Below are positions 1-64,000 of a stretch of 64,000 bases of DNA, in pieces (the stretch's first letter is position 1; each line of letters starts with the position of its first letter). The notes beneath the pieces were generated by a model. The model saw nothing but the letters and a program-made list of their open reading frames with translations. It was not told where the DNA came from and did not search any database. The translations under genes and the position numbers were made by a program. This DNA comes from Symmachiella macrocystis (GTDB lineage: Bacteria > Planctomycetota > Planctomycetia > Planctomycetales > Planctomycetaceae). Location: assembly GCF_007860075.1 (NCBI RefSeq), contig NZ_SJPP01000001.1, positions 2,025,980 through 2,089,979 on the forward strand, read 5' to 3'.

Positions 1-682
1 GTAGCAGAACGAACAGCCTTTGGAGCATTTGTTCGTGAGTTCAATCGAAATCCGTTCGAACATTTCTGTCACGCCCTATGCTTGAACCGCACCTGCACCA
101 ACAAATCATTCAACGCTGCACCGGCTGATGGACGCCGAAAATTGCAGCCGCACGTCCCCAGTTGATCGTCTCGTCATCCATTGCACGCCGTTTAGCCACG
201 TTCTCCCCCCATCTGCGTCGGAGATCCCACCATATCATCCCCAAGCCCCACCGGCAAAAATCGCACGGTGTTCTCGTATCGATAAATCACCCAGATCAGC
301 CGCAGGATGTCGAGTCGTGGTGATTGATAAGAGCACGTGGTCACTTTATCGAACTTGCAGGAATGCGAATCGTTCTCTGGCCGGCAGTTCTCAGCGGAAT
401 CACGACTACCGAGACATCAGGTTACCATGCCCCTGACACCAAATCTGCCCCAACGGTTCGTTCTTCAATCGTCCCCAAGACGAGCATGGCGAACTTTTCC
501 TGCGAACCGGTGTCCCTCGAACTATTCCCAAAACAACAAGAAAGGCTGCTTTTGACGGCGTAAACCGGCACCACTCCTTTTAGGAACTAAATTGATCCTA
601 GCACTCACGGGACAGGTACTCAGTGCGGTTTTGTTGTATACCATAGGTGATGCATACCGACTCCTGACTTGAGGTTTTGAAA
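1..682. other. Left edge, no gene recognised
   Basis: I see no convincing gene here. The open frames on both strands have no ribosome binding site and no family resemblance, and the long minus-strand frame running into this area is antisense to the ADP-ribosylglycohydrolase gene. The last 20 bases hold the GAGG ribosome binding site of that gene. A promoter is probably present but none stands out. Confidence 0.5.
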
Positions 683-1576
683 ATGTCAAACGATCGATGG
701 GACAGAGCGTGCTTGTCACTGGACGGACTTTCGATTGGGGACGCATTTGGCCAGCAATTCTTCTCGCCACATGTTGCCGCCGAGGCGAATCGCCACAACC
801 CACCAGCACCACCGTGGAACTACACGGACGACACGGAAATGGCACTTGCCCTGATGGAAACACTCCGTGAGTGCAAATGCGTTGATCAAGATTTTCTTGC
901 GCAGCGATTCGCTGAACGATTTCAATCGGAACCAAATCGTGGATACGGAGCCGGTGCTCGACATTTGCTGGAGAATGTTGCGCAAGGCGAAAGCTGGAAG
1001 ACGCTGAGCCAACAGATGTTTGGGGGAAGCGGCTCTTATGGAAACGGTGCGGCGATGCGAGTGTCGCCGCTTGGGGCCTGGTTCGCAGATAATATTGAAA
1101 TGACCATTGAGCAAGCTGCACTCTCGGCGGAAGTGACTCATGCGAACCCGGAGGCTCAGGTCGGTGCGATTGCCATCGCCTTGGCGGCAGGCTGGGCGTG
1201 GCGCTGCCAATCCGAGCCAGCGGAAGCCTTGATTCCTTGGGTCATCTCCAAGATTGATCAAAGCGAAGTTCGTCGCCGCCTGGAATGGACAGCATCCTAT
1301 CCTCTCGATACGTGGGCCTTCACGATTGCCTCGCAAGTTGGCTGCGGGCATGAAATCAGTACTCAGGACACGGTGCCGTTTTGTATTTGGATGGCAGCGG
1401 CATCATTAGATGACTACTGCGAGGCAATGTGGACGGCAGCCCGAGTCGGCGGCGATATGGATACAACATGTGCCATCATCGGCGGAATTATCGCATTGAG
1501 GGTTGGTCCCAGCGGTATACCGGACGATTGGAAAAGAAACCGTGAACCTCTCGGCTGGAACAACAGTCTAATTTGA
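683..1576 (+). CDS. ADP-ribosylglycohydrolase family protein
   Basis: This 297-residue protein matches the ADP-ribosylglycohydrolase (DraG/ARH) family, which removes ADP-ribose from proteins or small acceptors in the cytoplasm using a metal site. Visible family motifs are the N-terminal GLSIGDAFG, a TDDTEMAL motif near residue 50 carrying metal-ligand acidic residues, and a C-terminal GGDMDTTCAIIGG motif that supplies the second metal-binding aspartates and the helix that follows. Length is normal for a single-domain member. I chose the ATG at 683 because GAGG lies eight bases upstream; a TTG six bases earlier is open but has no such spacing. It lies just outside the prophage and ends about 220 bases before the tRNA, so it is host DNA. 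The true substrate cannot be read from sequence. Confidence 0.9.
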   Translation: MSNDRWDRACLSLDGLSIGDAFGQQFFSPHVAAEANRHNPPAPPWNYTDDTEMALALMETLRECKCVDQDFLAQRFAERFQSEPNRGYGAGARHLLENVAQGESWKTLSQQMFGGSGSYGNGAAMRVSPLGAWFADNIEMTIEQAALSAEVTHANPEAQVGAIAIALAAGWAWRCQSEPAEALIPWVISKIDQSEVRRRLEWTASYPLDTWAFTIASQVGCGHEISTQDTVPFCIWMAAASLDDYCEAMWTAARVGGDMDTTCAIIGGIIALRVGPSGIPDDWKRNREPLGWNNSLI

Positions 1577-1794
1577 ACCGTACGCCTGATCTTAACCTCG
1601 AAGGGAGAGAAGCCCCGAGTTGTTGGTGGTCTGCTCACGAGCAATTTGTCACTGGCAATTTGGTGACGATTTCGGTTAAACTCCGAACTTGCTTCAGCCA
1701 GATTTCGATGACGGCAGCTTGGGCGATGTCCGGCAACATCCCCCCGGAACAAACCGCACCATAAGCCCAATCAAATCAAAACGTTACAACACAA

Positions 1795-1871
<77 letters not shown>

Positions 1872-1898
1872 ACAAAAACCACTTAATTCATAGGGCTT

Positions 1899-1925
1899 CC
1901 GCCGCTATTCGAGAGCGGCGGTTTT
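1899..1925 (+). terminator. Intrinsic terminator after tRNA-Lys
   Basis: An eight-base perfect stem (CCGCCGCT / AGCGGCGG) with a seven-base loop is followed by TTTT. It lies inside the prophage, so phage DNA supplies the terminator for the reconstituted tRNA and shields the convergent integrase gene from read-through. Confidence 0.7.
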
Positions 1926-1939
1926 CGTTGGCAGGCGAC

Positions 1940-1955
1940 CAAAAGTAGCTATAGC
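1940..1955. promoter_or_regulatory. Candidate integrase arm-type site, left
   Basis: AAAAGTAGCTATAG lies about 70 bases inside attL. The same AGTAGCTA word occurs in several copies near attR (38941-38988). A word shared by the two prophage ends and flanking the core is what arm-type binding sites of a lambda-type integrase look like. The assignment is inference. Confidence 0.4.
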
Positions 1956-1969
1956 GTTGCGGTAAACAA

Positions 1970-3109
1970 TTATCCCAGCAGTTTGGCAATCGAATCTGAA
2001 GCCATCGACTGCACGCCTTCCAGGACGTGGGCATAGACTTTCAGCAGCGTGCTCGCGTCCTTGTGGCCCATTACGTCAGCAACGATATGAGCGGGAACCC
2101 CCGCCGTCAGTTGCAACGTGGCGTAGGTGTGGCGGATGTGGTGAAAGCCGCGGTATTCAATGCCACAGTCCTTTAGCAGCCTCACCCATACGTAGCGCCG
2201 AAAATTGCTTTTGCGGATCAGCCCCCCCGCAGTGTCCACAAATACCAATTCTTGCAATCCCTCCTTGAGAGAGGCCGCTCGATGCTGATTCATTCTAGCA
2301 ATGATTGAGGCTGGTAACTCGATAGTGCGGCGGCTGGTTGGCGTTTTTAGGCGTTCGGTTAGCTTACGCATTCCACGGGGTTCGATTAACTGCTGCTTCA
2401 CGTCCAATCGGCTCATTTTGAAGTCGATGGAACTCCAAGGCAAACCGAAAATCTCCCCTTGTCGCATCCCGGTCGCAAATGCCAGAAGTACTGCAGACCC
2501 CAGCCTACACCCTTCGGATTCTTTGATAATCGCTCGCATCTGTTGTTGCGTGAACGGGTGGATCTCTTCCGGCTGGTACTGTGGACGTGGCACGCCATCC
2601 ACAGGATTCTTGCCGATCTCCCCCATCGCAACAGCCCGACCAAGTGCCGTTTTCAAAACAGTGTGGGCGTACTGCCGTGTTTTGCCGCCCACCTCGTCGC
2701 GTTTCATCGCTGCCAGCATCGAGAGCACATTTCGAGAGGTCAGGGCGGACAGCTTCAATCGGCCGATGCGGGGGATAATGTGATTCTTGATCGACAAACG
2801 ATAGCTTTCGTAAGTGTTCTCCGCCCTCTCACCCTGGATAACGTCGGACAGCCACAATCTCATGTATTGGGCCACGTTCATCGAATCCGCCGGCAAACCA
2901 ACTCCCGCTGCCAAATCGTGTTGCAACTCGCGAAGAAACACGTTTGCATCGGCTTTCGATTTTGCCACCTTGGACCGCCGCCGCAGTTCGCCGTTAGCGT
3001 CATAGACGGTGATCATCGCCCTCCACTTCGTACCATCCTTGAAAACCGAACCCTCACCGTTTCCGCGTTGCTTTTTTCTTTGTTGCCTTTTTGGCCGTTC
3101 GCTTTTCAT
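1970..3109 (-). CDS. int: Phage integrase, tyrosine recombinase
   Basis: This 379-residue protein catalyses site-specific integration and excision at tRNA-Lys. The N-terminal 50 residues carry a basic stretch and a GNGEGSVFKDGTKWRA segment typical of the arm-binding domain, followed by a core-binding domain. The C-terminal catalytic domain shows Arg in TGMRQGEIFGL, the beta-hairpin Lys in LKTPTSRR, HHIRHTYA, GHKD and the nucleophile Tyr in KVYAHV, so all catalytic residues are present. The ATG at 3109 fits the usual family start; it overlaps the end of the upstream small gene by 56 bases, suggesting translational coupling, and its ribosome binding site is weak. A longer in-frame extension to 3226 lies entirely inside that upstream gene and is unlikely. 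The gene points toward attL, as usual. Confidence 0.95.
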   Translation of the reverse strand: MKSERPKRQQRKKQRGNGEGSVFKDGTKWRAMITVYDANGELRRRSKVAKSKADANVFLRELQHDLAAGVGLPADSMNVAQYMRLWLSDVIQGERAENTYESYRLSIKNHIIPRIGRLKLSALTSRNVLSMLAAMKRDEVGGKTRQYAHTVLKTALGRAVAMGEIGKNPVDGVPRPQYQPEEIHPFTQQQMRAIIKESEGCRLGSAVLLAFATGMRQGEIFGLPWSSIDFKMSRLDVKQQLIEPRGMRKLTERLKTPTSRRTIELPASIIARMNQHRAASLKEGLQELVFVDTAGGLIRKSNFRRYVWVRLLKDCGIEYRGFHHIRHTYATLQLTAGVPAHIVADVMGHKDASTLLKVYAHVLEGVQSMASDSIAKLLG

Positions 3110-3356
3110 TTTTCTTGTCTGCAATAGTGACCATGCCAAGGTGTTTGTAAAGCGTCTGCGCGTCAACCCACTTCTTCCGCCCAGGCGCCCGCATGTACGG
3201 CACGTCGCATTCGTCGAGCCATTCATTGAGGCAGGTCACGGACACCTCAAATTTGTCGGCCCAGTAATCCTCGCAATAAGTTCCCGAATCGGGCAATTTT
3301 TTGTTGTCTGGTCGAAACAGCCTGTCGCAATTCGACTCCCATTGCATAAAATCCAT
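3054..3356 (-). CDS. Small basic HTH-like protein, Xis candidate
   Basis: A 100-residue protein that overlaps the start of the integrase gene. The start is set by GGAGGG five bases before the ATG at 3356. The central part (about residues 30-70) reads as a short winged-helix or MerR-like DNA-binding fold, with VSVTCLNEWLDECDVP followed by KKWVDAQTLYKHL. The last 25 residues are a Lys/Arg/Ala-rich tail resembling histone H1-like nucleic-acid-binding tails. Position and size fit a recombination directionality factor (excisionase) or a regulator of int, but no family could be named with certainty, so the role is inference from context. Confidence 0.65.
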   Translation of the reverse strand: MDFMQWESNCDRLFRPDNKKLPDSGTYCEDYWADKFEVSVTCLNEWLDECDVPYMRAPGRKKWVDAQTLYKHLGMVTIADKKNEKRTAKKATKKKATRKR

Positions 3357-3525
3357 AACGCCCTCCGTGCTGGTGAAGGGCAGCGGGTGTCCAGGTCTCA
3401 AACTAAACCCCGTTGCCGTGGTAACACAAACTTCCCGGCACGGAGTTTTTGCTTGACATGGCGCAACCTCATCGTTTAGGTTGGGCGCATACAAACAACC
3501 TCGCTCATGCCGGGTTTCTGAATCA

Positions 3526-3567
3526 AGCCGTTGCTTTGGTCGCCAAACTTTCAGCAACGGCTTTTTT
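3526..3567 (+). terminator. Rightward intrinsic terminator
   Basis: A perfect ten-base stem (AGCCGTTGCT / AGCAACGGCT) with a 17-base loop is followed by six T on the plus strand. It would stop transcripts entering from the tRNA side or antisense transcripts over int. No plus-strand gene directly upstream was recognised. Confidence 0.55.
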
Positions 3568-3863
3568 CGTGCGCTACACGAATGAACCCAAAGCGCAGAG
3601 AGCCTAAGGCGGGGGCCGGGGATTTTGGCAGCGGGGGACATCGCACTCGCGGTCCGGTGACGCGGATTGTCGCGGTTGCGAAGCGGAGGAAAGATACAAC
3701 GAACGGCGCAAGCTGTAACGCCGATGAACGCTCATAGCCACAACCTTGTTAACGCAAGGGGACTGGTTAGGGACGTCGTCGGTGTTAGCGCACCACGGCG
3801 TCCCGCTTTTTTTGAATGGCTCACGATACCCAGCGTTGATATCAACTGTCAACTGCGTTCGGC

Positions 3864-4037
3864 TCAATCGAGGTGCTCGTTCCGCGCTCGTTGCTTCGTG
3901 AGTACCTCCGCCTCCGCAATGCTCCGCTCGTTCGCTTCGACGTGCTCGCGCCAAACCCCCGGGTCTTCGGTCTTCACCTTTTCGAGCCACTCTTGATACC
4001 GCGGTGTCTTGATGAGTTCGATGTCTAGCAGCTTCAT
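3864..4037 (-). CDS. Small charged helical protein
   Basis: A 57-residue hydrophilic protein starting MKLLDIELIKTPRYQEW and rich in Glu, Lys and Arg, predicted by eye to be almost entirely helical and possibly a coiled coil. The ATG at 4037 is chosen because a GGAAGGAA ribosome binding site lies eight bases upstream; a longer frame to 4091 has none. There is no recognisable family. It lies in the prophage left arm between the Xis-like gene and a small membrane protein, all in the same direction. Confidence 0.55.
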   Translation of the reverse strand: MKLLDIELIKTPRYQEWLEKVKTEDPGVWREHVEANERSIAEAEVLTKQRARNEHLD

Positions 4038-4577
4038 ACCCTGTGTTCCTTCCGCGGGGAATCTCACGCGCGGGCCGTTGTGCTGTTGCACTGCCCTTCA
4101 CCTTTAACGGATGGGTTGCGCACAGAGAGACATAAGTCTTGGAGAAAGACAAGAAGCGCAGGGGGAGAATACGAGGCGGGCGGCAACCCATATAGGTTAC
4201 CGCCCGCGCGCCTGGCGAGCAAAGCAGGCATAACACACTTGTGTTCATGCTCGCCCAGATCAAATTTCTTGAGCTTGAGCAGCTGGCAGAAAATGGGCGC
4301 AGACTACTCCCATAATGGGAATCAGGATTGGGGCGCAAAAACGACACGGAATTCGAGATATTTATGAGAATTGTGGAAAATTCTCCTCGAATGTGCTCAG
4401 CGGTTGCGCGCGGGCAAATGGAAGAGAATGGCCAAAACGGAAAGTGTCTCAAGGATGGAGCTACTCAGCCGAGACAGCAAATTGGCTTGCTGCAAGTCGC
4501 CGGCGACTTACGTGCGTCGAACACGGCCTCTGACTTGGCCCAGAGGTAGCCCCGGCGATTGCCGGATAAATTCAACT
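4038..4577. other. 540-bp stretch without a clear gene
   Basis: Several short overlapping plus-strand frames are open here but none has a ribosome binding site with a plausible protein, and their translations look random. The stretch contains GC-rich palindromic patches around 4200. It may carry regulatory sequence for the small minus-strand genes on either side; I see nothing I can name. Confidence 0.4.
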
Positions 4578-4793
4578 TCAGCCTTCCTTCGCAGCTTCCC
4601 GCCACTTCATCAACGCCACGCTAAACCGCCACGTCAGCACAACGTTCAGCGGCAGCAATCCCCACAATTCGCGGTTAAAGATCAGCACGAGCCAAGTCAC
4701 TTGGTTCACGAGACCAACGGCCCAGCCCTGCCACTTGTGGCGCGCGATCATTTCCATGCTAATCAGTGTCAGGAAGCCGGCGATCCAATCCAT
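4578..4793 (-). CDS. Small two-helix membrane protein
   Basis: A 71-residue protein with two hydrophobic segments (about residues 3-20 and 27-55), a Trp-rich middle (KWQGWAVGLVNQ, then TWLVL) and a C-terminal motif ending in a basic ALMKWREAAK. Short inner-membrane proteins with this GW..GL.NQ pattern and a terminal Arg/Lys-Trp motif are common in phages, without an agreed function. The ATG at 4793 has only a weak GGAAAA upstream. Possible roles are superinfection exclusion or a holin-like activity; neither can be shown. Confidence 0.6.
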   Translation of the reverse strand: MDWIAGFLTLISMEMIARHKWQGWAVGLVNQVTWLVLIFNRELWGLLPLNVVLTWRFSVALMKWREAAKEG

Positions 4794-4822
4794 GAGTTGT
4801 TTTCCGTTTTTGCGGTGACGAT

Positions 4823-5050
4823 CTAACGAACGGTACCAAGGTACTCCAGCACAGGCCGCACAGGAAGCACGCGCACGGACCGCGGCACATTCGGGTCAAA
4901 TCGTACGCGACCACGGTTCTGGAGTCGCCACAGTTCATCCCAGACGCTTTTCGGCTGCATGACACACGCCTGTGAAATCTCGCCAACCGTTGGCGGAACT
5001 CCGTGGATGTTGTGGAATCGGCGAATGAATCTGATGATGCGTTTGGACAT
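4823..5050 (-). CDS. LexA-like winged-helix protein, repressor candidate
   Basis: A 75-residue protein resembling only the N-terminal DNA-binding domain of LexA: KRIIRFIRRFHNIHGVPPTV matches the first helix and the turn into the GxPPTxxEI motif, and GEISQACVMQPKSVWDEL is the helix-turn-helix. It then ends in a short wing without any S24 peptidase domain. The start at 5050 is well supported by AGGAGA six bases upstream. A phage repressor of this kind could bind DNA but could not be self-cleaved during the SOS response, so induction would need another route. It has its own upstream region with a possible promoter and inverted arms, as expected for an autoregulated lysogeny gene. The role as the prophage repressor is inference. 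Confidence 0.7.
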   Translation of the reverse strand: MSKRIIRFIRRFHNIHGVPPTVGEISQACVMQPKSVWDELWRLQNRGRVRFDPNVPRSVRVLPVRPVLEYLGTVR

Positions 5051-5182
5051 GGTTGGTCTCCTGTAGGTAGGCGCAGCGGTTGCGCGGAAACGGGACATTG
5101 AGGAAAAGAATCGACTTCGCTTTGAGAGCAAATCGCGATCACCTACAGCGGATCGCAAAGCGGCCGGGCCTGCCGGATCAGT

Positions 5183-5232
5183 GGTTGACGAGACTGTGCA
5201 TATCTGAACACAAGTACACATATGTTTCAAGC
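5183..5232 (-). promoter_or_regulatory. Possible promoter/operator for the LexA-like gene
   Basis: On the minus strand TTGAAA is followed after 18 bases by CAGATAT, close to a sigma-70 arrangement reading toward the LexA-like gene. The interval contains imperfect inverted arms (TGAACA and TGTTTCA on the plus strand) around 5205-5229, resembling a LexA-type GAAC/GTTC box with abnormal spacing. The evidence is weak. Confidence 0.3.
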
Positions 5233-5299
5233 GCAAAATCGGAAAAGTTTATCAGGGTTTTTCCGGTGGATACCTGGTTAAACTCACATCGCACCAACG

Positions 5300-5331
5300 A
5301 AAAAACCGCCCGCAAAGTGAATTGCAGGCGG
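5300..5331 (-). terminator. Terminator of the SDH-type protease gene
   Basis: On the minus strand a ten-base stem (CCGCCTGCAA with TTGCGGGCGG, one G-U pair) is followed by TTTTTT. It lies about 60 bases after the protease stop codon and ends that transcript. Confidence 0.8.
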
Positions 5332-5388
5332 TAATAAATATATTTGAGATTTGGGATCTATTAAAAGTAACTTCGTAGCGACCGGAAC

Positions 5389-6444
5389 TTATTCCTGCGT
5401 AGACCCCTCGGACCCAGAAGTCGTTTCAGGCGCTTGAGTTGCTCTCTCTGCTTCGCCTTCTTGTGTTCGACTTCCGTGCTCATCTCGTTCTGTTGTTCCT
5501 GGTTCGCCGCCACTGTTTTGCGGGTCTCCATTGTGATGCTCACTCCAATATTGGGTTTGTGTTTCGATTGGAATACTACTCAAAACATCGGATAAATCAA
5601 GCAACTCTATTACAGAATCCGATTCATCGTCGAATAGACCCTCGATTAGCACAGGAGATAAAAGCTTGACAAATCGAGATTCTATTGTATTTGGGGATCG
5701 CAAATTCCGGAATATGTCTTTTGCTTCAGTGCGATCGATCACGAAGTTGTGAGAGGGATATTCGGAGATAAGTCGTTTTACTCCTCGCGACCGAATCAGG
5801 CTCTTGCCTTTCGAGAGGCGTTCCCCGTACTCCTTGGCGACCCTCATTGCCCTCTCGTGTTCACCGAGGACCATGGGGTCCAGTTTGCCAAAGATAGGCT
5901 GGTACAGCCCCGCAACAAGCCCACCAGACACGGTTGCGGCCGTGTCACTGGCAATTCCTGTTTGTTGACGCAAGTGCAAGAAGATTTTTTCAAATGAGCG
6001 GGATGCCTCATTGCAAAGAGTTTCCAGTGATTGCGAATGCGTTAGGCCGGAAGTCCGTTCCACAACGTCTCGATGCAAGATCTGGGCGTCAAGAGGCCCA
6101 AATTCTGCATCGTCAGACATAATGATCTCGTCCGCTCCAATAGCCACGAGCGTGCCTGCCGACTTACAAAAACTCGGCACAAAGACCGTCACGTGTCCGG
6201 CCTTGTAGCATTCCTGTAGGCATCGAGCTATCCTGAAAGCGCAGTCCGCCACTCCGCCAAAGGTGCTTAACACCAGTATGACATTTGTGCGACATTCGTT
6301 TCCTCGGACAACCTCATTAAGCTGTATGGATTCGGAAGGTAAGACTGGTCCCGAGTACAACACAATGTCCGTGTCGAGTTTCTCGGTGATCTGCTGCCAA
6401 AGCACAGCAATTTCATCGATACCCGACAACTGCTGTTTACCCAT
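5389..6444 (-). CDS. SDH-type serine protease, ClpP/crotonase fold
   Basis: This 351-residue protein resembles the serine dehydrogenase proteinase family (SDH_protease), relatives of SppA and ClpP. The family signature is clear: VILVLSTFGGVADCA (residues 55-69, oxyanion-forming GG), PSFCKSAGTLVAIGADEI (residues 90-107, with candidate nucleophile Ser95) and EFGPLDAQI (residues 114-122, the usual LGPlDpQ motif). The last 45 residues are a polar, Gly/Ser/Thr/Glu-rich disordered tail. The start at 6444 has AAGGAA at good spacing; an upstream extension lacks one. It is a monocistronic unit between two minus-strand terminators in the prophage accessory zone, next to a membrane-GAF gene and a 55-residue gene. 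Phage structural or replication roles for this family are not known to me, so cargo such as defence or exclusion is an inference. Confidence 0.85.
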   Translation of the reverse strand: MGKQQLSGIDEIAVLWQQITEKLDTDIVLYSGPVLPSESIQLNEVVRGNECRTNVILVLSTFGGVADCAFRIARCLQECYKAGHVTVFVPSFCKSAGTLVAIGADEIIMSDDAEFGPLDAQILHRDVVERTSGLTHSQSLETLCNEASRSFEKIFLHLRQQTGIASDTAATVSGGLVAGLYQPIFGKLDPMVLGEHERAMRVAKEYGERLSKGKSLIRSRGVKRLISEYPSHNFVIDRTEAKDIFRNLRSPNTIESRFVKLLSPVLIEGLFDDESDSVIELLDLSDVLSSIPIETQTQYWSEHHNGDPQNSGGEPGTTERDEHGSRTQEGEAERATQAPETTSGSEGSTQE

Positions 6445-6639
6445 CTCGATTTCCTTCCCGCTCCAACTTAGCCCTGGCTGCCCATCGCACATTCCCCGAC
6501 CGCCATTCTTTGCCGAAACCACCTACTTCGGGATTTCGCGGGCAACCCCCCCAACCTAACCGCTCCTGCACTGAAATTCAACACGTTGCCGTAATGGTGA
6601 AGCCTTACCCGCCTACCCCGGTAGGTTTTTCATGCGCAT

Positions 6640-6668
6640 AAAAAACCGTCGGCGCATTACGCCAACGG
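6640..6668 (-). terminator. Terminator after the 55-residue gene
   Basis: The minus-strand hairpin CCGTTGGCG - TAATG - CGCCGACGG is followed by TTTTTT. It separates the GAF/55-residue transcript from the protease gene. Its sequence is nearly the same as the terminator of the PEP-CTERM moron at 32171-32199. Confidence 0.8.
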
Positions 6669-6695
6669 CTAGAATTTTGTCAACAATTCGACCTA

Positions 6696-6863
6696 CTACT
6701 TGCCTTTTTTGCCTTCGAGGCTTCGCTGGATCGCGGCCTTTATCTGAGAAGGGATTTCACAGGATTCAGTGACCGTAGTCGCCGTCTCTGTGACTGTGGC
6801 AACAATTGAATGTATCGATGGTTGATTGTTTTGGCTGGTCTGTTTTTCTTGTTCGTTTGACAT
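6696..6863 (-). CDS. Small Thr/Ser/Gln-rich protein, 55 residues
   Basis: A 55-residue open frame with a good GGGAG ribosome binding site seven bases before its ATG. The N-terminal 30 residues are polar (MSNEQEKQTSQNNQPS, then a Thr/Val-rich VATVTETATTVTES) and the C-terminus is a basic helix ending LEGKKGK. No family is recognised. It lies 55 bases downstream of the membrane-GAF gene and is followed directly by a terminator, so the two probably form one transcript. It could be a small partner, inhibitor or antitoxin of its neighbours; there is no direct evidence for any of these. Confidence 0.65.
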   Translation of the reverse strand: MSNEQEKQTSQNNQPSIHSIVATVTETATTVTESCEIPSQIKAAIQRSLEGKKGK

Positions 6864-6918
6864 TTGAATTCTCCCGTTTGGTTTTTTTAATCACCTTGGA
6901 TGTCAAATCCCGCCTTCA

Positions 6919-7635
6919 TTAACGATAGCGGCGTCTTGTGAACTCGGCAATGCCCATGCTCGCACTCATGATGGCTTTTCTTCGATTTGAGTTGCTATTC
7001 CCGAAAAACCCCCTACTACGTGTATCGAGAAATAACACCGCCTCAACAGGGTCTCCTATTGGCATGGCTGCCCAGGATTCTCGGTCCGGTTTCATCCGTT
7101 CTGCCTCTGATCGAGAAAAACCAAAATTCTTGACCATGTCGTCCAGGTGAGCCCTCTGATCGACTTCTTTCCTGTTCGACACTTGGAATTGTCCGGTGCG
7201 TATCGCTTTCCCCGTGATTCCAGCACGGACTGAGATCCTCCTACCAACCTTATTCGAGCAATTGGTGCCACAGTATTCGGTAAGTTGAACCAACTCCTTT
7301 TTTTCAATCCGGTGGATACACAATCTCAATTCAATATTCTCGTCAACATCGTCTCCTAACAATACTGCTCGCAGGGTTTCAAGGCAGCCTTCAAGGGGGT
7401 GAATCGAGTGTTTCTCCTCTTCCGTTACGTGTTTCGCGATATGTTTAGATATCGTTGAAACAAAGACAACGACTGCAGCTGCTATCAACCAATATGCAGA
7501 AATGCGTTCATCCTTCCAAAGCTTGGACGCTCCTGCAATAGCGGCGACGGTTGCACCGACAGTAATTGGAATGTCATAAGTTAAAGATGATGTAAAAATA
7601 CGTTTCTTCAAACTTCGGTGATACGGGATGGGCAT
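6919..7635 (-). CDS. Membrane-anchored GAF-domain protein
   Basis: This 238-residue protein has two hydrophobic segments near the N-terminus (about residues 20-38 and 46-63) and then a cytoplasmic domain of about 170 residues resembling a GAF sensor fold. The clue is the central stretch RAGITGKAIRTGQ, a typical GAF GitG.v..tgep segment, followed much later by a hydrophobic AVLFLDTRSRGFF strand. No output domain such as a kinase or cyclase is visible. It is the first gene of a short minus-strand transcript with the 55-residue gene. Membrane-sensor architecture beside a ClpP-fold protease in a prophage accessory region suggests a sensing/effector pair, which is inference only. The GAF call itself is moderate because the fold is short of strong motifs. 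Confidence 0.6.
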   Translation of the reverse strand: MPIPYHRSLKKRIFTSSLTYDIPITVGATVAAIAGASKLWKDERISAYWLIAAAVVVFVSTISKHIAKHVTEEEKHSIHPLEGCLETLRAVLLGDDVDENIELRLCIHRIEKKELVQLTEYCGTNCSNKVGRRISVRAGITGKAIRTGQFQVSNRKEVDQRAHLDDMVKNFGFSRSEAERMKPDRESWAAMPIGDPVEAVLFLDTRSRGFFGNSNSNRRKAIMSASMGIAEFTRRRYR

Positions 7636-7710
7636 TTCTTATATTCTTTAAGTTTGATGCAAATCGTCAGGCTCAATTATCATCCTACCCTTGTGTGCTA
7701 AGCATAGCCA

Positions 7711-7932
7711 TCACCGCACCTCGCACCACCAGGCAGCGTAACCGTCTACAGACTCTCGAACCGTTTTCGACCGGTCACAAGCCCACCACAGCGGCGCGTA
7801 AGTAACTTCGATCGTCGTGCGGATTGATTCCGGTGTGCTGCTGAATGCCCAGGCTTGATACGCAGGCCCGTAGGCTGTGAGGTACAGCACGAGCACGGCA
7901 ACAGCGAGGATGATGGTGGTCCGTGTTTTCAT
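7711..7932 (-). CDS. Small membrane protein, family copy A
   Basis: A 73-residue protein with a basic start (MKTRT), one long hydrophobic segment (about residues 6-24) and a conserved exported-looking part with YGPAYQAWAF and the end VDGYAAWWCEVR. It is closely related along its full length to copy B at 8967-9188, and its N-terminus to copy C at 9646-9750. Conservation of the C-terminal half, including two Cys and several Trp, argues that this soluble part has a function. The ATG at 7932 is chosen by the alignment of the three copies; its ribosome binding site is weak. Function unknown. Confidence 0.7.
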   Translation of the reverse strand: MKTRTTIILAVAVLVLYLTAYGPAYQAWAFSSTPESIRTTIEVTYAPLWWACDRSKTVRESVDGYAAWWCEVR

Positions 7933-8420
7933 CCCGACATCATATCGCGGCTGCAGTTCGTGGTCAAAATATGACCCTGGCACTCTCGGCAGTGTCCCAG
8001 TTTGAAATGCTTTTATGAAGCAAGTAGGTGACGAATCGATGGCGCACGTGGCCTAAAAAGTTCTGCACGTTGGAGAAAGGACGCTTCCTGAAGTAGTTTT
8101 CGCAGAGATCAAATCCTGGAGATCGACAGACGAAACATCAGAGGCACGGCGTGGTTACGTTAGCGTCGATTGCTTAAACGATCCGAGTTCGGATGTTGGT
8201 GGGTGATTTGTACGCGTGCTACCTCAAGGCGGAAAGAAAACCAAGGAAAAGAACTGGCCTGACAAGACTTGGCAGAAAAAATATTGTGCTCTATTTAGAC
8301 AAAACCGCAAGCAGGCGGGATCATGCTAATTGGAACCCAAAGCTGTTGAACATAATACCGGCAACAAATTCCAATTCTAGAACAACACTCCCAGTGCTCA
8401 TTTTTCAGGAGTGATCCCAG
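7933..8420. other. 488-bp stretch without a clear gene
   Basis: No frame here has both a ribosome binding site and plausible protein content. The final bases contain the AGGAG site of the plus-strand gene that follows, so its promoter should lie in this stretch. Confidence 0.4.
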
Positions 8421-8744
8421 ATGAATGTACGTCAAAACTATCTCACCATAACTGCCCGTACCACCTTAATCCTCGCGGCGGCCGCGATCTTCGCTGTTGG
8501 CATTTACACCGGGCGCAATTGGAGATCAATTGACCAGCTCGTGCATTTGCGCAACGACGACCAGCAAGCAGGTTACGAATTCTCAGAGCGACTATTGGCC
8601 AAAATCAAGGCTACGCAAGAACAACGCCGCCAGAAAAACGAGCTGCTAGAAAAGAACTATAGCAAAGTGCCATTGTCCAGAGACGGTCGAACGACCGTTG
8701 CAGACTTTCCACCATGTTTCGCTTGCCTGAAAACAAGAGATTGA
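8421..8744 (+). CDS. Plus-strand small membrane protein, moron candidate
   Basis: A 107-residue protein with an N-terminal hydrophobic segment (about residues 12-29) followed by a helical, charged region (about residues 40-80) and a short Cys-containing end (FPPCFACLKTRD). The start is supported by AGGAG nine bases upstream. It is one of only two convincing plus-strand genes inside the prophage, the other being the PEP-CTERM gene, so it is probably transcribed independently in the lysogen. Topology suggests a membrane-anchored protein with a coiled-coil-like domain. No family recognised. Confidence 0.6.
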   Translation: MNVRQNYLTITARTTLILAAAAIFAVGIYTGRNWRSIDQLVHLRNDDQQAGYEFSERLLAKIKATQEQRRQKNELLEKNYSKVPLSRDGRTTVADFPPCFACLKTRD

Positions 8745-8832
8745 CAATCCTAGAAAGTCGTCTGAATCTTCAAGGACGCGGTTGCTCCTCCTGGTGAAGA
8801 GCGTAACCTAGCCCCCGGAGATTGGGCAGCGA

Positions 8833-8934
8833 TCACTTGCGGTCCTCGCCCACATACGGCCCGACCATCAGCAGCAACGCGACGAGCGCGCACAGAATCC
8901 AACTCTACCACCATTTCGGCTTGTCGGTCGTCAT
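8833..8934 (-). pseudogene. Small membrane protein split by an amber codon
   Basis: The frame starts with a GAGGTGACCC ribosome binding site and MTTDKPKWW, meets a TAG, and continues in the same frame with a clear transmembrane segment (SWILCALVALLLMVGPYV) and a charged end before a TGA. The layout of a basic Trp-rich start, one helix and an acidic tail is that of a single 33-residue membrane peptide. Either it is inactivated by the nonsense codon or it is read through. Confidence 0.45.
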
Positions 8935-8966
8935 GGGTCACCTCTGGGGCAGAATGGGGAATCCTC

Positions 8967-9188
8967 TCACCGCACCTCACACCACCAAGCCGCATACCCA
9001 TCCACGCACTCGCGAACCGTTTCCGAGCGATCGCACAGCCACCACAGCGGCGTGTAAGTGATTTTAATTATCCTGTGGATTGGTTCTGGTGTGTTGCCGA
9101 ATGCCCAAGCTCGATACGCAGGCCCGTACCCTGCGAGGTACAGCACAAACACGGCCACCGCGACGATGATGATGGTTCGGGTCTTCAT
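8967..9188 (-). CDS. Small membrane protein, family copy B
   Basis: A 73-residue protein of the same family and length as copy A: MKTRTIII start, one hydrophobic segment, then YGPAYRAWAF, TPLWWLCDRSETVRE and the end VDGYAAWWCEVR. The C-terminal ten residues are identical to copy A. A long upstream extension of this frame is open but overlaps another small gene and is not supported. Both copies lie in the same orientation, separated by a plus-strand gene and an amber-split gene, so they arose by duplication with later insertion or rearrangement. Confidence 0.7.
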   Translation of the reverse strand: MKTRTIIIVAVAVFVLYLAGYGPAYRAWAFGNTPEPIHRIIKITYTPLWWLCDRSETVRECVDGYAAWWCEVR

Positions 9189-9285
9189 TGCGCTAATTTC
9201 AAGCCAGGACACCACTAGTTTATGCCAGATCTCGCTTGGTGATTTGTGCGAGAGGGAGCAAAAAAGAAGGACCACAATGTGAAGC

Positions 9286-9528
9286 TTAGGTGTCTTCCTG
9301 AGGTTTGGCCTGAAGGCTATCCACGAGAAAATAAGCGCCGACAGAAACCAAAAGACTTGCGATGAGAATACCAAACAAGAGATTCCAATTGACTGTGTTG
9401 ATGTAGAAGGAGGCCCAGTCCCAGGAGAGATAAACGATTTCATTGTTCCGGGGCAGAAAAATAAACAACATCACAAAGACAGCAGCATTGACGAATCCAA
9501 GTCCAGATATGAACTTTCCTTTTTGCAT
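9286..9528 (-). CDS. Two-helix membrane protein
   Basis: An 80-residue protein with two strong transmembrane segments (about residues 7-24 and 47-68) joined by a loop rich in Trp, Asn and aromatic residues, and a short acidic C-terminus. The start MQKGKF is set by GGAG six bases upstream. It sits between copies B and C of the small membrane protein family. Holin-like topology is possible, but a better holin candidate lies next to the exported lysis-type genes near 15.7 kb. Confidence 0.6.
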   Translation of the reverse strand: MQKGKFISGLGFVNAAVFVMLFIFLPRNNEIVYLSWDWASFYINTVNWNLLFGILIASLLVSVGAYFLVDSLQAKPQEDT

Positions 9529-9645
9529 CGAAATCTCCACGGTATTGGGGCGAGCTGCAAACTAGTAGCGCCAAGTTTCCCATAAAATGGCGAACCATTC
9601 AATTAGAATCAAAATCAGGTCGTGCCCTAATTTGAAATGGTTCTC

Positions 9646-9750
9646 TCACCGGCCGGGTTCGTAGACATAATTGTTGCCCAGAAAACCATCCGCAGCCAAA
9701 TAACCCACGAACGCGGCCACCGTTGCGATGATGATGGTGCGGGTTTTCAT
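9646..9750 (-). CDS. Small membrane protein, shortened copy C
   Basis: A 34-residue frame whose first 20 residues (MKTRTIIIATVAAFVGYLAA) align with the membrane anchor of copies A and B. It then diverges and stops before the conserved Trp/Cys part. GGAG lies just before the ATG. It is either a degraded third copy or a stand-alone membrane peptide. Confidence 0.5.
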   Translation of the reverse strand: MKTRTIIIATVAAFVGYLAADGFLGNNYVYEPGR

Positions 9751-9972
9751 TGCTCCAGCGTAGCATTGCCGGCGTCCGTAAAGCAACAAAAGCGGCCCGG
9801 ATCTGCCCCAATCCGAGCCGCTCGCGAGCGAAGCCATTAGCAGGCACACCCCGCCCACTGGTAAATCAGGTTTTGCGCGCGGAAACGACATTTCTGCGGG
9901 ACGAATTCTAAAACTTTCCCAAAAAACTGCCGTTGCGAACCGCTGGCTGCGTTGTATTTCTACCGCCCCACG

Positions 9973-10332
9973 TCAATCTGCGTAAACTTTCACGACCAAC
10001 CGCCGTCCATCGACCGGAAATGTCTCCTCTTTACCCTCCCCGTCTATCGCGACAAAGTATCCAAAGAATCGCCCGGCCGTATCCACATCCGCCGCGATAA
10101 ACTCCTTGGAAACCAACCCGTTCTCAGCATCCGTCACCGTCACGCCCGTATCGGATTGTTCCACGACAGCCACGCCGGCGGAATTCACCATATAGAATTC
10201 CACAGTTAGGCCCGATAGGTCAATTGGCGTGCCGCCCTTTTCGGGATACAAGCGCACCAACAACGGCGCGCGAGTATCCCCCACGTGAACATGGTGCAAG
10301 ATTTCCTCAACGTTAGCGTACTCACCCGCCAC
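9973..10332 (-). CDS. BppU-like baseplate/fibre protein
   Basis: A 119-residue protein resembling the N-terminal domain of phage baseplate upper proteins: RAPLLVRLYPEKGGTPIDLS followed by GLTVEFYMVN and a later DVDTAGRFFGYFVA, a beta-rich layout usual for BppU/DUF2479-type domains. These act in the virion as adaptors between tail tip and receptor-binding parts. Start choice is uncertain: the GTG at 10332 is preceded by a G-run, TTG at 10356 is possible, and ATG at 10404 would overlap the upstream gene by 34 bases. It is the last gene of the long minus-strand late operon. Confidence 0.65.
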   Translation of the reverse strand: MAGEYANVEEILHHVHVGDTRAPLLVRLYPEKGGTPIDLSGLTVEFYMVNSAGVAVVEQSDTGVTVTDAENGLVSKEFIAADVDTAGRFFGYFVAIDGEGKEETFPVDGRRLVVKVYAD

Positions 10333-10370
10333 AGTTCCGCCCCCCGATTCGAACAACCGCCCGCCGCGGA

Positions 10371-10802
10371 TTAGAAGTAAAGCACCTTGTCCGTTGCATG
10401 CCACTGGACTAGGAAATCGTTTCCGTCCGGTGTCCCCGGCTTTTCGATAAACGCAACCGGAATCGAGGCCGCATCATTCGTGACAAATTTCATCAACAGG
10501 AACCCGGCAATACCCCGCGTGCCGACACCGAGCGCCGTGTATGTCACATCGGCCCAATCGATTTCTAGCCGACCGTTGGCCGCATCCTTTGCGACCGCCA
10601 CGCCGGACAACGTTTTCCGTTCGTAATTCGCCCCGTCGAACTCATCGAGATCGGTAAAATCTCCGACAAAATCCATGCCGTTATTTTCAGTGTCAACCGT
10701 CGTGTCGGTCATCACCGCAACTAGGTGAAATGTATCGTTCGGAAAATCAATCTCCGCCTCCGCCATTGCCCGCTTGAACTCCAGATATACCACGCTCGCC
10801 AT
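10371..10802 (-). CDS. Phage structural protein, tail-fibre region
   Basis: A 143-residue protein (MASVVYLEFKRAMAEAEIDF) with a beta-strand-rich, acidic sequence and a conserved-looking end (FLVQWHATDKVLYF). It looks like the small decoration or tail-accessory proteins encoded among siphovirus tail-fibre genes. I recognise no precise family. It sits between the repeat-bearing fibre gene and the BppU-like gene with short gaps, in one transcription unit. Confidence 0.6.
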   Translation of the reverse strand: MASVVYLEFKRAMAEAEIDFPNDTFHLVAVMTDTTVDTENNGMDFVGDFTDLDEFDGANYERKTLSGVAVAKDAANGRLEIDWADVTYTALGVGTRGIAGFLLMKFVTNDAASIPVAFIEKPGTPDGNDFLVQWHATDKVLYF

Positions 10803-10820
10803 CAGCCGCCCCCATCTATA

Positions 10821-12506
10821 TTAATGAACACCGCGGAGCGCCACAGCGGCCGCCCGCGTCCCGTATACTTTTCGCGGCACCACCCCAGCCCCGCGCATCT
10901 CAACAGCACCACGCCGGCCGCCACGCACGCGCCGCGGTATCGTCAGCCGCACCGCTGACGGACCGGACAACACCGGATCACCAACGCCCCACTCCGCGCC
11001 TGCAGCTGGAGCAGTTACGCCACCACCCTGACCAACGGCACCCACGCCCCAGACTGCACCCACCGCCGCTGGCTTTGCTTCAATCGTCGCCGTCGGATCA
11101 CCCACGCCGAACGCAACACCGGCCGCCGACAGCTTTGCCTTAATCGACAACGACGGATCACCAGCGCCGAACTCCGCGCCAACGGCCGATACGAAACCAG
11201 CTCCGGACAAGTCAGGATCACCCGCGGCCCACTCCGCCCCAGTTGAGGCCGGCTTTGCCACAATCACCGCCGATGCAGCACCGACACCGAACGCAGCACC
11301 AACCGCCGCCGGCTTGACCGCGACGCCCGCGGAAGGAACACCGGCACCGATCACCGCGCCGGCCGCCGCCGGCTTAATCGCGACGCCCGCGGAAGGAACG
11401 CCCGCGCCGATCACAGCGCCCACGCCGGCCGGCTTCGAAACGATCCCCAATGAGGGAGCGCCCGCGCCGAACGCAGCGCCCACCGCGTCCGGCTCAACTA
11501 CAACATCCGCCCCGCCGGCCGAAACGTATTGATCCGCGCCAATGTCCCAAGTATCACCGGCATCATCGACATCATAGCCGTCGATATCGTACTGCACGCC
11601 CGGCGGAGTTGTTAAGAGATCCGCACCAGCCCCCACCGCATCCGCGTCAGAAACTAAATGTAAATCTTCGCTGCCGTCCACGATCGAAACGAATTGATCC
11701 GCAATCGTAACGCCCGTAACGCTATTGGTCCCCGGCGCCGTCCCGTCCGAATCCATGTTATAATCACGGTCCGGATCATCCGTTGCGGTTGGCGTGAACT
11801 CATACACAGACCCGGAATGCGAACCGCCCGTATAACAGCCCAGCCCGATACTATTTTGACAGCTCCCTAACGTTGGATGGATATTGTATAGAATCGCGTC
11901 ACCGTGCCCGCCTGAGCGGGTCATGTGGTACGCTGTGCAGGCAAAGACGCCAACTTTATCATCACCGCTTGAGAACATGGCGCACGCTGCACCGGTACTG
12001 ACCGCGTATGTAAAACGCCATGCCATGCAACGAATGAACGTTGATTGCCGGTCTGACGGACCACTAAACACCGCGCCGTTTAGGCTCGAATCGTGATGAT
12101 GCGCGATGCAGCGCTGGAAGGATTGAGCGTAGAGTGTATTTGTATGCCGCCCTATTTGCATCGGTGAGTAATTGGTCGTCGTCTTGTAACCGTTGCCGTC
12201 AAACTCAATGCCGATGCAATGGCAATTTTCCCGGTCCAGCATGATCCGCGCGGAATCATCCGCAGACCGCATAAAACGCACGCCAGTTCCGGCCGTCCCG
12301 TCATGCTCGTGACCATCGGCCGCCCGTATCGTTATTGTGGCCGGAACGCCGCTATCAATGACCGCAACCTCATCGAAAGCCGAGTCATTGTATAACTCGC
12401 CGATTGCATGATCGGCCGCCGTTGCCGCTCCGCCGGCCGCATTCCACAGCGTAACGGTTGAGTAGTCGCGCCCGTCCGTTCCGATGCTCTTGATAACGTC
12501 AGCCAT
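10821..12506 (-). CDS. Tail fibre/receptor-binding protein with 20-residue repeats
   Basis: A 561-residue protein. The first 320 residues resemble a parallel beta-helix domain of the sort found in tailspikes and in right-handed beta-helix proteins, ending in GDTWDIGADQYV, a pattern common at the end of such domains. Residues about 337-517 are nine tandem repeats of 20 residues of the form KPAAVGAxFGxGxPSxxIxA, Gly/Ala/Val-rich and likely to form a fibrous stalk. The final 45 residues are basic (RRVRGGRRG). The ATG overlaps the stop of the upstream gene by one base (TAATG). Role in host attachment is inferred from position in the tail-fibre end of the late operon. Confidence 0.7.
   Translation of the reverse strand: MADVIKSIGTDGRDYSTVTLWNAAGGAATAADHAIGELYNDSAFDEVAVIDSGVPATITIRAADGHEHDGTAGTGVRFMRSADDSARIMLDRENCHCIGIEFDGNGYKTTTNYSPMQIGRHTNTLYAQSFQRCIAHHHDSSLNGAVFSGPSDRQSTFIRCMAWRFTYAVSTGAACAMFSSGDDKVGVFACTAYHMTRSGGHGDAILYNIHPTLGSCQNSIGLGCYTGGSHSGSVYEFTPTATDDPDRDYNMDSDGTAPGTNSVTGVTIADQFVSIVDGSEDLHLVSDADAVGAGADLLTTPPGVQYDIDGYDVDDAGDTWDIGADQYVSAGGADVVVEPDAVGAAFGAGAPSLGIVSKPAGVGAVIGAGVPSAGVAIKPAAAGAVIGAGVPSAGVAVKPAAVGAAFGVGAASAVIVAKPASTGAEWAAGDPDLSGAGFVSAVGAEFGAGDPSLSIKAKLSAAGVAFGVGDPTATIEAKPAAVGAVWGVGAVGQGGGVTAPAAGAEWGVGDPVLSGPSAVRLTIPRRVRGGRRGAVEMRGAGVVPRKVYGTRAAAVALRGVH
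10955..11494 (-). repeat. Nine tandem 60-bp repeats in the fibre gene
   Basis: Degenerate 60-bp units encode 20-residue repeats (xPAAVGAxxGxGxPSxxIxx) within the fibre gene. Neighbouring units near 11320-11440 are most alike, so copy number may change by slippage or recombination. Confidence 0.8.
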
Positions 12507-13225
12507 TATTGACGAACCCTCAGGAACGTTGCGCGCGTGAATTGCCGTTGCCGTCTTATGTCGACCTCGCGCGTTTTATTCCGCACGTCGTCAACCTCTT
12601 GACCAGTCAAGCCGAGATCGTCAGCTATACGGACGAAATTGCATCGCTTGGATATCACTTGGCCCTTTGCGCCCAACTGAGGCGCCTGCAGCTCCACCCG
12701 CTCCGGCTCCGACATATCGTCGACCGTTACAACCAAATGCTCCCGCTTATCGGCCGGAGTAAACGGCCACTCCGTATGATCCGCCTCGCGCTCATTGCTA
12801 TCGGTTTCGATATCACCCCACACGCCATCAAAAGCACTATGGCTAAAATCCCAACTTCCGCCGTACCAGAACTCGCGCCCAGTGAGACCGAAAATCAGAT
12901 TGTCAGCTTTGCGGAGGCGCCGCCGCAAATACTGCCGTACATCCATAGGCATTTCTTCGGCATTGTCACGGCCGCGGCTTCGCAGATCCTTCCGCAGAAC
13001 CACACCCGCGGAAACCCGCTCAAAACGATACTGCCGGACCCGCTGCATATATTTCCTAAGAAGACAGTTAGTCGGCAAAAGGCCCTCACGCGTCCGCCGC
13101 ATCTTGCCGACGCCGCAAATGTTTTCTGCATGAACGCGACGGATACCCAGGCGGGAAAAACCTTGTAAGGTATCCCCGTCTAGGTATCCGTCGAAATCGT
13201 CAACCTTGATCGCAATTTCAGCCAC
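12506..13225 (-). CDS. Phage protein of unknown function, tail-fibre cluster
   Basis: A 239-residue protein starting MAEIAIKVDDFDGYLDGDTL. It is hydrophilic, rich in Arg and Asp/Glu, with a Trp/Phe-rich middle (REFWYGGSWDFSHSAFDGVW). I do not recognise a family. It shares one base with the downstream fibre gene (TAATG) and follows the thioredoxin-like gene by 15 bases, so it is part of the same operon. The size and position would suit a fibre chaperone or tail-tip component; this is conjecture. Confidence 0.55.
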   Translation of the reverse strand: MAEIAIKVDDFDGYLDGDTLQGFSRLGIRRVHAENICGVGKMRRTREGLLPTNCLLRKYMQRVRQYRFERVSAGVVLRKDLRSRGRDNAEEMPMDVRQYLRRRLRKADNLIFGLTGREFWYGGSWDFSHSAFDGVWGDIETDSNEREADHTEWPFTPADKREHLVVTVDDMSEPERVELQAPQLGAKGQVISKRCNFVRIADDLGLTGQEVDDVRNKTREVDIRRQRQFTRATFLRVRQ

Positions 13226-13240
13226 AACAGCCCCTTGCCT

Positions 13241-13759
13241 CTACCTGCGAACGTCCGCCATTACGCCGGCCGCCGGCTTAGCCCTTTGCAGTTCCGCCAG
13301 TTGCTCCGCAGATGCAGCGCCGTTGAGGCGGCCCAGTTCATTACCGGAAGAATCGACCGCGATAAAACAAGGCAACGCCTGGACACCGTAACGCCTCACA
13401 ATATCCGGCCGCTTATCTACGTCGATCAATTCCACATGCGCGCCCGGATCGTTATAGGCAATACGCCATTCTGCCCTTTTCATGCGCTCGCCTTGCGTCG
13501 ACACCCACGCCTTGCACGGACCGCACCAGGACGCCGTAAAGGCCAGCAACCGCCGCGACTGAGTAACAGCCCTTGATTGCTCCGCTCTATCAGGAACGCC
13601 CGTTTTCGGCCCCACGACATCGAACCGCAACGCATGCGAAGAAACGACCGGAGGCCGGCCGACCATCTGAAAACACAGCTCACCTGCCAGCGCAGAACCG
13701 CAGACATAAAACACACACAGACACAACGCCAAAACCACACCGAGAAAACCCCGCCTCAT
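13241..13759 (-). CDS. Exported thioredoxin-like protein
   Basis: A 172-residue protein with a signal peptide or anchor (residues 1-25, cleavage possible after GSALA) and a thioredoxin fold: LLAFTASWCGPCKAW with the CGPC active site at residues 79-82, a later cis-Pro segment (QALPCFIAVD) and a GRLNGAASAEQL end. It should act as a disulfide reductase or isomerase outside the cytoplasmic membrane. The start overlaps the stop of the papain-like gene (ATGA), so the two are translationally coupled. An exported redox protein in a phage late operon is unusual; it may mature disulfides in, or switch, the exported cysteine peptidase upstream. Confidence 0.85.
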   Translation of the reverse strand: MRRGFLGVVLALCLCVFYVCGSALAGELCFQMVGRPPVVSSHALRFDVVGPKTGVPDRAEQSRAVTQSRRLLAFTASWCGPCKAWVSTQGERMKRAEWRIAYNDPGAHVELIDVDKRPDIVRRYGVQALPCFIAVDSSGNELGRLNGAASAEQLAELQRAKPAAGVMADVRR

Positions 13760-14778
13760 CGATCAGCCCCCACAATATGAAAGTCTAACTCCCTTGCCGG
13801 AAACCCGCGGAATCCAGAAAACGCAAAGGAGTCTCCCTGCCTCGTGATATAGTCGACATCACCCGCGCGGATCCAAAACCCGCCCGGCGGCTCCCCATCA
13901 ATCGGCGCCGGATGAATCGAAGGCCCCCAGCTATTGAGGACATAAAACAACGGCTCCGATCCGCTGCCGTCATACCCAACAATGCACATTTGATGATTCC
14001 ACGACCCGGACCGCTTAAACACGATGCGCCCGTGTTTATTGCTCAAGCCCCGGTCATGCCGTCCGCCCCAGTTTGAGGCAATCGTCACCGGATAGCCGTT
14101 GCAAACCGAGTCGCGCACGTCATCGGCCGAATGCACGGCCGCCACCGTCTCCACCGGGAACCGCTGCCCCTCCCGGACAAATTCGTCCGGCGGCCCCGGC
14201 CTACGCCCCCACTTGCGCGCCACGCTGCCAGAATAGCCCGGTACGCCTTCAAAATCAGAACGCAAAACCCCGTATTTCCGCAAGCCCTCCGCGGCCCACG
14301 CACCAACGGAACCATCACTATTCCCTAGCCGACCATTCCCGACCAGGACGCGCGAAACGCCGTAGATATATGGAGGGTATGCCGGGTGGAACTCCGCCGG
14401 CGGACCGCGCGCCAATTGGACAGCCTGCAAATAGTTCACAGCGTTTGCAGCGCCCCAGCTCACGCAATCACCGACCTGTTGCGGCACGTTGGGAAAATGC
14501 TCGCCACCGTTGACCGCTTTTGAAAACTTCCACAGCCGCACGTCAGACGTTTCGTTATCGCCATCGGCCCCGGCAATCATAAACTCCGGCATACCTTTGA
14601 CGATGCCGGCCGCCTCCGCCACCGCCTCCGGACCGGCCCAACCGTAACGCTCCGCCTCCGGAGTCACGCCCGGCCCTTGCAACGAAAAGGCCAGGCCAAA
14701 ACCGGACATCACAACCGCGGCAACAATCGCCACCCGCCAAGGCCAGGTAAACCGCCGCCGTTTTTTGCAATCGTCCAC
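13756..14778 (-). CDS. Papain-like (C1 family) cysteine peptidase, membrane-anchored
   Basis: A 340-residue protein with a basic N-terminus and one hydrophobic segment (residues 15-33, likely signal anchor or cleaved signal), then a papain-type fold. The catalytic Cys is in QQVGDCVSWGAANAVNYLQ (Cys105 preceded by Gln for the oxyanion hole), His in SWNHQMCIVGYD and Asn in YVLNSWGPS, in the C-H-N order of family C1. It starts with a GTG that overlaps the stop of the PKD gene (TAGTG). It lies beside the holin candidate, in the slot where siphoviruses often keep an endolysin, so a lytic or spanin-like protein-cutting role is possible, but no peptidoglycan-binding domain is visible. Confidence 0.85.
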   Translation of the reverse strand: MDDCKKRRRFTWPWRVAIVAAVVMSGFGLAFSLQGPGVTPEAERYGWAGPEAVAEAAGIVKGMPEFMIAGADGDNETSDVRLWKFSKAVNGGEHFPNVPQQVGDCVSWGAANAVNYLQAVQLARGPPAEFHPAYPPYIYGVSRVLVGNGRLGNSDGSVGAWAAEGLRKYGVLRSDFEGVPGYSGSVARKWGRRPGPPDEFVREGQRFPVETVAAVHSADDVRDSVCNGYPVTIASNWGGRHDRGLSNKHGRIVFKRSGSWNHQMCIVGYDGSGSEPLFYVLNSWGPSIHPAPIDGEPPGGFWIRAGDVDYITRQGDSFAFSGFRGFPARELDFHIVGADR

Positions 14779-15518
14779 TATTTCACCGCCTTCATTCCGC
14801 CGGCAACTTCCAAGGCCAGCGCAGCCCAATCACCAGGCCCCTTGAGCATGCCCGACATATAAATTGTCCGCAGACGCTCGCCGATGGTCTGCCCCCAGCC
14901 GACCCACAACGGAACCGATGCACCTAGCGCCTGGTTGTTTGAGGACAGAACAGCATCAAGGATTTCTTGATCACCGCGCAACGTCCCCGCCGCAATCGCG
15001 GCCGCCACGCCTTCCAACCCGGAAGCAATCGCCGCAGACTCCGCCGCCCGGTTTGGCGATTGCACCAACTGAGCAGCATCGTAGGCCACCCGCGCAATCC
15101 CGAACCGATCCGGCGCCGGACCTGGAGGAGACGGCGGAACAGGCACCGGAGGGGACGGCCCGGGTGGAACCGGCGGCCCCGTATCGTCCAACACGTCGAC
15201 AGTCCACCGAGCCAGGGAAACACCGGCCGCGTTACTGACCGCCAAGAACACCGTATAGCGCCCGGTCACAGAACAGACCACGCACCGCCGGCCGCCGTCT
15301 ACAATTTCAATCGTCGGCATTTCCCCCGGCAGCTCCGGAGAAACTTGCCACGCGAAACAATCACCCACTGAGCCGGACGCATCCAATATCAAGATATCCC
15401 CGGCACTGCCCTCCGTCGGCCCCACAATCACAGCACTCACAGACTCAGCCCGCATCATCACCCAGCCGAACAAAACGACCGACAAGGACAACACAGCGCC
15501 CCAGATTCCCGCCCTCAT
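14778..15518 (-). CDS. Exported PKD-like domain protein with Pro-rich linker
   Basis: A 246-residue protein with an N-terminal signal or anchor (residues 5-28), an Ig/PKD-like domain (about residues 30-110, with GDILILDASGS and later GRYTVFLAVSNAAG), a Pro/Gly/Ser/Val linker (PPVPPGPSPPVPVPPSPPGP) and a helical C-terminal domain of 110 residues. PKD domains mediate binding to proteins or polysaccharides outside the cell. It lies between the holin candidate and the papain-like peptidase and overlaps the latter. It may be a cell-envelope adaptor of the lysis or exclusion set; function is unproven. Confidence 0.75.
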   Translation of the reverse strand: MRAGIWGAVLSLSVVLFGWVMMRAESVSAVIVGPTEGSAGDILILDASGSVGDCFAWQVSPELPGEMPTIEIVDGGRRCVVCSVTGRYTVFLAVSNAAGVSLARWTVDVLDDTGPPVPPGPSPPVPVPPSPPGPAPDRFGIARVAYDAAQLVQSPNRAAESAAIASGLEGVAAAIAAGTLRGDQEILDAVLSSNNQALGASVPLWVGWGQTIGERLRTIYMSGMLKGPGDWAALALEVAGGMKAVK

Positions 15519-15576
15519 ATCCGCCCCCGTTCATTGACCACACAAACACCACCGCCAACACAACCGCCGCCGCGTT

Positions 15577-15837
15577 TTACTTCCGCTTTGCTAGCCAGTT
15601 TTTGAAAAACTGCACGCCTATATCCAGCACGAACAACAGCACCGGCAAAGAGATTGCCGTTTTCGCCGTTGCCTTATCGGCAACAGACGTAACCACGTCG
15701 TCAGAGACAGACCCGACAACGTTCAAAGACTCCGGATCAACCGGCAGGCCGAACGCATTCACCAAGTAAGCCAGCACCGCCACGATGCCGGCATAACCGG
15801 CCCGCTTGAAAATTGCGATCAATTCGTTTTGCGACAT
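15577..15837 (-). CDS. Small membrane protein, holin candidate
   Basis: An 86-residue protein from the ATG at 15837, preceded by GGGGG six bases upstream. It has two hydrophobic segments (about residues 12-30 and 62-78), an acidic Val/Asp-rich loop between them and a basic end NWLAKRK, a typical class II holin layout. The frame is open further to a TTG at 15948 and that extension adds a third hydrophobic segment (AAAWLCLLLVPLMWW), which would give a class I-like three-helix form; two starts with different topologies are a known holin/antiholin trick. Context next to exported enzymes supports lysis timing, but this is not proven. Confidence 0.6.
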   Translation of the reverse strand: MSQNELIAIFKRAGYAGIVAVLAYLVNAFGLPVDPESLNVVGSVSDDVVTSVADKATAKTAISLPVLLFVLDIGVQFFKNWLAKRK

Positions 15838-15960
15838 CTCAAACCCCCACCACATCAAAGGAACCAACAACAGACACAGCCAGGCCGCAGCTATACCACA
15901 CGCCCCCCACGCACCCGCCAAACAACGCGCGAAGATTCCCGGAAACAATCCGGAAACGCA

Positions 15961-16632
15961 CTAGTTTTTGATGACAGACCGCGCGTCACGCTCCGCGCGA
16001 TACCACCTTTCGGCCTGATACGTTGAAACGCCCAGCTCCCGCCCAGACTCACGGACCTTTCCGCCCATCGACATCAACGCGAAAAACAGCGTTTTCCGCT
16101 TATTGAAACCGCGGCAGAATTCGCGCCACGTATCCAGCTCATCAAGGCCGCTTGCCGCTTCGCTGGTCGCCACGTCCCAGGCATCGGCCAAGTAACCGCC
16201 GGCCGGCTTCGACTTAACGGACAGATTGACCAGCCGCCAGCGCAAACGCTGCGCAGCATACCGCCAAAATTCTCCGCCACCGGCCCACAGCTCCACGCAC
16301 TCAATGAGCTTTTCGTATGCCGTCCCCTCATAATCGCCGGCACCCACCGCGGAGGATTCAAACAGCAACCCGCGACCTATGAGACTTCGCACGAGGACCG
16401 GAACGCGCGGAACGTACAACTCAACCAATCGATTCCGCTTTTCCTCCGTTGGATCGTCCCAGTACGCAGCCCATAGCGTCGACTCCGCCTCATCCATCGA
16501 GACACGGCCCCGCAGCTCCGGCCGCAACCGCACGACCTCCGCCAACAGGCTTTCAATCACAGGCCGCCATTTTGGCCCGCAGTACCCCACCGCTAATTGC
16601 CGCTCTATCGCAACCATATCCGCACGTTTCAT
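15961..16632 (-). CDS. Divergent sigma-70 family factor, phage-encoded
   Basis: A 223-residue protein that aligns by eye with FliA/WhiG-type sigma factors. Residues 52-80 (STLWAAYWDD, then RNRLVELYVPRVPVLVRSL) resemble the start of region 2, EFWRYAAQRLRWRLVNL (121-137) matches the region 2.3-2.4 F..YA..RIRGA.lD segment, and residues 190-215 (KVRESGRELGVSTYQAERWY) form a region 4 helix-turn-helix. Region 3 is short or missing, as in ECF-like factors. The N-terminal 45 residues are extra. It would direct RNA polymerase to phage promoters, plausibly late ones. A 112-base gap precedes it. The alternative is a sigma-like anti-terminator or packaging regulator; the region 2/4 resemblance makes sigma the best call. 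Confidence 0.65.
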   Translation of the reverse strand: MKRADMVAIERQLAVGYCGPKWRPVIESLLAEVVRLRPELRGRVSMDEAESTLWAAYWDDPTEEKRNRLVELYVPRVPVLVRSLIGRGLLFESSAVGAGDYEGTAYEKLIECVELWAGGGEFWRYAAQRLRWRLVNLSVKSKPAGGYLADAWDVATSEAASGLDELDTWREFCRGFNKRKTLFFALMSMGGKVRESGRELGVSTYQAERWYRAERDARSVIKN

Positions 16633-16744
16633 ATCCGCGCCCCTTTCTGGGGCTTAGATACCACGGCCAGCGTTGCCAGCCAGCTTATCAACGCGCGTTT
16701 TGCAAATGACTATCCGCTTTGAGAATTGTTTTTGCGTTTCCGGC

Positions 16745-17254
16745 CTATTCGTAAAGCCGCAACTCAACAGGCGTAAACCCATTAGGGGCAACATTACTAG
16801 GATTGCACGCTACAGCGGCCGCCACGATCTTCCGAACGATTGCGTCAAACGTAATGTCAATCGGATCGTACGAATATCCGTTTGCCACACGGAGAGTCGT
16901 GCCGACACCGCCGATAAAAAAGTATTCGGGCGCCGGAACGTCCACCGGCTGAAGGCCATTGATATTAGTAGCCGAATAACAACTGATATAAATCTCTGAA
17001 GAATTCGCCGTACACGCTCTGACCGGACCCTCTATGGTGGTTACGCCCCCCGGGTAAACCCATTTGGACCCGTCCCAAGTGAATTCCATGACGTGGCCAT
17101 AGTTATCCTCAAGATAAAGAACCGTCGGGAATGGGTCAGTACGGCCGGCCGCCGTAGCGAGAGCCGCTAGGCAGCCGGTCGGATTCGTAATGCCCTCGTC
17201 GCGGCTTTCGCCGCTATAGACCATTTGCCAAATCCAATCACAACAGCAGCTCAT
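16745..17254 (-). CDS. Phage protein of unknown function, Cys-rich start
   Basis: A 169-residue protein starting MSCCCDWIWQMVYSG; the ATG overlaps the stop of the upstream gene (ATGA). Beyond the Cys/Trp-rich first ten residues it looks like a secreted or virion beta protein, with aromatic strands (FPTVLYLEDNYGHVMEFTWD) and several further Cys. No family recognised. Position after the tape measure and two tail-tip type genes suggests a minor tail protein. Confidence 0.55.
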   Translation of the reverse strand: MSCCCDWIWQMVYSGESRDEGITNPTGCLAALATAAGRTDPFPTVLYLEDNYGHVMEFTWDGSKWVYPGGVTTIEGPVRACTANSSEIYISCYSATNINGLQPVDVPAPEYFFIGGVGTTLRVANGYSYDPIDITFDAIVRKIVAAAVACNPSNVAPNGFTPVELRLYE

Positions 17255-18165
17255 GCAATCCCCTTCTGCGCTAACGCGCAGATCACCCCCACGCCGGCGC
17301 CGCCGGTTAGGGATGACCAATCCGGCAACGGCACCGCTATGTCAGTGCCAGCCAAGTCACCCTCAAACTCAATGCGTATTGTGGCATCCGGAAAATCCCC
17401 GCCCGTCACATCGACATCGCCGGAACTTATTTCGCTGTGCGTCTCCAACTCCGTTTCAACTTCGGCCGCCGTTGCGTCATAGTCAAACGTCATCGTTTCC
17501 GTTTCGTCGTTTACCGTAAAATCAACGTCAAACGTTCCGCCCGTAGGCGAACCCAATACGTAAACGTCAATTTTTGCATTCTTCGGATCGCACGAGGCCG
17601 CGCCGCCCTGGTTGGATATTCGGACATACGCCGACACCTCCCCTTCCCCGTCATCGTCCACGGTGTCACGCCACAGCACGAACGCGCCGCCCGTCTCCAG
17701 CAACTCCAGCCGCGTTGCATCGCTGTTGTTCACGTCCGCATACTGTTTGCCACTCTCGTCAGATCCCTCCGCAACGAACAGCCGCACCGGCACCACGCCG
17801 GAAATCACCGCGCGGCCGATTTCGCCCACGTCCAACGGTTCAAGCAGTACGACAAAATTCCCGGTATGATCCGCGTCCGTTGGTGATGAACCATCAAGCA
17901 ACATCGGCCCATAGAACGATTCCGCGTTTTCCGTCTCCGTGAACAACGGCCCATCAATACCCAAGATGTCAAACCGCTCACGCGCCGCGCCGCTTGAATT
18001 CTTGATTTTGATTATTCCAGCCTGCGCAAACCCAGGCTGTCGGTTGACGTTCAAATCCTGCCGACGCTGCCGGACCCACTGCGACGCGTCCACGAATTCG
18101 TTGTACGCCGCTGCTGGAATATTCAGATTCGCCCCGGCCTGCGCTTTCTTAAATTTATCGCCCAT
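17251..18165 (-). CDS. Putative tail-tip structural protein
   Basis: A 304-residue acidic beta-rich protein (MGDKFKKAQAGANLNIPAAA). The N-terminal third contains NIPAAAYNEFVDASQWVRQRR, a pattern I associate with phage virion proteins; the C-terminal third has a repeat-like TFDVDFTVNDETETMTFDYD region followed by a Thr/Asp/Gly-rich domain. The start overlaps the stop of the upstream gene by one base (TGATG). It lies two genes after the tape measure, the usual place for distal tail and tail-associated proteins. No catalytic motif seen. Confidence 0.6.
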   Translation of the reverse strand: MGDKFKKAQAGANLNIPAAAYNEFVDASQWVRQRRQDLNVNRQPGFAQAGIIKIKNSSGAARERFDILGIDGPLFTETENAESFYGPMLLDGSSPTDADHTGNFVVLLEPLDVGEIGRAVISGVVPVRLFVAEGSDESGKQYADVNNSDATRLELLETGGAFVLWRDTVDDDGEGEVSAYVRISNQGGAASCDPKNAKIDVYVLGSPTGGTFDVDFTVNDETETMTFDYDATAAEVETELETHSEISSGDVDVTGGDFPDATIRIEFEGDLAGTDIAVPLPDWSSLTGGAGVGVICALAQKGIA

Positions 18166-18959
18166 CAACCAATCCCCAGGCCGGCAAACTCGGCGAACTC
18201 TTTGACCCGTTCGACATACACCGCGGCTGGATATTTAATCAGCGACTTTGAGGACGCATCCTCTTTGTCGATATAGCGAACCCATAGATAATCCCAGCCG
18301 CCTTTATCAATGCCCGTCACTGGACCCACCGTCAAATTCGTCGCGTTGGGACTCACTGCGAACTTGAAAGCTATTTCGTAATCTTCCTGCCCGCGTTGTG
18401 ATCCCGCCGCGCCTTCAAAATGCACCTCCCCTCGCTCGCGTCCGCGAAATGTTGTGGAATTTTGGCAACCCGTCAGATCGGCCAGCGTATTTTTGTAATC
18501 CTCCGTAACGGCAGACGGCGGAAACCGATGCGTTTCGCTGAAATGGTACACAGGCACGGCAACGTCAACACCGTTAACGCCATCCGGAGTAACGCCAATC
18601 GCCCCGCCGAAATCCGGAGCCGAATAGCCCGGCGCCGCATAGCTGCCCAGCGTTTCCAGGGATTGTGTGAGATGCGCAGTACCGCCGCCGGTATCGAACG
18701 TGTAGTCCACGCCGTCGCCCTCCGACGCCTCCGGCACGCCGTACGTAACCTCACCCTCCCACGTCGTCGAGTCGATCCGCTCGCCGAGATGCCTCGTTTT
18801 CACAATCAAGTTGACGAAGATTAACGGCGCATAATTAAAGAGCGCGTTGTATGCGTCCACATCGCTATCAGCACCGAACACGTAATACGGCACAACCGCC
18901 GAGGCGCTTTCCCCGTCGATTATGTCGATCCCTTCCCACCGCGGAACCAACTCAGCCAT
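18165..18959 (-). CDS. Putative distal tail protein
   Basis: A 264-residue protein directly downstream of the tape measure gene (15-base gap), the position of distal tail proteins in siphoviruses. The sequence is a mixed beta protein with a long Gly/Thr/Asp-rich segment (residues 70-115) and a C-terminal part ending YVERVKEFAEFAGLGIG. No direct family match can be claimed; the call rests on gene order and overlap with the next tail gene. Confidence 0.55.
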   Translation of the reverse strand: MAELVPRWEGIDIIDGESASAVVPYYVFGADSDVDAYNALFNYAPLIFVNLIVKTRHLGERIDSTTWEGEVTYGVPEASEGDGVDYTFDTGGGTAHLTQSLETLGSYAAPGYSAPDFGGAIGVTPDGVNGVDVAVPVYHFSETHRFPPSAVTEDYKNTLADLTGCQNSTTFRGRERGEVHFEGAAGSQRGQEDYEIAFKFAVSPNATNLTVGPVTGIDKGGWDYLWVRYIDKEDASSKSLIKYPAAVYVERVKEFAEFAGLGIG

Positions 18960-18974
18960 TTTGAACGCCCGCCC

Positions 18975-20924
18975 TTATCCGAATTTCAACCCGGCGGCCG
19001 CACGCTTCGCCATTGCTTTGGTATGTTTTGCCGTTTCTTCGGTCGCTTTGGCCGTCCGATCCGCTGTTGACGATCCGCCCAGGCCAGCCGCCGCGAACGC
19101 GCTAAACGTTCCTTTCGTCGACACCTTGCCATCCTTAAGACCACTGCCCGCCGACACCGCTTCGTCTAGTCCCGGAATGTCTTTAATCGTTATGCCAGCA
19201 GCATCCGCCTTTTTCTTCGCCTCGCCCTTAGCCGCCTCAAACTCCGCACGAGCATCCGCCAGCGCCTTTTCGTTCGCTTCCATCTCCGCCGCAAACCCCG
19301 CGGCCCGCTCCGCCGCTTGTCGCTCCGCTTCGCTTTTTAGCTCCGCTTGTGCCCCGGCCCGGTCCGCTTCAATCTGCGCCAACTTCGCTTGTCGGTCTTG
19401 ATCGCGCTTGAAAACCGCCTCATTCTGCGCGTTATCAATCGCCGCGTTATCTCCGGCCGTTACCGCGTCAATCGCCGCAATCTGAGCATCAACATTGATA
19501 CCCTCGTCAAAAAGACCTTTGAGCCGAATCCAAGACTTTTCAATATAGCCGGCGGAGTTGTTCCACGCCTTCAATACGCCGTTTGCCATCACGGCCCACG
19601 CGTCATAGAGGAAATCGACCGTATGCACCCATCCCGATTCCAGCACGGACCACGCGTCAAGCATCATGGACGACATAGCGAAAACAGCCGCCTCCCACGT
19701 CTCCACAAAAAATGACTTGAACTCGGCCCACTTTTCTTTGATCACATTCAGGCCCGCGACGAATTCCGATTTCAAATACAGCCACATCACTTTCGCGGCC
19801 AATTTCATATCACCGCCGGCGATCGCGTCCCGGATTCCTTCAAACGCGCCGAGAGCTCGCGCCTTGAGTTCGCCGAACTTGCCCATCAGCCACGCTAGCG
19901 CCTGCCCGCCGCTTTCGGACATCTTGACCCAATAGACCCCCAGGCCAATCACCGCGGCCGCCACAAGGCCAATCGGAGACAACAGCACGCCCAGCACGGA
20001 ACCGATCGCCGACATGACAGTAACCACGCCGCCGACAGCCGCACCGGCTAACGCGAACGCTCCGCCAATACCCGCAATCGCCGTTCCTATTGCCACGGCC
20101 GCCACCGCCAGCTTGAACACGCCGACAATTAGGTTTTTATTTTCCTTGACCCAGTTAATAACCTTCGTGACGATCGGCGCAATTTTTGATTGCATAGCAA
20201 CCAAGGCCGGAGCCAGCGCAGAACCTACTTGCGTCACGATCGCCCCGAACTGCCGCCGCAGTCGATTCATTGCATCCGTCAGCTCCGCCGCACTGGTCGC
20301 ATCATCTTCGGACATCGTAATGCCCAGCGCCTCCGCCTCTTTCTGCAATTTTTCGATACCAGCCGCCCCGCCGTTGAGCATCGGTAGCAACTCCCGACCA
20401 CTCCGGCCGAAAACATTGAGCGCCAGCCCCGCGCGTACCGTCGGATCTTCGACGTTGGAAATACCCTCAGCCAGCAACTTAAACTTGCCCTCTGGATTCA
20501 ACGCCTTAAAGTCAGCCACGGAGACGCCCAGCATATCCAGAACATCCGTTGCCGTACTCAAATCACGCTCGACCATCACTGAGAAACGCGCCATCGCCGC
20601 TAATGACCTATCCATTTGGTCGATGCTCGCGCCGCTTTGCTCCGCGGCGAAACCTAGTTGGCTGATTGTCTTCGCACTGAGTCCGGTACGTTGCCGCATT
20701 TTGTCGAGCTGGTCGCCAGTCGACGCGAACAACTTAGCAGCACCCAACAACGGCGCAGCCAACCCCGCGCCCAGTGCAGTAATCCCCGCGCCAATCTTCG
20801 ACACGCCGGCACCGAACGCCGTCAACCGCTGCTGCGCACGCTTCAAACCCTTAGCCAGCTTTGTATCGTCCGCGAACAATTCCAAGAACGCACGACCAGC
20901 ACGAATGCCCCTTGAGCCTGCCAC
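18975..20924 (-). CDS. Tail tape measure protein
   Basis: A 649-residue protein. The N-terminal 250 residues show the TP901/lambda-type tape measure start (FADDTKLAKGLKRAQQRL, then Gly/Ala-rich KIGAGITALGAGLAAPL and LSAKTISQLGFAAEQSG). The middle (residues 260-345) has several strongly hydrophobic segments thought to act in membrane passage of DNA, and residues 480-600 are a Glu/Ala/Lys-rich coiled coil. It sets tail length and is ejected with the genome. Its place after the frameshifted gpG/gpT pair and one small gene is classical. Confidence 0.92.
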   Translation of the reverse strand: MAGSRGIRAGRAFLELFADDTKLAKGLKRAQQRLTAFGAGVSKIGAGITALGAGLAAPLLGAAKLFASTGDQLDKMRQRTGLSAKTISQLGFAAEQSGASIDQMDRSLAAMARFSVMVERDLSTATDVLDMLGVSVADFKALNPEGKFKLLAEGISNVEDPTVRAGLALNVFGRSGRELLPMLNGGAAGIEKLQKEAEALGITMSEDDATSAAELTDAMNRLRRQFGAIVTQVGSALAPALVAMQSKIAPIVTKVINWVKENKNLIVGVFKLAVAAVAIGTAIAGIGGAFALAGAAVGGVVTVMSAIGSVLGVLLSPIGLVAAAVIGLGVYWVKMSESGGQALAWLMGKFGELKARALGAFEGIRDAIAGGDMKLAAKVMWLYLKSEFVAGLNVIKEKWAEFKSFFVETWEAAVFAMSSMMLDAWSVLESGWVHTVDFLYDAWAVMANGVLKAWNNSAGYIEKSWIRLKGLFDEGINVDAQIAAIDAVTAGDNAAIDNAQNEAVFKRDQDRQAKLAQIEADRAGAQAELKSEAERQAAERAAGFAAEMEANEKALADARAEFEAAKGEAKKKADAAGITIKDIPGLDEAVSAGSGLKDGKVSTKGTFSAFAAAGLGGSSTADRTAKATEETAKHTKAMAKRAAAGLKFG

Positions 20925-20940
20925 GTATCACCCCCGCGGA

Positions 20941-21402
20941 TTATGCCGCGTTTTCTTCGATTTCCACCCACGCAAACGGACCCTGTGCGCCGGTTGTCGT
21001 CGTCACTGCCAACTCAATGGAAACCACATCGCCAGCCACCAGCGCGGCAGAGGACAACGCGCCATCGCTGACGGATCGGTCCCCGTCGGCATCGGTGAGA
21101 GTCACAACAGACGACAACACCGAGGCGCCATTGACTTTCAAATCAAAATCAACGTCCGTATTCGTGCCCGTATCATTTAAGAGCGCGTGAAACCCGCGGA
21201 TCGTCGCCGCGCCGGAAGCCACAAATACTATGCGCTCCACCGCGGCTGGCGTCGCGCCGATAGCCAGCCCAAACGACGTCCCCGCCTTGTACAAGTGTTG
21301 CAATTTGTCCGCGTCGATTTTCGTTGCCGCCGCGACCGTTTCATTGACCACGCTTTCAGCCGGCAATCGAATATCACCGCCGATCAACCGAAAATTCCCC
21401 AT
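20941..21402 (-). CDS. Small virion-type beta protein between gpT and tape measure
   Basis: A 153-residue protein (MGNFRLIGGDIRLPAESVV) with a carbohydrate-binding-like or decoration-like beta composition: VDFDLKVNGASVLSSVVTLT and VSIELAVTTTTGAQGPFAWV. Two adjacent ATGs follow an AGGGGG ribosome binding site; I use the second, and the first is equally possible. Proteins of this type with an xxVNG...GDxVSIELAVT pattern occur among phage tail genes. It is inserted between the tail chaperone and the tape measure. Confidence 0.6.
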   Translation of the reverse strand: MGNFRLIGGDIRLPAESVVNETVAAATKIDADKLQHLYKAGTSFGLAIGATPAAVERIVFVASGAATIRGFHALLNDTGTNTDVDFDLKVNGASVLSSVVTLTDADGDRSVSDGALSSAALVAGDVVSIELAVTTTTGAQGPFAWVEIEENAA

Positions 21403-21410
21403 CATGCCCC

Positions 21411-21698
21411 CTATTTGAATCCGGCCGCCTGGAATGCACCCTTGCAATCCTTTAGCGACATTTTCTCAATTACCGCAGCCGGCTTTTTCTTCGCCTGCGC
21501 GTATGGATGAAATTCCGTAACTTTGTGCGGCTTAGACTTCGGATCACGGTTGATATTCACCAGCAGGCACAACACCGAGGCCACCGCGTCCCACGTCGCA
21601 CGCTGCCGGCCCTCCGCCATCCATGCCAGCTCACGCAACGAATACGGCCCCGGATTGACACCGACAACGCCAGCCAGCTCGTAAACTACAGACCAGCT
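21411..21698 (-). CDS. gpT part of tail assembly chaperone, -1 frame
   Basis: This 95-residue stretch is open in the -1 frame relative to the upstream gpG-like gene and overlaps its end. Coding character runs unbroken from the overlap (SWSVVYELAGVVGVNPGPYS, then LRELAWMAEGRQRATWDAVA) through to FQAAGFK, with no good start codon at the beginning. It is therefore made as a gpG-gpT fusion of about 234 residues by ribosomal slippage on the AAAAAAG run at 21697-21703. The LRELAWMAEGR...WD.tA motif is typical of gpT-like tail chaperones (DUF/phage_TAC family). Confidence 0.8.
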   Translation of the reverse strand, partial: SWSVVYELAGVVGVNPGPYSLRELAWMAEGRQRATWDAVASVLCLLVNINRDPKSKPHKVTEFHPYAQAKKKPAAVIEKMSLKDCKGAFQAAGFK

Positions 21699-22114
21699 TT
21701 TTTGATTGCCGCGTCCATTTCCTTTTCCGCCTGCCCGCTCGCTAGATACGTCTCCGCCGCTTCCAGCCCCCGCGCCTCCAGCGCCTTTTGCTTGTCGATC
21801 ACTTTCCGAAGCGTCGCCCGCTTCGCTGACCGGGAAAAATTTACCAGCGCATCAAGCACAGCCTCCGTAGCCTCATCGATAGCGTCTCCGCCCAGGCCCC
21901 GGCCGAAATCCTCGTCCGTGATACCGTCCGCGTCCGCCTGAGGCAGACACAACACAAACAGCACATCCGCCAGCAAAATCGGATCGCTCGCCAGTTGCGG
22001 AAATACGTCCACATCCAGCAAGTCCACCTCCAGCTTTTTCCGCACGCGCCGCACGTCATCGACCGTAATCGTAAAGACCCACTCACGCCCCGCGTTATCC
22101 GTAAACTTTGACAC
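21686..22114 (-). CDS. gpG-like tail assembly chaperone
   Basis: A 142-residue acidic helical protein (MSKFTDNAGREWVFTITVDD) ending MDAAIKKAGL. The start GREWVFTITVDDVRRVRKKLEVDLL resembles many siphovirus tail assembly chaperones that coat the tape measure while the tail tube is built. The last codons contain six consecutive A and a G, after which a long -1 frame continues, the hallmark of this gene pair. It lies between the tail tube and tape measure genes as expected. Confidence 0.8.
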   Translation of the reverse strand: MSKFTDNAGREWVFTITVDDVRRVRKKLEVDLLDVDVFPQLASDPILLADVLFVLCLPQADADGITDEDFGRGLGGDAIDEATEAVLDALVNFSRSAKRATLRKVIDKQKALEARGLEAAETYLASGQAEKEMDAAIKKAGL

Positions 22115-22186
22115 CGTTTCCGCTCCGGCTTAATTCCATACAAGCCCAAGCACCGCACCGCCCAGAGAACCACACAACCGCCGCCG

Positions 22187-22417
22187 CTACTTAGCCAGCA
22201 GCGCCTTTTTGCCTTGCAGCACCTCACGCCACAACTCAACCTCAACATCAAGATATTTCTTGCCCGATCCGCGGCCGGATTCTTCCAGCTCCTTGACCGA
22301 ACCCGGCGCGATCAGCTCCACATCGTCGCGCAACACCGCCACAAATTTTGCATTGCCCACGCGCGAAATACCTTTGAGTAGATCCGCCTTCACTTGCTCC
22401 GCCTTTTTCCGTGCCAT
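22187..22417 (-). CDS. Small charged phage protein
   Basis: A 76-residue Lys/Glu-rich protein (MARKKAEQVKADLLKGISRV) between the tail tube gene and the tail chaperone. Composition suggests a small beta-strand core (FVAVLRDDVELIAPGS) with a basic N-terminus. No family recognised. Spacing of about 70 bases on each side and direction fit the late operon. Confidence 0.55.
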   Translation of the reverse strand: MARKKAEQVKADLLKGISRVGNAKFVAVLRDDVELIAPGSVKELEESGRGSGKKYLDVEVELWREVLQGKKALLAK

Positions 22418-22492
22418 CCGCTCAAACCTCCATTAAACCAAAAGGAAACCGCACCCAGCCGGCCCACCGCCGGCCGCCGCCCTACACGGCCA

Positions 22493-22936
22493 CTAGGCCG
22501 TAGTCGTGTACCAGACCGGAGTGTTTGCCGTTCGCGTCGGCTTGGCAGACATCGCCAACGTCGCCGCATCCTCCCGCGACTCCGTGCGCTCAAACGTGAA
22601 GATATGGAAATCTGCCCGCGGACCCTCATTGTCAGCCACGCCGCTTGCACCATCGAGCGCGAGGAGTTCAATCGTGGTTCGATCCAAGAATGCATCGCGC
22701 AGCGCCGTATAGGCGCCATGCTCATGGTCGGCCAGCATGTCCCATTCCAAGGCCAATTCTCGCCCGCCCTTGAGGAACAATTTCCAGATCGATTCACGCG
22801 TCAAAACTTCTCCCTCGCTATCCGCCAGCGCTATTTTGACATCCATTGCGATATCAATCTCAACCCACGTTGGGGAGGCCCACGTTGCCGAGTTGTAGTA
22901 CAACTTGCAGTCAAGGCCGATTACCGTATAACTCAA
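22493..22936 (-). CDS. Major tail tube protein
   Basis: A 147-residue protein (MSYTVIGLDCKLYYNSATWA) of the size and beta-rich pattern of siphovirus tail tube proteins, with the conserved-looking SIWKLFLKGGRELALEWDML and TALRDAFLDRTTIELLALDG segments that also occur in HK97/TP901-like tube proteins. It lies after the head-tail connector genes and before the chaperone pair, as the tube gene should. Confidence 0.75.
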   Translation of the reverse strand: MSYTVIGLDCKLYYNSATWASPTWVEIDIAMDVKIALADSEGEVLTRESIWKLFLKGGRELALEWDMLADHEHGAYTALRDAFLDRTTIELLALDGASGVADNEGPRADFHIFTFERTESREDAATLAMSAKPTRTANTPVWYTTTA

Positions 22937-22947
22937 ATCTCCGCCCC

Positions 22948-23361
22948 CTATTTGATTGAATCACGCCACAGGCTTGGAACCTTTGGCAAATTTTCCTGAT
23001 AAGCCGGCCCCATGAACGGCCGCGGCTCGTATGACACCCGCTTGCCGCGCCGCACCGCCTGCCCGCCTTCCTCCAACAACTCCGCCACACCCGACCGATA
23101 CAACAACGGCCCCACCACCACCGATTGCGCTGCCATGTCGAATGCGAATAACAACAGCCGCCGCAACCCGCCCTCATGGCTTGACGGCGGATCACCCGAA
23201 CCGCTCACCCGCTTACGCTTGCGGATTGAACTCCGCGCCGTCCGCCGCACAAACGAACCGAACCGCGACAATACGTGACGCGTCGCCCGCTCTTTGGGAG
23301 ACACAACCGCCCGCGGATTGAACATTTGCACCGGCCGGCCGCGTAACTTGAAACCGATCAC
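22948..23361 (-). CDS. HK97 gp10-like neck/tail component
   Basis: A 137-residue basic protein. The C-terminal part has GPLLYRSGVAELLEEGG and YEPRPFMGPAY, the typical end of HK97 gp10/lambda gpZ-type minor tail proteins where RPFmgPA.e is a signature. The start is taken as the GTG at 23361, which overlaps the upstream stop as GTGA and has GGAAGG seven bases before it; a GTG at 23376 would add five residues. It joins the head-tail interface or completes the tail. Confidence 0.75.
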   Translation of the reverse strand: MIGFKLRGRPVQMFNPRAVVSPKERATRHVLSRFGSFVRRTARSSIRKRKRVSGSGDPPSSHEGGLRRLLLFAFDMAAQSVVVGPLLYRSGVAELLEEGGQAVRRGKRVSYEPRPFMGPAYQENLPKVPSLWRDSIK

Positions 23362-23792
23362 CCGCGCGCCTTCCACAGCTTGTATTCAAATCGCATCACG
23401 CTCGTAAAAACCCGCGACTCGCGGAGATGCTCCGGCACGTAAATTGCCAGCCACTTGACTCCCTGGAACGATGCCCCGATCGGCAACGGATTGATTGCCA
23501 TTGCGTCCGCTATTTCTTGCGAGAAGGCCGCCAGCGCATCCACCTCCGCGCCTGAATCCTCACTGACTTTTTTCTGTATGCCCACATCAACGGCAACATC
23601 CCATTCCGCCCGAGCACGCGCCGCGGCTCCGCCCTCCGCCGTTGCCGGCACGACAATTACCGTCAAGCCCTTCACATCGCACACGTCGCGCGTCGGCACG
23701 TATTCACGCGTAGCCGCAAACGTCATCGACAGCGTTAGACCGTTGATCACATCCTTAAAGCTTTCCGCCGCGTCGACATAAACCGCGCTCAC
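23358..23792 (-). CDS. Head-tail connector or tail terminator protein
   Basis: A 144-residue protein starting at a GTG that overlaps the upstream stop (GTGA) with GGAGG upstream. Its beta/alpha pattern (LTVIVVPATAEGG, EWDVAVDVGIQKKV, then GVKWLAIYVPEHLRESRVFTS) resembles gpU/tail terminator-type proteins that cap the tail tube. Position between a connector gene and the gp10-like gene fits. The assignment is by order and general pattern, so moderate. Confidence 0.6.
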   Translation of the reverse strand: MSAVYVDAAESFKDVINGLTLSMTFAATREYVPTRDVCDVKGLTVIVVPATAEGGAAARARAEWDVAVDVGIQKKVSEDSGAEVDALAAFSQEIADAMAINPLPIGASFQGVKWLAIYVPEHLRESRVFTSVMRFEYKLWKARG

Positions 23793-24187
23793 TCCACTGC
23801 CTCCGTCCCCGTTTGCTTGCAATGAACCCGCAAGATTGTTCCCCACGGATCAGACGGCACGTAATGTGAACCGCCCCCCATATCCAACACCTCAAATATC
23901 AACACCTCATCGCAGACCGTATGCCGCACCACATCGCCACGCTCCGGCAGAATCAACGTTTCGCCGATCACCAAATCGGCCGCCGTTATCAGAAAATCCC
24001 GAACCTTGACGCGTAACGTGATACCGTTGGTTTGATTATGCTCGTAACCGGTCGAACCCGGTACAGCCGATACCAACACACTGGACGCGTCGCGCACATA
24101 CTCCACGCGCTCGCCCGAACTTCGGTTGATCGCTTTGGCAAGTATGCGCGCGGCACGTTCCAGCGTAGACAACAGATCACCCCCCAC
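23789..24187 (-). CDS. Head-tail adaptor protein
   Basis: A 132-residue protein directly after the major capsid gene (20-base gap). It begins LLSTLERAARILAKAINRSS and has a beta-rich C-terminus (EVLIFEVLDMGGGSHYVPSD) like the small head-completion or stopper proteins of siphoviruses (SPP1 gp16/lambda gpFII type). The exact family is not certain; gene order supports the role. Confidence 0.6.
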   Translation of the reverse strand: MGGDLLSTLERAARILAKAINRSSGERVEYVRDASSVLVSAVPGSTGYEHNQTNGITLRVKVRDFLITAADLVIGETLILPERGDVVRHTVCDEVLIFEVLDMGGGSHYVPSDPWGTILRVHCKQTGTEAVE

Positions 24188-24206
24188 CCTCTAAAAGAGA
24201 AACCGC

Positions 24207-25154
24207 CTACGCCGCGGCTACAATCGCATCAGTGATGCCCACGGACTCCGAAGAAAACAACGGGATGCCCTCAACCTCCGTTGGGATTGGTGCAGGCGCC
24301 CCAGTCGCATTCGTTGCAGTCCGACTGTCCCGCAGTTGGAACACGGACTGCCGCGAAGTAACCAGCAAATTCGGCTGACGGTCTGAGGGAAACTTGCTCA
24401 GCAATTCATAGATCAATTCGTCAGTCAATCCCTTGTCGGCTTGCGCCGTCAGGTTGACGATACGGCCCACGCTGTACGCGCTGCCAATTTGCAAACCAGC
24501 CCACCCCGAAATGGGAGTGTAATAGGCCGGATAGGTTCCCGTACTGCCGGCAACTTCGACAACTTCGGTATCGGCAATTCGAATATTGCCATCCTCACCC
24601 ATGACGGCGCAGACATCCGACTCATCCGCAGTCGATCGAATCGCCCACAGGCTTGACCCTTTGTTCGCGGTAGTGCCCGTTGCATCCACGACCATTGCCG
24701 AATCTTTGTGAAGCATCGTTGCCGCATTGGCGAAGCCAACAAAACCGCCGGAGTCTCCGCCGACCGTACCGTTGAGCAACTGTTTCTCATACGCGAAGAA
24801 CGCCGCCCGGAGATGGCGCAACGCCTCACGGTTAAGAAACGCCTCAGCGCCCTTTTGGTAAATGTCAGCCAGCGACTTATCAACCTTAAACGTAGCGTCA
24901 AGGATCTCAAGAGTTGCCGTCACAAGCGTATCTTCGGAAACGTCATGCTCCCGACCGTCATTGACCGAACGGAAACCAACAACCGGCGCCCCGGTTTCCT
25001 TAACGTACTTGTGGACCGTCCCATTGGAAGCCAACACCGAATGCAACCGCGCCAACAGCGGCGCCCGGTTGAGCAAATCCGAAACGTTAATATCGGCTAG
25101 ATTCTGATCGTTAATAACGATCATCTCCGCCAATGTCATCAAATCATCAGCCAT
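24207..25154 (-). CDS. Major capsid protein
   Basis: A 315-residue HK97-fold-like capsid protein. The start MADDLMTLAEMIVINDQNLA is followed by an N-arm and an E-loop-like segment (APVVGFRSVNDGREHD). EKQLLNGTVGGDSGGFVGFA and FPSDRQPNLLVTSRQSVFQL match the spine-helix and A-domain segments seen in phage major capsid proteins of the gp13/DUF2184-like branch (GF.Gla....). Its place after the protease-scaffold gene and before connector genes is classical. Confidence 0.88.
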   Translation of the reverse strand: MADDLMTLAEMIVINDQNLADINVSDLLNRAPLLARLHSVLASNGTVHKYVKETGAPVVGFRSVNDGREHDVSEDTLVTATLEILDATFKVDKSLADIYQKGAEAFLNREALRHLRAAFFAYEKQLLNGTVGGDSGGFVGFANAATMLHKDSAMVVDATGTTANKGSSLWAIRSTADESDVCAVMGEDGNIRIADTEVVEVAGSTGTYPAYYTPISGWAGLQIGSAYSVGRIVNLTAQADKGLTDELIYELLSKFPSDRQPNLLVTSRQSVFQLRDSRTATNATGAPAPIPTEVEGIPLFSSESVGITDAIVAAA

Positions 25155-25238
25155 CGCTTATCACCCCTGCGCGTTGTTTTGAAATTCAACATGCAGGGAA
25201 ACCGCCCGCCCCCATTCGCCCGCCGCCGTCCGCCCGCC

Positions 25239-26264
25239 CTATTTCCGCAGCCGCACCAAGCCCGGTTTTTCCGTTTCGTCGCCGGCCGCATCCGATGCCG
25301 GGGCCGCAAACTCCGCCGGAGTCGACTCGCCACGATCCAAAGCCGCCAAGCGTTTCGTCAGCTTTTCATTTTCAGCCCGCATCTCTCCGAAATACTTCGC
25401 CTGCGCTGCATCAAAACTAAGGCCCTGAGCGAACCACACGCCGCCACGATCGCCGAACGCTTCCAGGAATCGCCCGCCCTCCGTCGACAGTTCACCGGCC
25501 GCGGCCGGCACAACAGCCGGAGCAACTTCGCCCGTAACATCACCCACGTCACCGCCGGCAAATTCGCCCGTAACCTCCTTAACGTCGCCGCCAGACGAAG
25601 CATCCGTCTCCGGCTCCGTTACCGTTTCATCCTCAACCGCGCCCGCCGTCTCATTCTCTTTTGCCACAATCGGCCCCCCATCATTTTCGAGATATTCAAT
25701 CAACACGTCCGCGCCACCGTCGGCGAACTCCGCCGCCGTATTTTGATCGGCTCCATACGGACAAATTGCCACGCCACGCAAAGGCCATTCACGGATTACC
25801 GCACCCGGCCCCACAAACTCCCGCCCATTGACTTGCACCGACTCACCCGGCCCTATTTCCTCAACTTTGATGCCCGACCCGTTGAAATTGATAGACGACT
25901 CATAAGGAACGCCGGCCGCCGACTTGAAGACGATTTCCGTTGCCTTGTCGCGGTCCAGGTACGGCACAATCTCGCCGGAGCAATACAGGCCCTCCGGCCG
26001 CACTTCAAACCGATCGAGAAACCCCAGCACCTCATCGGAATAGTGGCACCAGTCCAACAGCAGTTGAGGCTTGCTCAATTTCATGCCGGCGAAATCATGC
26101 ACCACCCGGCCCCAGTAGTAATGGTCGACAGGCTCAGAGGTGCGCGCCAGCAACTCAACCGGAGTTGTCTTGCCGCCGTCAACTTGCTCGCCGATGACCA
26201 AATCACAAGGACCGCCAAATCGCATTGCAGCGGCCGGCACAACGTTGTTTTTATTCTTCGTCAT
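25239..26264 (-). CDS. Prohead protease fused to a scaffold
   Basis: A 341-residue protein. Residues 1-160 resemble a prohead serine protease of the HK97/U35 type in divergent form: a catalytic His candidate in LLLDWCHYSDEVLG, a strand pair FEVRPEGLYCSGEIVP and a nucleophile Ser candidate in GVPYESSINFNG. Residues 190-275 are acidic and low-complexity, and residues 280-320 (AQAKYFGEMRAENEKLTKRL) form the coiled coil expected for a scaffold. Fusion of protease and scaffold is common in lambda-like heads (gpC/Nu3). The start overlaps the portal gene end by 14 bases. Confidence 0.8.
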   Translation of the reverse strand: MTKNKNNVVPAAAMRFGGPCDLVIGEQVDGGKTTPVELLARTSEPVDHYYWGRVVHDFAGMKLSKPQLLLDWCHYSDEVLGFLDRFEVRPEGLYCSGEIVPYLDRDKATEIVFKSAAGVPYESSINFNGSGIKVEEIGPGESVQVNGREFVGPGAVIREWPLRGVAICPYGADQNTAAEFADGGADVLIEYLENDGGPIVAKENETAGAVEDETVTEPETDASSGGDVKEVTGEFAGGDVGDVTGEVAPAVVPAAAGELSTEGGRFLEAFGDRGGVWFAQGLSFDAAQAKYFGEMRAENEKLTKRLAALDRGESTPAEFAAPASDAAGDETEKPGLVRLRK

Positions 26265-27681
26265 CGTCTTTGCTCCCCAGATCCACAGCGACCGACACCG
26301 GCGCCAGCCCCACGCCGGCCGTTTTTAGATACTTGTTTTCCGCGGCCAACTCATCGACCGTCGCGCGGAAGTCCCGGCCCCGCCGCCGCAATACCTCCGT
26401 CCGCGTTTTCAGCCCCGCATTGACCGCGGCAATGTCCGCGTTTGCTTCCTTGAGGGGATCAACCCACGGCAACCCGGCCGCCATCCACTCCCACCGCAGA
26501 TCGCTTGCCAGCCACCCGGCCGGCAGTTCTAAAACACCGTCGGCAATCCACAGACGCACCCGCCAAGCCAACAGTCGGTCAAGAATCATCTGTAAATCGC
26601 CGCGCTTGATTGCCGCGCTCATCTCGTATTGGAGGAGCGCTTGCCGCGACCCGCTGTAATTGCTGTGCGACTCATCGAAAAACGAATAAGGCAAATCCAG
26701 GGATTTAATCGCGACCGCAATCATCACTTGCGTAAACGCAACAAACTCCGGAGCTGGGGTTTTATTCTCCAGAAACTCCGCCTTATCCCCCGGATCAAGA
26801 TCGAGCATGACCGGCCCGCGGCCGAAATCGATTTCATAACCGCTGGACGTTTCCGCCTCCCCGTCTCCGTCCGCATCGGTCTCCGCCGTCGATGTCACCG
26901 GCGCCGGAGAATCCAACGCGTCGCGATACAACACCAGCCCGAACATCTGCGCTATTTTCGCTTTTGCCAGTGCGTAATCGAAACCCTCGTAAACGTCCCG
27001 ATACGTATTGAGGGAGGCCGTTACAGGTGAGATGCCGCGAACCTGATCGAACCTATCGAAAAACCCATGCTGAACCATGCGCGAAGCCAATACGCGCCGA
27101 TCAAATTCAAAACCGTTGCCGCCTTGCCCGCGACTATGCACATAAAACGCCCGCGACCGTCCGGCCTTGTCGACTTCCACGCCTTGGACGACGGATGACC
27201 CGTTGCGCTTGTGCTTGTCGCCCGGATCACGTACCCGATCACCTTCAATCGCTTGCAGTCGACCGTCTGACAATTGCATCGCAAAGACGTCACCGTCTAC
27301 CGTCCGCCGCGCCTCCAATAGCCGCGTCCAACGTTGCAGCCCATGCCGGCCGCCGACTTCGAAATTGTCAGGACGCCCCCACCAGTCCACCAACTCCGCC
27401 AGCCGCGCGTCAACGGCATCGTTGCCCGTCCGCGGCTGAAAGCTGAACGTTGATACGTAGTCCAGATGACGACGCACCGCCCACGATGCAATGGTAAAAT
27501 TGCGCTGCACTTCGCGCGATACGCTTTGGACTTTGCGACGGTCGCCGGCTTTCAAAACGGCATCCTCCGAACGCAAAGCGCCGGCAGGAGTCGCACGCCG
27601 CCCACGATCCGCGGCCGCGTCGTATCCAAACAAGAAACGGCCGGCACGCTGCAACATTTTCCGATTTTCGCCCGCCATCAT
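26251..27681 (-). CDS. Portal protein, lambda gpB-like
   Basis: A 476-residue portal of the lambda family, the twelve-subunit vertex through which DNA enters the head. Recognisable parts are the N-terminal REVQRNFTIASWAVRRHLDY, the wing region WTRLLEARRTVDGDVFAMQL, the mid RGISPVTASLNTYRDVYEGF, and the C-terminal GLPWVDPLKEANADIAAVNA with TEVLRRRGRDFRATVDELAAE that is diagnostic of this family. It starts at an ATG overlapping the stop of the gpW-like gene (ATGA). A second adjacent ATG is equally possible. Confidence 0.93.
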   Translation of the reverse strand: MMAGENRKMLQRAGRFLFGYDAAADRGRRATPAGALRSEDAVLKAGDRRKVQSVSREVQRNFTIASWAVRRHLDYVSTFSFQPRTGNDAVDARLAELVDWWGRPDNFEVGGRHGLQRWTRLLEARRTVDGDVFAMQLSDGRLQAIEGDRVRDPGDKHKRNGSSVVQGVEVDKAGRSRAFYVHSRGQGGNGFEFDRRVLASRMVQHGFFDRFDQVRGISPVTASLNTYRDVYEGFDYALAKAKIAQMFGLVLYRDALDSPAPVTSTAETDADGDGEAETSSGYEIDFGRGPVMLDLDPGDKAEFLENKTPAPEFVAFTQVMIAVAIKSLDLPYSFFDESHSNYSGSRQALLQYEMSAAIKRGDLQMILDRLLAWRVRLWIADGVLELPAGWLASDLRWEWMAAGLPWVDPLKEANADIAAVNAGLKTRTEVLRRRGRDFRATVDELAAENKYLKTAGVGLAPVSVAVDLGSKDDDEE

Positions 27682-27875
27682 ACCCCCGGTATTTTGATAC
27701 GAACCGCAGCTGGCCGGCGGCCGCCTTGGAAATCGTCCGCCGCCATCAAGGCCCGCAATTGCCGCCGCAGTTCCGCGAAATCGTGCTCTACCGTCATCCC
27801 GTCAACCGTGATTTTCTTTTGACCACTCCGGAGAATGCCCAATATCTCCGCGATTGCCGCCGAGTTATCCGCCAT
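27678..27875 (-). CDS. gpW-like head-tail joining protein
   Basis: A 65-residue protein between the terminase and portal genes, where lambda has W. The sequence AEILGILRSGQKKITVDGMT, then VEHDFAELRRQLRALMAA, matches the gpW/DUF6148-type pattern of a helix, a short hairpin with vdG and a second helix. It would stabilise the filled head. The ATG at 27875 is 15 bases after an intrinsic terminator, which is odd for a gene inside the late operon. Confidence 0.7.
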   Translation of the reverse strand: MADNSAAIAEILGILRSGQKKITVDGMTVEHDFAELRRQLRALMAADDFQGGRRPAAVRIKIPGV

Positions 27876-27889
27876 AGTGCCCACCAAAG

Positions 27890-27924
27890 AAAAAAGCCGT
27901 GCAGGGGTGCGGCCCCGCACGGCT
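27890..27924 (-). terminator. Intrinsic terminator inside the late operon
   Basis: On the minus strand AGCCGTGC and GCACGGCT pair perfectly, extended inside by GGGG/CCCC, and TTTTTT follows. It stands between the terminase/zinc-ribbon genes and gpW, and would reduce or stop transcription into the head genes unless read through. Confidence 0.8.
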
Positions 27925-28046
27925 TCCGCGAAAGAGGTTGAGCAGGTATCCCCGCAAAACCGACGCCCTTATATCAGCAACGACAACACAAACCCGCAGC
28001 ACGCAATGCCGTTTTGCGATTAACTATCCGAATCCCGGCCGTTTTC

Positions 28047-28307
28047 CTAAACTGAGCCCGCCGCCGCATCCGCGGAGGATCGGTTTTCATAATGCTTGTC
28101 AATCCGCCACTGCCCACACGCTTTGCATTGAACCCGCCGCCAAACAATATGCGTACACGCATTGCCGGAGGGATCTTTTCCCCTGAATTGCTTTTCCACT
28201 CGCTTTGCATACTGTCCGCGCTCCGTCGACTTGCACCGCGGACAGCGCGTCAGCTCACCTGAGGCCCGCGCGTATTCCCGATGCTTTGACCCTTTTTTCC
28301 GTGCCAC
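28047..28307 (-). CDS. Small zinc-ribbon phage protein
   Basis: An 86-residue basic protein with two CxxC pairs, CPRC (residues 22-25) and CKAC (residues 61-64), spaced as a zinc ribbon, and a basic start (MARKKGSKHREYARASGEL). The GTG at 28307 has GGAGG seven bases upstream. It lies directly after the large terminase gene; nucleic-acid binding in packaging is plausible but unproven. Similar small ribbons are found in planctomycete prophages only by my general impression. Confidence 0.65.
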   Translation of the reverse strand: MARKKGSKHREYARASGELTRCPRCKSTERGQYAKRVEKQFRGKDPSGNACTHIVWRRVQCKACGQWRIDKHYENRSSADAAAGSV

Positions 28308-28323
28308 TTTTCCGCCTCCCGCT

Positions 28324-30555
28324 CTAAAGATAAGAAACCCGCCGCCGCTTGCGTTTGCGCGGCTCCGCCTTGCCGGCTCCGCTGCCGACTTGTTTCATCA
28401 ACTCCACGCCCAACATGGACGCACCCACCGCGCATCCAACCCCGCAATCGAGCCAATGGTTATCAGCCCGACCCGGCTTGACCTTCCATTCGTCCACCCG
28501 CCGGCCGCGGCCCTCCGTCCGTATCCGATACTCCGCGGTAAGATGATCCGCCAATAACGCATGCCGCTCCGGCTTATTGCCGAACAGCGTAAGCGCACCC
28601 GGATCACCCATCGACGTCGACAACCGCGCATTGAGGAATGATTTCCAAAAGTTGGCATCAAACATCACATGCCGCACCGCCCCCCGCTTGCCGCGGATCG
28701 TCGGCGCTCGCCAGTTCAGGCCCGCTAAATCCCCCGGCTCGTTACGCCATTCGCCTAGCGGTTTCATGCTCGCCGTCACGCCCTTACCATGCGACGGCCA
28801 CAACTGCCCGGCATAATGGGATTGCCGGCAGAACATCTTGATAACGTCGGTGGATTGCCCCCAGTTCGCATCTATGAGGCAGATGTCCGGCCGCAACGCT
28901 GCCCCATCGGCACCGGCCCATTCCCGGCCCAGCAGATCATCAACCGTAACCTCTAGCCCGGCATAGATCGCGCCTTCCATCCCGGCGCCCGGCGCCTTGT
29001 GGCTCATTGCAACCTTTGATTCCCGCAGAGTGAACCGCGCCCGCTTTTGGTCCGGATAGGCGCCGTAGTCAATCACCGCCCCGGTGAAATCGTTGCCCCA
29101 CGCGCAGACCATCCAATACAAAAGTTTTTTGTGGACATCGACGAATACCGACAGCCGCGACGCCCACGCCGGCACAGCGCCACGTTTACCCCGGTTGATC
29201 CGCCGGCAGATTTCATCTTCGCTCAAAAGTTCGTCGTCAACGTCGTCAGTCGGCAGAGGCTCGTTTTGATACTCCGCAAAGAATGCCGCCTCGTTATCTA
29301 TTTTGAGATTCATCGCCGATTGAATCGCCGACAGCTCACCTGGCAAAAACCGTTCTTCCCAAGCGACTTTTGACCCCGCGTCCATCGCTTCACGATTCGC
29401 CCGGTAGAACTCCGTCCCCGCGGCGCCGCCGTCGCCAGCACGCAAACCATCGGCTCGGATTTTCTCGTATTGCTCCCAAAGCTTTTCGTTTTCAGGGAAC
29501 GCGTAGACAAGTTTGGTGCGCTCCCCTTGCCACTCCGGCCGCTTTTGAGTATCGAGCATTGCATCGGCCAAGTCGCCCTCTCGGATCACCGTGCACGGCA
29601 TCACGCCCGAGATTTTATTACCCGGCCCCGCCAGCCCCAAAACGGCACCTGCAACGATTTCCTCCCGCGTCCGGCATTGGCTGGGAGACTTTGCGGATTC
29701 GTCCGTTTGCGGATCGTCCAACACCACCAGCGAAGGACGGACAGCGCGACCGTCGGCCCGCTTAAATTTCATGCCGCGGATTCCACCCGTCAGGCCGGCC
29801 ACCTTGACCACCGCGCCGGAGGCCGCCGAATCCGCGATCGTCGGCAAGACAATCTCCCGCGCCGTCCATTGCATTTGCGTCCGCCGGCCAAGATGCAATT
29901 GACCACGGCACCGATGCGCGATGCCCTCCAGCATGCGAATTGGATAGCAGACCTCCGGAAAATCGGCCAGAAGGTTTTCGTTGGTTTCAAGTTCCACCTT
30001 GATTGAGGCGAGCATATCGGCCGCATGCTTTTCGTCGGCACCGATCAGCGCCACGAACTCCCGCCAGCCGTAGGACATCGCCCACAGGCAAGCACACTCA
30101 GCCAGCGACGTTTTACCGCTGCCCCGCGGCATCGCCATTGCGAACAGCCCGCCCTCCAAAACCGCCCGCTCAATTTTGGAGATCACGCGCAGATGGTCCG
30201 CGCTCCAGCCCATGTAAAACAGATCCGGAAAGTAAACCTCCAGGTAGACACGAAACGAACGCGCCGCGGCCGCCCGCCGCTGGGGATCAACCACAGCCGG
30301 CAGCTCTCCGATATCGCGACCGGCCCGGCTGTTGTCCGCGGAACGCTTTGCCGCGTCTGCTTTGGTGCGATCGTATCCCGTCCAGCCCTTGCCCTTGCGG
30401 CGCGCAGAAACAGACGCCGCCGGTTGAGGCTTGTTTTCGCCCTCAACCAACGCCGCCTCAATTTTCGCCAGTTCCCCCGGCTCCGCGTTTTGCACCAACT
30501 CCGCCAGCTCCGCCGGCGAAAGTCCGTCAACCAATTCGCGCCCGTCGATCGTCAA
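28324..30555 (-). CDS. Terminase large subunit, gpA-like
   Basis: A 743-residue DNA-packaging motor. The ATPase has Walker A PRGSGKTS (residues 143-150) and Walker B SLVVLDDPQTD, with the VAGLTGGIRGMKF segment usual in lambda gpA relatives. The nuclease part contains FVDVHKKLLYWMVCAWG, DICLIDANWGQSTDVI and the C-terminal DNHWLDC motif of this family. A basic tail (RKRKRRRVSYL) ends it. The start is a TTG at 30555 with GGAG seven bases upstream; no in-frame ATG lies near. The gene should be paired with a small subunit, which is not clearly present upstream. Confidence 0.92.
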   Translation of the reverse strand: MTIDGRELVDGLSPAELAELVQNAEPGELAKIEAALVEGENKPQPAASVSARRKGKGWTGYDRTKADAAKRSADNSRAGRDIGELPAVVDPQRRAAAARSFRVYLEVYFPDLFYMGWSADHLRVISKIERAVLEGGLFAMAMPRGSGKTSLAECACLWAMSYGWREFVALIGADEKHAADMLASIKVELETNENLLADFPEVCYPIRMLEGIAHRCRGQLHLGRRTQMQWTAREIVLPTIADSAASGAVVKVAGLTGGIRGMKFKRADGRAVRPSLVVLDDPQTDESAKSPSQCRTREEIVAGAVLGLAGPGNKISGVMPCTVIREGDLADAMLDTQKRPEWQGERTKLVYAFPENEKLWEQYEKIRADGLRAGDGGAAGTEFYRANREAMDAGSKVAWEERFLPGELSAIQSAMNLKIDNEAAFFAEYQNEPLPTDDVDDELLSEDEICRRINRGKRGAVPAWASRLSVFVDVHKKLLYWMVCAWGNDFTGAVIDYGAYPDQKRARFTLRESKVAMSHKAPGAGMEGAIYAGLEVTVDDLLGREWAGADGAALRPDICLIDANWGQSTDVIKMFCRQSHYAGQLWPSHGKGVTASMKPLGEWRNEPGDLAGLNWRAPTIRGKRGAVRHVMFDANFWKSFLNARLSTSMGDPGALTLFGNKPERHALLADHLTAEYRIRTEGRGRRVDEWKVKPGRADNHWLDCGVGCAVGASMLGVELMKQVGSGAGKAEPRKRKRRRVSYL

Positions 30556-30634
30556 CCGATTTCTCCGGCTCGACCTCCGCTACCGGCTCCGTGCCATCAC
30601 CGCCCGCATTCTCCGCCCGCTCAACCTTGCCCAT
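30527..30634 (-). pseudogene. Possible tail end of a small terminase subunit
   Basis: The frame that ends just inside the terminase gene translates upstream as RTDCGLTPASMGKVERAENA, close to the GLTPaSr.rv motif that marks the C-terminus of P27-type small terminase subunits. In this frame a stop (TAG) lies about 15 codons before the motif and no full-length small subunit can be assembled. It may be a remnant of a disrupted gene, a frameshifted gene, or a chance match. Confidence 0.3.
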
Positions 30635-30752
30635 TGAGGCCGGAGTCAATCCGCAGTCCGTCCTGAATTGCAATGCCCGCCCACGCCGATACTACGAGAT
30701 GCAACAGCCACGTAAACCCCAGACGGCACACAATAAGCGACCATTGCCCCAT
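30621..30752 (-). CDS. Possible 43-residue membrane peptide
   Basis: Starts MGQWSLIVCRLGFTWLLHLV and contains one hydrophobic segment of about 25 residues followed by a polar end. It overlaps the possible terminase remnant in another frame, and the nearest GAGG lies 17 bases upstream, so support is thin. Confidence 0.3.
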   Translation of the reverse strand: MGQWSLIVCRLGFTWLLHLVVSAWAGIAIQDGLRIDSGLNGQG

Positions 30753-30932
30753 GTTCGAAAAATGCAGATCCTCACCGCGCCGCCCACTTCGCGGATTGCC
30801 CTAAATTCGTCGCATGCGTCGCCGCGGCAAACACCGTCGGGAACGTCCCGATTGCCGGACCGCGGCCGAATATTTCCGAGCAAACAAACAAACTTAATTG
30901 GCATTTACGACTGTTCCCTCTGCCCAGAGGAA

Positions 30933-31085
30933 TCAAGACGCCCGCCGGAGTACCTTTTGCACCCCCACCAGCTCCGGCGCCGCCACATTTCGCCGCACCT
31001 CCCGCACCACGGCCCACACCTCCCGGATTTTCCAGCCGACGGAGGCCGCCAAGTCCCGCGGCGTCTTCGGGGGTATTGCATCACA
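30933..31085 (-). pseudogene. Duplicated 3' scrap of the 119-residue phage gene
   Basis: The minus strand here encodes RDLAASVGWKIREVWAVVRE and VRRNV, nearly the same as the C-terminal part of the gene at 32212-32571 (RDLAATGGRQIREVWAVVRE, VRRNV). The matching 72 bases are 30984-31055 and 32236-32307, with a 24-base identical core. The frame has no start codon or ribosome binding site. The plus-strand PEP-CTERM gene lies between the two copies, so this scrap probably marks the left edge of an insertion or duplication event. Confidence 0.6.
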
Positions 31086-31360
31086 AATAAACAGCCACTG
31101 ATAAGAATGGCCACCTTTTTCCCTGGTTGACTGGGGGATTAGCCTAGATTGCGTTTTTCTCGCAGGATTTACTTGAATTGCGGTTTCGGGACGGTAGTTT
31201 GGTGGAAGTTATTTTCGGAAAAATCGGAAAAATCCGCGAATTCGTGACCTAGCACAGCCGTTTTTTTCGCATTGTTATGGGGGCTCGGCCCGTAACGCAA
31301 CTGCCGTCGCCTGACCCAACAATCGTTAGCAGATTCAACAGGGAAAACTGGAGACAAGAA

Positions 31361-32146
31361 ATGAAACGCATAAGTCAAATCGCAGTCGGTGGCGAGTTCG
31401 TATCCGCGGCGTGTGGGAGATTTGCAGTATTCAGTCTCATGTTTTTATTTACATCAGTGGCCAATGGGGAATTTGCTGTAAGCCCGACGACATTAGATGG
31501 CAACGCCTTTCTTCAATCGTTTGATGCCGATGGTAATACAACATTTGCGGGTCACGCATTTAACAATTTCAACGCCGGCATCGATGATTTGGCATTCGAC
31601 AGCAATGGCGATCTCTACTTATTACTCTCTAATTCAGGAGAGCATCCCAACAGTGGGATCTATCGGTTTGATCCCAATACGAGTACAACCACGTTGGTCG
31701 CCAATAGAACCACAATCCTCGGTCAAGGAGATCTCGCCGTTTCTCCAACCGGCGGATTTGCTGTAAGCCCGACGACATTAGATAGCAGCGCCTTTCTTCA
31801 ATCGTTTGATGCCGATGGTAATACAACATTTGCGGGTCACGCATTTAACAATTTCAACGCCGGCATCGATGATTTGGCATTCGACAGCAATGGCGATCTC
31901 TACTTATTACTCTCTAATTCAGGAGAGCATCCCAACAGTGGGATCTATCGGTTTGATCCCAATACGAGTACAACCACGTTGGTCGCCAATAGAACCACAA
32001 TCCTCGGTCAAGGAGATCTCGCCGTTTCTCCAACCGGCGGATTTGCCCCCGTCCCCGAACCCTCCACTTACGCCGGACTCCTCGGTATCACTTGCGTCTC
32101 ACTGCTCGCCTACGGCTGGCGACGCAAACGGCAACAAGCTGCGTGA
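31361..32146 (+). CDS. PEP-CTERM protein with a tandem duplication (moron)
   Basis: A 261-residue exported protein. It has an N-terminal signal peptide (residues 15-35, hydrophobic FAVFSLMFLFTSVA), two 95-residue repeats containing DDLAFDSNGDLYLLL and SGIYRFDPNTSTTTLV that resemble a beta-propeller blade pair, and a C-terminal sorting signal: VPEPSTYAG, a hydrophobic helix and the basic end YGWRRKRQQAA. PEP-CTERM proteins are handled by exosortase and end in the envelope or outside. The start has GGAG eight bases upstream; a longer frame to 31277 has none. It runs against all surrounding phage genes, has its own terminator and is not a phage structural gene, so it is a lysogenic-conversion type cargo gene. 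No exosortase gene is in the window. Confidence 0.85.
   Translation: MKRISQIAVGGEFVSAACGRFAVFSLMFLFTSVANGEFAVSPTTLDGNAFLQSFDADGNTTFAGHAFNNFNAGIDDLAFDSNGDLYLLLSNSGEHPNSGIYRFDPNTSTTTLVANRTTILGQGDLAVSPTGGFAVSPTTLDSSAFLQSFDADGNTTFAGHAFNNFNAGIDDLAFDSNGDLYLLLSNSGEHPNSGIYRFDPNTSTTTLVANRTTILGQGDLAVSPTGGFAPVPEPSTYAGLLGITCVSLLAYGWRRKRQQAA
31472..32041 (+). repeat. Two tandem 285-bp repeats in the PEP-CTERM gene
   Basis: Bases 31472-31756 and 31757-32041 are almost identical; the clearest differences are in the segment near the start of each unit (GATGGCAACGCC against GATAGCAGCGCC). The two units encode the same 95 residues with two changes, so the duplication is recent or kept by gene conversion. Confidence 0.95.
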
Positions 32147-32170
32147 AACAAATTGTCAGAGAACTTCCAA

Positions 32171-32199
32171 CCGTCGGCGTTATGCGTCGGCGGTTTTTT
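32171..32199 (+). terminator. Terminator of the PEP-CTERM gene
   Basis: CCGTCGGCG - loop - CGTCGGCGG (nine pairs, two of them G-U) is followed by TTTTTT, 25 bases after the stop codon. It closely resembles the minus-strand terminator at 6640-6668, with four differences in 29 positions. Confidence 0.85.
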
Positions 32200-32211
32200 C
32201 ATTTCGATGTT

Positions 32212-32571
32212 TTATTCAGTTACCACCAGCTCCCGCACGTTCCGCCGCACCTCCCGCACCACGGCCCAGACTTCCCGTATCTGCCGGCCACCGGTGGCCG
32301 CCAAGTCCCGCTCAGCCAAACCGCAAAACGTCGCCAACACATCGGCCGCCACGTCCGCCGCATGCAGCAACCGAAACCCCTCCGCGTCCGATACCCTGCC
32401 CGACTCACGCGAACTAACGAACGCCAGCGCACGCCTTAGCGACGCATCATCCGCGGCCGTCCATTCCAACGGATCACGATCGGCGATCGCCTCCAGATGC
32501 GCCGACCATTCCGCCGCACTCCCTTCCCACGGCGCATTCTTCCGCCACGCCCGCCGTACCCGTACCGCCAT
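32212..32571 (-). CDS. Phage protein of unknown function, 119 residues
   Basis: A helical, Arg/Ala/Glu-rich protein (MAVRVRRAWRKNAPWEGSAA). Its C-terminal 31 residues recur in the pseudogene scrap left of the PEP-CTERM gene. The ATG overlaps the stop of the 40-residue membrane peptide (TGATG). It comes after RusA and before the moron, at the end of the early region. No family recognised; a packaging-associated or regulatory role would suit its position. Confidence 0.6.
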   Translation of the reverse strand: MAVRVRRAWRKNAPWEGSAAEWSAHLEAIADRDPLEWTAADDASLRRALAFVSSRESGRVSDAEGFRLLHAADVAADVLATFCGLAERDLAATGGRQIREVWAVVREVRRNVRELVVTE

Positions 32572-32693
32572 CAACGCCTCCCCTCTAGCCAGTCCAAACC
32601 GGCCGACAGCCACATACAGCCGGCCACCCACAACGCCGCCGGCACGAACAACACCAGCACGACCACCCGCAACACTTCACACACAAAACGCAT
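32571..32693 (-). CDS. 40-residue membrane peptide
   Basis: MRFVCEVLRVVVLVLFVPAA begins a single strong transmembrane segment, ending in a polar DWLEGRR. GGAGG lies nine bases before the ATG, and the stop overlaps the next ATG (TGATG), which is good evidence for translation. Too short for an ordinary gene call. Function unknown. Confidence 0.6.
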   Translation of the reverse strand: MRFVCEVLRVVVLVLFVPAALWVAGCMWLSAGLDWLEGRR

Positions 32694-32697
32694 TCGC

Positions 32698-33096
32698 TCA
32701 TACCTCCCGTGGAACAATCCGCCGCAACTCCACATCCAACCAACCCGGCGCCACCACAGCCCCGCGCTCCACGCTCACCCAATCCACTTGGAAATCATCC
32801 AACCAAACGCCGCAATGCGTCAGCGCGTCCTCAAACGCTTTCAACAGGTTTGATAAATCCCGCTCCCGCCGATCCGGCGCAACGGCCTCAACACTCACGG
32901 AAACCCGCGCCGCAGTTGGCCGCAAACGTTCACCGAATCGCTCACGGATCGCGGCCGCTACCGCCTTCCGGTATGCAACGCCCTCAGCCTTGATAAACGT
33001 TGACACAAACGGCTTGCGGCCCGCCCGGACAATCACACGATTCCCCCAATAGTGATTGACCGTTGGTGGCCACGGCACGCGAAAACAGACGCCCAA
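32698..33096 (-). CDS. rusA: RusA-type Holliday junction resolvase
   Basis: A 132-residue endonuclease that cuts four-way DNA junctions, usually before packaging. Family marks are VPWPPTVNHYWG near the start, the acidic metal site in DRRERDLSNLLKAFEDAL, and GVWLDDFQVDWV, which matches the RusA DxxN..K.l.DaL...gv..DD.qv motif. The start is a TTG at 33096 with a G-run six bases upstream; no in-frame ATG fits the family start. It comes four bases after the preceding gene. Confidence 0.9.
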   Translation of the reverse strand: MGVCFRVPWPPTVNHYWGNRVIVRAGRKPFVSTFIKAEGVAYRKAVAAAIRERFGERLRPTAARVSVSVEAVAPDRRERDLSNLLKAFEDALTHCGVWLDDFQVDWVSVERGAVVAPGWLDVELRRIVPREV

Positions 33097-33099
33097 TTA

Positions 33100-33831
33100 T
33101 CACCCCCCTACGTCGAACACAGTCGGCGCATCGCCAGCCACCGGCACCGGCCGAATCGAGCGAAACGCCGCCAGTGAATCCACCAACCGCGCCACCCAGT
33201 CCGCACTAAAGCCCTTGCGACTTGCTAACACGTCCTCCCAATTTTCCGTCTCGGCAATCCATTGCTCCAAAGTTCCCACCATCTGCCCGCCGCAGAGCTG
33301 CGACACCGTAGCCATCAGCCGCATCGTCATTCCCAGAATTTTCTTGTTGCCGGTCAGCTTGCGTAGATGCGCCGTTTCGAGCCATTCGAGCTTAAATTCG
33401 GCGCCCTCATCGTGAAGCGGCTTTGCATCGTCCGCGAACGCCTCCACCTCATCCTCCGCTACCGCTTCCGCCGGCTCATCACCGGCAGGGAATGGCAGTT
33501 GAGGCGCACCCGCCCCCCGTATCACCGCCCGCAGCTTCGCCACCGCCGCATCCATTTCCGACTTGGCCGCTTTGGTTTCTTCCTTGCAGTCCAGCCAATC
33601 CGATTCGGCATTGTCTACGCGCTCCTCCGCCTCCATGATTGCCCGCAGATGCTCCGCCCGATCCGCGTCCGCGTATTCGGCCGAGGCCACCGCCACCGCC
33701 TCATCATCCGCATAAAGCCCCGTTGGCGGCTCGTCACCGTTTTCCAACCGCTCCGCCGCGGCCTGCATTTGCTCACGCTCCTCATCGGTCATCAAATCAT
33801 CGACCGCAACCACTTCACCGACGACTGTCAT
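33100..33831 (-). CDS. Acidic coiled-coil phage protein
   Basis: A 243-residue protein with an acidic N-terminal half (residues 1-150), including a probable coiled coil (DRAEHLRAIMEAEERVDNAE) and a Glu/Ala/Asp-rich linker, and a C-terminal helical domain of 90 residues (LRKLTGNKKILGMTMRLMA, then LVDSLAAFRSI). GGAGG precedes the ATG, which overlaps the helicase-loader stop by 17 bases. No known family. Position between replication and RusA genes suggests a recombination or replication accessory. Confidence 0.55.
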   Translation of the reverse strand: MTVVGEVVAVDDLMTDEEREQMQAAAERLENGDEPPTGLYADDEAVAVASAEYADADRAEHLRAIMEAEERVDNAESDWLDCKEETKAAKSEMDAAVAKLRAVIRGAGAPQLPFPAGDEPAEAVAEDEVEAFADDAKPLHDEGAEFKLEWLETAHLRKLTGNKKILGMTMRLMATVSQLCGGQMVGTLEQWIAETENWEDVLASRKGFSADWVARLVDSLAAFRSIRPVPVAGDAPTVFDVGG

Positions 33832-34393
33832 TTTCCATGTCCTCCGCACAGGTTAAACGCTTCGCCAACGCCGCGGCTGGCGATTCAATACGACGTTGCC
33901 GGACCTCTATGGCCGACACTGGCCGAACGTCGGCCGATAACTTCCGCTGCCTCTCCGCCACAACGGCCCGCGATTCATAAGCCCGCCGAAACTGTGCCGC
34001 GATCACAGGCAACTGATCGCTTTGGCAATCACACAGCCGGCGAAAACCGCCAGACCCACCGAGGGCACAGAGCGTCAATTGATCCAACGACGCCACGCCC
34101 TCTGCGATTTTGTAATAGCCATAACGTGACATCGCGGTCAGAACCGATTGCCACGCCGCGGCCGCGTCCGGCAGCACGCCTTCAGTTGATTCGATAGCCA
34201 TTGAACGCACGGCTGCGATCGACGGAAAGCCGGAATCAATCTCTTGCATCCAGCGACGCACACCGGCCGCGAATTGACCCGCTGTCAGATCCTCCATCGC
34301 AAAGAACCACGCTTCCGCCTGCTCTTTCGATGCCGGCCGCCCAACAGCGGCCACGAGATGCGCGTAAACTCGCGCGAAGTCGCCCCGCGTCAT
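33815..34393 (-). CDS. Helicase loader, G39P-like
   Basis: A 192-residue protein whose first 65 residues (MTRGDFARVYAHLVAAVGRP, then KEQAEAWFFAMEDLTAGQFA and FPSIAAVRSMA) follow the pattern of phage loader/inhibitor proteins of the replicative helicase (SPP1 G39P family): helix, Y..l...yg, E.W...l.dl, fPs...i. The ATG overlaps the stop of the initiator gene (ATGA). The C-terminal half has no clear motif. It would bring the host DnaB-type helicase to the phage origin together with the upstream gene. Confidence 0.7.
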   Translation of the reverse strand: MTRGDFARVYAHLVAAVGRPASKEQAEAWFFAMEDLTAGQFAAGVRRWMQEIDSGFPSIAAVRSMAIESTEGVLPDAAAAWQSVLTAMSRYGYYKIAEGVASLDQLTLCALGGSGGFRRLCDCQSDQLPVIAAQFRRAYESRAVVAERQRKLSADVRPVSAIEVRQRRIESPAAALAKRLTCAEDMENDSRR

Positions 34394-35307
34394 TGGACAC
34401 CCTCCGCGAACGCACGCACGCCATCCAGCAGGCCACTGCCTCGACTCGCCTTCAGATCCGCGTCGGACCTCTTGATCCAACTCAGCAAGAACGCCGGCAT
34501 GCCCCTGGACGTCTTGCGACGTTTGGGGTTTACCTCCAGCCACGCACGGGCCTTGCGACACTCCGCCTCAACGTCCACAGACGGAAACAGATTCGCCCAC
34601 TCATCAACCTGCGACTGGCCGAGAAACCACCCCACGCCACCAGCCTTGACGGCAAAGGCTCCAAGGTCCGCCATCTCCGCTGGCATGTCGGAGTTTTGCT
34701 CCGACAAACAACTACCGTTAGGTAGTTGTATATCTTCTCTTATCTTATCTTCTCTTATGTCGTTACTTTCGTTACTTTTCGTTACGTGATTTTCGTCACT
34801 TTTCGTAACAGTTTCGTTACGTTTTCCGTTACCAGTCCCGCCGCCGCTTTGCTCCTCTTGCCCCTTTTTTCGCTCCCGATATACCGCTTGTCTCTCAGCA
34901 TTTGTTAGCGCCCGCTCTTTCACAGGAACGTTGTACTCATTGAAGTTAGGGAAAATTAGGCCGCCGGGATCTTGACTCTCAATCACCCACCCTACAGACG
35001 ACATGGCAGAGCCAAATCCTGGGACGCCGCTAATCGTGTCCAGGTCTAATATGCTTACGCCGGGAACGAAGTTGTCGTCCTTTACAACCACGTTGACGCT
35101 CGACCAGACCACCAACAGCGCGCTGACCGTAACGCTCACCGTAACGCGCGTGTTACAGACCTCCGTTACTGTCTCGTCACACGCAATCCTGTTGTCCGCA
35201 ACAAACCAATCCTGAAACGATCGATCAAACTCAAGATGCCGCGCCATCGCCGCAACTTTAAGATCGGTCAGCAGGCTGCCCCGCATTTTGACCCAATCGC
35301 CCGCCAT
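34390..35307 (-). CDS. Phage replication initiator (replisome organizer)
   Basis: A 305-residue protein with a start typical of phage replication proteins: MAGDWVKMRGSLLTDLKVAA, a winged-helix-like domain in the first 120 residues, a polar linker rich in Lys, Ser, Asn and Glu (residues 150-210, with a tandem TKSDENHVTKSNESND), and a C-terminal domain containing EWANLFPSVD and ARAWLEVNPKRRKTSRGMPAF. GGAGGG lies seven bases before the ATG. The linker DNA is AT-richer than its surroundings, and in lambda-type phages the origin lies within this gene. It is coupled to the helicase loader. Confidence 0.75.
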   Translation of the reverse strand: MAGDWVKMRGSLLTDLKVAAMARHLEFDRSFQDWFVADNRIACDETVTEVCNTRVTVSVTVSALLVVWSSVNVVVKDDNFVPGVSILDLDTISGVPGFGSAMSSVGWVIESQDPGGLIFPNFNEYNVPVKERALTNAERQAVYRERKKGQEEQSGGGTGNGKRNETVTKSDENHVTKSNESNDIREDKIREDIQLPNGSCLSEQNSDMPAEMADLGAFAVKAGGVGWFLGQSQVDEWANLFPSVDVEAECRKARAWLEVNPKRRKTSRGMPAFLLSWIKRSDADLKASRGSGLLDGVRAFAEGVQ

Positions 35308-35373
35308 TTTTCCGCCCTCCCTAGCATTACCCCGGACACATCGCGGACACCCCGCGGACACTTTGCGAACGCG

Positions 35374-35838
35374 CTAAAACGGGATTCCATCAGGGAACGC
35401 AGGCACGGCGCCCGCAGGAGGCCCAGCAGGAGCAACAGGAACGCCCCTGGGCAACGCTGCGGCCTGCCCAGGCAATTGCCCGCCCAGCATCACGCCAGCT
35501 CCAGCCGGCAACGCAGCAGCGGGAGGCGCAGCCACAGGAACACGCAACCGAATCCCTTCGCACGGTTCCCCGCTTGGCCGTTGCGTTTGCGTAACAAACA
35601 GAACGATAGGCCTCTCGCCCCATCCCGCAGTATCAGGCCCGTAGGCAGCGGCCAGCGTTTTGGCGTTCGTCTTGTTTAAAACAAGGCCCTTGCAGCCTTC
35701 TTGGAAATGCAGGACCGGCTTTTCCTCATTCTGTGCGACTTTCTCGATTGCCACGCCGCTTATGGTCAACCCCGGTTCCTGCCCTTGTAACTCCGCCGCC
35801 CGCAGGTATGGCGCCGGAAACATCGTGTCGATATGCAA
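35374..35838 (-). CDS. Recombination-associated protein with SSB-like tail
   Basis: A 154-residue protein. Residues 6-105 match a phage family found beside RecE/RecT genes, with YLRAAELQGQEPGLTISGV, VLHFQEGCKGLVLNKTNAKT and GWGERPIVLFVTQTQR, and are probably an OB-fold type domain. Residues 106-145 are a Pro/Ala/Gly-rich flexible tail ending FPDGIPF. That end is close to the DDIPF tip through which SSB recruits partners, so the protein may be a phage ssDNA-binding protein. The TTG at 35838 has GAGGAG at the right distance; the ATG five codons later does not. Confidence 0.65.
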   Translation of the reverse strand: MHIDTMFPAPYLRAAELQGQEPGLTISGVAIEKVAQNEEKPVLHFQEGCKGLVLNKTNAKTLAAAYGPDTAGWGERPIVLFVTQTQRPSGEPCEGIRLRVPVAAPPAAALPAGAGVMLGGQLPGQAAALPRGVPVAPAGPPAGAVPAFPDGIPF

Positions 35839-35849
35839 CAGACCGCTCC

Positions 35850-36827
35850 TCAGATAGAAACCAGTTGACCACCAACGGACAGCTCCACCGCGTCCGCTTT
35901 ATCGTCGCCCAATGCGAAATCGGGCATTTCCCACACTTCCGGATTTTCATAGCCCGGCCAGTGTCCATGTTCCCGACCCGCCGCAATTAACTGCAGCGCC
36001 TGTTGATATTCCCGGCGGCCTGCCTCCATCGACCGCAAGCCCAGCGGCGCAGAGGCCACCCCAAACGGAGATTCAGACTCAACAGCAACGATGCCCTCAA
36101 CCCACGGAACGCCGGTCAGGGCTTGCAGGCCATCGGCATAGAACGCACCCGCCCGCGCGTAGCCGAAGTTAAGAATGGATTTCCGAAACCCGTGATAGCT
36201 GGCGTCCCGAGTCGACTTCAAATCGACGAACATGTGGAACTCCACGCCGTCCAGGACTATTTTCAATTTCGGAATCTTGTCAACGCGACCCTTGCACCTC
36301 AGCCCCGTCAATGGATCATCCCAGACGATCGACAATTCCGCTGGCCCTTCCGCCTGCAGCCACTTCGCGGCTAGCTCGTCATGCGTCAACGCGGTAACGA
36401 GCGAAAGCATTTTGTCAAACTCGTCTTGCGGGACGATAATTTTGCCTTCGTTAACCCGCTCGAATTCCGCAACGCGCTCCTTGTATGCTTTGGTCGACTT
36501 CGGCTTATCGGGCGGAGTCTTGCCGTCCGCCTTCGTGATTCCGCCGGTCAGGTCAGGCATCACAATATACTTTTCGGCCACGACCATCGGTTCAAGTCGC
36601 CCGTGATGCGCCAACGTACCGAATCGCAACGCATCCGTTTCCTTCCGCACTTTCGACAACGCCGCTTTGTAGTGCATTGCCGACCGCCGGCACTCGCCAA
36701 GCGTCGAGTTATTAACGCAATCCCATGATCGGTATTCGGGAAAATCCACGTCCGAATATATCCCCGGCTTCGGCCGCCCTTGTTCATCAACCGGCACGAC
36801 AGCCGCCGTTTCCTTTTCTTCGCCCAT
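35850..36827 (-). CDS. RecE/Cas4-like PD-(D/E)XK nuclease
   Basis: A 325-residue protein of the phage exonuclease type (PDDEXK, DUF3799-like). Key parts are LRFGTLAHHGRLEP with the conserved GtalH-like His, GLRCKGRVDKIPKLKIV with the first catalytic Asp, and MFVDLKSTRDASYHGFRKSI with the D-x-K pair; the IVAVESESPFGVA and YQQALQLI segments follow as in RecE/AddB-like nucleases. It would resect double-stranded ends for recombination, probably with the SSB-like protein next to it. No RecT-type annealing protein is recognised. The start at 36827 follows the zinc-ribbon gene by six bases. Confidence 0.85.
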   Translation of the reverse strand: MGEEKETAAVVPVDEQGRPKPGIYSDVDFPEYRSWDCVNNSTLGECRRSAMHYKAALSKVRKETDALRFGTLAHHGRLEPMVVAEKYIVMPDLTGGITKADGKTPPDKPKSTKAYKERVAEFERVNEGKIIVPQDEFDKMLSLVTALTHDELAAKWLQAEGPAELSIVWDDPLTGLRCKGRVDKIPKLKIVLDGVEFHMFVDLKSTRDASYHGFRKSILNFGYARAGAFYADGLQALTGVPWVEGIVAVESESPFGVASAPLGLRSMEAGRREYQQALQLIAAGREHGHWPGYENPEVWEMPDFALGDDKADAVELSVGGQLVSI

Positions 36828-36832
36828 GCTTT

Positions 36833-37015
36833 CTATCGCTCCAAATCCATTTCTATGGCCAACATGCAGCCCGGACACATCGCATGTCCGGCCCTGATGA
36901 TGCACCGACAACCGCCACACCGATCCGGATCCGCTTCAGGCCGGAAGTTCCTCAAACTTTGCTCCGCTTCCTCCGCCGACTTCGGCTCTAACTCCGTCCG
37001 TTTTTCGTCCGCCAT
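36833..37015 (-). CDS. Small zinc-ribbon protein
   Basis: A 60-residue protein with an acidic start and a CGGCRCIIRAGHAMCPGC segment, two CxxC pairs 12 residues apart plus an extra Cys and His, that should bind zinc. AAGGA lies seven bases before the ATG. Its first 80 bases overlap, in another frame, the end of the upstream coiled-coil gene; both appear to be real. The role is unknown. Confidence 0.6.
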   Translation of the reverse strand: MADEKRTELEPKSAEEAEQSLRNFRPEADPDRCGGCRCIIRAGHAMCPGCMLAIEMDLER

Positions 37016-37472
37016 CTCCACATCCTTCCTCTATTACGTCAACCCGCCGCTCCAGCCGCACCACATCAGCCACCACGCCAGCAAGACGTCTTTCAAACCC
37101 GCCAACCCGCGAAACGGCCGCCGACACCTGGCCGCCCAGGGAATGCAGCGTGCTTTCAATCTCCGCCACGGACCTCGCGTCAACGGCTTCGCAGATAGCA
37201 ATGTTTTCAATGCGATTAGAAAGCTCCACAAGTTCCGCCTGCACATCCAGGACATCAGTCGGATTCGCCGCAGGCAATTTCCGTTTCACTTCCCACATTC
37301 CGAGCGATTCCAACACGTCGCGAATTGTCGATGTCGCAAATTCGACTTCCATCTCCGCGGAATAGTGCTCCGCCGTTTTCTTCAGCGTCCAGCAGTTTTC
37401 GAGCAACTGCGCACGGTCGTTGACCATCCTGGTTTCGAGCGCTCGTTTCTGCGCATACGTAACTCTCGCCAT
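36936..37472 (-). CDS. Coiled-coil phage early protein
   Basis: A 178-residue protein (MARVTYAQKRALETRMVNDR) with an N-terminal helical domain of about 65 residues, then a long coiled coil (residues 70-150) with repeated hydrophobic positions, for example LVELSNRIENIAI and VADVVRLERRVDVIEE, and a Gly-rich end. AAAGGAT precedes the ATG. The final 26 codons overlap the zinc-ribbon gene in another frame. No family recognised. Confidence 0.6.
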   Translation of the reverse strand: MARVTYAQKRALETRMVNDRAQLLENCWTLKKTAEHYSAEMEVEFATSTIRDVLESLGMWEVKRKLPAANPTDVLDVQAELVELSNRIENIAICEAVDARSVAEIESTLHSLGGQVSAAVSRVGGFERRLAGVVADVVRLERRVDVIEEGCGDGGRKTDGVRAEVGGGSGAKFEELPA

Positions 37473-37544
37473 ACCTCAAATCCTTTCGCCCAGTTAAATA
37501 AATCCGCACATCAAACGAAAAAGGCGCATCCCTGCGCCGCCGCG

Positions 37545-37784
37545 TCATGCGGCCCCGTCCTTGATCTCGCCTCCATGCGCCGCATCCTTCGCGGCCCGCG
37601 CCTTCCTTGCAATCTCGCCGCGGTAGATTGGCATTTCGCTGGTGCCGTCAAAACCAAGCTTGACCACGGAACCCATTTGCGCCACAACGACTAGCCGCAA
37701 CGGATCGCCAGCCCGAATCACGACATCCTCAGCACCGCCGCCTATCTCGATCACTTCCCCGATTTTCCGTGCAAGTATCAGCAT
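37545..37784 (-). CDS. csrA: CsrA-like carbon storage regulator, phage-encoded
   Basis: A 79-residue protein matching CsrA/RsmA over its first 55 residues: MLILARKIGEVIEIGG, GDPLRLVVVAQMGSVVKLGF and MPIYRGEIARKA fit the MLvLsRK.gE.i.Ig ... vkigi.AP..v.vhR.Ei consensus. The key Leu4 and the conserved RGEI (for REEI) are there, but the strand 2-3 region has an insertion, and the C-terminal extension is Lys/Ala-rich. GGAGG lies seven bases before the ATG. CsrA binds GGA motifs in mRNA leaders, so a phage copy may steer host or phage translation early after infection or in the lysogen. Confidence 0.85.
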   Translation of the reverse strand: MLILARKIGEVIEIGGGAEDVVIRAGDPLRLVVVAQMGSVVKLGFDGTSEMPIYRGEIARKARAAKDAAHGGEIKDGAA

Positions 37785-37841
37785 CGTTTTTCCTCCATGA
37801 AATCCGCACTCCGTTACAGACGGCCACACGCCGCCCGTTGT

Positions 37842-38129
37842 TCAGTCCTCCGGCAGTTGGTCCAGGAGATGCAGATAGCCGCACGCATCAACCCGGTTGT
37901 CTCGTTTAGGCTTTCCAGATTCCCGCACCAGCTTTAACGCCGCCATCATCAACGGCACCATCCGCGGAGTAATTGCAACACCCGTCAGGACCGACCAGAC
38001 CGCCGCAACGTCCCGCGATTGCTCCCGATAGTCGCCGTAAGCCTCTTGCCGATTCTTCGCCGTCAGCAACTCCGCCTCAGCCAATATCGACGCCGCCGCC
38101 GGATTGATCACCTGTGCCATTCCGCTCAT
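37842..38129 (-). CDS. DUF6378-type phage protein
   Basis: A 95-residue protein with the DUF6378 pattern: AEAELLTAKNRQEAYGDYRE, DVAAVWSVLTGVAITPRMVP, LMMAALKLVRESGKPKRDNR and VDACGYLHLL. The strongly conserved AYGD, K..R and D...D..GY residues suggest an enzyme active site, perhaps a nucleotide-hydrolase-like fold, but function is not known. AAGGGG precedes the ATG. It is an early gene. Confidence 0.8.
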   Translation of the reverse strand: MSGMAQVINPAAASILAEAELLTAKNRQEAYGDYREQSRDVAAVWSVLTGVAITPRMVPLMMAALKLVRESGKPKRDNRVDACGYLHLLDQLPED

Positions 38130-38484
38130 TGTTTCCCCTTTTTGATTCTGAGTAGTTCACCGCGGCCGCAACGCTTCACCAATGGTCCCTCACGCCCATC
38201 CGCGGCCGCGGTTTCCTACTCCGTTAGGTTTGGTTTTGGCGCGGAGGAAAGGAGGCCGAAACGCGTAGCGTTTTGGCCGGGATGAACTCCGCGTCAAACC
38301 CAAACCGTGCCAGATCGCCGCGGGTATCCCACGACAGGCAACAACAGAACAAAACTCAACCAAAAACCCACCTTGACCGGCTGCCTAAATTTCATTTTTC
38401 GTTTTCACGTCGACACCCTATGCGCGCATTTTCCACGCGGAAAAAACTCGATTTTTTGTTTAGCGGGGCGAGTTTCGCCCTGGC
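38130..38484. other. 355-bp gap between early genes
   Basis: GC-rich palindromic patches occur at 38160-38215. On the minus strand, bases 38294-38395 could encode a 33-residue hydrophobic peptide (MKFRQPVKVGFWLSFVLLLP start) but there is no ribosome binding site, so I do not call it. A promoter for the genes to the left could lie here. Confidence 0.35.
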
Positions 38485-38724
38485 TTAGACTTCCATCTGT
38501 GCGATGTACTCAATGACACTTCGCCGACAGTAGGCCAAAGTGCGCCCATTCGGATGGCGTCCGCGACGCACCAAGCCATCGTTTGATTTTCTCTTCAGCG
38601 TCTCGCCATGTATGCCACCAAGAAACGCACAAGCCTCGTCAACCGACATCAATCCATTGACACCAAACCGATAGCCCCACTCTTTGTCGGCGCCCGTCAA
38701 TTTGTTTTCCGTGGTTGTGGCCAT
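38485..38724 (-). CDS. Small HTH (excisionase-like) DNA-binding protein
   Basis: A 79-residue protein with a MerR/excisionase-type helix-turn-helix: GLMSVDEACAFLGGIHGETL, KRKSNDGLVRRGRHPNGRT and a final helix CRRSVIEYI. It is the first phage gene inside attR and reads into the early operon, next to the repeat array at 38848-38908. It could be the excisionase, or an early regulator that binds those repeats. ATGs at 38736 and 38724 are both possible and neither has a clear ribosome binding site; a TTG at 38766 is also open. Confidence 0.65.
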   Translation of the reverse strand: MATTTENKLTGADKEWGYRFGVNGLMSVDEACAFLGGIHGETLKRKSNDGLVRRGRHPNGRTLAYCRRSVIEYIAQMEV

Positions 38725-38847
38725 GCCTCGTGGTTCCATTTGTTTAATTGTGTAGATGACTGGCAACGGAAGGCATTAAAACCCAAATTTCGAGAGTTTC
38801 AAGCGCGTTCTCCAGCGTTAGGGAACCGCAAATAACACGAGTTGCGC

Positions 38848-38908
38848 GAAACCAGGATGAAACCAAATCGAAACCAAATCGAAACCTATGCGAAACCTGC
38901 ATGAAACA
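38848..38908 (+). repeat. Six GAAACC direct repeats on an 11-bp period
   Basis: GAAACC starts at 38848, 38859, 38870, 38881 and 38892, and GAAACA at 38903, each exactly 11 bases apart. The intervening five bases vary (aggat, aaatc, aaatc, tatgc, tgcat). One repeat per helical turn puts all sites on one face of the DNA, as in operator arrays, excisionase sites or replication iterons. It lies about 190 bases inside attR, just upstream of the first early gene. Confidence 0.85.
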
Positions 38909-38940
38909 ATTTTGGACAATTTTTGGTTTTTTCTGCGGCG

Positions 38941-38988
38941 GTAGCTAAAATCAAAAAGTAGCTACGCAAGTAGCAATAGAACGTAGCT
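38941..38988. repeat. GTAGCT repeats, candidate arm-type sites
   Basis: GTAGCTA/GTAGCTAC/GTAGC/GTAGCT occur at 38941, 38958, 38970 and 38983, and the same word is found inside attL near 1944. They lie between the 11-bp repeats and the attR core. Binding sites for integrase arms are the natural reading. Confidence 0.45.
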
Positions 38989-39096
38989 TTATGTTTGGCT
39001 ATGCGCACTAAGAAAGCCGCCCTTGCGGAACGGCTCATATCGCAGTGTTTTATTGTGTGTGGTTACGCTTGCTTGTGCGTGACGCCCCTTGCCTTA

Positions 39097-39143
<47 letters not shown>

Positions 39144-39245
39144 CCTAAGTCCTTATCAGCCAGCATGTTACATTGCCACTGAATTGTGGTCCGTTAGGCG
39201 TGAAACTGGTTACTACCACTTTCACTACCACAATAGAGCAGCAGC

Positions 39246-39431
39246 ATGCCGAAAAGAACCACTCCCAAGTACTCACTTCACAAGCCTACTGGCCAAGCCC
39301 GCATTTGCATCGACGGATAGGAGATTTTCCTTGGTAAGTACGGCACTCTCACCAACAGTCGCCTTTACGAACAGCATATCGCAGAGTGGCTTCGCACGAA
39401 TGGTGATTGCTTGAAGCTTCCTCTGAGCGTT
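39246..39431 (+). pseudogene. Tyrosine recombinase N-terminal remnant
   Basis: The plus strand encodes MPKRTTPKYSLHKPTGQARI, then a TAG, then FLGKYGT, SRLYEQHIAEWL in the same frame. This is the characteristic N-terminus of a large family of planctomycete tyrosine recombinases (PKYSLHKPSGQARVRI..., LG.yGS.eSr..Y...IAEWL). It is interrupted by a nonsense codon and no catalytic domain follows. Confidence 0.7.
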
Positions 39432-39601
39432 GGTAGTCCTCGTATTTTGAATTTGCTGGAATCCATCAGCAAGAGCGGAGCAATTGAGCTGCAAATGGCA
39501 TTGGATGCTGCGCCGGGTACACAGAGGATCATCTACCAAGCCGTTAAGGTGGGTACTGCAACCGACGACTTCCGTGGTAGTTCCGTGTGGCGACTACTGC
39601 T

Positions 39602-39763
39602 GGCCATAATGGCCCGGTTGCGGATGCCAGTGGGTGCTCGGTTGGAACAGGACTGGATCAAAGCGCGGACTTCGTCGGCTGACAGGACCTCCAGTGGGAG
39701 TTTTTTGCTCTTGGTGGCGTGCATGTAGGTAGTTGTTTTTCGCTTGCGGGTAGCTTTGGGCAT
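39602..39763 (-). pseudogene. Second tyrosine recombinase fragment
   Basis: The minus strand encodes LPLEVLSADEVRALIQSCSN and RAPTGIRNRAIMA, the start of the catalytic-domain helix set of XerC/D-like recombinases (LtpdEv..Ll.ac......GiRNrAli). The frame then diverges and stops, without the catalytic Arg. It lies in opposite orientation to the remnant at 39246. Confidence 0.65.
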
Positions 39764-40152
39764 TTCGGACCTCGGATGCCGACATTGGGTCACTATCAAC
39801 GAATAGTGATATCTTACAGCAATCGAATGCAGGCCTGGCAACGGAAGTGACACGATTTCGGCAAGAATGAACCAACCCGTTCACCGAAGTCGATGGCCAT
39901 TTTGGGGGCCGAATCGTGGCGATCCGAGTCATGGTCGGATCCAGTCCAGGATGGGGTGTCAGCGGATCGATGGTCAATTGGAGTGTGCCGTCCGTGAGTT
40001 GTCGACTCCGACTGATCGGTGTCGCCGGTGCGGAGAGGTGGCAAAAAAACGGAGGGGGGTGGGTCTTTTTCGGGCCGCCAAATACGAAACCGGACCCCCA
40101 GCTCTTTTTCGTTGGAACCCCTTACATAAGTCCCGCTAGCCTAGACGCAGAA
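39764..40152. other. 390-bp stretch without a gene
   Basis: I see no supported gene. Short frames are open on both strands without ribosome binding sites. A G-rich stretch followed by CTTTTTC at 40042-40070 and a similar CTCTTTTTCG at 40100 could be weak terminators for the GNAT gene that ends here on the minus strand. Confidence 0.35.
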
Positions 40153-40680
40153 TTACGAGCTTATGCCGGTAAGGGCTTTGCTGTCTTCCCAGCCGTAGGC
40201 AACCTCGATGAGGCCTTGACCGGCGATATGAATCTCCTTTTCGTCGACCTGCTTTCCACTTAGGGTTTCATAAAATGCGCGATACGGATTGTCTCGTAAC
40301 ACCCACACGATGAGTGAGTCGAGGTTGCGATCTCGCAGCCAATTAACTGTCTCCGCGACCAAACGCCTTCCTGTCTGACGACCACGTGCATCTGGTAGCA
40401 AATAGATTGCATACAGCTCCCCGCAGAAATCGGTGCGGCCCATGCGTTCGGGACCGGCGTTGGCGAAACCGACAACATTCTTGTGTGCATCGAGTGCGAC
40501 GAAAGTTGTTTGATCAGCGTGTTTGAGAAGCTCTAGCCAGCTGTCAACCCGAGTCTCCGCTGCCATCGCGTCCAGATACTCATCTGCGATAATGCCGCGG
40601 TAAGTCGTCCGCCAGCTTTCAATGTGCACGTGGGCAATCGCCGACGCGTCTGTAGTTGTGGCGGGACGAATTTCGATCAT
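40153..40680 (-). CDS. GNAT family N-acetyltransferase
   Basis: A 175-residue acetyl-CoA-dependent acetyltransferase. It starts MIEIRPATTTDASAIAHVHI, has the substrate strand and helix SWRTTYRGIIADEYLDAMAA, and the acetyl-CoA loop in LYAIYLLPDARGRQTGRRLV (variant of the Q/RxxGxG/A motif) followed by NPYRAFYETLSGKQVDE, the usual A.rfYe..Gf segment in a variant form. The SW...Y.G.i..e.l pattern is typical of GNATs that are often annotated as phosphinothricin/ribosomal-type acetyltransferases, but the substrate is unknown. Confidence 0.85.
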   Translation of the reverse strand: MIEIRPATTTDASAIAHVHIESWRTTYRGIIADEYLDAMAAETRVDSWLELLKHADQTTFVALDAHKNVVGFANAGPERMGRTDFCGELYAIYLLPDARGRQTGRRLVAETVNWLRDRNLDSLIVWVLRDNPYRAFYETLSGKQVDEKEIHIAGQGLIEVAYGWEDSKALTGISS

Positions 40681-40943
40681 GAAATGGCATCCTGGAGAAG
40701 TACCACAGGGCGACAGTGCTCAAGTGCCTATTTTGATAACCAACCACCCCATTCGCAATCAAACGCCTCGTATTTAGTTACCGCAGCCCCTCGTGATTAC
40801 TGCAACTCTGCCAACCATTGATGATGGCGAGACGTTTCCGATAAATTGATAACGTGACTCAAAGTGAGAATAGAGATGCTTTGGCGTGGGCCAGGATGTG
40901 AACCGCGCTAACAGAATGGACTGGTATAGCTGGGGACAATGGA

Positions 40944-42299
40944 ATGGAAATCGAAGAACTCGTCAACTCAATCTCCGTCGTCGAATTGGCCGCACCGAGC
41001 AGGTTGGAGGCGATCCGTGAATTGGTCGACTCTATCAATTGGCAAGAACATTCATTTTTGCCAGATGTTGTGATGAATGCCATCGAAGAACGAGAGGCGA
41101 CTGCACAAACCATTATCTCCGGTGATTTGGCCATGCCGCATGCGATCATCGATTGGGAAGGGGATCATTGTGTCGTGTTCGGGCGAAGCCGAGAGGGAGT
41201 CGCTTACCGAGCAACAGGTGATAAGCTCCATTTGATTGTGCTGGTGTTGGTGGGACAGGGCGATCACGTACGTCACTTGGAAGTGCTCGCTGTGGTGGCC
41301 GAGTTGTTGAACGATGAGGGGTTTCGACGGTCCTTGATCTGTGCGAAAGCCGCTGATGACATAAGGGGACTACTTGCAGAAAGATGCAGGCAAAGTCGGC
41401 CAGCACTATTGCCGAAGGCTGAACTGCCGCTGATGAGCGTCGCCATCGTGCAGCACGCGGTCGGATTGGCAGAGTCCTTGTCAGCTCAGGCACTCCTTCT
41501 CGCACTAGATCGTTACGACAGCATCCCGTGGGAGCCATTGGCGTGCTGGAAAGGACGCCTGCTCATTATCACTTCCAAGAGCAGCAATGACGTCGTCATC
41601 AAAAGGGACAACACACACCTCTTTGACAGTCCACATAACAGCCTTTCTCGGATGGACCGGGCGAATCTGGGATTGTTGTTGGCGGCCGCCCACGGAGTGT
41701 TGGACCATGAAAGCGATGTTGTCTGCATTACGGGACCACGCGGACAGACCTTGGACAGCATCACCGTAACGCGGCCCGCGATTCACTTCAGTGCTGTCTT
41801 CTCTATGAAAGAACAGCGTGCTACGACCAGTATTTCTGCCTCGGTCATTTTGCGCGTCCTGTCCTTGGCCATTGAACTGGCAGCGGAAGGTCGCGAAGCC
41901 CATCCGCTCGGCGCCATGTTTGTGATTGGCGACTCACGGCGTGTCCTCAAGCATACACAACAGTTGGTGCTCAATCCGTTTCATGGATTTGCCCGCCGGT
42001 TACGAAATATCTTGGACCCCAGCCTGGCGGAAACTGTCAAGGAATTTGCTACGCTCGATGGAGCGTTTATCGTGCAGGCCGACGGAACGATTTGGAGTGT
42101 TGGCACGTATTTAAACCCAACGTCCCGCGTTCTCGATCTCCCCGGGGGGCTAGGCGCTCGCCACCAAGCAGCAGCTGCGATCACGGCGGAAACGGATGCA
42201 GTTGCAGTGACCGTCAGCCAGTCAACGGGAACGGTCACTTTATTCCAAGACGGCAAAGTCGTGCTCACATTGGAACGGGCGACGCTGACGCGCTGGTAG
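40944..42299 (+). CDS. EIIA / PK_C-like / diadenylate cyclase fusion protein
   Basis: A 451-residue protein with three parts. Residues 1-150 resemble a PTS EIIA type-2 (fructose/mannitol) domain, with the phosphoacceptor-type His66 in LAMPHAIID and the LVGQGDHVRHLEVLAVVAEL segment. Residues 160-335 resemble the pyruvate-kinase C-terminal-like domain of DacZ-type cyclases. Residues 345-445 match DisA_N diadenylate cyclase: LDGAFIVQADG (DGA 372-374), GTYLNP, GLGARHQAAAAIT (RHxxA 406-410) and a final TVTLFQDGKVVL. It should make c-di-AMP from two ATP, perhaps under control of PTS or nitrogen-PTS phosphorylation. The DAC motifs are intact. No ribosome binding site was decisive; the ATG at 40944 fits the EIIA start. 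Confidence 0.85.
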   Translation: MEIEELVNSISVVELAAPSRLEAIRELVDSINWQEHSFLPDVVMNAIEEREATAQTIISGDLAMPHAIIDWEGDHCVVFGRSREGVAYRATGDKLHLIVLVLVGQGDHVRHLEVLAVVAELLNDEGFRRSLICAKAADDIRGLLAERCRQSRPALLPKAELPLMSVAIVQHAVGLAESLSAQALLLALDRYDSIPWEPLACWKGRLLIITSKSSNDVVIKRDNTHLFDSPHNSLSRMDRANLGLLLAAAHGVLDHESDVVCITGPRGQTLDSITVTRPAIHFSAVFSMKEQRATTSISASVILRVLSLAIELAAEGREAHPLGAMFVIGDSRRVLKHTQQLVLNPFHGFARRLRNILDPSLAETVKEFATLDGAFIVQADGTIWSVGTYLNPTSRVLDLPGGLGARHQAAAAITAETDAVAVTVSQSTGTVTLFQDGKVVLTLERATLTRW

Positions 42300-42505
42300 C
42301 GGGCGCACCCAATCGATTTCGTGAAATTCACGCCCACAGTCGCTCTACTATCGCGAAACTGTTTCGTTCATCAGCGCGACACGCAACGGCGCGCCTCTTG
42401 TCTATGCATGAATGTCGCTGTAAATTGTGGACGGGAAGGCGTGGACTGCGGCGACTGAAGTTCACCGTTATCTGGCAAAATACGGCACTAGGCGGAGCGA
42501 GAGAG

Positions 42506-43717
42506 ATGGCAAAACTATCGAAGAAAACACCCCGAATAGATGTCGACATTTACAACGAGTCCTGCGCGCTGTTCGTTTCGAACGCGAAATTGCGTGATCA
42601 TTTCGTTGATAATCGTGAGGGGCTTCAGCAAGCAGTATCCGACCGCGAGTTGATTGCCGTGGAACTCGATCAGGATGACGGATTCGTCGCTCGCGTTGTT
42701 TTAGGGGATTTATCCTCGAAGGAAAAAGCGGAGTGGATTGGCCGAGGCTCGAGGAGGCTTGATCTGTCCGATAAACGACTGGTCGTCGCAGGGGGGAGTT
42801 CCTACATCAGTGAACAACTTGATGACGAGTTCTATGAAATCATTGACGTTCCCAAGGGTGAGTATCTCGTCACCGTGTATCATCATCTGCCGTTCATCAA
42901 CGGTTTGCGGATCACGCGCCTTCCGGAATGGAACGGATTCATTCCCTATTACCGCGAAACTCGATCGGCGACCAAACGAATGCCGGACTGGTTGGCAGAA
43001 TTTGCAGACATCGATGGCGAGGAACTGAGCCAGGACGAAAAAGAATATGACGAAGATCAAGAAATGGTTGCGTTTGTGATTCAACTTCAACCAGTTGGAC
43101 CTCGGCAGAGGGAATCTAAGCTCGAAGACGAGATCTTCCTGGCAACCGAATTGCGGGTCCCTCGCAAGTGTCCATTGGGAATCAAGCCGGTTGGAATCAA
43201 AGGGCCAGAGAAGATTTCAGGCAAAGAATTGGCCGAAATCGAAGCAGCCGATCGAAAAGCGCATGAAGAACGATTTTCCGATAAATCTGACCTTGCCCAG
43301 CATTTTGGTGGACTTCCACATGCGATTTTGAATCAGCAATTTGATCTTGTTGAGAAACACTTTGTTCCTTCGCTGCGAGATCGTGTTGCCAAATATGCCA
43401 CTACAACATTTCAACAAGCGCGCGAGGACGCTCAAGAAGAAGACGAGTTGCCAGAGATTCCGGGAGTCAATAAAGTCTGGCGAGACGGAGAACTAGCCGA
43501 AACCACGCTGCCGCGCTGGCAGCGATCGTGGGAGGACGGAAACAATCTGTTCGATCCCGAATCCGTCACCGCCAAGAGCTATCTCGGTGAAATCCGCTGT
43601 GAATTTGGTGACTCCAAGCTCTATACGAATGGCGAGATCGATCTCTACATGATGGTTGATCTGCTGATCACAGATACGCCGAACGGTCCTTTGGCGGCTG
43701 GCATCGCGGTTTACTAA
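42506..43717 (+). CDS. Uncharacterised 403-residue acidic protein
   Basis: Starts MAKLSKKTPRIDVDIYNESC, with GGAG seven bases before the ATG. A Glu/Asp-rich region (residues 185-215) separates an N-terminal domain with a Tyr/His-rich core (YLVTVYHHLPFINGLRITRL) from a C-terminal domain with a Trp-rich end (WRDGELAETTLPRWQRSWED). I do not recognise the family; it is soluble, with no signal peptide. It begins about 200 bases after the diadenylate cyclase gene in the same direction, so the two may be co-transcribed, and a role in c-di-AMP signalling is possible but unsupported. A longer frame to 42092 overlaps the cyclase gene and is rejected. Confidence 0.75.
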   Translation: MAKLSKKTPRIDVDIYNESCALFVSNAKLRDHFVDNREGLQQAVSDRELIAVELDQDDGFVARVVLGDLSSKEKAEWIGRGSRRLDLSDKRLVVAGGSSYISEQLDDEFYEIIDVPKGEYLVTVYHHLPFINGLRITRLPEWNGFIPYYRETRSATKRMPDWLAEFADIDGEELSQDEKEYDEDQEMVAFVIQLQPVGPRQRESKLEDEIFLATELRVPRKCPLGIKPVGIKGPEKISGKELAEIEAADRKAHEERFSDKSDLAQHFGGLPHAILNQQFDLVEKHFVPSLRDRVAKYATTTFQQAREDAQEEDELPEIPGVNKVWRDGELAETTLPRWQRSWEDGNNLFDPESVTAKSYLGEIRCEFGDSKLYTNGEIDLYMMVDLLITDTPNGPLAAGIAVY

Positions 43718-44314
43718 CGAAGAACAATACCGCCAGCAGCTGTTCGCGACTTGATTACAACGATCACCGACCACATAGTGCGTTGCAGAACCAGCCCACC
43801 GCTGTATTGTCGGCCGACCGTGCACTTCCGGGTTTTGTCGAGCAGAACCCGACATTGTGGAAAGTCAGCGTGTGTCAAGAAATTATCGCGCATGACACAC
43901 GCCTTAAAACGACCGAATTGTGATTCTCAACTGGGAGTGGTACGTGGAGTTGTCTCAAGCCACCTTCCGTGTTCTGATGCACGCCAGAGGTGCCCGAAAC
44001 TCACGCGGATTTCTAGTGGAGACTCTCTACGTGTGTCCTGACTGCGATGATGCAAATTCTTGCATTCAGCGATGGCCAGCTTCGTGAATTGGGACTCGAA
44101 AACCGTAAATCTCGTAAAAACTCTTTTCAGGTTGGACATGATCCGTCCCACGTCAGCCGTAAGATGGATTTTCGACCGTTAGCGATGTCCCTTGGTATGT
44201 GTGAATCGCTGCCGAAAATTCAGGGTGTTTGTCGTTCTGGCATTCGTGGACACATCTTGCGTGGTCCCGGGAACCTGTCAAAGTCGCGCATTATTTCTTG
44301 AAAGGAGACCGGAG
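43718..44314. other. 600-bp stretch without a clear gene
   Basis: Short frames are open on both strands but none has a ribosome binding site together with plausible protein content. The last 20 bases hold the AAAGGAGACCGGAG site of the next gene. Confidence 0.4.
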
Positions 44315-44590
44315 ATGAAGACTCTTCTGTCGGCGGCTACGTTGTTTACGCTGAGCGGCATGGATGTCCAAGCAGGCGAACCTTTTCGGTACAGCTATCG
44401 TTACGGGGGGCCGCAAACATCGTGGAGAAATCATTCCAGTGGAACTCACTCGTGGAATTACAACGGGCCGGGCGGATCTTGGAGCGGTACTTCGCCCCGC
44501 ATGGGGAATACAACGTTTCACTATGGTTACGGGGTCGGAAGCGATTTCAGCGGAACGACTTACGATTACGGGAACCGCTGCGTGTGCTGA
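44315..44590 (+). CDS. Small exported Gly/Ser/Tyr-rich protein
   Basis: A 91-residue protein with a signal peptide (MKTLLSAATLFTLSGMDVQA, cleavage after AGE or VQA) and a mature part rich in Gly, Ser, Tyr, Trp and Asn (SYRYGGPQTSWRNHSSGTHS, then NYNGPGGSWSGTSPRMGN). GGAG immediately precedes the ATG, with AAAGGAG just upstream at better spacing. Low-complexity aromatic/Gly proteins of this kind are often surface or matrix proteins. No family known. Confidence 0.65.
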   Translation: MKTLLSAATLFTLSGMDVQAGEPFRYSYRYGGPQTSWRNHSSGTHSWNYNGPGGSWSGTSPRMGNTTFHYGYGVGSDFSGTTYDYGNRCVC

Positions 44591-45081
44591 GCGACTACGG
44601 AGGCGGCTGGTTGTCTCCTGACAATAGCTTATTGGTTATTCATCGGCTCAACGAATTGCATGCAATTGATCCAGTGAACGGAAAACTCGTCAATAAGTTC
44701 ATCGGGCATACCAACTCAATCAGTGGCGTCGCATTCAGCGATGACGGGCAACTGATAGCGAGCGCTGGTGATGATCGCACCCTCCGCATTTGGGACGTGC
44801 CCAATAACGAATTGTTGCACACGATTCCAGCTCACAACCATCCGCTCAACACGGTTGCCTTTTTGCCAGATGGCCGGACCATCGTCAGCGGCGATGAAGG
44901 CGGAAACCTGGTCTTTTCGCATGTTCCCACCGGCCGCAGCTTGTTTGAGATCCAAGTCGGCGACGGGGAAGTCCGCGGCCTGGAACTTTCGTCTGATGGT
45001 CGATTTCTGGCCGTCGTGCAAGAGGGCAGCTTGGTCGTGCTGAACCTAGATGCTGATCGGTCGCCTTCGGTCAGGCATTGA
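44584..45081 (+). pseudogene. WD40-repeat fragment
   Basis: The frame encodes three WD40 blades: KFIGHTNSISGVAFSDDGQL with ASAGDDRTLRIWDV, TIPAHNHPLNTVAFLPDGRT with VSGDEGGNLVFS, and a last one ending DGRFLAVVQEGSLVVLNL. It is too short for a seven-bladed propeller and has no convincing start: the GTG at 44584 overlaps the previous gene and has no ribosome binding site. Further downstream, around 45298-45345, another frame reads IDLWDLPRAVARL, a WD-like scrap. The whole looks like the wreck of a longer WD40 gene. Confidence 0.55.
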
Positions 45082-45354
45082 CCTGGCTATCCTCCGTCTG
45101 AGTCAACTCCACGACCAATCCGCCGCTCGGCGTGATGTGATGTGTCCATAGCGCTCGACTTACGACGCTCGCTCTGCCTAAACGCTTTCGGGGGAAAATG
45201 CACCGGCGACCGCCTTGATTCCGATCTCCTGCGGCAGTCATTTTCGCAAAAGTTTGAGAATCCTCGATTATTTGGCAGTACACCGGTCTTTTACACGCAT
45301 CGACCTTTGGGACTTGCCCCGCGCCGTAGCGAGATTGTCTGCCGCGGCAGGGTT

Positions 45355-45840
45355 TTAATGGCTGTGGGTTTCCTCCTTGAAGTCACCGGCATACGGAGTT
45401 CCGTCGGCTTCGCCGCTGATTGTCCCGGCGAACTCTTGCACGACGCCGAGCTTATCATTTTTGCCGATGAAGCGGGAACTTGTGCCTTCTGCTTCACCTT
45501 CCAACGGCACGGGCATTAGTTCGACCTGAAAGACGGGATCAGCGATGTTGAGTAGTAGTTTCTCCGCGTCGATGGGTGCCGGGTTTTTCGCATTGTTGTC
45601 GAGAATATATACGGTGGCGATCTTCGTATCGTGGTCCACTGTAAACTCAACATGGAATTTGCCACCACCCCAGTCAGCGATCACTCCACCATTGGGGCCC
45701 TCGCTGTGGCTGTGGCTGTGGCCGTGCCCTGCTTCGGTGGAATTTGCTGGAGGCGAGGTCTCTTCGGGTTTGGGCGTCTCACCGCAGCCGGCCAGTGTAC
45801 ACAGTGCGAAAGCGGCTGTTAGTAAATGAATGCGTAACAC
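45355..45840 (-). CDS. His-rich lipoprotein of the metal efflux operon
   Basis: A 161-residue lipoprotein. It has a signal peptide with lipobox LAGC (residues 16-19), a Pro/Glu linker, a His-rich metal-binding motif AGHGHSHSHSEGPNGG, then a beta-rich domain (KFHVEFTVDHDTKIATVYIL) and a His-containing end (FKEETHSH). The GTG at 45840 has AAGGAG seven bases upstream. It follows the RND pump gene by 48 bases and is surely part of the operon. It probably binds the transported metal in the periplasm. Confidence 0.85.
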   Translation of the reverse strand: MLRIHLLTAAFALCTLAGCGETPKPEETSPPANSTEAGHGHSHSHSEGPNGGVIADWGGGKFHVEFTVDHDTKIATVYILDNNAKNPAPIDAEKLLLNIADPVFQVELMPVPLEGEAEGTSSRFIGKNDKLGVVQEFAGTISGEADGTPYAGDFKEETHSH

Positions 45841-45888
45841 TTCGATTCTCCTTGAAAGGAATTATTAAATTCTTTACTGCGATAACCA

Positions 45889-48800
45889 TTATTGCAGTAG
45901 TTCTTCCTCGCTGAATTCACCTTCTGTCTGTCGGATGGCATCTCGCCCGCTGAACTTCCAGAACAAGCCGGGATGAATCAGGAACTCGCAAAAAGTGGAC
46001 GTGATCAAGCCGCCGACGATGACGGTGGCAACCGGATAAAGGATTTCTAGGCCCGGTTTTTGTCCCCCCACAACAATGGGCAGAAGTCCCATGATAGCTG
46101 TGATGGCCGTCATCAGCACGGGGGCCAAGCGTTCCAGACTTCCCCGCAAGATCATGGGCTTCGAAAACTCTTCGTCTTCCTGTTGGATGAGATGAAAATA
46201 GTGTGTCACCAGTAGGATTCCGTTTCGGACAGAGATGCCGCCCAGAGAAATGAAACCGACAAGACTGGCGACTGTTAGTGTTTGACCGGTCAAAGCTAAA
46301 GCCGCCACGCCACCGATGAAAGCTGTGGGAATCGCATTGAGTATTTGCAGGACGACCCGCACGGATGGCATCAACATCAGCAAGACCACAAACACGCCGA
46401 TCAACGACACGGCTGCGAGCAGGCTGATCATTAGTGTTGCGGAACGTTGGCTCTCGAATTGTCCGGCATATTCCACGTAGTAACCTTCAGGCATGCGTAT
46501 ACGGCTGTTGATCCGATTCTCGATGTCGGCCACCACGCTTCCCAGGTCACGTCCTTGAGTGTTGCAGCGAACGACCATTCGCCGCCTGACGTTTTCCCGC
46601 ATGAGTTGGTTGGGGCCGGTCTTTCCATCCGGGAATTCGGCCACATCCTCGAGCTTGATTTGTCCGCGCCCCTCCGGGAGATCGATTCGCAGGTCGCGCA
46701 GACTGAAATAGTCGGTGCGTTCTTCGTCTCGCAGTCGCACGACCAGATCAAATCGACGAGAGCCTTCCAGAACTTGCGAGACGGTATCTCCTCGCAGTGC
46801 CGTTTGGACGTAATGGGCGACATAGGCACGACTCACGCCATAGTACGCCAACTCCTCCGGGCGCAGAACGATATGCAGCTCGTCGACGAACACCTGCGAC
46901 TCGATGACTGGTGTCGTCATACCGGGGATGTCTGCAATTTCACCTTTGACTTGTTGGGCCAAGCGCTGCAACGTGCTGAGGTCGTCACCATAGACTTTGA
47001 TAGCGACGTGGGCGTAAACGCCGGAGAGCATGTGACTGATCAAATGGGCCAGTGGTTGGTCGATTTCGATATCCACTCCCGGTAACTCCTGCTTGAGTTC
47101 GCCGAGAAGTTCTTGAATTGTCTCGTCTCGGCTTTGTTCACTGGCGGGATTCATGCTCAAGATGTACTCGCTCATATTGACCGGTTGCGCGTGTTCATCC
47201 AATTCGGCTCGACCGGATCGTCGCACGAAGTGCAGGATTTCGCCGTCAGGGTTTTCTGACGTCTTGAGCAACGGTTCCAATTTGGCATCGACGATATCGG
47301 CGGCGTCATTGGTCGCTTGCAGCGACGCCCCTGCGGGAAGAGTCAGGTTGACTTGTACGCTGCCTTCGTCAAATTGCGGCAGGAAATCGGTACCCAGTTG
47401 GGAGAGCACGAGCACACTCAGGCCTACCAGAACCCACGTCAGCACAAGCAGGAGTCCGGCAAATCGCATACTGAAACGAACCAGATAACTCGCCATCCAC
47501 TTCAGCACGCGCAACAGCAGTCCGTCCCGGTGCCGATGCGTTGCTTTGGATCCTGCCAGCAAGTAATACGACAATACCGGCGTCACGGTCAGCGAAACGA
47601 GGAGCGAAGCCAGTATCGAGACGATGTAAGCAATTCCTAGCGGGACAAACAGTCGTCCTTCTACACCCGACATCGCAAACAGCGGCAGGAAGACGAGAAT
47701 CACGACAGCCGTGCCGAAGACGATAGCACTGCGGATCTCCCGACTGGCTTCATAGACAACCAACAACGCCGGTCGTGGTTTGGGGCGTGCATTGTTTTCG
47801 TTCAGACGGCGATAGATGTTTTCCACATCAACGATGGCATCGTCGACGAGTTCTCCCATGGCCACGGCCAAACCGCCAAGCGTCATCACGTTGATCGATA
47901 GTTCCCGACCGATGACTGCGCCAATCAGGTGAAAAACCAGCGTAGTGATCATCAGCGAAAGTGGAATCGCAGTCAGTGTGATAAACGTCGTGCGGAAATT
48001 CATCAGGAACACCGCCAGCACGACGACGACCAACACCGCACCGATCACCAAAGCTTCGCCCACATAGTAAATGCCGCGGTCGATGAAATTTTTGAGTTGA
48101 AACAAGTCCCGATTGATCAGTATGTCTGCCGGCAGCGAACCTTCGACATCAATCAGGGCGGCGTGAATGCGTTCCGTCAGTCCTCGTGTGTCGACGTGGG
48201 GTTGTTTGACGAGCGTGATTACGATTCCCGCATGGCCGTCGATACTGGCGTCGCCCCGTTTTTGCGGCGAACCTTCTTTGACTTCCGCCACATCTTCGAT
48301 CAGGACTGGGCGACTCGTCCCGGCATCGACCGGAATTTTTCGCAGGTCTTCAATCACTTGTGAGCTACCCGGCCCCAAGCGACCGATGACTCGAATGGGA
48401 CGTTCCAATTGTCCTTCTTTGGTGAATCCGCCGCTGGTATTGAGGTTATTGTTTCGAACCGCGTCTTCGACCTGCTGCACCGAGACGCCGTATTCGAGAA
48501 GTTTTTCCGGATTCATTTCCACGTGGTATTGTTTTTCGTCCGCCCCGAGCACGATGACTTCGGCGATGCCTGAAAGCCGCAGCAAGCGAGGCCGGACGAC
48601 CCAGTCAGCGATGGTGCGTAGTTCCATCGACTGCTGTTTCGGCGATAGGAACGTGGCGACGTATTGATCTCCCGCTATCGTGAGACGGATCGTTTGCCCG
48701 TCCGCAGTCGAATGCTGCGTCGCGAGTTCGTTCCATTCGTCAATCGGAATTTCTTCCCACGATTCAGGCTCGTGCCGCTGCTGCGGTCTCCAGGCGTAAT

Positions 48801-49326
48801 ACTTAGTGCCCGAATCGGTCAGCACCTGTTCGAGGAGCATGTCGGACTGGCCAATCGTCGCCAATAATCCTCCGTGCGGCCCGTTTTGTCGATGAATACC
48901 GACGTGCATGATCTGCCCCATGATCGAAGTGGGTGGGGCCAGCAACGGCTGGACGCCTTCGGGCATCAGTCCGAGTACGGTCGCCAGACGTTCTTGTACG
49001 ACCTGCCGGGCAGCACGGATTTCGGTATCCCATTCGAATTCGATATAGATCACGACTAAGCCCATGCTTGATTGACTGCGCACGGCGACCACACTATTGG
49101 CGCCGAGGACAGCTTGTTCGATGGGCTGCGTGACGAGTGTTTCGATCTCTTCGGGTGAATAGCCCGGGCACTCAGTGAGGATCACCACACGCGGCCGGTC
49201 GAGGTCAGGGAAGACATCGATGGGCATCGTCGTCGACAGGTATCCCCCATAAACCAGGGCAGCCATACTCAGCATCAAGATGAGTGGTCGATGCCGGAGC
49301 GAAAATCGAATCACGGAATCTAACAT
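45889..49326 (-). CDS. Heavy-metal efflux RND pump (CusA/CzcA family)
   Basis: A 1145-residue inner-membrane proton antiporter that exports metal ions. It starts MLDSVIRFSLRHRPLILMLS as the family does; the TM4 motif is GELVDDAIVDVENIYRRL, carrying the proton-relay Asp and Glu residues. From memory, that variant belongs to a class linked to nickel or cobalt efflux in cyanobacteria rather than to the Cus (Cu/Ag) type, so the metal is uncertain. It is about 100 residues longer than usual because of an inserted segment of roughly residues 135-225 containing HVGIHRQNGPHGG and a Trp/Glu-rich stretch. GGAG lies five bases before the ATG, nine bases after the adaptor gene. No outer-membrane channel gene is in the operon. 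Confidence 0.92.
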   Translation of the reverse strand: MLDSVIRFSLRHRPLILMLSMAALVYGGYLSTTMPIDVFPDLDRPRVVILTECPGYSPEEIETLVTQPIEQAVLGANSVVAVRSQSSMGLVVIYIEFEWDTEIRAARQVVQERLATVLGLMPEGVQPLLAPPTSIMGQIMHVGIHRQNGPHGGLLATIGQSDMLLEQVLTDSGTKYYAWRPQQRHEPESWEEIPIDEWNELATQHSTADGQTIRLTIAGDQYVATFLSPKQQSMELRTIADWVVRPRLLRLSGIAEVIVLGADEKQYHVEMNPEKLLEYGVSVQQVEDAVRNNNLNTSGGFTKEGQLERPIRVIGRLGPGSSQVIEDLRKIPVDAGTSRPVLIEDVAEVKEGSPQKRGDASIDGHAGIVITLVKQPHVDTRGLTERIHAALIDVEGSLPADILINRDLFQLKNFIDRGIYYVGEALVIGAVLVVVVLAVFLMNFRTTFITLTAIPLSLMITTLVFHLIGAVIGRELSINVMTLGGLAVAMGELVDDAIVDVENIYRRLNENNARPKPRPALLVVYEASREIRSAIVFGTAVVILVFLPLFAMSGVEGRLFVPLGIAYIVSILASLLVSLTVTPVLSYYLLAGSKATHRHRDGLLLRVLKWMASYLVRFSMRFAGLLLVLTWVLVGLSVLVLSQLGTDFLPQFDEGSVQVNLTLPAGASLQATNDAADIVDAKLEPLLKTSENPDGEILHFVRRSGRAELDEHAQPVNMSEYILSMNPASEQSRDETIQELLGELKQELPGVDIEIDQPLAHLISHMLSGVYAHVAIKVYGDDLSTLQRLAQQVKGEIADIPGMTTPVIESQVFVDELHIVLRPEELAYYGVSRAYVAHYVQTALRGDTVSQVLEGSRRFDLVVRLRDEERTDYFSLRDLRIDLPEGRGQIKLEDVAEFPDGKTGPNQLMRENVRRRMVVRCNTQGRDLGSVVADIENRINSRIRMPEGYYVEYAGQFESQRSATLMISLLAAVSLIGVFVVLLMLMPSVRVVLQILNAIPTAFIGGVAALALTGQTLTVASLVGFISLGGISVRNGILLVTHYFHLIQQEDEEFSKPMILRGSLERLAPVLMTAITAIMGLLPIVVGGQKPGLEILYPVATVIVGGLITSTFCEFLIHPGLFWKFSGRDAIRQTEGEFSEEELLQ

Positions 49327-49335
49327 GGCGGCTCC

Positions 49336-50715
49336 TTAATGGTTCGCATGGACGGAACCGTCGGCGTGAACATGCACGCCGGAAGGAGCCGAGCCGCTTT
49401 GGGATTTGAGGACACGGTTCAACTGCACCGCCCCGGTTTGAGCAATATAAATTCCTGCAGGGACACTGCCATCGTTGGAGACGACAACAGCATCCTGTGT
49501 TTGGTGCAACACATGAACCGGCTTGCGGTCGAAGATGTTTCCATTGTGGCGAAACACATAAAACTCCGGTCCTTCTTTAACGACCGCTGCTGCCGGCAGG
49601 ACAAAGACGTTTTCAAGCTGTTCGACTTGAACGTGTAACTGCACACGTTGGCCGGGGCGAAAACGCCACAGGAAAAGCCGCTGGCCGTCTCGTTGGTACG
49701 ACCGTGACTGGTTTTCCAACGACAGGAAAAATGAAATCGTCCGCTTGTCGTCGTTGAGTTCGTTGGAGATGTGATGAATCGTGAGGGGAGGAATCGAATC
49801 CTGCCAGTCGTATTCGGAGGACTCCAACAATTCGGCGCGAATCGGCCACGCCTCTTCCGCCGCCCGCTGCAAAAGTGGTAATTCCCGTCGAAAGGCACGA
49901 CCTTCGATGAACAACGATTGATGCTGCGAAAGCGTGCAGAGCCGTTGCCCGGCTTGAACGTGCTGGCCGAGTTCGATGTTGAGCTGTTGCAGCTCAAAGA
50001 TGCCGGAATTGATGTTCTGGCTCTTGTCATTTTCATCAACGACCAATCCCGCAGGAACGGCGACGCTAATCTCTGAGATGAACGTGCCGCTCGCAACCGA
50101 ATCGATTTGTGCAGATGTCAGACCTCGGATTTGCAGGTCTTGGCGATGGGCCTGCATGGTGACGGCTAATCGTCGCAATTCGTTTTTCAACTCAATGTGT
50201 TTAGAACGCGGCACCGCTCCCGATTCGAATAGCGGGGTGAGTCGCTTAATCTCCTCTTGGGTGATTTCACTCTCCTTCATGGCCTTGAAGAGTTCGGTCT
50301 GCGAGGTCTGGAATGATTCCCCGACCAAACGGAGCGTGAACAAAGTCGCTCCCGATTCGAGCGTCTCTCCTGCGTAATGGTGAATTGCCGTCACGACGGC
50401 CGATACAGGAGCAACGACACCGCGGTCACTGATGCCCGGACGGTCGACGACGGTGCCGGGAATTTGGATGGTCTTCCAGTAGCTTGTGGGTTGGAGCGGC
50501 TTAGAATGGAGCTGTAGGTTTTTCTGTGCCTGAGGCGACAGGTTGACTTGCTCGTTCGGTAATGCCACACCCGCTGTAGAAGAATCGGTAGTCGGATCAC
50601 CGGACGCTTGCTGATTGACCAGCCAAGGAACCCAGAGGTCACGAGTGAAATAGCCACCGGCCATGACACCGCCGAGGACCAGAACGACGGCAAAGATCTT
50701 AAGAAGACGCAACAC
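49336..50715 (-). CDS. RND efflux periplasmic adaptor (CusB/CzcB-like)
   Basis: A 459-residue membrane-fusion protein. It has an N-terminal anchor (RLLKIFAVVLVLGGVMAGGY), barrel-sandwich halves (GTVVDRPGISDRGVVAPVSA and the later GVVAPV..VTAIHHYAGETL), a helical hairpin (LFKAMKESEITQEEIKRLTP), a return strand near GQHVQAGQRLCTL and a C-terminal domain with VFVLPAAAVVKEGPEFYVF. A His-containing tail (GVHVHADGSVHANH) ends it, as in other metal adaptors. The GTG at 50715 is chosen because GGAGG lies eight bases upstream; the open frame extends further without one. It links pump and outer-membrane channel. Confidence 0.9.
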   Translation of the reverse strand: MLRLLKIFAVVLVLGGVMAGGYFTRDLWVPWLVNQQASGDPTTDSSTAGVALPNEQVNLSPQAQKNLQLHSKPLQPTSYWKTIQIPGTVVDRPGISDRGVVAPVSAVVTAIHHYAGETLESGATLFTLRLVGESFQTSQTELFKAMKESEITQEEIKRLTPLFESGAVPRSKHIELKNELRRLAVTMQAHRQDLQIRGLTSAQIDSVASGTFISEISVAVPAGLVVDENDKSQNINSGIFELQQLNIELGQHVQAGQRLCTLSQHQSLFIEGRAFRRELPLLQRAAEEAWPIRAELLESSEYDWQDSIPPLTIHHISNELNDDKRTISFFLSLENQSRSYQRDGQRLFLWRFRPGQRVQLHVQVEQLENVFVLPAAAVVKEGPEFYVFRHNGNIFDRKPVHVLHQTQDAVVVSNDGSVPAGIYIAQTGAVQLNRVLKSQSGSAPSGVHVHADGSVHANH

Positions 50716-50861
50716 AACAAGTGCCTCCAACCACCATGTATCCGCTCGCCACCAACTGGAGACGAGGAAAGAGACCACATGACGCAAGCGGCGGCTGACA
50801 TGAGAATTTGGGGACGGAACGGGAGTTCTATCGCCATCACGCAGCCGAAGCGGTGGTTGAA

Positions 50862-51275
50862 TTACAGCCGGAGAGCGGCTGTTGCGAGGAAGATGTGCTC
50901 GACACCATAATCCGGCGGAGCAGCCAAACAATCAAAACAGGCACATTGAATCGCAAGCGAATCGTCGGGCACCGTGAGGGCCAGCGAACTTGCGTCCAAG
51001 GTCAACGCCCGGACCTGCATGATGCCTACGGCAAGATCGGCAGTCACGTAGACAGCATCGTCGTCGTGTTCTTCAGCAGGCGACGGCGCTTCCTGTCCCT
51101 GGGGGTCGACTGTAGTGGAGTCGTCGTGATGATGACCGTGCCCAAAGTGGAAATGCGGTGCTTGATGATGGTCGGCCGGTTGTCCCGCAACACTCTCGCC
51201 ATGACAATGTGGCACCGCAAACCCCTGTAGGGGCACGGCTAATGTCAGGAGAATGGCGAAAACACGGTACATCAT
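50862..51275 (-). CDS. Exported His-rich metal-binding protein
   Basis: A 137-residue protein with a signal peptide (MMYRVFAILLTLAVPLQGFA), the metal-type motif HCHGESVAGQPADHHQAPHF followed by HFGHGHHHDD, an acidic middle and a C-terminal CACFDCLAAPP with three Cys. It is the first gene of the operon with the RND adaptor and pump (147 bases before the adaptor start). It probably buffers or delivers the metal in the periplasm. Two adjacent ATGs are possible starts. Confidence 0.75.
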   Translation of the reverse strand: MMYRVFAILLTLAVPLQGFAVPHCHGESVAGQPADHHQAPHFHFGHGHHHDDSTTVDPQGQEAPSPAEEHDDDAVYVTADLAVGIMQVRALTLDASSLALTVPDDSLAIQCACFDCLAAPPDYGVEHIFLATAALRL

Positions 51276-51477
51276 TGCGAATGGCAAACCTTTCTAATCA
51301 GGCAAGTATAAATCAGAGCGGCGGCATCTGCAAGGTGTCTAAGGCGTGGCCATCATGCCTTAAACACGGACTGACGATGCCTGAATGCAAATATTTGAAT
51401 TCTGGTGCGACACGGTTCGCGTACTTTTCACATACGGGATGCGGTTTTCATCCCGCTACACGAAAGGTTTTTCGGGA

Positions 51478-52329
51478 TTATTTCGTAGAGGTTTTCTCTT
51501 CCGTCAGCACGCGTTCGCAAACAAAATCCAGCGCTTTGACGGCATCTGCGGAGGTTGTGCTGTGCCCTCCCTGGGGGCGATGGATGTGCAAGACGTGTGC
51601 GTTCAGTTTCTTGAGCACTTTGGCTAACCGGGTACAGCTATCGGGAGGTACCGATTTATCTAAGCCCCCTGTCGTGATCGCCACCGGCATTGTTAGCCGC
51701 TCCGGCCAATACTCGGCGCTCCGCCGTTTGTATTCTGCGGGGATTTCTTGTTTCGAGCCACCGAAAGAGGCCTGAATGGCATCCTGGAAGTTTTCGTACT
51801 CCAAGTGATTGGCTGTGCCGTTCATGGCTGCGACTCCATCAATGAGTTCTGGGTGCATTGCTGCAAAGCTGAGACTGGAGCTGCCTCCCATCGAAGCCCC
51901 AACCAAGATGGTTTTATCAATTTTGTATTTCGATTTGAGCGCTTCGAGTATCTGAATCATGTCGGCCTCTGCCTGAGGGCCCATCCACGAGGTTTTGGCA
52001 CGGTAATCGGGTGCAACGAAGATCATCTCATGTTTTAAAGCCACATCGCGGGCTGCGCGGCACTCATTAACGGCCGCCGTCGCGAATTGCCAACGATCAC
52101 TCCCATGCCCATGCAGCGCGACCATTAACGAATAAGACTGGTCCGTTGAAAACCCATGGGGCAGCAGTACCACATATTTTTGAATCGTCCCATCGCATTC
52201 AGCAGTAAACGAGACATCGATCGGTTCTGAAAATGCGTCAGCCGCGTCCAATTTCTCGTGGAGCCCCACTCCCAAAAGCAGACCGGCCAGTACCAAGCAA
52301 TGCCATTGTTTAAGTGCCGCAAAAATCAT
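51478..52329 (-). CDS. Exported alpha/beta-hydrolase (PHB-depolymerase/esterase type)
   Basis: A 283-residue protein with a signal peptide (MIFAALKQWHCLVLAGLLLG), an oxyanion HG motif in LMVALHGHGSDRWQ, the nucleophile elbow GASMGGSSS, a later Asp candidate in TTGGLDKSVPPDS and the His in HRPQGGHSTTSADAV. This is the catalytic set of a Ser-Asp-His alpha/beta hydrolase of the esterase D / polyhydroxybutyrate depolymerase group often exported by planctomycetes. The ATG at 52329 has GGAG six bases upstream; a longer open frame to 52467 has none. The substrate is unknown. Confidence 0.85.
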   Translation of the reverse strand: MIFAALKQWHCLVLAGLLLGVGLHEKLDAADAFSEPIDVSFTAECDGTIQKYVVLLPHGFSTDQSYSLMVALHGHGSDRWQFATAAVNECRAARDVALKHEMIFVAPDYRAKTSWMGPQAEADMIQILEALKSKYKIDKTILVGASMGGSSSLSFAAMHPELIDGVAAMNGTANHLEYENFQDAIQASFGGSKQEIPAEYKRRSAEYWPERLTMPVAITTGGLDKSVPPDSCTRLAKVLKKLNAHVLHIHRPQGGHSTTSADAVKALDFVCERVLTEEKTSTK

Positions 52330-52718
52330 TATTTTCTCCAAACCGTTCATTAACATCGGTATCAACATCAATTGTGGTCGTTTCAAGGAACGTAGAAGCA
52401 TCTTATCAGCCCGTTGAAAAAACAAAAACATACGACCGTCAGGTGCCACTCCTAGCTTGTCCAGCACTGTTTTTTCTGGTCACGCTCTTTGCACGGGCGG
52501 ACGAGCCGATGCTGCGCCGTTTACAAAGACCATGACGGAGGGAAATGCCGCTACCAGCAAGTAAGCATCGTGAGGAGACTTGAACAAATCGTCTCGCGTC
52601 GCCTTGCCAGCTCACGCTGAAGACCTTATGAATTAACAGATTGAGCGTTTTATTTTTGCGCTGCCCTAATCAAGGGTGGGCGCATGCTGTTGGGAACCGA
52701 GACGACGAACTATTGAAT
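52330..52718. other. 390-bp intergenic region
   Basis: Divergent region between the exported hydrolase and the KaiC-like gene. No supported gene; promoters for both neighbours are expected here. I see no clear terminator or operator. Confidence 0.4.
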
Positions 52719-53609
52719 ATGCCTACACACCGCATCCAAACCGGTATTCCTGCACTCGACGAGGCCCTGGGTGGCGGGTTGATTCCTGGAACGTTGACTG
52801 TTGTTGCCGGCGCAACGGGGATTGGGAAAACTCAACTCGGCTTGCAGTTCGCGCATCAGGGCTGCGCGCAAGAAGGCGAGCCGGGGATTATATTCGACAT
52901 GACCACCCGCGGCGATTCGCAAAACCAGGACGACTATGCCCGGCGGCTATTTGACTGGGAACTCTCCTGCCAACCCCCTGGCGATCAAGTGCATCCCAGC
53001 GAGGTTTGGAACCGTGAGTCTGCGCGGCGGGACTACCTGCACATCTTTGCCCGCAACGGTCGTCGCGTAACGCGCGGCGATTTGGAATTCGATGACTGGA
53101 AGGTCTGGAAGCTGGAGTTGCTCAAGAAGCTGCAAATGTGCATTCGTTTTTTCTACGGCAACTTTGTGCAAGGAGTGCGACGTTGTGTGATCGACGGTGT
53201 CGAACCGACGGTAAAAGCCAGCGACTCGTTTCAGTTCGACACATTCGATTACGTCTATCACCAGATTTTGCGCAAAGAGGACGATTGGGTGGCGCGCGAT
53301 TTATTTCGCGAACAATTCCGCGCCAACTCCGCAGAGGTCGACAAGCATCGTTACAACCATACGGAGATCGCCTGCTTGTTGCTGTATACAACGCACGATG
53401 TGATGTTGGACGATATGCTAGTGCGGCCGATTGATTCGGGAGACGTGTTTGCCAACGCGAACACGATCATCTATATGGGCAAAACACGCGAAGCCAACCG
53501 CATGGGCCGCGCGCTACACGTGGCCAAACATCGCGGCAGCGCCTGCGACGACGCGATCATCCCGTTTGAGGTGACCGAGCGCGGGATTGTGATGGGAACG
53601 GCCAACTAA
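52719..53609 (+). CDS. KaiC/RecA-superfamily ATPase
   Basis: A 296-residue protein starting MPTHRIQTGIPALDEALGGG, the typical opening of single-domain KaiC-like ATPases, with Walker A GATGIGKT at about residues 34-41 and a Walker B candidate (RRCVIDGVEP). Between the two is a longer insert than in KaiC (EFDDWKVWKLELLKKLQMCI). No second ATPase domain or CheY-like partner lies next to it. Such proteins regulate signalling or envelope processes in many bacteria; the target here is unknown. The gene runs convergently into the aldolase gene and overlaps its end by four bases. Confidence 0.85.
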   Translation: MPTHRIQTGIPALDEALGGGLIPGTLTVVAGATGIGKTQLGLQFAHQGCAQEGEPGIIFDMTTRGDSQNQDDYARRLFDWELSCQPPGDQVHPSEVWNRESARRDYLHIFARNGRRVTRGDLEFDDWKVWKLELLKKLQMCIRFFYGNFVQGVRRCVIDGVEPTVKASDSFQFDTFDYVYHQILRKEDDWVARDLFREQFRANSAEVDKHRYNHTEIACLLLYTTHDVMLDDMLVRPIDSGDVFANANTIIYMGKTREANRMGRALHVAKHRGSACDDAIIPFEVTERGIVMGTAN

Positions 53610-54376
53610 AAATACTTCGCATACGCCTCTTTGTTCGCGCGAATTCCCGCGTTGAGGATCTTCACGTCGGCGAGCGGGACGAGCATTTTGCAGCCGTTTT
53701 CGACGCAGCGATCGGCGGACTCCGGTGAGGTGGGGACGATGCCCCAGTGTTTGCCATGCTTTTTGCAAGCGGCGGCGACGCGGTCGATTCCCTCTTGCAA
53801 TCGGGGATGATCGAATTGTCCGGTGATCCCCAGGTTTTGACTCAAATCGGCTGGGCCGACAAACAGTAGGTCCACGCCGTCAATGGCAGCGATCTCGTCG
53901 CACTGCTCTAAGGCGCCAGCGGTTTCGATTTGAATAGCGATGAACAATTCGCGATTGGCGCGCTCACAGAATTCCGCTGCCGGCGTATTCCCGAAGCGAC
54001 CGTCGAAACCCCCGCCATTCAATCCACGATGGCCGCGGGGATAGAATTTGGACCACTGCACCACTTGTTCGGCCTGTTCGGCGGACTCGATTTGGGCTGC
54101 CATAATGCCGCCGGCGCCGGCTTCGTAGCAACGGGTGATCACGGCATAATCGGTCGGTGCTAGCCGCACGAAGCTATCCATGCCGTGCGCGCGGGCGGCC
54201 ATCGTGCCGATTTCCAGAGTTTCAAACGACAGCCCCGCATGTTCCTGATCGAACCAAATCGCGTCGATTCCACCCTGCATGCCGAGCATCTGCACAATGT
54301 TGTGATGGCAGACCCGCCCGATCCCGCAGACCATGACCATCGCATCGCGCTGTAACCGCTGTTTGACCGTCTCCAT
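53606..54376 (-). CDS. HpcH/HpaI-type aldolase
   Basis: A 256-residue class II pyruvate-type aldolase. Visible family marks are IDAIWFDQEHAGLSFETL (metal-site Glu/His in DxEH), VRLAPTDYAVITRCYEAGAG with GIMAAQIESAEQA (the Q..I metal-binding Glu pattern), HRGLNGGG, IAIQIETAGALEQCDEIAAI, and VDLLFVGPADLSQNLGI, which carries the D.lfvGp.DLs signature. It cleaves or forms hydroxy-oxo acids such as 4-hydroxy-2-oxoheptanedioate. The ATG at 54376 is preceded by GGGAG at slightly long spacing. Confidence 0.93.
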   Translation of the reverse strand: METVKQRLQRDAMVMVCGIGRVCHHNIVQMLGMQGGIDAIWFDQEHAGLSFETLEIGTMAARAHGMDSFVRLAPTDYAVITRCYEAGAGGIMAAQIESAEQAEQVVQWSKFYPRGHRGLNGGGFDGRFGNTPAAEFCERANRELFIAIQIETAGALEQCDEIAAIDGVDLLFVGPADLSQNLGITGQFDHPRLQEGIDRVAAACKKHGKHWGIVPTSPESADRCVENGCKMLVPLADVKILNAGIRANKEAYAKYF

Positions 54377-54677
54377 CGTTGTTCCACTCCCGTTGGCGTT
54401 ATTTTTCAAGTCGCTGTTGAACTCATTATGCCGCTGCTGGGCAGCGGTCGCAACTAACGTGGGCGAGTGGACAGTGTCCGGTGGCCAGTGACCAGAAGTC
54501 CCATTGGTGCGTGGACGGGGACCGATGCAGAGCGCAAGTCCCTGCGCAATGCAGGACAGTTATTCGCTCCAAAACGGGTTCCTACCCACCGGCGGACTTG
54601 ATGTTCCTGTCTGGCACTTCTATGAATAAGGCCCGCACGATCACCATCAACGCCGCCCACAGCGATCCCCGCCGATC

Positions 54678-55865
54678 ATGAACGCCACAACCTTTCGTCT
54701 GGTCATACTTATCTCGATGGCGCATGCACTCGTGCACGTGTTTGAACTCTCGCTGCCCAGCGTGGAACAGATGATTGGCGATGATTTTGACGTCGCCCGC
54801 GAGCAAACTGGCGTGTTGGGTACCGTGTGGCGCGTGCCGTTCGGCGTGGGGGCGTTCTTTGCCGGTTGGCTAGCGGATCGCTTTGGGTCGAAGCCGATGT
54901 TGGTGATCTATTTGCTCGGCTGCGCGGCGACGTCGCTGTTAGTTTGGACCTGCACGTCATTCGATGCGCTGTATGGCGTGATGTTCGCCATGGGTTGTTT
55001 TGCCAGCATTTATCACCCAGCCGGCTTGGCGTTTATCTCGCGGGAAACGACGCCGGAAACCCGTGGTGTTGCGCTCGGCTGGCATGGCATCTTCGGTTCG
55101 ATCGGCATCGCTGGAGCTCCGTTTATAGCAGCCCTTGTCTTTTGGACGGGAGCAGTCACTTGGCAGCAGTATTATCTGTTGCTGGTCATTCCGGGCTTAG
55201 GGCTGGCGGCTTATCTCTTCTTTGGATTGACAGAGCATCGCAAACCACCCGTAACGTCCACTCCGAATAGTGAAACCGAACGCGATGAAGGCCGCTGGGG
55301 AGCCTATTTGATTTTGGTCGCCGGCGGTGCGATGGCTGGATTCATCTATGCAGCGTTTATGCATTTTTTACCGCGCTATTTGAACTCAGCTGAGTTGCGC
55401 CCCTCGTTTATGGAGCCTGCCAGTTTTCGCAACCTGCTCGCGGCGGTCGTGCTCATTATGGGGGTATTGGGACAAGGAATCGCCGGAAAATTTGCCCGGC
55501 CCGGTCGATTGCAGATTCAATTGGCGCTGATCATGTTCGCCAACATTGGCCCACTGTTGTGGATGGCCGTGGCCACCGGCCCAGCGCGGTTCGCTGCCGC
55601 CTGCCTGTTGGGCCTCGTGCACTTTATGACGCAGCCGATATACAATTCACTGATCGCGCAGTACGTCCCGTTCCATCGCCGCAGCATCGGCTACGGATTC
55701 AGCAACATGGCCTGCTTCGGTATCGGCGCGCTGGGGCCCACCTTTGCCGGATATGCGGGGAGCGATTTCAAAGTCTATGGCGGCTTAGCCATCGCCGCCG
55801 CCGCATCGGGCATGATGGCGCTCATCTTGCATTTTATCGGCAAGAGAGACTCGACCAGCGTTTAG
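54678..55865 (+). CDS. MFS transporter
   Basis: A 395-residue transporter with about 12 hydrophobic segments, the loop 2-3 motif GWLADRFGSKPMLV (the classic G..aDr.GRk) and a shorter central loop (TEHRKPPVTSTPNSETERDE). It moves small solutes across the cytoplasmic membrane; the substrate is not evident. The gene ends overlapping, tail to tail, the stop of a broken dehydrogenase gene on the other strand. Confidence 0.9.
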   Translation: MNATTFRLVILISMAHALVHVFELSLPSVEQMIGDDFDVAREQTGVLGTVWRVPFGVGAFFAGWLADRFGSKPMLVIYLLGCAATSLLVWTCTSFDALYGVMFAMGCFASIYHPAGLAFISRETTPETRGVALGWHGIFGSIGIAGAPFIAALVFWTGAVTWQQYYLLLVIPGLGLAAYLFFGLTEHRKPPVTSTPNSETERDEGRWGAYLILVAGGAMAGFIYAAFMHFLPRYLNSAELRPSFMEPASFRNLLAAVVLIMGVLGQGIAGKFARPGRLQIQLALIMFANIGPLLWMAVATGPARFAAACLLGLVHFMTQPIYNSLIAQYVPFHRRSIGYGFSNMACFGIGALGPTFAGYAGSDFKVYGGLAIAAAASGMMALILHFIGKRDSTSV

Positions 55866-56096
55866 AGATTGAGCGAATCGTTTGCATCGCGGACGATGGC
55901 GGCGCTGGCATGAAACGCGGCAGTTTCCTCGTCGTTGAGCGAAAAGGGCACGGCATGCATGATGTCGTTTGCTTCGGCTTCGGCCCGTTGGCGATCGAGA
56001 TCAACTAAAAACAATTTGACGTCCCACGCCATCCATGACCATCGCATAGGCCACCGTGGCGCCGACATACCCACACCCCACAACTCCGACTTTTAC
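55862..56096 (-). pseudogene. Truncated, frameshifted lactate/malate dehydrogenase
   Basis: The minus strand encodes [20 protein letters not shown], the NAD-binding GxGxxG start of L-lactate/malate dehydrogenase, then the frame shifts by one base at the run near 56015 and continues as [24 protein letters not shown], the conserved acidic-strand and DI.HA segment. It ends after about 75 residues, with none of the catalytic domain. One start codon is also missing. It is clearly a remnant. Confidence 0.8.
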
Positions 56097-56401
56097 AGCT
56101 CACTCCCTGTACTGGATAGACAACGACCCCATCCGGCTGTCGTCGAGATCGTGTCGATTGCCGCTCGAACCGACGACCGTCGTCGGCCTTGTCGCGACAC
56201 GCATTGATTGTCTTTGTTTTATCCCGAAATTCAATGCCATCAGGGATTTAGGGCAGCGCGAGGTCGCCGAGAGTAGAAATCAAATTCGTAATTATTCTCG
56301 CACAGTGGTATACTTATACTTTGCACTTTCCATTCTGACGGCCGGTCATTCACGTCTCACTCTGCACGTTGTTGCCACCTGGAACACTAGAGAGGTGCCC
56401 C
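56097..56401. other. 305-bp intergenic region before the CBS gene
   Basis: No gene is supported. A TATACTTATACTTTGC stretch near 56310 is AT-rich and could be a -10-type promoter element for the CBS gene. Weak evidence. Confidence 0.3.
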
Positions 56402-57376
56402 ATGGAGAGTCCGCGACTTGCCCAAGACATCATGGTCGAAAAACTGGTCACGCTGAATCCCGATCAAGATGTTTTTGAGTCGATCAAATCGTTACTCAAA
56501 CATAAGATTACCGGTGCACCGGTGGTTGGCGACAACCGGTTGTATCTCGGTATGTTCAGTGAAAAATGCTGCATGAGTGTGCTCACGCTCATCGCCCACT
56601 TGGCGAGCGAGCGGGGGTACCCAAGTGCGGCGCCACCAACTGCCAGTCAGTTCATGGCAACAAAACTGGTGACGCTGGACCCGCGGACCGATGTCTTCGA
56701 TGCCATTGCCTATCTGCTCAAGCACCATGTGTCGGGTGTTCCGGTCATCGATGCTGATCGCAATTTTCTAGGTGTGTTTTCCGAAAAAACGAGTATGCGC
56801 GTGCTCGTAGACGCCGCATATGAAAATATGCCGACCACCGAAGTCGGCGCATTTAAGAATCCCGATCGGGGACGCACGATTTCCGAACAGACGACTCTGC
56901 TGGAATGCGCGCAGATTTTTCTGGATACGCCCTACCGTCGGCTATGCGTGCTTAAAGACGGCAAATTGGTGGGACAAATCAGTCGCCGCGACGTGTTGCT
57001 GAACGAGAACATCCTCACGGCAATCGTTAATGATCGCCGTGAGGCCTTGATTGCCGAAAGCCGTCAAGTCGACCTGAGCGAAGCAGAAGAACCCACCGAG
57101 CACGGCCCGTTGCCTTCGACGGCAGTCCACAACTTTAGCGACAGGAAAGCTCACACAATCACTGCGGATTTGGATCTCTTGGGCATCGCTCAGGTTTTCT
57201 TAACAACCCCTTATCGCCGACTCCCCGTGCTTCACGAAGGCAAGCTCATTGGCCAAATCAGTCGTCGCGATGTCTTATTGGCTACGAATAACCTAATCCA
57301 AATCGCCCCGGAACCGGTTAAAGCAATGTTGTACCTGAGTAGCATCAGCGACCGGCAAGAGACGCGGTTCGCGTAA
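56402..57376 (+). CDS. Protein with four CBS domains
   Basis: A 324-residue protein made of two Bateman modules: ESPRLAQDIMVEKLVTLNPD with VVGDNRLYLGMFSEKCCM, FMATKLVTLDPRTDVFDAIA with VIDADRNFLGVFSEKTSM, RTISEQTTLLECAQIFLDTP with LKDGKLVGQISRRDVLL, and AHTITADLDLLGIAQVFLTT with LHEGKLIGQISRRDVLL. The final two domains are highly alike, so they arose by duplication. CBS pairs bind adenine nucleotides such as AMP, ATP or c-di-AMP. It has no other domain, so it should act as a sensor for a partner. The ATG has GAGGTG close upstream. Confidence 0.9.
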   Translation: MESPRLAQDIMVEKLVTLNPDQDVFESIKSLLKHKITGAPVVGDNRLYLGMFSEKCCMSVLTLIAHLASERGYPSAAPPTASQFMATKLVTLDPRTDVFDAIAYLLKHHVSGVPVIDADRNFLGVFSEKTSMRVLVDAAYENMPTTEVGAFKNPDRGRTISEQTTLLECAQIFLDTPYRRLCVLKDGKLVGQISRRDVLLNENILTAIVNDRREALIAESRQVDLSEAEEPTEHGPLPSTAVHNFSDRKAHTITADLDLLGIAQVFLTTPYRRLPVLHEGKLIGQISRRDVLLATNNLIQIAPEPVKAMLYLSSISDRQETRFA

Positions 57377-57415
57377 TGACATGACCGGTGTTTCGGACTG
57401 GTCCGAAAGACGACG

Positions 57416-58513
57416 TTAGCGCGTGATTATGCAACTCGGCTGGGCGCGCTCAATTTCCAAAATCGCGTCCTCGCTGAAATTCAAACCCTTGAGTGATAAC
57501 GACCTGAGCCTCCAGGCTGACTTCAGTAAGGGGACAGACTCTTCAGTAACGCTGGTTTCTGCTAGGTAAAGCCTTTGCAGCGAGGATAGCGATTTCAAGT
57601 TTTGCAGTCCTGCATCGGTGATGCGGCATTTATAGAGATGCAATCCTTCAAGGCTTTTCAATTGTCCGATTTCACTTAAACCGACATTGTCGAGCGGTGT
57701 TTCTCGGAGATCCAAACTAACGACGTTTTGCAAAAACGGGATTGACGAAAATCCGCGACCGGTGACTTGCGTACGTCGCAAACTCAACACGCGAGGCGCC
57801 TTGACCAGCTTCCATTGCGCCAGTCCGTCGTCGGTGACATTCGTACCGGAAAGGTCTAGGAATTCGAGAGGCATTGTTGTTGGTAGAAAGACCAGCCCGG
57901 CATCACTGATCTTAGTGTCGGCTAACCACAGTTCTCGCAGTTTGGTCAGCCTGGAAAGATGCTGCAGTCCCGCATCGGTGATTTGCGTACGCCCCAAATT
58001 CAAGGAACGCAAATTTGTGAGCCGTCCGATCGTCCTCAGTTCTTCATTGTCAATGGTCGCCCCGTACAGCATCAAGTCCTCGATATCAGTGAGATTCTCG
58101 AGGTATTCCAGACCGCCACTGATCTGCATATTGGACAAGGAAAGCTCTTTGAGTTGTGTCAGCTTTCCCAGATCGACCATGCCGACCTCGGAGAGTTCAC
58201 CTTCCCGGAGGTCCAGTTCTTGCAGATTTCCATAGCGGGATATTTGGCTGACCAATGCGTCGTCAATTTTATTGGAATTCAAATAGATCCGTTGGGGTGA
58301 TTGGAAGATGACGTTGGTCTGTCCGTCGAAAAATGTGACGTCCCCACCCAATTCCTGGAGTTCCAGCGCGACCGTAGTGCGGTAGCGTACCCACCACCAA
58401 CCGGCGAGCGGCATTCCGATGCACGCCAGAAGCAACGCGTACAAAAACAATCGAAACCGCAGCGACAGGGGCGGGTCAACGGTTGGTTCTTCGCTGGTGA
58501 CGGGTTGGGGCAT
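57416..58513 (-). CDS. Membrane-anchored leucine-rich-repeat protein
   Basis: A 365-residue protein with a short cytoplasmic tail, one transmembrane segment (RLFLYALLLACIGMPLAGWW) and about ten LRRs of 23-25 residues of the cysteine-free, bacterial type (LTNLRSLNLGRTQITDAGLQ, LTKLRELWLADTKISDAGLV, LKSLEGLHLYKCRITDAGLQ). The repeats should form a protein-binding solenoid outside the membrane. LRR proteins of this kind are numerous in planctomycetes. ATG at 58513 is the best start. Confidence 0.88.
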   Translation of the reverse strand: MPQPVTSEEPTVDPPLSLRFRLFLYALLLACIGMPLAGWWWVRYRTTVALELQELGGDVTFFDGQTNVIFQSPQRIYLNSNKIDDALVSQISRYGNLQELDLREGELSEVGMVDLGKLTQLKELSLSNMQISGGLEYLENLTDIEDLMLYGATIDNEELRTIGRLTNLRSLNLGRTQITDAGLQHLSRLTKLRELWLADTKISDAGLVFLPTTMPLEFLDLSGTNVTDDGLAQWKLVKAPRVLSLRRTQVTGRGFSSIPFLQNVVSLDLRETPLDNVGLSEIGQLKSLEGLHLYKCRITDAGLQNLKSLSSLQRLYLAETSVTEESVPLLKSAWRLRSLSLKGLNFSEDAILEIERAQPSCIITR

Positions 58514-58635
58514 GTGGGATCTCCGGCGGTCAATCACCTTCTGTAATACAACAACTACTGTGTTGATCCACGCGATTGCAGGATTTGTCTAGCGGCGACG
58601 AAACGAATTGCTTTGAATTATGGGACCTGAAAAAC

Positions 58636-58661
58636 AAAAACCCCCCGGCAGAACCGGGGGG
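58636..58661 (-). terminator. Terminator of the sialate O-acetylesterase gene
   Basis: Minus-strand CCCCCCGG - TTCTG - CCGGGGGG followed by TTTTTG lies 35 bases after the stop codon. Confidence 0.85.
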
Positions 58662-58695
58662 TTGGGGGGATTTGCCTTCATGCATCGATGGATGG

Positions 58696-60255
58696 TTAGT
58701 GTGAATCCGCTGTCACACCTTTCCAGTCGTCGGTACGAAACGGTGTGAGCGGCAGGCCTTCGACGTTTTGCACGTTGCATACGGGGTTGTCGGCCCAAGC
58801 GTAGCGAACCGCCACGGGGGCTTCGATTTGATCGCTGGTCACCTCGATTTGGTTTTTGCCGATGATCTTGGCGGTCGCCGGTACAAACTTTTGGTCTTCT
58901 CCAGCAATCGTGAAGCCGATCAGTTGCGGCACGTCAAAGGTATCCAACCCGCCGCCCACGTGGTCGAACGTGAGCACGCTTTTATTGCCGTCGGTCTCCA
59001 TCGATTTATAAATGGGGCTGCGATAGACGATATCCATGCCGTAATCGTGGGCCAGTGCCCAGCGGGCGAGACGTTTGGCGACGTCTTGTTTGTTTTTGGG
59101 GTGGATGTCACTCGACTCACCCAGATTGAGGATTACCGCTTCACCTGTGTTGGGTAATTTGGACATCGTCATGGTTTGGGCTTCACGCAGTTCGGCCCAG
59201 GCCGAATCGGCCGGTCCGGGAACTTCGTTGCGGAAGTCGGCCAATTGCACGAAGTAAAACGGGAAATCGCCTTGGCCCCATTCGTCGCGCCAGTTTTGAA
59301 TCATGAGCGGAAACAAGTTGCGGTATTGATAGGCACGGCCGGCATTGGATTCACCCTGGTACCAAATCGCGCCGCGAATACCGTAACCGATCACCGGCTT
59401 AAGCACGCCGTTGTACAGGTTGCCTGGGCGATGTTGATTGGTCAGCGGATTGCGCGGGGCACGCGGTTGATTGCCAACTTTTTCACCCGCCTCTTTCTTG
59501 GTTTTCCAAGCGGCCAATTTTTCCTTGTAGTTGGCCACAGCTTTGTCGTGGTCGTAAGTCGATTCGGTTTTTTCCCAACGCTCCATCAGCGGGCCATACT
59601 GGGCATCAGCTTCAAGAAGATCCCGGCGCACCCAAGCTTCGGCGGAGGAGCCACCCCAAGAGTTGTCGATCAGCCCGATCGGTACATCCAAGGTCTGGTA
59701 CAATTGGCGGCCGAAGAAATAGCCAACGGCGGAAAACGAGGGAACCGTTTCAGGCGAACAAAGTTCCCATTTACCTTTGAAATCGTCCTGTGGTTCCTGC
59801 GTGCCGACTTGGGGAACGGTGATTAGCCGAATGTTGGGATACTTCGCCGAGGCGATTTCTAGGTCGCTATCATTCGACCGTGATACGTCCCACTGCATGT
59901 TCGATTGGCCGGAGCAAACCCAGACCTCGCCGATAAGCACGTCGCTGAGCGTCAGGGCATTGTTTCCCTGAATCTCCAACTTGTGCGGGCCGCCGGCGCT
60001 CAATTTGCCGAGCAGGACCTTCCACCGGCCCTCCGCATCGGCGGTGACCGTGCGAACGTCTCCGCCAAGCGTCACCCGCACTTGTTCGCCGGGATCGGCC
60101 CAGCCCCAGATCGGGATCGGCTGCCCTTGTTGCAAAACCATATGGTCGCCGAACAGCGCCGGCATCTTGACGTCTGCGCGCGTCGATTGTGTGGTGGAAA
60201 AAACGGCAAGTAACAAACAACCGGTCAGGAGCAAATTCCGGTGTAGCGCGGGCAT
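58696..60255 (-). CDS. Exported sialate O-acetylesterase (SGNH hydrolase)
   Basis: A 519-residue protein with a signal peptide (residues 1-27, ...TQSTRADV), a short Ig-like N-terminal domain ([20 protein letters not shown]) and a SASA/SGNH catalytic domain: [18 protein letters not shown] with the nucleophile Ser in [17 protein letters not shown] with the G/N oxyanion residues, [15 protein letters not shown], and [15 protein letters not shown] with the Asp-x-x-His dyad. It removes acetyl groups from sialic acids or other sugars. Gene type is very common in Planctomycetota. A terminator follows. Confidence 0.94.
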
Positions 60256-60673
60256 GGGCAGGGTTCCTTGAATCTCAAAGTATAAAAGTCACGATGTCAC
60301 TACCTCACTTCTACTCTGAGGCGCACCCCGGTTCAACCCTATCGGCGGCTCGATACGACGGTCTGTCGATGGACATAGGGAAGGCGCCGCATGTAGAGTG
60401 GGGTGGGGTAGGCGACCGATCGATTGGATGAGCAAGGACAATCGTCACGAAGCCGACGACGGCCGATTCGACATTTACCTTTTTACGCCGAAGGCGTAAC
60501 TCATCGTAGCCTGGAGTCGCAAACGGAGCCCATTCTCCGAGGGTGGCGGGGCGTTGCCGCTTACTCTAGGCTACGAGGACGAACCCTTTCAGGGCACGCG
60601 TTTGATTTCACTCATTGTTGATCGATCGTTTGAACAGATACGGAACCAACAGGCGTTTTTTTACGGTGCGGCC
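60256..60673. other. 420-bp intergenic region with an inverted repeat
   Basis: Divergent intergenic region between the esterase and SDR genes. It holds the inverted repeat at 60505-60575 but no gene. A plus-strand frame open to 60554 extends the SDR frame upstream without start signals and lies over the inverted repeat. Confidence 0.45.
60505..60575. repeat. Imperfect long inverted repeat, REP-like
   Basis: CGTAGCCTGGAGTCGCAAACG (60505-60525) pairs, with some mismatches, with CGTTGCCGCTTACTCTAGGCTACG (60552-60575), giving a hairpin of about 20 base pairs with a 26-base loop. The terminal eight bases CGTAGCCT/AGGCTACG match perfectly. Similar intergenic elements are, in my recollection, repeated in planctomycete genomes. 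Confidence 0.6.
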
Positions 60674-61447
60674 ATGACAGACGGGAAACAGTTCGCGGAT
60701 TTGTCCTCGCTCAGGGCGGTCGTTACCGGTGCGTCGACAGGCATCGGTCGTGCGATTGCTTTGGAGTTGGCGCGCGGAGGAGCGCGAACGATTGTGCATT
60801 GCCGTCAATCACTGGAGGCGGCTACCGCGGTGTGTGAGGAGATTCAATCGACCGGCGGCGAAGCTCATCTGCTTTCCGCTGATGTGGGACAACCCGATTC
60901 CGCACAGAAGCTGATCGACGCGGCTTGGAGTCACTGGGACGGCCTCGACATCTGGATCAACAATGCCGGTGTGGATCTATTGACGGGCGACGGAGCGACG
61001 TTGGACTATGGTGAAAAGCTACAAAAGCTGTTGGATGTCGATGTGCGGTCAGCGGTACTGATTGGCAAAGAGGTCGGTCACCGTATGCAGAAGTCAGGTC
61101 ACGGCGTGATTCTCAATATCGGTTGGGATCAGGCGGATCGAGGCATGGAGGGGGACAGCGGAGAATTGTTTGCAACCGCGAAAAATGCGGTCATGGGGTT
61201 CACCCGCTCGTTAGCGGTGAGTGTCGCACCGCAGGTCCGCGTGAATTGCATTGCGCCGGGGTGGATTCAAACCGCCTGGGGTGATAATGCGAGCGAGACG
61301 TGGCAAGCACGGGTGTTGGCGGAAACGCCGCTGCAGCGCTGGGGCACGCCGGAAGATATTGCCAAACTGGCCCGCTTTTTGGTTTCGCACGATGCCGACT
61401 ACATTACGGGACAAGTCATCTCAGCCAACGGAGGGGCCATTCGATAG
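60674..61447 (+). CDS. Short-chain dehydrogenase/reductase lacking catalytic Ser and Tyr
   Basis: A 257-residue protein with a Rossmann fold: TGASTGIG (residues 18-25) for NAD(P), NNAG (96-99) and a C-terminal RVNCIAPGWIQTAW with DADYITGQVISANGGAIR. The catalytic part is abnormal. The strand ILNIGWDQ has no catalytic Ser and the YxxxK motif reads FATAK (166-170), so Tyr is replaced by Phe. The Lys is kept. It may bind NAD(P)H without normal oxidoreductase chemistry, or act as a partner or regulator. It runs 25 bases ahead of the pterin dehydratase gene and is probably co-transcribed. Pteridine reductases belong to the same fold. Confidence 0.85.
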   Translation: MTDGKQFADLSSLRAVVTGASTGIGRAIALELARGGARTIVHCRQSLEAATAVCEEIQSTGGEAHLLSADVGQPDSAQKLIDAAWSHWDGLDIWINNAGVDLLTGDGATLDYGEKLQKLLDVDVRSAVLIGKEVGHRMQKSGHGVILNIGWDQADRGMEGDSGELFATAKNAVMGFTRSLAVSVAPQVRVNCIAPGWIQTAWGDNASETWQARVLAETPLQRWGTPEDIAKLARFLVSHDADYITGQVISANGGAIR

Positions 61448-61472
61448 GTCCAGAATCTGAAAGGAAAAGACC

Positions 61473-61817
61473 ATGCCCAATTACATTCAATTGTCCGACG
61501 AAGAAATCAAGCAGACGCTGGAATCGATGCCCGAGTGGGAATATCGTGACGGCTGGATTCGCCGGCTCTACAAAACTCCCGGCTGGTCGCACACACTGAT
61601 GCTGGCCAGCACAATCGGCTATCTCGCTGATGCGGCCTATCATCACCCCGATTTAGCGTTGGGGTATGCGCAAGTGATCGTCAAACTGCAGACGCATCGC
61701 GTGAAAGGTATCACGCAATTAGACATTGCTCTGGCGAAACGCATTGACGAGATCGTGTTGTGGCAGCCCGGCGAGGATTCGCCGTTCGACGGGTACCCAA
61801 AAACCTGGGTACATTGA
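61473..61817 (+). CDS. Pterin-4a-carbinolamine dehydratase-like protein
   Basis: A 114-residue protein of the PCD/DCoH family, which dehydrates 4a-hydroxytetrahydropterin and recycles the cofactor for aromatic amino acid hydroxylases. The core motif is present: AYHHPDLALGYAQVIVKLQT, H, and GITQLDIALAKRID, with HHP for catalysis and TH followed by the usual GiT..D. AAAGGA precedes the ATG. It follows the atypical SDR and is followed by the NHL gene, in one direction. Confidence 0.92.
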   Translation: MPNYIQLSDEEIKQTLESMPEWEYRDGWIRRLYKTPGWSHTLMLASTIGYLADAAYHHPDLALGYAQVIVKLQTHRVKGITQLDIALAKRIDEIVLWQPGEDSPFDGYPKTWVH

Positions 61818-61890
61818 CGGTTGGATTTCGACCGCCCCTCAATCTTGATAGACTCATCTTCGTAAACCTTCATCACCAGGAATTGGCCCT

Positions 61891-62943
61891 ATGAACTATC
61901 GATATTCCGTGCTCACCTTGATGTCGGCATTGGCAGCATTGTCCCTGTTCATCGATCAGACGGTGGCACAGAATCCAACGCATGCGGTGGCCCCGACGAT
62001 CACCGAATACGATGTTGATCCCGCATGGCCGCAACGGCCGGAATCCATTAGCGGTGCCGGTTGGGTGTCCGGGTTAGCAGTCGATGACAAGGATCAGGTG
62101 TGGTTCTTTCGCAAAGGCCCTGATCCGGTTCAGGTCTATTCGGCCAGCGGCGAATTCGTCCGTTCTTGGGGCAAGGATCGATTCCTCAATCCACACCAAT
62201 TGCGGATCGGTCCCGATGGGAACATCTGGGTGGCCGATTTTGGTTTGCATGTCGTGCAGAAATTTACTCCCGAAGGAGAACTGCTACAGACGCTCGGCGT
62301 CCGCGGTGAAAAAGGGGATGATGAGCTGCATTTCAATATGCCGACCGATATGGTGATTACGCCAAAAGGGGATATTTTCGTCACCGATGGTTATGGGAAT
62401 CGCCGGATTGTGCATTTCGACAAGGACGGCAAGTTTGTGAAGGCCTGGGGGAGTTACGGTACGGAACCGGGCAAGTTTGTCTTGCCGCACGCGATTCAAC
62501 TCGACTCCCAAGGCTTGTTGTATGTCGCCGATCGCAACAGCGCGCGGATTCAGATCTTTACGCAGGAGGGCGAATTGGTCGATCAATGGTCCAATTTAAT
62601 CATGCCTTGGGGGATTTCGATCAACAAAAAAGATGAAGTCTGGGTCTGCGGATCGTCACCCCACTGGTGGGTCCGGGACGGCAAAGCGCCGGAATACAAG
62701 GACCAATTGTTCATGCGTTTCAACACCGATGGCCGCGTCCAACAAGTCTGGTCGATCCCCCTGGGCGACATCGGCGAGAACAAAGACAAACCGGACGTCT
62801 CGCGGCTGAAGCCGGGCGAAGCGGTCGGTGTGCACTGTATTGCACAGGACTCGCAGGGCAATCTGTATGTGGGCGACATCTACGGCGAACGGGCGCAAAA
62901 ATTCGTTCCGGTGACCCAACGCGCGCCGGCCAAAAGTAAATAG
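61891..62943 (+). CDS. Exported NHL-repeat protein
   Basis: A 350-residue protein with a signal peptide (MNYRYSVLTLMSALAALSLF, cleavage near VAQN) and six NHL-type beta-propeller blades: LRIGPDGNIWVADFGLHVVQ, MVITPKGDIFVTDGYGNRRI, IQLDSQGLLYVADRNSARIQ and HCIAQDSQGNLYVGDIYGER. It resembles peptidyl-alpha-hydroxyglycine amidating lyase-like proteins by its propeller, but the catalytic residues of that enzyme cannot be confirmed by eye. A typical planctomycete exported propeller. AGGAATTGG precedes the ATG. Confidence 0.88.
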   Translation: MNYRYSVLTLMSALAALSLFIDQTVAQNPTHAVAPTITEYDVDPAWPQRPESISGAGWVSGLAVDDKDQVWFFRKGPDPVQVYSASGEFVRSWGKDRFLNPHQLRIGPDGNIWVADFGLHVVQKFTPEGELLQTLGVRGEKGDDELHFNMPTDMVITPKGDIFVTDGYGNRRIVHFDKDGKFVKAWGSYGTEPGKFVLPHAIQLDSQGLLYVADRNSARIQIFTQEGELVDQWSNLIMPWGISINKKDEVWVCGSSPHWWVRDGKAPEYKDQLFMRFNTDGRVQQVWSIPLGDIGENKDKPDVSRLKPGEAVGVHCIAQDSQGNLYVGDIYGERAQKFVPVTQRAPAKSK

Positions 62944-62953
62944 CCGAGCGAAA

Positions 62954-63193
62954 TCAAGTTACACATTTCGGCGGGCGAAGGGCGGTTGCGGATTTGTCGC
63001 ACCGCCGCAGCGCCGTGGTGAGATACCCTTTCATCTCGTCGAGTGTGACCTGTGATAGGTCGATGCGGCGCCGCGCCATATCGTCAACAATGGCATCCAC
63101 GGTCGCTTTTACGGTGGATGTTTGGCAGATCGCCTGCAGTGTATCGATATCGCAGGATGTTTTTTGCGGATTTCTATTAAAGCACGCGGACAT
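62954..63193 (-). CDS. Small protein, 79 residues, unknown
   Basis: A short hydrophilic protein (MSACFNRNPQKTSCDIDTLQ) with Cys residues at both ends and a helical centre (VKATVDAIVDDMARRRIDLS). A G-run (GGGGGG) lies about ten bases before the ATG. No family recognised. It ends just after the NHL gene, tail to tail. Confidence 0.45.
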   Translation of the reverse strand: MSACFNRNPQKTSCDIDTLQAICQTSTVKATVDAIVDDMARRRIDLSQVTLDEMKGYLTTALRRCDKSATALRPPKCVT

Positions 63194-63742
63194 TCTCAGG
63201 TTCCCCCCTGGTCATGATTGCGATTGATTGTTTTTGGCTCGTGAACAGACGTCACGTCATGTCACGCCATTGGCATACGCAAGACAAATGCCAAATGCGG
63301 CTAAAATCCGTTGCTGGGGCAACCCGTCCGCCGCAACCTTGGGTTTGGTATTTGGTTGCATTCCTGCAAATTCCCGCGCTGCGGATCGCGCGACTTCTAT
63401 CTCAGTCCATCTCGAACCGCCAATTCGGCAAGAGTTACAACCCGCATTGGCAAAGTTGCAGCGGTGGCTGACTGAACGACACGAACAAACGCCGGCAGTT
63501 CGCGCGGTACGGGTTGTGACGATAGGGACCGTTCCACCAATGCTGCGGGAACGACGGCCAGCTATACACGCGGGGGTCGGTCGGGGATTTTTGACAGGTC
63601 ATGATACGCAACCTAGGGTTTCACTGCGGTTCATTCTTGCGCATTGTGGACCGTTCTCTTTCGAGATTGATCATGGCGAACGGATTGCCGACTTTTTTGC
63701 AAACTACAGTCAGACTTTTTCGTCACACCAGAGGTTTCAACA
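63194..63742. other. 550-bp region, coding status unclear
   Basis: A 220-residue plus-strand frame (63228-63890) is open here but its translation lacks a ribosome binding site and any protein pattern, and it overlaps the start of a better-supported gene in another frame. I do not call it. The last 20 bases contain AGAGG, the site of the next gene. Confidence 0.4.
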
Positions 63743-64000
63743 GTGGCTGCCGTTATCGATAACGCAATTTCTCCACAAAGTGATGAATCGCAACTCATCG
63801 CCGCCGACTCTACAGTGGCTGTCGCCATCGATACGCGCCCCATTCTCGAAGCAGCGTTGGCAAAACAAAAACTCATTGAACTGCAATTAATTACGCTTGA
63901 GGAATGGGATGCAGCTGCCGAGGCAGCCGGCTCGCCGGAGGACTTGGTCCCCATTCTCGCGCAACTGCAATTGATGGATGCGAGTTGGAATTCCGGGTCC
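63743..64000 (+). CDS. Partial gene at the right edge
   Basis: An 86-codon frame running off the window. It starts at a GTG with AGAGG eight bases upstream, and reads AAVIDNAISPQSDESQLIAA, then DTRPILEAALAKQKLIELQL and ITLEEWDAAAEAAGSPEDL. The lL..eW..A...aG.. pattern resembles the N-terminal segment of planctomycete Ser/Thr protein kinases, which begin with a short helical domain of this type. The kinase domain would lie beyond the edge. Confidence 0.55.
   Translation, partial: MAAVIDNAISPQSDESQLIAADSTVAVAIDTRPILEAALAKQKLIELQLITLEEWDAAAEAAGSPEDLVPILAQLQLMDASWNSGS

Follow-up and report, generated by a model that had tools for sequence, protein, structure and literature searches.

A helix-phased repeat array beside attR in a planctomycete prophage as a probable binding site of a small winged-helix protein

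What is a short row of direct repeats, set one helical turn apart, doing next to the attachment site of a prophage? The window, by which we mean the whole analysed stretch of 64,000 nucleotides from Symmachiella macrocystis (genome G000), carries a prophage integrated in tRNA-Lys (1795-1868), with structural genes for terminase, tape measure, capsid and portal and with a partner tyrosine integrase found within the array's own prophage (Table 1). A 47-bp repeat marks both prophage ends, the copy opposite attR overlapping the tRNA-Lys gene. This repeat and the gene order place the array between attR and the first early gene, as had been predicted; 188 bp separate it from the attR repeat on one side, and 123 bp from the start codon of the early gene, here called A, on the other. 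Near the start of the early operon the phage also carries a CsrA gene (37545-37829; PF02599, 2.5e-10), and a CsrA-like ORF was read near the start of the G245 prophage, which is described below. A gene with a PEP-CTERM motif on the opposite strand (31277-32146) looks like host-type cargo within the prophage and overlaps a 285-bp tandem duplication (99%; 31471-32046).

Table 1. Features of the prophage ends and of the region between attR and gene A (positions in the window).
Feature	Position	Strand	Basis
attL copy of the 47-bp att repeat, in tRNA-Lys	1825..1871		repeat match, tRNA call
Putative integrase arm-type word TAGCTACTTT, int side	1942..1951	-	word common to both arms
Tyrosine integrase, ORF as listed (start codon provisional)	1970..3226	-	PF00589 8.4e-23, phrog_1 1.1e-62
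Protein B (100 aa), putative small HTH protein encoded immediately before int	3054..3356	-	ORF context
Gene A, encoding an HTH_17-like winged-helix protein of 79 aa; leftward, the first gene inside attR	38485..38724	-	profile match, model
Candidate promoter of A: TTGAAA, 16 bp, TTTAAT	38775..38802	-	4/200 shuffles
Phased array, GAAACC x5 + GAAACA, period 11	38848..38908	+	sequence, autocorrelation, shuffles
AT-rich box, directly adjoining the array	38909..38934		sequence; G153 and G255 share a well-conserved similar box
Putative integrase arm-type word TAGCTACTTT, attR side	38955..38964	-	word common to both arms
attR copy of the 47-bp att repeat	39097..39143		repeat match

GAAACC stands at 38848, 38859, 38870, 38881 and 38892 and GAAACA at 38903 (GGTTTC on the strand of gene A), with a step of exactly 11 bp. 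Sequence, shuffles and autocorrelation thus agree with the six repeats of the original prediction. The spacers had been called unrelated, which does not hold for two of the five, both being AAATC, and Tandem Repeats Finder calls an 11-bp array at 38847-38897. As a measure we took the largest number of consecutive copies of a single hexamer at any constant period from 8 to 24, with dinucleotide shuffles for comparison. By this measure the run of five GAAACC is the longest in the window; the longest run in shuffles was three, reached 4 times in 3000 shuffles of 38400-39100 and 8 times in 60 shuffles of all 64 kb. Over the same 64 kb, the autocorrelation at period 11 is highest at the array, with 33 of 40 matches (mean 10.3, sd 3.0). 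The word itself is mildly enriched in the window (58 occurrences against 43 expected, equalled or exceeded in 3 of 100 shuffles), and the departure from chance is the fixed spacing. In the 7.57-Mb genome the pattern GAAAC-N6-GAAAC-N6-GAAAC has seven overlapping matches, four of them the array and three a minisatellite at C1:4151919. This minisatellite, (GAAACACAGAT)n, is nearly perfect and shares the 11-bp period of the array, to which it is apparently unrelated.

Its presence elsewhere in the host genome, together with the two identical spacers, could suggest that the array is also a neutral minisatellite without function. We regard this as improbable, as variation among the units spares the 6-bp word and the 11-bp step, and as phased arrays with other words are found at the same place in related phages (Table 2).

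An att array bound by a recombination directionality factor (RDF) is expected to consist of direct repeats spaced by about one helical turn close to att, as found here, and integrase arm-type sites are also short direct repeats near att, with pairs about 11 bp apart in this phage too. That the array consists of arm-type sites is nevertheless very unlikely, as other words are common to both sides of the core: TAGCTACTTT in the window phage, TCCGTTGCGC in G020 and both GGTGGCTAAC and GCGTGGCTAA in G153, with the array words of these three phages not among the shared words listed. GAAACC is absent between 1825 and 1970 and so does not occur on both core sides. In G245, pairs of TTTTGCGCC were read from the sequence on both core sides. 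The arm words of the HTH side sit between core and array, and in the window phage, G020 and G153 the order is core, arm words, AT-rich box, array and A.

Regular direct repeats adjoining an AT-rich box might also be read as iterons of phage replication, one of the meanings originally considered. This reading is not supported and we give it hardly any weight, since a rep-like ORF (34390-35361; phrog_2509, 2e-25) has its own repeats of about 10 bp at 34760-34832, 4 kb away from the array. Within this ORF, repeats of the GTAACGAAAA type at about 10 bp lie beside an AT-rich TATCT stretch (34731-34758), and judged from its sequence the region 34731-34832 is likely to be a replication origin inside the initiator gene. 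At the start of the same ORF, GGACAC occurs three times (35329-35361) as a second 11-bp direct-repeat array, which apart from the GAAACC array is the sole place in the window with a hexamer run of at least three at a period of 9-12.

Towards gene A, the array starts 45 bp upstream of the -35 element of a candidate promoter. Scanning with consensus weights, we found a promoter-like match with a 16-bp spacer and the -10 element at 49-57 bp before the ATG in five of ten phages and in none of the other five. Its score was reached in 4, 5 and 7 of 200 shuffles for the window phage, G185 and G153b, and in 62 and 157 of 200 for G338 and G255; a stricter scan of the window region found no promoter. 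If the promoter is real, the array just upstream of it would fit autoregulation by spreading or activation, and possibly a control of excision. As the repeats end 45 bp short of the candidate -35, occlusion of the promoter would need spreading. The same position upstream of a candidate early promoter would suit an operator of a lysogeny repressor that is encoded elsewhere in the prophage and went unrecognised, and no CI-like repressor was recognised among the scanned proteins, a subset of the prophage ORFs, so that one could be hidden. Repressor operators are more often palindromes and a search for inverted repeats found none inside the array, which makes a repressor operator a rather improbable explanation.

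The small HTH-type protein predicted to adjoin the array is indeed present. A itself matches HTH_17 weakly (E=0.014, 16 bits against a cut-off of 27), and its homologue in G059 does so clearly (3.5e-11, 43.6 bits, above the same cut-off), with further matches of the G059 protein to 'excise' (1.8e-6) and BldC (1.2e-5), both below their cut-offs. The BldC family NF033787 gave no match for A and 25 bits against a cut-off of 77 for the G059 homologue. The structure model of A, built from four sequences (pLDDT 68), is a winged helix. A Foldseek search with this model puts chains of Pukovnik Xis and BldC in its top five rows, none of them below E=0.001. Pukovnik Xis, the BldC-DNA complexes, RdfS and the GIsul2 excisionase all stand within the first eight rows of the fold matches, with terminase small-subunit and MerR-type rows interspersed. 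The VIA-align Z values are 7.2 for Pukovnik Xis (4j2n; 53 residues, 1.8 A, 19% identity over the aligned part), 6.5 and 6.2 for BldC (6ama and 6amk), 5.7 for RdfS and 5.6 for the GIsul2 excisionase; all lie below 8 and taken alone are modest support for the predicted fold relationship.

In order to see how the array behaves in relatives, we collected homologues of A and, counting its own genome each time, found them in 5 of 99 genomes with the single sequence (0.01), in 17 of 397 genomes of the class (1e-4), in 13 of 170 genomes of the host family (1e-6) and in 6 of 392 genomes of the phylum (1e-6). The family search gave 18 matches that represent 17 genes, as two seem to be halves of one broken gene in G102. 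A scan of genome contigs gave two loci. No homologue was found in 50,697 phage records at E 0.1, and six scans of viral contigs returned the window phage's own contig and nine weak part-matches, otherwise none.

The regions upstream of all 17 family genes were examined by a lag-match test and by a chain test, the latter looking for five 7-bp sites spaced 10 or 11 bp and scored by their own matrix. Helix-phased repeats with a period of 10-11 or 20-21 bp are present upstream of eight of the 17 (Table 2), and by the lag-match test they begin 141-180 bp upstream of the ATG. The other nine are without an array by both tests combined (G153a, G374a, G374b, G270b, G270first, G207a, G207b, G417 and G102). 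GAAACC itself is absent from the arrays of the other seven phages. Thus the expectation that the array would be conserved in related elements fails for the literal word and holds for the architecture, which recurs at about the same place with another word in the phages of Table 2. As far as these sequences tell, the repeat word differs between phages and the phase and place persist. An att repeat was found at the array end in the window phage, G020 and G153, and the same tRNA-Lys piece was read in G005; a search for att repeats in G185 and G255 found none.

Table 2. Phased repeats upstream of homologues of gene A, with the score S of the chain test.
Phage	Repeat word	Period	S
G000	GTTTCnnnnnG x6	11 bp	59.3
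G020	TTCAACC x5	10/11 bp	57.6
G338	TTCTnTGnC x5	10 bp	55.8
G185	TTnnGTGACG-like	about 10 bp	44.7
G153b	nACGnCAT-like	10 bp	43.2
G255	nnCGnCGG-like	10 bp	41.6
G005	GTCAGTCTCGTGG	20 bp	33.4
G059	GCGACA and GCAGTT	21 bp	42.2 (neighbouring stretch)

For calibration the chain test was applied to phage 186, where it recovers both annotated Apl arrays, one at 23077-23124 (annotated 23056-23123; S=45.5, 0/40 shuffles) and the other at 21074-21121 (annotated 21075-21121; S=43.8, 0/40 shuffles). The window array scores higher than either. The nine A loci counted without an array range from 30.0 to 37.7, and the maximum in 199 random windows is 40.5. These random windows are too lenient as a background for the test: in a scan of the 64 kb, 5 of 423 other windows reach 41.0 after rounding, with values up to 42.1. 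From both scans it follows that the strongest four arrays stand clear, while G153b, G255 and G049, a phage introduced below, persuade by score and position together, their scores (41.6-43.2) being individually at about the top 1%. In G005 the chain test failed (10/40 shuffles) and the array rests on the 20-bp lag test (0/300); in G059, where the chain test picked a neighbouring stretch, it rests on the 21-bp lag test (0/300). G185 was reached by 13/300 shuffles in the lag test and 0/40 in the chain test. Among the loci counted without an array, G374a had 12/300 in the lag test and 10/40 in the chain test; for G207b and G207a the chain test gave S=37.7 and 36.7 (0/40 and 1/40), below seven of the eight arrays and above G005. 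A lag-match scan of 727 windows from partly overlapping sources, which included the region of G185 (below 21) and left out that of G005, gave nine distinct places with at least 21/30, and six of these are arrays of phages with A; the remaining three are the GGACAC repeats where the rep ORF begins and two other sites of the window.

Phages with this integrase and without A were meant as a negative control, and both att ends were found for two of them, G049 and G245. Both turned out to carry another HTH_17-like protein as first gene (22.6 bits against a cut-off of 27 in G049, where no A homologue was found). G049 has a phased array by the chain test (S=42.7, 0/40 shuffles) and G245 has none by the same test (25/40 shuffles as high). 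No convincing att repeat was found in G237, G043, G248, both G054 loci and G293; the contigs of G229, G317, G278, G196 and the second G048 locus are too short for the far end, and G018 provided the int end alone. Another candidate for this control, G048 C33 (region 20300-23300), proved to be a different element. It has a 76-bp att repeat of its own, CCTACAACCG direct repeats adjoin its att, and its first gene resembles a tyrosine integrase.

How fast the word changes can be followed best in G153 and G255, whose A proteins are 72% identical. In their alignment 17-18 of every 20 columns agree in the blocks that cover arm words and AT box, and 5, 11, 8, 11 and 6 in those of the array, compared to 8-18 elsewhere (the incomplete last block excluded), with both phages holding the 10-bp phase in the array. 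From this alignment the array word seems to change faster than its frame. We also looked for covariation of the array word with the recognition helix of A, using units that were cut by eye and then checked to be contiguous in the data and excluding G245, and found none over nine arrays (Mantel r=0.00, p=0.48). The most similar pair of arrays, G338 and G185 (0.69), has a helix identity of 0.45, and G153 and G255 have the most similar helices (0.64) and dissimilar arrays (0.32).

This missing covariation counts against A as the binding protein, and so does protein B next to int, which might itself bind the array or be the actual excisionase. Genes for Xis are often neighbours of int, and B lies directly upstream of it at all seven integrase loci examined by eye (int and A are on separate contigs in G005 and G059); B-like ORFs probably also precede int in G049 and G245, again by eye. 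The G005 copy of B reaches 27.7 bits with HTH_17 (cut-off 27) and 23.7 bits with 'excise' (cut-off 28.8), the only significant family match for B, with none for the copy in the window, whose single-sequence model is poor (pLDDT 51). At the int end of G153, transposase-like ORFs between the integrase start and its last part suggest an insertion sequence within the gene. The array could then be the site of B as a classical excisionase, with A as an unrelated regulator. We consider this unlikely, as the distance between the array and the neighbouring gene A varies rather little, as the array is placed beyond the arm words, and as other words, TCACCATAG, about 10 bp apart, between core and arms and largely conserved in G153 and G255, suit an excisionase better. 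By sequence and position these words are candidate sites for B, which may therefore be an excisionase, leaving A as regulator. The presence and absence of A and B across loci did not separate the two as binder.

The regularity of the array had been called unusual and unexplained. It corresponds to a known shared binding mode, as RDFs are described to bind tandem repeats one turn apart in a head-to-tail manner (PMC7498355). The closest parallel is Apl of phage 186, for which the same source describes direct repeats of words of about 6 bp with a spacing of 10-11 bp. They are near att and precede the gene for the small HTH protein, the first of the early genes. Phage 186 has two such arrays, with five sites at attP between the core and the right arms and seven between pR and pL, whereas here there is a single array, which is situated beyond the arm words on the way from att to the candidate early promoter. 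The 186 order, with RDF sites between the core and the arm sites of that side, is thus not the one found here. Apl and other RDFs of P2-like phages are described as products of first early-operon genes with a second role in transcription (PMC7498355). P2 Cox, likewise described there as an early-operon RDF that also regulates transcription, is a parallel to A by its description; it has no row among the fold matches listed for A, which excludes nothing.

Pukovnik Xis, the best solved fold match of A, is described as binding tandem repeats head-to-tail (PMC7498355), and differs from the situation here in that an additional small putative HTH gene adjoins int in our prophage. BldC of Streptomyces, the next fold match, is described as a head-to-tail oligomer that stacks as a filament on direct repeats (PMC5859096); it is a developmental regulator of a cell, whereas A is from a phage and falls outside NF033787. 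RdfS of ICEMlSymR7A, an RDF of the HTH_17 group, is described with one protomer per 10 bp, binding attP and its own promoter (PMC11963761), with an extra N-terminal helix and no consensus motif identified, whereas the array words here are sharp. For TorI of KplE1, RDF sites within att near a promoter are described, similar to the arrangement proposed here, with TorI repressing that promoter (PMC2951348); it is the promoter of int, while the neighbour here would be an early promoter. Among the matches listed in our literature search, judged by titles and the starts of abstracts, we found no paper on arrays or an att/early control region of planctomycete prophages. Arrays of this kind are already known; new to us are these members, the placing of one array beyond the arm words and the turnover of the repeat word.

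Taken together, we propose that the array is the nucleation site of a cooperative head-to-tail filament of A, which is most likely autoregulatory and may also act in excision, and we give this reading a probability of roughly 60%. Cooperative binding on one face of the DNA, as originally suggested, is also in our view the likeliest meaning of the array, as a phase of one turn is kept in relatives and the solved folds closest to the model of A are those of Xis, BldC and RdfS. A would assemble head-to-tail with one protomer per helical turn, giving six protomers on about 61 bp, and, with the array lying between the putative arm sites and the candidate early promoter, both could be within reach of a single filament. 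Tuning of A's own early operon would be the most likely role, and A may double as an RDF as Apl of 186 does. That A is the protein that binds the array appears likely from the combined analysis. That the role is mainly autoregulatory is possible, at somewhat less than even odds, and that it is mainly or also excision is more doubtful; this half is weakened by the position of the array outside the arm words, whereas the Apl sites at attP of 186 lie between the core and the right arms.

A further and more speculative idea, which we hold to be unlikely, is that the array is a fast-changing specificity module in these planctomycete phages, with phase, rough copy number and place kept and the word replaced wholesale. 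The immunity-type switch would then be a protein that forms filaments and finds its DNA largely through helical phasing, merging early operator and excision site in one array. Such a module would explain that phages with common arm words and AT box, as G153 and G255, carry different arrays. Whether filaments of the Xis/BldC type recognise their DNA through a word or through its phasing and shape is described as unsettled for RdfS and for BldC (PMC11963761), and phages with the same geometry and different words are a natural test bed for this question. With core, arm words, AT box, phased array, candidate promoter and HTH_17-like gene, the locus also provides an anatomy of the att/early control region in a group of planctomycete prophages.
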